Assembly: GCA_018262395.1 (NCBI GenBank)
Contig: JAGSYM010000018.1
Coordinates: 1-9,841 of the forward strand
DNA: 9,841 bases
Source: Nitrospirota bacterium
GTDB taxonomy: Bacteria > Nitrospirota > Thermodesulfovibrionia > Thermodesulfovibrionales > SM23-35
Direction of reading: 5' to 3'
Shown here: positions 1-9,841 of the stretch, one piece after another
How positions within the stretch are numbered: position 1 is the first letter of the stretch
Layout: each line of letters begins with the position of its first letter
The notes under the pieces: generated by a model
The model's input: only the letters and a program-made list of their open reading frames with translations
Told to the model about the DNA's origin: nothing
Databases searched by the model: none
Position numbers and translations under genes: made by a program

Positions 1-1481
1 CCATTCTTTCTCAGAGAATCGGCAAACACCGAGTCCCCGCCGTTCAGGGTGAGAATGAGCTTGTCTCCATCAAGCGTGAAGCCCGCATGTGAGAGTTTTG
101 ATTGCAGTGGAGGGGCCATTTTTCTGAGAGCCCTTTCCCGGATTTCATCGGTAATTGTCTGTCCTTCTGAAGCAATGGCCGGCGTTTCCTGACTGACAGG
201 TGCAGGCAGTGACACGAATTCCTCTTCCTGCACCTGTGAAAGTCTTGCAGAGGATTCTCCTTCAAATCCGCGGTTTCCCGATGATATATCGTGCGTGATG
301 GCAGGGGAGATTTTTTCGATATCTGCCTTTCCTGAATCCGGGACAAGCCTGATATATTTCTCCAAATTTTCGATCACCTCCCTGAGCGGTTTCATGTCAC
401 GCAGAAAACTTGCTTTTAAGAGGGATATTTCGAATGCAAAGCGCGGTACCGAAGCGTTTCGCACATCGAGTTCCGCTCTCAGTAATTCTGAAAGCAGGAG
501 GGTGAGATGGTCTTCCGATGTCTTCCGCAGTATGTTCTGCATGGCCGATAGATCTTCTTTGCCCAGATCGAGCATTTCATCTGGCTTTTTCAGAATGCTC
601 AGAACAAGCATGTCGCGGAAGAACTGAATAAGCTCACGGATAAAAGATCGGATGTCGGTGCCCTTTTCCGCGAGTTCAGCCGTGAGTGTCAGGATCTCTT
701 CCCTTTTGCCCTCAATCAGTGAGCTCGCGAGCTGAGCGATGAGGTTGAAATCTGTTATGCCGATGAGATCTTTTACATCCGTTTCACTGATATCTGATGA
801 AAACGATGAAAGTTGATCGAGTATGGTGAGTGAATCGCGAAGGCTTCCGTCAGCCGCCCGTGCTATCATTTCGAGTGCCGGGCCTGAGATACTGATGTGT
901 TCCTCTGTGGATATTTTTTTCAGCCGGTCCTTTATCAGGAGACTGGATATCCTCCTGAAAGGCAGATGCTGGCACCGGGACAGGACAGTAGCAGGAATCT
1001 TCCCCGGTGCTGTTGTCGCAAGAACAAAGACGACATGTGAAGGCGGTTCTTCAAGGGTTTTGAGCAGGGCATTAAATGCTGAGCCAGACAGCATGTGTGT
1101 TTCGTCGATAATGTAAACTTTGTATCTACCCCCTGATGGAACGTATTTAACCCGTTCTCTCAGGTCCCGGATATCATCAACGCTGTTATTCGATGCACCG
1201 TCAATTTCCATTACATCTACTGAAGACCCCTCTTTTATTGATGTGCAGAAGGAACACACCCCGCATGGAGCCGATGTCGGTCCAGCCTGGCAGTTCAACG
1301 CTTTTGCAAGGATGCGTGCTGTTGAGGTTTTCCCGACTCCCCGCGGACCTGAAAAGAGATACGCATGGGCAATCTTTCCCTGATCAATGGCGTTTTTGAG
1401 TATGCGGGTAATGGGTTCCTGACCGATAAGGTCATCAAACCCCTGAGGCCTCCATTTTCTTGCCAGTACTAAATAGCTCAT
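1..1481 (-). CDS. dnaX: DNA polymerase III subunit gamma/tau (clamp loader ATPase), 3' end outside window
   Basis: The reading frame is open from an ATG at 1481 to the left edge (493 codons plus two bases), so the C-terminus is missing. The product is the AAA+ motor of the clamp loader, which opens the beta clamp and links replisome polymerases. Visible motifs: N-terminal LARKWRPQGFDDLIGQ; Walker A GPRGVGKT at residues 45-52; a zinc module with Cys64, 73, 76 and 79 (C-x8-C-x2-C-x2-C); Walker B VYIIDETHML at about 122-131; sensor-1 SRC at 168-170. The collar region follows to about residue 365, then a low-complexity linker and the start of a C-terminal domain. The start is chosen because the family begins exactly at MSYLVLARK; there is no recognisable Shine-Dalgarno before it. 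It lies downstream of the SRP RNA on the same strand. The motifs make the family certain; whether a short gamma form is made cannot be seen. Confidence 0.96.
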   Translation of the reverse strand, partial: MSYLVLARKWRPQGFDDLIGQEPITRILKNAIDQGKIAHAYLFSGPRGVGKTSTARILAKALNCQAGPTSAPCGVCSFCTSIKEGSSVDVMEIDGASNNSVDDIRDLRERVKYVPSGGRYKVYIIDETHMLSGSAFNALLKTLEEPPSHVVFVLATTAPGKIPATVLSRCQHLPFRRISSLLIKDRLKKISTEEHISISGPALEMIARAADGSLRDSLTILDQLSSFSSDISETDVKDLIGITDFNLIAQLASSLIEGKREEILTLTAELAEKGTDIRSFIRELIQFFRDMLVLSILKKPDEMLDLGKEDLSAMQNILRKTSEDHLTLLLSELLRAELDVRNASVPRFAFEISLLKASFLRDMKPLREVIENLEKYIRLVPDSGKADIEKISPAITHDISSGNRGFEGESSARLSQVQEEEFVSLPAPVSQETPAIASEGQTITDEIRERALRKMAPPLQSKLSHAGFTLDGDKLILTLNGGDSVFADSLRKN

Positions 1482-1513
1482 AACAGTAGTTGTATGTTAT
1501 CAGTCCAAAATTA

Positions 1514-1623
1514 GTAATCTCCCCTAACCCCTCTTTAAAAAAGAGGGGGACATACCTTTCAATTCCCTCCTGTTAGAGGGGAAATATTCCTCCCTTTACT
1601 AAAGGGAGGTGAGGAGGGATTAC
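1514..1623. repeat. 110-bp palindromic dispersed repeat (MITE-like)
   Basis: The ends form an imperfect inverted repeat: GTAATCTCCCC at 1514-1524 and the complement of GTAATCCCTCC at 1613-1623 (9 of 11 match). Inside are three hairpins: 1528-1548 (9-bp stem CCCCTCTTT, loop AAA), 1565-1580 (5-bp stem) and 1589-1609 (9-bp stem CCTCCCTTT, loop ACT). No coding frame is apparent. It fills most of the gap between the SRP RNA and dnaX, so dnaX mRNA starting upstream would carry it in its leader. Neither hairpin is followed by a T-run on the minus strand, so it does not look like an intrinsic terminator. Multi-copy status is inferred from its form and cannot be checked here. Confidence 0.7.
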
Positions 1624-1663
1624 TCATGTAAGATATTGATCTCCTTACGACTTGTGGTTTCCT

Positions 1664-1790
1664 GTCTTTCTCCAGCCTGAGAGCGGCTACCTCCGGCACC
1701 CAGGAAAAACGCTTACCGCTGCTTCCTTCCGGATCTGACGGGGTTCACATCCACCTGCTGCGAAGGGCCGTTCCCAGGCTGCAGAAAGAC
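1664..1790 (-). ncRNA. ffs: Signal recognition particle RNA, small bacterial type (4.5S-like)
   Basis: On the minus strand the distal hairpin consensus is present: GTCAGATCC, then the tetraloop region GGAAGGAAGCAGC (about 1739-1718). This is the Ffh M-domain binding site, with the symmetric and asymmetric internal loops on either side. The RNA ends are set by the terminal pairing GTCTTTCT (1790-1783) with AGAAAGAC (1671-1664), followed inward by CAGCC with GGCTG. This gives about 127 nt, slightly longer than the E. coli 4.5S RNA; no Alu domain is seen. The RNA works with Ffh and FtsY to target membrane proteins co-translationally. It begins only 4 nt after the encoded CCA of tRNA-Ser, so it is probably cut from a shared transcript. 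Exact ends are inferred from pairing. Confidence 0.93.
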
Positions 1791-1794
1791 AATA

Positions 1795-1885
1795 TGGCGG
1801 AGAGAGTGGGATTTGAACCCACGGTACGGGATTAGCGTACACACGATTTCCAGTCGTGCTCCTTCGGCCGCTCGGACATCTCTCC
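1795..1885 (-). tRNA. tRNA-Ser, anticodon GGA, CCA encoded
   Basis: The minus strand folds as a class II (long variable arm) tRNA of 91 nt. The acceptor stem is GGAGAGA (1885-1879) paired with TCTCTCC, then discriminator G (1798) and genomic CCA (1797-1795). The anticodon arm CACGA-CTGGAAA-TCGTG gives anticodon GGA (reads UCC and UCU). The variable arm GTACG/CGTAC is typical of serine, and the T-arm is GTGGG-TTCAAAT-CCCAC. It lies between gatB and the SRP RNA, all on the same strand. A short open frame overlapping it is a translation of the tRNA and not a gene. Confidence 0.97.
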
Positions 1886-1900
1886 ACAAACTACAGTAGT

Positions 1901-1921
1901 CAGTAAATAGTAAACAGTAAA
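1901..1921. repeat. Three tandem heptamers in the gatB-tRNA gap
   Basis: CAGTAAA, TAGTAAA and CAGTAAA stand directly in tandem (TTTACTG/TTTACTA/TTTACTG on the minus strand), just upstream of tRNA-Ser. The rest of the 84-bp gap (1886-1969) is A+T-rich. It holds a good isolated -10-like hexamer on the minus strand (TAAAAT, in ATTTTACC around 1933) without a matching -35 at proper spacing, and no clear terminator for gatB. Confidence 0.5.
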
Positions 1922-1969
1922 TTCGTTCCGTATTTTACCATGAATGAAAAGTTAGCAGTAAAATCAGGG

Positions 1970-3400
1970 CTATGAAGAAAGCTTTTTCCTGAGTAAATCG
2001 TTGACCATCTGAGGGTTTGCCTTGCCCTTTGTCACCTTCATAACCTGCCCGACAAAGAATCCCAGGAGCTTCTCCTCACCGAACCTGTAACGTTCCGCCT
2101 CTTTCGGGTATTTTGATATAATTTCATCGACAGCCTTTTCAATCTCACCGGAATCGCTGATCTGCACAAGACCCTTTTCTTTCACAATGACGTCCGGGGC
2201 CTTACCGGTTGTGTATATTTCTTCAAAGACCGATTTGGCTATCTTTCCGCTGATCGTGTCATCATCCATCAGTCTCAACATATCAACAAGCTGGCTCGGT
2301 TTCAAAGAACAATCCTCAATAGTTTTATTGTCTGCATTCAATAGTCTCATGAGATCACCCATAACCCAGTTAGCAACGGATTTTGGCTGGCCGCCGAGTT
2401 TCACCGCCTCTTCATACCAGTCAGCCAAAGGTTTTTCAGATACGAGCAGGTCGGCATCAGTTTCAGGGAGACCATATTCTGAGACAAACCGCTCTCTCTT
2501 GACATCCGGAAGTTCGGGCAGGGAGGATCTGATTTCATCGATCCATTCTTTTTCAACAACAACCGGCACGAGGTCGGGTTCCGGGAAATACCGGTAATCA
2601 TGTGCTTCCTCTTTTCCCCGCATTGATTCTGTTACACCCCTGTTCGGATCCCACAGTCTTGTTTCCTGCACAATCCGGCCACCACTCTCGATGACCTTTA
2701 TCTGGCGTTTTATTTCATATTCAAGGGCTTTTTCGACAAACCTGAAAGAGTTGATATTCTTGATCTCTGTCCTTGTTCCAAATTCCGTTTGGTTCACTGG
2801 TCTCAGCGATATGTTTGCATCACACCTGAGCGAACCCTGCTCCATATTCCCATCACAAACGCCAAGATATCTGAGTATGGCCCTCAGTTTTTTCATATAT
2901 TCAACTGCTTCCTGAGGACTTCTGATATCCGGTTCAGAAACAATCTCCATGAGCGGCACGCCCGCCCTGTTCAGATCCACAAAACTGTAAGTCCCTGCTC
3001 CTTCATGGATATTTTTGCCCGCATCCTCCTCCATATGGATTCTCGTAATGCCGATTTTCTTCACGTTTCCGTCAACGATGATACCGATGTATCCATGCTC
3101 GCAGACAGGGAGTTCATACTGACTTATCTGATAGCCTTTTGGAAGGTCGGGATAGAAATAGTTCTTCCGTGCGAACCTGCTGAAAGAAGAGATTCTGCAG
3201 TCAGTGGCAAGTCCCGTCTTTATCGCAAACCAAAGGGCTTTTTTGTTCAGGACAGGGAGTACGCCGGGCATCCCGATACACACGGGGCATGTCTGTGTGT
3301 TCGGTTCAGAGCCGAATTTTGTTGAGCAGCCACAAAATATCTTTGTATCCGTGAGCATCTGTGCGTGAACTTCAAGGCCGATTACCGTTTCGTATTTCAC
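1970..3400 (-). CDS. gatB: Aspartyl/glutamyl-tRNA(Asn/Gln) amidotransferase subunit B
   Basis: 476 residues, full length for the family. GatB binds the mischarged Glu-tRNA(Gln) or Asp-tRNA(Asn), phosphorylates the misacylated carboxylate with ATP and receives ammonia from GatA in the cytoplasmic GatCAB complex. Visible: [12 protein letters not shown] at 3-14; a zinc site with Cys23, Cys25, Cys38 and Cys41; [16 protein letters not shown] at 79-94; HMEEDAGK at 122-129; [17 protein letters not shown] at 142-158; [13 protein letters not shown] at 208-220; and a helical YqeY-like tRNA-binding tail from about 328. The start is GTG at 3400, which fits the family N-terminus. It overlaps the gatA stop by 4 nt (GTGA), indicating translational coupling. 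The stop is TAG at 1972-1970. Nothing is missing or broken. Confidence 0.98.
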
Positions 3401-4854
3401 AGGTCAGGTTTCCTCCTGTGCCAGTCGGTGCTCTGTTCATAGGCATGGGCTACCCTGAGAACAGTCTCCTCATCAAAATGCTTCCCGATGCATTGCAACC
3501 CTATCGGCAGATTATCCGGTGTGAACCCGCAGGGCACAGAGATTGCAGGTAATCCGGCCAGATTGACGGATATCGTGAAAATATCGGACAGGTACATCTG
3601 GAGCGGGTCAGCGGTCTTTTCACCGATCCTGAATGCAGGGGTTGGCGTCGTGGGCGTTACGAGAAGGTCAACCTGTCTGAAAACATCCTCAAAATCCTGC
3701 TTGATCAGGGTTCTTACCTGCTGGGCTTTTTTATAATATGCCTCGTAATAGCCGGAAGATAATGTATAGGTGCCGAGCATGATTCTCCTCTTAACCTCAG
3801 AACCAAATCCGCGTGCCCGTGTATTCAGGTACATATCCATGAGGTCCCTGCCCTCAGCCCTGAGTCCGTATTTCACGCCGTCATACCGTGCAAGGTTTGA
3901 TGAAGCCTCTGACGTTGCAAGAATGTAATACGCCGCTATCGCATATTCTGTATGAGGCAGCGACACCTCGACAGGGGTTGCGCCAAGTCCTTCAAGTTTC
4001 TTGATGGCTGCGTACACGGCGCTTTCAATGTCTTTATCAATGCCTTCAATGAAATATTCTTTTGGAATGCCGAGCTTTATCCCTTGTATATCTTTATCGA
4101 GCACTCCGGTAAAATCAGGTACGGGCAACGGGGCAGACGTGGAATCACGGGGATCATGACCGGAGATGGCATTCATTAAGAGTGCGGTATCCCGAACATT
4201 TTTTGTAAGAGTACCTATCTGATCAAGTGAAGATGCAAAGGCAACAAGGCCATACCGTGAAACTCTCCCGTAGGTTGGTTTCATCCCGACGACTCCGCAG
4301 AGTGCAGCGGGTTGCCTGATCGATCCGCCGGTATCAGATCCAAGCGCAGCAATGCATTCATCGGCTGCAACTGCTGAGGCAGAACCTCCGCTTGACCCTC
4401 CCGGGATCCTTTCGAGATTCCAGGGATTTCCTGTTACATGGAACCCTGAATTTTCTGTTGATGAACCCATCGCAAATTCATCCATATTTGTCTTCCCGGT
4501 AAGGACATATCCGTTTTCACGCAGTCTTGATGTGACGGTACTCTCATAGGGGGGAATAAAATTGGACAGCATTTTGGACGAACATGTTGTCGGAATGCCT
4601 TTTGTGCACATGTTGTCTTTCACGGCAAGAGGAATGCCGCGAAGCATTGTGACCGGTGTGCCTGCATTGATTTCCTTCTGAGCGTTTTCTGCCATCTCGA
4701 GAGCTTTTTCCCGCGTCAGGGTCACATAGGCTTTGACCCTGCCTTCGACAGCGTCAATTCGCTGAAAGACAGCGTTTATGACATCCTGAGCAGACACCTC
4801 TTTTGTTTCGAGGAGATGTATCACCTCAGAAATTGAAAGTCTGAACAGTTCCAC
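3397..4854 (-). CDS. gatA: Aspartyl/glutamyl-tRNA(Asn/Gln) amidotransferase subunit A (glutaminase)
   Basis: Amidase-signature enzyme that hydrolyses glutamine and channels ammonia to GatB. With the GTG at 4854 as start it has 485 residues. The Ser-cisSer-Lys triad is visible as K79 (in GIPLAVKDN), S154 (in PGGSSGGSA) and S178 (in [12 protein letters not shown]). Other family blocks are [49 protein letters not shown] and [26 protein letters not shown] at 4863 is also in frame, but it lies only 3 nt from AAGGAG. The GTG lies 12 nt away, like the 11-nt spacing of gatB, and it gives the family's usual N-terminal length, so I prefer it, with moderate certainty. gatA is the first gene of the gatA-gatB pair. 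No gatC precedes it, so the third subunit must be encoded elsewhere. Confidence 0.97.
3412..3417 (-). promoter_or_regulatory. Ribosome binding site of gatB
   Basis: AGGAGG on the minus strand, inside the end of gatA, 11 nt before the GTG start of gatB. It is a perfect Shine-Dalgarno core with rather long spacing. It supports the GTG start together with the 4-nt overlap. Confidence 0.75.
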
Positions 4855-4866
4855 TGCGTGCAAATT

Positions 4867-4872
4867 CTCCTT
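4867..4872 (-). promoter_or_regulatory. Ribosome binding site of gatA, decides between TTG and GTG start
   Basis: AAGGAG on the minus strand (within TTAAGGAG). It is 3 nt from the TTG at 4863, too close for efficient initiation, and 12 nt from the GTG at 4854, a little long. The second reading matches the spacing seen for gatB. Confidence 0.6.
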
Positions 4873-4896
4873 AAGATTCGATAAAAAAAGTTATTC

Positions 4897-4925
4897 ATTA
4901 TGGCATGAGATACGGAATATCTCAA
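4897..4925 (-). promoter_or_regulatory. Sigma70-type promoter of gatA-gatB
   Basis: On the minus strand the -35 is TTGAGA (4925-4920) and the -10 is CATAAT (4902-4897), with exactly 17 bp between them. Each hexamer has 5 of 6 consensus bases. The predicted start of transcription lies near 4890, giving a leader of about 35 nt to the GTG start of gatA. It is the only well-spaced consensus-like promoter I see for the minus-strand block. Confidence 0.72.
4906..4924. promoter_or_regulatory. Dyad symmetry between -35 and -10 of the gatA promoter (operator candidate)
   Basis: TGAGATA (4906-4912), spacer CGGAA, TATCTCA (4918-4924): a perfect 7+7 inverted repeat that covers most of the promoter spacer and overlaps the -35. 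The same heptamer TGAGATA recurs at 4960-4966, within a second dyad, CAGAT-5-ATCTG (4956-4970), 54 bp upstream. The position would suit a repressor. The identity of any regulator is unknown. Confidence 0.45.
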
Positions 4926-4999
4926 GACGTTGCCCCCTCTATTTTGTCGTGATGTCAGATGAGATATCTGTGCTCCGAAAAACACTATGAAGAAGTTGT

Positions 5000-5014
5000 G
5001 AAGAGCAGCTCTTC
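5000..5014. promoter_or_regulatory. 15-bp palindrome next to the gspD promoter (operator candidate)
   Basis: GAAGAGC-A-GCTCTTC is a perfect 7+7 dyad with a one-base centre, ending 3 bp before the -35 of the secretin promoter. The minimal centre makes a protein-binding DNA site more likely than an RNA hairpin; the position directly upstream of -35 would suit an activator. A further AT-only palindrome, ATAATTAATTAT, lies at 5032-5043 across the promoter spacer. Confidence 0.4.
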
Positions 5015-5017
5015 TAC

Positions 5018-5046
5018 TTGACAATATGGTCATAATTAATTATTGT
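5018..5046 (+). promoter_or_regulatory. Sigma70-type promoter of gspD
   Basis: A perfect -35 TTGACA (5018-5023), a 17-bp spacer and a -10 TATTGT (5041-5046, 4 of 6 consensus bases) in A+T-rich DNA. The predicted transcription start is near 5053, about 37 nt before the TTG start codon. It is divergent from the gatA promoter, with about 93 bp between the two -35 hexamers. Confidence 0.65.
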
Positions 5047-5076
5047 TACATAATTATTTTTATCCGCAATATCCTG

Positions 5077-5084
5077 AGAGGTGA
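5077..5084 (+). promoter_or_regulatory. Ribosome binding site of gspD, decides the start codon
   Basis: AGAGGTGA matches the 16S tail well, 5 nt before TTG at 5090. An upstream in-frame GTG at 5081 lies inside this site and so cannot be the start that uses it. The TTG start also gives a neat signal peptide, MAKSKFILSLLF. Confidence 0.7.
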
Positions 5085-5089
5085 AATTT

Positions 5090-7279
5090 TTGGCGAAAAG
5101 CAAGTTTATACTTTCACTCCTGTTTATTTTTTTATTGTCGTTCTATTTCACTCCCCAGGCTTTTCCCCAGGATGCAGCTGATGAAACAGAAGAGGCCGTA
5201 GAAGATGAGCAGGCTAATGATACGGAAGAGAAGCCGAAAGAGGTACAGGGTCAGGTCCAACCTCCGGTAGCCCCCATTGCTGGACCGGCTACTGGTCAAC
5301 CGCCTCAGGAAGTAAAACAACCTGTTGTTGAGCCTCAGCAACCAGCAGCTCCTCAGCCGCCAGTCGCACCGCAGCCTCCTGTGCCGGCCGAGCCTGCAGT
5401 TCAGCAGGCAATTCCTCCTGCGCCTGAAACAGCGCCCACAGTTCCGCCTGCGGTTCCGCCACAGCCGGCTGCGCCTCCGCCACCACCCGTGCCTCAACCA
5501 CCAAAAGCAGCTCCTACAGTCAGTTTCTTTTTTGACGATGCGGATATCTATGAAGTAATTCAGACAATCTTTGCCGATGTCCTCAAAGTCAATTACATCG
5601 TTGATGCACAGGTCAAGGGTAGGGTGAACTTCAGGACGATTACACCCGTGCCGAAGGATGAAGTGTTGGCGATCATAGAAATCGTCCTGAGAATGAACGG
5701 GATCGGATTTGTTGAAGAACACGGGCTTTACAGAATAGTGCCCTTGACGGATGTCCCGAAAGAACTGGTGTATTCTCAGATAGGAAAAGCGCCTGAAAAG
5801 GTTGCCATCGATATGATTACATTCAAGAACCTGGAACTCAAGGAGGCTATGCCTGATATTGAGAATGCATTGGGACTACACCTAAAAGGAGGAACTGTAA
5901 GAATCCTTCCCATATACCGCCTTAATTCCCTCATCGTTGTTGCAACGTCAAGTGAACAATTATTTTATATAAAGAAATGGGTCCAGGTGCTCGATGATAT
6001 GTTCTCTGTAACAAGACTGAAGATTTTCGTGTATCCTTTGCAGAACAGCAAGGCAACACATATCGCATCGCTCATGCAATCAATTTTTTCGGGGAGTTCG
6101 GCAGGAGCAGCGACGACACCAAGTCCAACGCCAACGCCGAGACCGGCAACGCCAAGAACTGCAACAACCGGAACAACCACTCAACCGACAACTACCACAA
6201 GCACAGAGCTGAGAACCGGAGCAGCAGCAACTGTGAGCGGAGGAGGAAAATTCGTTTCCCCTGAAACAAAAGTGTTTGCTGATGAGATAACGAACTCATT
6301 AATCATCCTCGCAACACCAGCTGATTACTCTTTTATAGAAGAGACAATCAAGAAGATAGATATCCTTCCGAGGCAGGTTGTGATCGAGGCACTTGTCGCT
6401 GAGATAAAGCTGACGGATGACCTGAGTTTCGGGCTTGCGTGGTCTCTAAAAACTGATATCAATTTTTCGATGAAACCTTTTGACAACCCTGTTAAGCTCG
6501 ATGGTCGAATGGGGCAAAGGTCGTCTTCTCTGGGCGGTGAGGATGCAGCCACACTCTCGGGATCAGGGTTTAGCTTCCTTGCGACTGATCCTTCAGGAAT
6601 CGTGAGAGCCCGGCTTGAGGCCCTTGCATCAGCCTCACGGGCACGGGTTCTGGCGTCTCCGCACGTCCTTGTCCTCGACAACCGGGAAGCACGGATTCAG
6701 GTCGGCGATCAGGTCCCGATTGCGACTTCCGAGTCAAATATCACAGGGACGGACTCAATCCAGAGAACAATTCAGTATAAGGACACTGGCGTTATTCTTA
6801 AGGTAAAGCCTCAGGTGAATGAGGGTGGACTTGTCACGCTGGAGCTCTCACAGGAAGTCTCTACGTACAGCATACAAAGAATCTTTGACTCTGATCAGGT
6901 TGTCATAAGTAAAAGGGAGGCAACGACAAACCTTGTTGCGCAGAACGGGCAGACGATTGTTATCGGAGGCCTGATAACAGAGCAGACATCGAAAGCAAAT
7001 GAGGGTATTCCTTTTTTGAGCAAGATACCTCTTTTTGGTTATCTCTTCGGTTCTCTAACAGACAAATATGAACGAAGAGAGCTTATCATCCTGCTCACAC
7101 CGCATGTCATGAGGAATCTGAATGAAGCCGGTGATGTAACATCAGACTTTTTACAGAGGATGAAGGGTGTTCATCAGGATGTTGATACAGAGGGACTTGT
7201 AACAGATATGAGGGAACGGTACAAAGCACAAGGCAATAAGGAACAAAATATCCAAGACTTAAAGCAAAACACCCCTTGA
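5090..7279 (+). CDS. gspD: Type II secretion system secretin (GspD-like), with Pro-rich and Thr/Pro-rich low-complexity segments
   Basis: 729 residues from TTG at 5090. The family forms a multimeric outer-membrane channel. A signal peptide is clear (basic MAKSK, hydrophobic 6-20; cleavage site unclear). Next come an acidic stretch (31-50) and a Pro/Ala/Gln-rich segment (55-142) that may span periplasm or peptidoglycan. An N0 (STN-like) domain lies at about 143-220. Two N-type ring domains lie at about 242-305 and 310-425, the second interrupted by a Thr/Pro-rich insert (342-387). The secretin core is at about 430-676, with VVIEALVAEI, VGDQVPIATS, YKDTGVILKVKPQV, NGQTIVIGGLITEQ and IPFLSKIPLFGYLFGS, then a short tail. 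Only two N-ring repeats are apparent, whereas classical GspD has N1-N3. No gspE/F/G genes follow here. PilQ is less likely because no AMIN domain is seen. Secretin identity is very sure; the secreted substrate is unknown. Confidence 0.9.
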   Translation: MAKSKFILSLLFIFLLSFYFTPQAFPQDAADETEEAVEDEQANDTEEKPKEVQGQVQPPVAPIAGPATGQPPQEVKQPVVEPQQPAAPQPPVAPQPPVPAEPAVQQAIPPAPETAPTVPPAVPPQPAAPPPPPVPQPPKAAPTVSFFFDDADIYEVIQTIFADVLKVNYIVDAQVKGRVNFRTITPVPKDEVLAIIEIVLRMNGIGFVEEHGLYRIVPLTDVPKELVYSQIGKAPEKVAIDMITFKNLELKEAMPDIENALGLHLKGGTVRILPIYRLNSLIVVATSSEQLFYIKKWVQVLDDMFSVTRLKIFVYPLQNSKATHIASLMQSIFSGSSAGAATTPSPTPTPRPATPRTATTGTTTQPTTTTSTELRTGAAATVSGGGKFVSPETKVFADEITNSLIILATPADYSFIEETIKKIDILPRQVVIEALVAEIKLTDDLSFGLAWSLKTDINFSMKPFDNPVKLDGRMGQRSSSLGGEDAATLSGSGFSFLATDPSGIVRARLEALASASRARVLASPHVLVLDNREARIQVGDQVPIATSESNITGTDSIQRTIQYKDTGVILKVKPQVNEGGLVTLELSQEVSTYSIQRIFDSDQVVISKREATTNLVAQNGQTIVIGGLITEQTSKANEGIPFLSKIPLFGYLFGSLTDKYERRELIILLTPHVMRNLNEAGDVTSDFLQRMKGVHQDVDTEGLVTDMRERYKAQGNKEQNIQDLKQNTP

Positions 7280-7395
7280 CAGTAACCTTCGTTTTTCTGC
7301 ACTGCATCTCCACTCATGATGTTCAATTGAGTTTATCCCGATTCTTTCTTTTTACATCTGAATAATACTATGGTACGAACGTTATCTCAGGAACG

Positions 7396-7468
7396 GTCAC
7401 CCTGAACTTGTTTCAGGGTCTTCAAATTCGTTATTCTTGTAAAGATGCTGAAGCGGGTTCAGCATGAC
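7396..7468. repeat. 73-bp double-hairpin dispersed repeat in the gspD-wzm gap
   Basis: The ends GTCACCCTGAAC (7396-7407) and GTTCAGCATGAC (7457-7468) are inverted copies (10 of 12). Each end belongs to its own hairpin: 7399-7419 (8-bp stem ACCCTGAA, loop CTTGT) and 7445-7465 (8-bp stem ATGCTGAA, loop GCGGG). This matches a type of intergenic palindromic repeat common in bacterial genomes, known to me only from memory. No T-run follows either stem, so it is not a standard terminator. The rest of the 275-bp gap (7280-7554) shows no gene and no promoter I would defend. Confidence 0.7.
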
Positions 7469-7554
7469 AGGTGTGTAATCGGAATGATAAATTGTGCGGT
7501 GGCACTGCAGATCGGACAGATGTCTTGTGAGATGTCCCGCACAGAAAGTGTGGT

Positions 7555-8325
7555 ATGAAAAAAAAATCTTTAGAATACTATAAAGATTTAGTTGTTGTTC
7601 TTACCCAGAAAGAACTCAAAGTGAGATATAAGAGGAGCTTTCTCGGCTATCTCTGGTCGATCGCCAATCCGCTCGCTCTTGCCCTGGTTTTTTTTGTCGC
7701 TTTCAAAATATTCATGAGGATCCCAATAGAAAACTACACATTATTTCTCATTACCGGCCTCTTCCCGTGGCAGTGGTTTCTTAATTCCGTGAGCAGTTCA
7801 GCGATGGTTTTTGTTGGTAACGCTACATTAATAAAGAAAATGCATTTCCGGCATGAGGTTCTCATCGTTGCGACAATACTGAATGACATGTTGCATTTTA
7901 TTTTATCGATTCCGGTTATCATTCTCTTCCTGTTCATTTACGGTTTCAAACCAAGTATGGAGTGGTTCATAGGTATTCCGGTCTTGCTCGTGATACAGTT
8001 CATGATGACCTTTGGATTTTCTCTCGCAATTTCGGCGATAAATCTGTTCTTTCGAGATATTGAAAGAATAGTGTATATCCTCACCTCGCTGATGTTTTAT
8101 ATGATTCCGATCATTTATTCGGTAGACATGATCCCGCGTGAATATCAGACACTCGTTATGTCCAATCCGTTATCTATCCTCATGATCAGCTGGAGAAATC
8201 TTTTTATGCACGGAACACTGGCATTCAAGGACGCTGCCATTGCATTTTTCTATTCCGGAGCGGTTTTAGCGGTTGGCTATCTCATATACAGAAGATTGAA
8301 ATGGAGATTTGCTGAGGTTCTGTAG
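7555..8325 (+). CDS. wzm: ABC-2 type polysaccharide exporter, permease subunit (Wzm/TagG-like)
   Basis: 256 residues, the usual size of the family. It forms the inner-membrane channel through which a lipid-linked O-antigen, capsule-like or teichoic-type polymer leaves the cytoplasm. Family marks: an amphipathic N-terminus with KELKVRYKRSFLGYLW (19-34), GLFPWQWF (68-75), FFRDIERI (165-172) and SNPLSILM (203-210). About six membrane segments are visible, near 33-53, 62-82, 108-130, 138-163, 172-190 and 228-245. The ATG at 7555 is the first in-frame start; only a weak purine-rich stretch (GAAAG) precedes it. It is followed at once by nine A residues (7558-7566), giving Lys-Lys-Lys. The stop TAG directly abuts the ATG of the ATPase gene, so the two are one transporter operon. 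The substrate cannot be read from the permease. Confidence 0.93.
   Translation: MKKKSLEYYKDLVVVLTQKELKVRYKRSFLGYLWSIANPLALALVFFVAFKIFMRIPIENYTLFLITGLFPWQWFLNSVSSSAMVFVGNATLIKKMHFRHEVLIVATILNDMLHFILSIPVIILFLFIYGFKPSMEWFIGIPVLLVIQFMMTFGFSLAISAINLFFRDIERIVYILTSLMFYMIPIIYSVDMIPREYQTLVMSNPLSILMISWRNLFMHGTLAFKDAAIAFFYSGAVLAVGYLIYRRLKWRFAEVL
8314..8317 (+). promoter_or_regulatory. Ribosome binding site of the ATPase gene inside the end of wzm
   Basis: GAGG, 8 nt before the ATG at 8326, lies within the last codons of wzm. The stop and start codons are contiguous (TAGATG), an arrangement that favours coupled translation of the two subunits. Confidence 0.6.
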
Positions 8326-9841
8326 ATGGATTATCCTATATCGTTCAAAGATGTTTATAAAGAATATCCATTTTACCAGCATTTAACCGCCGGATTTAAA
8401 TCGTTTTTATTCAATCTGCCAAAAAGTATCGCATCGTTAAAAAAGACGAGATTTGTGGCACTCAAGGGGATATCCTTTGAGGTCGAAAAAGGGGAAATCT
8501 TTGGCATTGTTGGCAGAAATGGATCGGGCAAGAGTACTATTCTTGGACTCATAGCCGGGGTTTTGAAACCTGATAGTGGTTCCATTGTAACCCATGGAAA
8601 GATTTCGTCTCTCCTTGAACTGGGGGCAGGCTTTCATCCTGAGTTATCGGGTATCGAGAACATTATCTTAAATGGAATCCTTTCCGGAAATACGCGGGTG
8701 GAAATGATGAAGAAGATGGAGGAGATTATAGATTTCTCCGAACTCGGTGATTTTATTTATCAGCCGCTCAGAACCTATTCTTCGGGAATGCATGCACGGC
8801 TCGGGTTTTCTGTGGCGGTGCACGTAGATCCCGAAATCCTGCTTGTGGACGAAGCGCTTGCAGTCGGTGATTTGGAATTCAAGGAAAAGTGCAACAGAAA
8901 GATGAAAACGTTCATGGAGTCGGGAGCAACGATTATCATCGTCAGCCATGACATGCCTGCAATAGCAGAACTGTGCAGCAGAGTTGCGTGGATAGATGGA
9001 GGCACTATTATGAAAATCGGTAGTCCCCGAGAGGTTATCAGGGAATATTTACACTCTCTGGGCATTGTTCTTGATGAGGAAGAAGCTGAGCTGCTGAGTG
9101 AATCAGAAATCGAGACTGTGGCTGATAAGAATGATACGATTCAACATTCCGGAGATGTTTTAGCATTAGTTGCTGAACCCCCTGATGCCCAGGACAGAGG
9201 CGAAGCTGTTGCACAGGATCTGATTTCACCACCAGTGCATGTCCCTTCCTCATGGTGGGATTCACCCATCATCATGCAACAGATTGAGGCGTTCATTACC
9301 GGTGACCCCGGAAGAAGTTTTTATGACTATCTGAAAAAAGAACATTCCATTGCCGGCCTTCAGAAAGGCTTGAGTATCTGTCATAAGTTGAAGGGATTAG
9401 AACAGAGTTTTACGAAATATCATACATGCGCATCATTCGACATTCTGAATGATTTCGATGTGCCCGACTACCTGACGCATGAGATAGGGAAAATTAAGCC
9501 CAGCCAATATGATTTATTGCTCAGCGTTGACGTCCTCAGCCATATCGGCAACCTTGAACATTTTTTAAAGGATGCAGAGAATATTCTGAAAGATGATGGG
9601 TTTGTCGTTGGACTGGAGTACACCGGCCCCGCACATTTCCAATGGACGGAGCAGGAACTCATCATAGCAGATATGCTCGCTACAGCGTTCAACAGCCAGC
9701 CTGATTTGACTTTCATCGCTGAAACAAAATCTGAAAAGACTGCTACTCCTTTTCCGGACGAAAAAGCTGCTGTGAGCTCAGACATTGTCATCCCCACGCT
9801 GGAGAGGGTCTTCGATATTATTGCCGTCAGGTATTTTGGAG
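8326..9841 (+). CDS. wzt: Wzt-like polysaccharide export ATPase fused to a degenerate methyltransferase-like domain, 3' end outside window
   Basis: One uninterrupted frame, 505 codons to the edge. Residues 1-245 are a complete ABC ATPase of the O-antigen/teichoic type: Walker A GRNGSGKST (63-71), LLELGAGFHPELSG (96-109), signature YSSGMHARLGF (151-161), Walker B ILLVDE (171-176) and H-loop His208. It powers the adjacent permease. An acidic, low-complexity linker follows (246-308). From 309 the sequence resembles class I SAM methyltransferases of polysaccharide clusters: SWWDSPIIMQ (309-318), TGDP (325-328), YDLLLSVDVLSHI (395-407), LKDDGF (421-426), LEYTGPAHFQWTE (430-442), and IVIPTLERVFDI near the edge. 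The SAM loop is degraded: GLSICHKLKGLE (348-359) replaces the family's GCGxG. The stretch to YDLL is about 15 residues short. No Wzt carbohydrate-binding domain is seen. ATPase identity is sure; the methyltransferase relationship is strong but from memory; loss of catalysis is inferred. Confidence 0.92.
   Translation, partial: MDYPISFKDVYKEYPFYQHLTAGFKSFLFNLPKSIASLKKTRFVALKGISFEVEKGEIFGIVGRNGSGKSTILGLIAGVLKPDSGSIVTHGKISSLLELGAGFHPELSGIENIILNGILSGNTRVEMMKKMEEIIDFSELGDFIYQPLRTYSSGMHARLGFSVAVHVDPEILLVDEALAVGDLEFKEKCNRKMKTFMESGATIIIVSHDMPAIAELCSRVAWIDGGTIMKIGSPREVIREYLHSLGIVLDEEEAELLSESEIETVADKNDTIQHSGDVLALVAEPPDAQDRGEAVAQDLISPPVHVPSSWWDSPIIMQQIEAFITGDPGRSFYDYLKKEHSIAGLQKGLSICHKLKGLEQSFTKYHTCASFDILNDFDVPDYLTHEIGKIKPSQYDLLLSVDVLSHIGNLEHFLKDAENILKDDGFVVGLEYTGPAHFQWTEQELIIADMLATAFNSQPDLTFIAETKSEKTATPFPDEKAAVSSDIVIPTLERVFDIIAVRYFG

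Follow-up and report, generated by a model that had tools for sequence, protein, structure and literature searches.

Genes at the locus

The window, by which we mean the whole stretch of 9,841 nucleotides analysed here, ends inside a gene that starts as a Wzt-type export ATPase and goes on, in the same reading frame, into a second domain. The gene and its neighbours can be listed as follows.

5081..7279, + strand: GspD-type secretin, upstream of wzm and kept as a neighbour (type_II_gspD, E 9e-117, over the cut-off)
7555..8325, + strand: wzm-like permease, directly upstream of the fused wzt (ABC2_membrane, E 8e-15)
8326..9841, + strand: wzt-like gene fused to a probable pseudo-methyltransferase domain; open at the window end, 564 aa in P0001
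8326..9063, + strand: nucleotide-binding domain (NBD) of the Wzt/TagH type, residues 1-246 (ABC_tran, E 6e-21; NBD tree)
9064..9249, + strand: acidic, quickly evolving linker, residues 247-308 (composition, pairwise rates)
9250..9841, + strand: probable pseudo-methyltransferase domain, residues 309-505 of 309-564 (profiles, alignment, model of P0007)

The frame of the fused gene comprises 505 codons, has no internal stop and continues past the window end. As the first-pass annotation had stated, it runs through the acidic linker into the SWWDSP region, which begins at base 9250 (residue 309), and the motifs quoted there are present. The sequence beyond position 9841, which that annotation had proposed to obtain, is supplied by P0001, a protein of 564 residues that matches the window protein at all but two (residues 218 and 429) of its 505 positions and also includes the final ~59 residues of the domain that fall outside the window. 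The linker of P0001 contains 16 Asp or Glu and 2 Lys or Arg among its 62 residues. A chimeric assembly, or two separate open frames, can be ruled out by the stop-free frame, by the near-identity of P0001, and by 52 of the 58 fused-type rows collected, in which a single chain has Walker A, the YSSGM signature and this domain together, a set that includes near-copies such as P0001-P0004. The naming of the first half as a Wzt-type ATPase was likewise borne out, with Walker A and signature motifs in an ABC NBD and a wzm-type permease gene directly adjacent; the NBD also matches models of teichoic acid and galactan exporter ATPases at E 1e-66 to 2e-57, under the cut-offs of those models.

Fold of the C-terminal domain

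The C-terminal domain of the window protein is a class I methyltransferase fold and not Wzt_C, as had been claimed from the motifs. When the part after residue 306 was searched alone against the Pfam profiles, it matched Methyltransf_12, 23, 11 and 31 (E 7e-5 to 0.04, none reaching its curated cut-off) and had no match to Wzt_C. A few fused members do exceed a methyltransferase cut-off, among them L039 with Methyltransf_11 at 23.0 bits against a cut-off of 21.2, and such matches of the fused domains span the later part of the profiles only. The structure model of P0007, a relative with 59% identity, shows a Rossmann-like class I methyltransferase fold. The query-normalised TM-scores given by Foldseek are low, at 0.27-0.42 with rmsd of 7-16, and the silence of VIA-align on other folds is no evidence, because this tool examines Foldseek's own matches only. 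An earlier structure prediction of the full protein from a 17-row alignment had a pLDDT of 37.6 and was set aside. A hidden Wzt_C domain of low similarity is ruled out, since PF14524 matched 0 of the 17 fused members up to E 1 and a profile comparison of the fused domain with Wzt_C gave 0.2%.

The resemblance to free class I methyltransferases (P0053-P0080 and L041) extends over the whole length of the domain and includes the SWWDSP and EYIGP motifs; identity to the window part is 27-33% in the 13 free enzymes that were compared. That separate relatives of the domain would be found in polysaccharide clusters, as the first-pass annotation had said, agrees with the flanks examined, where 10 of 14 free enzymes lie near a Wzm/Wzt pair.

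Loss of the cofactor site

Despite this resemblance, the free enzymes keep a glycine loop, an Asp after β3 and a DPSEAVR motif that the fused domains lack. The changes were followed in a motif alignment of 147 domains, 58 fused and 89 free, from which 4 of 151 had been dropped for being shorter than 180 aa. Three sites in the window are affected.

9367..9402, + strand: former motif I (SAM glycine loop), where GLSICHKLKGLE replaces GISICSGSGEFE (alignment)
9478..9498, + strand: approximate site of a ~17-residue deletion that removed the β3 region and the conserved Asp (alignment, model)
9529..9531, + strand: D402, invariant in the fused clade (58/58) and Ser or Gly in 66/89 free rows

We take motif I to be the SAM glycine loop, the acidic residue after β2 the contact to the ribose, and the Asp after β3 the contact to the adenine. 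The two motif I glycines are kept in 84/89 and 83/89 of the free rows, three of which are truncated at motif I and one of which (P0026) is a fused-type fragment misfiled as free, and in none of the 58 fused rows; their positions are taken by K354 and K356 in the window protein and by Lys or Arg in 51 of the 58 fused domains. The Asp after β3, present in 82/89 free rows, lies in a column that is deleted in all 58 fused domains, and in the model of P0007, β2 (93-99) is followed by β4 (120-126) with no strand in between. At the column aligned to the acidic residue after β2, where the alignment is unsure, Asp or Glu is found in 33/58 fused and 88/89 free rows. The D, P and E of DPSEAVR, each present in 86/89 free rows, are mostly lost from the fused domains together with S and R (the D remains in 14/58), so that mostly the A and V alone remain. 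The HH pair falls from 88/89 and 89/89 to 11/58 and 30/58, and the FQW motif is relaxed in the fused clade. What all 58 fused domains retain is the WW and the E, Y and G of EY.GP.

As none of the 58 has kept either the motif I glycines or the Asp that follows β3, the fused domain is probably a pseudoenzyme whose cofactor site has been lost. The fused domains have conserved SWWDSP and EY.GP motifs in common with the nearest free enzymes, and a few members exceed a Pfam cut-off, which could be taken to mean that the domain still methylates through an atypical SAM site; this is very improbable given the motif losses, the erosion of DPSE..R and HH, and the limitation of the Pfam matches to the later part of the profiles. 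An active bifunctional ATPase-methyltransferase is rejected on the loss of the motifs, and the suggestion in the first-pass annotation that chain termination might be placed on the export motor itself is contradicted by it.

The replacements may have a meaning of their own. D402 lies near the end of a strand following the former glycine loop, and the old cofactor pocket, with Lys or Arg in place of the glycines and the new invariant Asp on the following strand, might either be filled by a salt bridge or be rebuilt as a ligand site, if these residues are assumed to be in contact. A rebuilt pocket would suit a sensor that binds a small anionic ligand, such as phosphate, a nucleotide sugar or a lipid phosphate, and regulates ATP hydrolysis. 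The basic residues at both former glycine positions and the invariance of residue 402 are what such a sensor would be expected to have; the same residues, however, could just pair and fill the pocket, and we regard the sensor as improbable.

Distribution of the fusion and constraint on the domain

The region of residues 300-505 was matched by all 24 reported proteins at E <= 4e-51, three of which (P0007, P0015 and P0018) are fragments that lack the ATPase part. The few members with a taxonomic name belong to the Nitrospirota or Thermodesulfovibrionales (P0018; L001, L002), and the 8 other loci found alongside L001 and L002 match the ATPase part only. The survey of the fusion that had been recommended was carried out with a domain profile in 395 Nitrospirota genomes, 42 of which were matched at E <= 1e-3: 7 by fused genes, each with wzm adjacent, 1 by a close free enzyme (G124), 15 by more distant proteins (E 1e-19 to 1e-26, one inside a protein of 1922 aa), and 19 weakly (E >= 3e-5). 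Wzt_C is found above the cut-off in 157 of the same 395 genomes, and the fusion is therefore a minority architecture. No description of such a fusion was found in the open-access literature, going by titles and abstract openings among the matches listed; the 2019 Glycobiology census (Mann, Kimber, Whitfield) is outside that scope, so the fusion may have been published before.

A pseudoenzyme domain could, in principle, be a neutral remnant of the fusion that drifts without function. In its favour, the domain changes more quickly than the NBD (pN 0.19 vs 0.08 in the L001/L040 pair), and four more pairs have dN/dS ratios of ~0.1 to 0.5, at dS values of 1.4-3.4 that make them unreliable; the remaining pairs are saturated and uninformative. 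In L001/L040, the only pair with a domain dS below 1, the domain has a dN/dS of 0.22/0.93 (~0.24), against 0.08/0.80 in the NBD and 0.36/1.24 in the linker. This least saturated pair points to purifying selection on the domain instead of decay; none of the 8 fused genes compared has an interrupted frame, and many positions are invariant across the fused domains. Drift without function is thus the least probable of the explanations considered here.

Origin of the fusion

Both halves of the protein point to a single joining event. In the domain tree, computed by a quick method with the motif columns omitted, a single branch with an SH-aLRT of 100 sets 40 fused domains apart, with values of 92 and 90 on the flanking branches, and the clade adjoins a 14-row free group that contains the SGSGEFER enzymes and L041. 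In the 48-row NBD tree, the 17 fused NBDs form one group as well (100/99). The fused proteins are a single clade in both trees.

The NBD tree also bears on what the ATPase looked like before. The fused group joins 14 of 15 short, tail-less Nitrospirota ATPases (96/96), apart from 15 of the 16 proteins with a long C-terminal part (Wzt_C is above the cut-off in 12 of these 16); L043 and one short ATPase pair elsewhere in the tree, and several branches are long. In the 395 genomes, where 6 candidates per genome were scored, the 15 nearest non-fused NBDs are 48-61% identical to the fused one (E <= 1e-72), and all 15 proteins stop 1-25 residues beyond the NBD, whereas ~320 aa follow in the fused protein. 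Since the nearest ATPases are short and without a C-terminal domain, the fusion is most simply a domain gain and not a swap of Wzt_C, that is, a tail-less Wzt would have gained a methyltransferase domain. The tree was rooted at its midpoint and gain was weighed against loss by parsimony; a loss of the domain in the short ATPases is the less likely course. An exchange of Wzt_C for the new domain is disfavoured by the NBD tree. The claim that the methyltransferase-like domain stands in place of the sugar-binding domain thus holds for the architecture and probably fails for the history.

A neighbouring family gene that could have been the source of the fused domain was looked for beside the short wzt relatives, and none matched the family profile at E <= 1e-3 in 6 of 7 loci. 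The exception is L101, which has a weak match to the family profile (E 9e-5) in the protein after the short wzt. This protein of 1062 aa (L101 9461-12649, + strand), directly 3' of the tail-less wzt, combines heptosyltransferase-family and methyltransferase domains.

Neighbourhood of the fused and free genes

The order gspD-wzm-wzt is kept in all seven genome-placed fusions (L001, L036-L040 and L042), all from Nitrospirota, and the wzm beside the fusion is 60-75% identical in 7/7 loci, including L040, where it is masked by an overlapping frame and was detected by tblastn. Within the stretches examined, ~10 kb per side (6.4 kb only in L001), no gene besides gspD, wzm and the fusion is common to more than 4 of the 7 loci; as only these three are common to all seven, there is no conserved capping enzyme alongside. 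A free copy of the same family that could act as a writer in the fused genomes was likewise not found in a profile search: apart from the fusion itself there was no strong match in any of the 7 genomes, which are drafts of unstated completeness, and G130 has one extra match at E 8e-4. Wzt_C occurs elsewhere in the genome in 4 of the 7, and in 3 of the 7 (G130, G126 and G001) the fusion is the sole Wzt-like ATPase at E <= 1e-30.

The free enzymes, for which the flanks of 14 of 16 family matches were examined (G358 and G061 were left out), provide a view of the setting in which the domain is found by itself. The Wzt near 10 of them carries Wzt_C above the cut-off in 8 cases, below it in L041, the one locus of the nearest free group, and not at all in L043. 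The 8 Wzt_C-bearing contexts share one gene order and come from a more distant free subgroup, and are close to a single observation. This pairing of a free enzyme with Wzt_C resembles the enzyme-plus-reader arrangement of capped O antigens; we know of no capping activity for any of these free enzymes.

The gene next to the fused wzt in L036 (6790-9645, - strand) and L038 (6761-9658, - strand) encodes a protein of 951-965 aa with a coiled coil about one third along (rough scan) and, in L036, three GT2 stretches. It resembles a chain-length ruler protein.

Comparison with known exporters

Capped chains are reported to be admitted to export by a carbohydrate-binding domain of Wzt that recognises the cap, and the C-terminal domain of Aquifex aeolicus Wzt recognises a 3-O-methyl cap (PMC9445017). 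The fused protein is built like these Wzt with Wzt_C (PF14524; E. coli O8/O9a, A. aeolicus), with an NBD followed by a C-terminal accessory domain and an adjacent wzm. However, its tail is a methyltransferase fold instead of a jelly roll, and its ATPase groups with tail-less ones. In type, the latter are like the short Wzt of Klebsiella pneumoniae O2a, which has no carbohydrate-binding module (CBM) and lies outside our tree; the likeness of the fused NBD is to 14 tail-less Nitrospirota ATPases. The CBM-less O2a transporter is reported to couple export and extension obligatorily, chain length follows from this coupling, and the tail-less system works without a cap reader (PMC11231755). The same source describes WbdD as a methyltransferase-kinase with a coiled-coil ruler, separate from the pump (PMC11231755). 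WbdD and the other coiled-coil terminators are like the fused protein in placing a methyltransferase fold in a pathway whose glycan leaves through an ABC exporter; unlike WbdD, the window protein has no match to a kinase family in the profile search, and a rough heptad scan flagged no coiled coil in seven fused proteins.

Proposed function

The leading reading, drawn from these sequence comparisons, is that of a recognition module made from a methyltransferase fold. A class I methyltransferase, its cofactor site now lost, would have been joined once to a short Wzt ATPase and then retained as a non-catalytic binding module, hung from the NBD by the acidic linker where other Wzt carry their carbohydrate-binding domain. 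From there it would engage the glycan substrate, at the non-reducing end or a decoration on it, and thereby gate or recruit export. We propose tentatively, and at somewhat short of an even chance, that this domain of the export motor binds without catalysing and that its most likely target is the end of the glycan. We hold it no higher because DPSEAVR, possibly part of the acceptor site, is eroded and a conserved capping gene is absent; with HH and FQW relaxed as well, the old acceptor site may be gone. It counts further against a reading of glycans that the nearest ATPases are tail-less and that the Wzt_C-bearing contexts occur only in a distant free subgroup.

The main rival, ranked close behind the engagement of glycan, is a docking role, in which the domain holds the glycosyltransferase complex or another partner at the transporter and couples synthesis to export without reading sugar. 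The grouping of the fused NBDs with tail-less ATPases would favour it, as would the obligatory coupling described for the CBM-less O2a transporter (PMC11231755) and the large coiled-coil neighbour in L036 and L038. That neighbour, however, is the next gene after the fusion in just 2 of the 7 loci, and besides wzm and gspD no partner gene is common to more than 4 of them. We hold docking to be less likely than not.

Returning to the recognition module, the furthest-reaching form of it would be that polysaccharide ABC exporters came by substrate recognition a second time, independently: an enzyme that marked the glycan end would have given up its catalysis and, through fusion with a tail-less motor, become a chain-end reader and new selectivity gate. 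We consider this possible, and somewhat less probable than the engagement of glycan by itself. The papers cited here describe the discrimination of finished from unfinished glycans for the jelly-roll domain of Wzt; if the proposal is true, the export checkpoint has two or more origins, one of them in a modifying enzyme. The fused genes would also offer a compact system for asking whether tail-less transporters gain selectivity through domain gain.

Additional gene arrangements

It is worth recording some further arrangements seen at these loci. In all 7 fused loci, as in the window, a secretin gene placed before wzm accompanies the polysaccharide exporter. Some of the tail-less wzm-wzt pairs nearest the fused ones precede a type II secretion-like run in L097 (7798-17704), L099 and L100. 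The T2SSG, T2SSE and T2SSF families are confirmed in L100, and L099 looks like the same cluster; T2SSE is confirmed in L097, which has a sugar transferase gene upstream of wzm. Polysaccharide export and type II secretion genes may thus be linked in the Nitrospirota.

Two proteins carry a methyltransferase of this family in company with glycosyltransferase parts. In L043 (3386-9154, + strand), the gene after wzm-wzt encodes 1922 aa with pyruvyltransferase and glycosyltransferase parts, a coiled coil, and a family methyltransferase with an intact glycine loop, possibly an all-in-one polymerase-terminator. P0080 joins a glycosyltransferase group 1 domain to a methyltransferase from the nearest free group.
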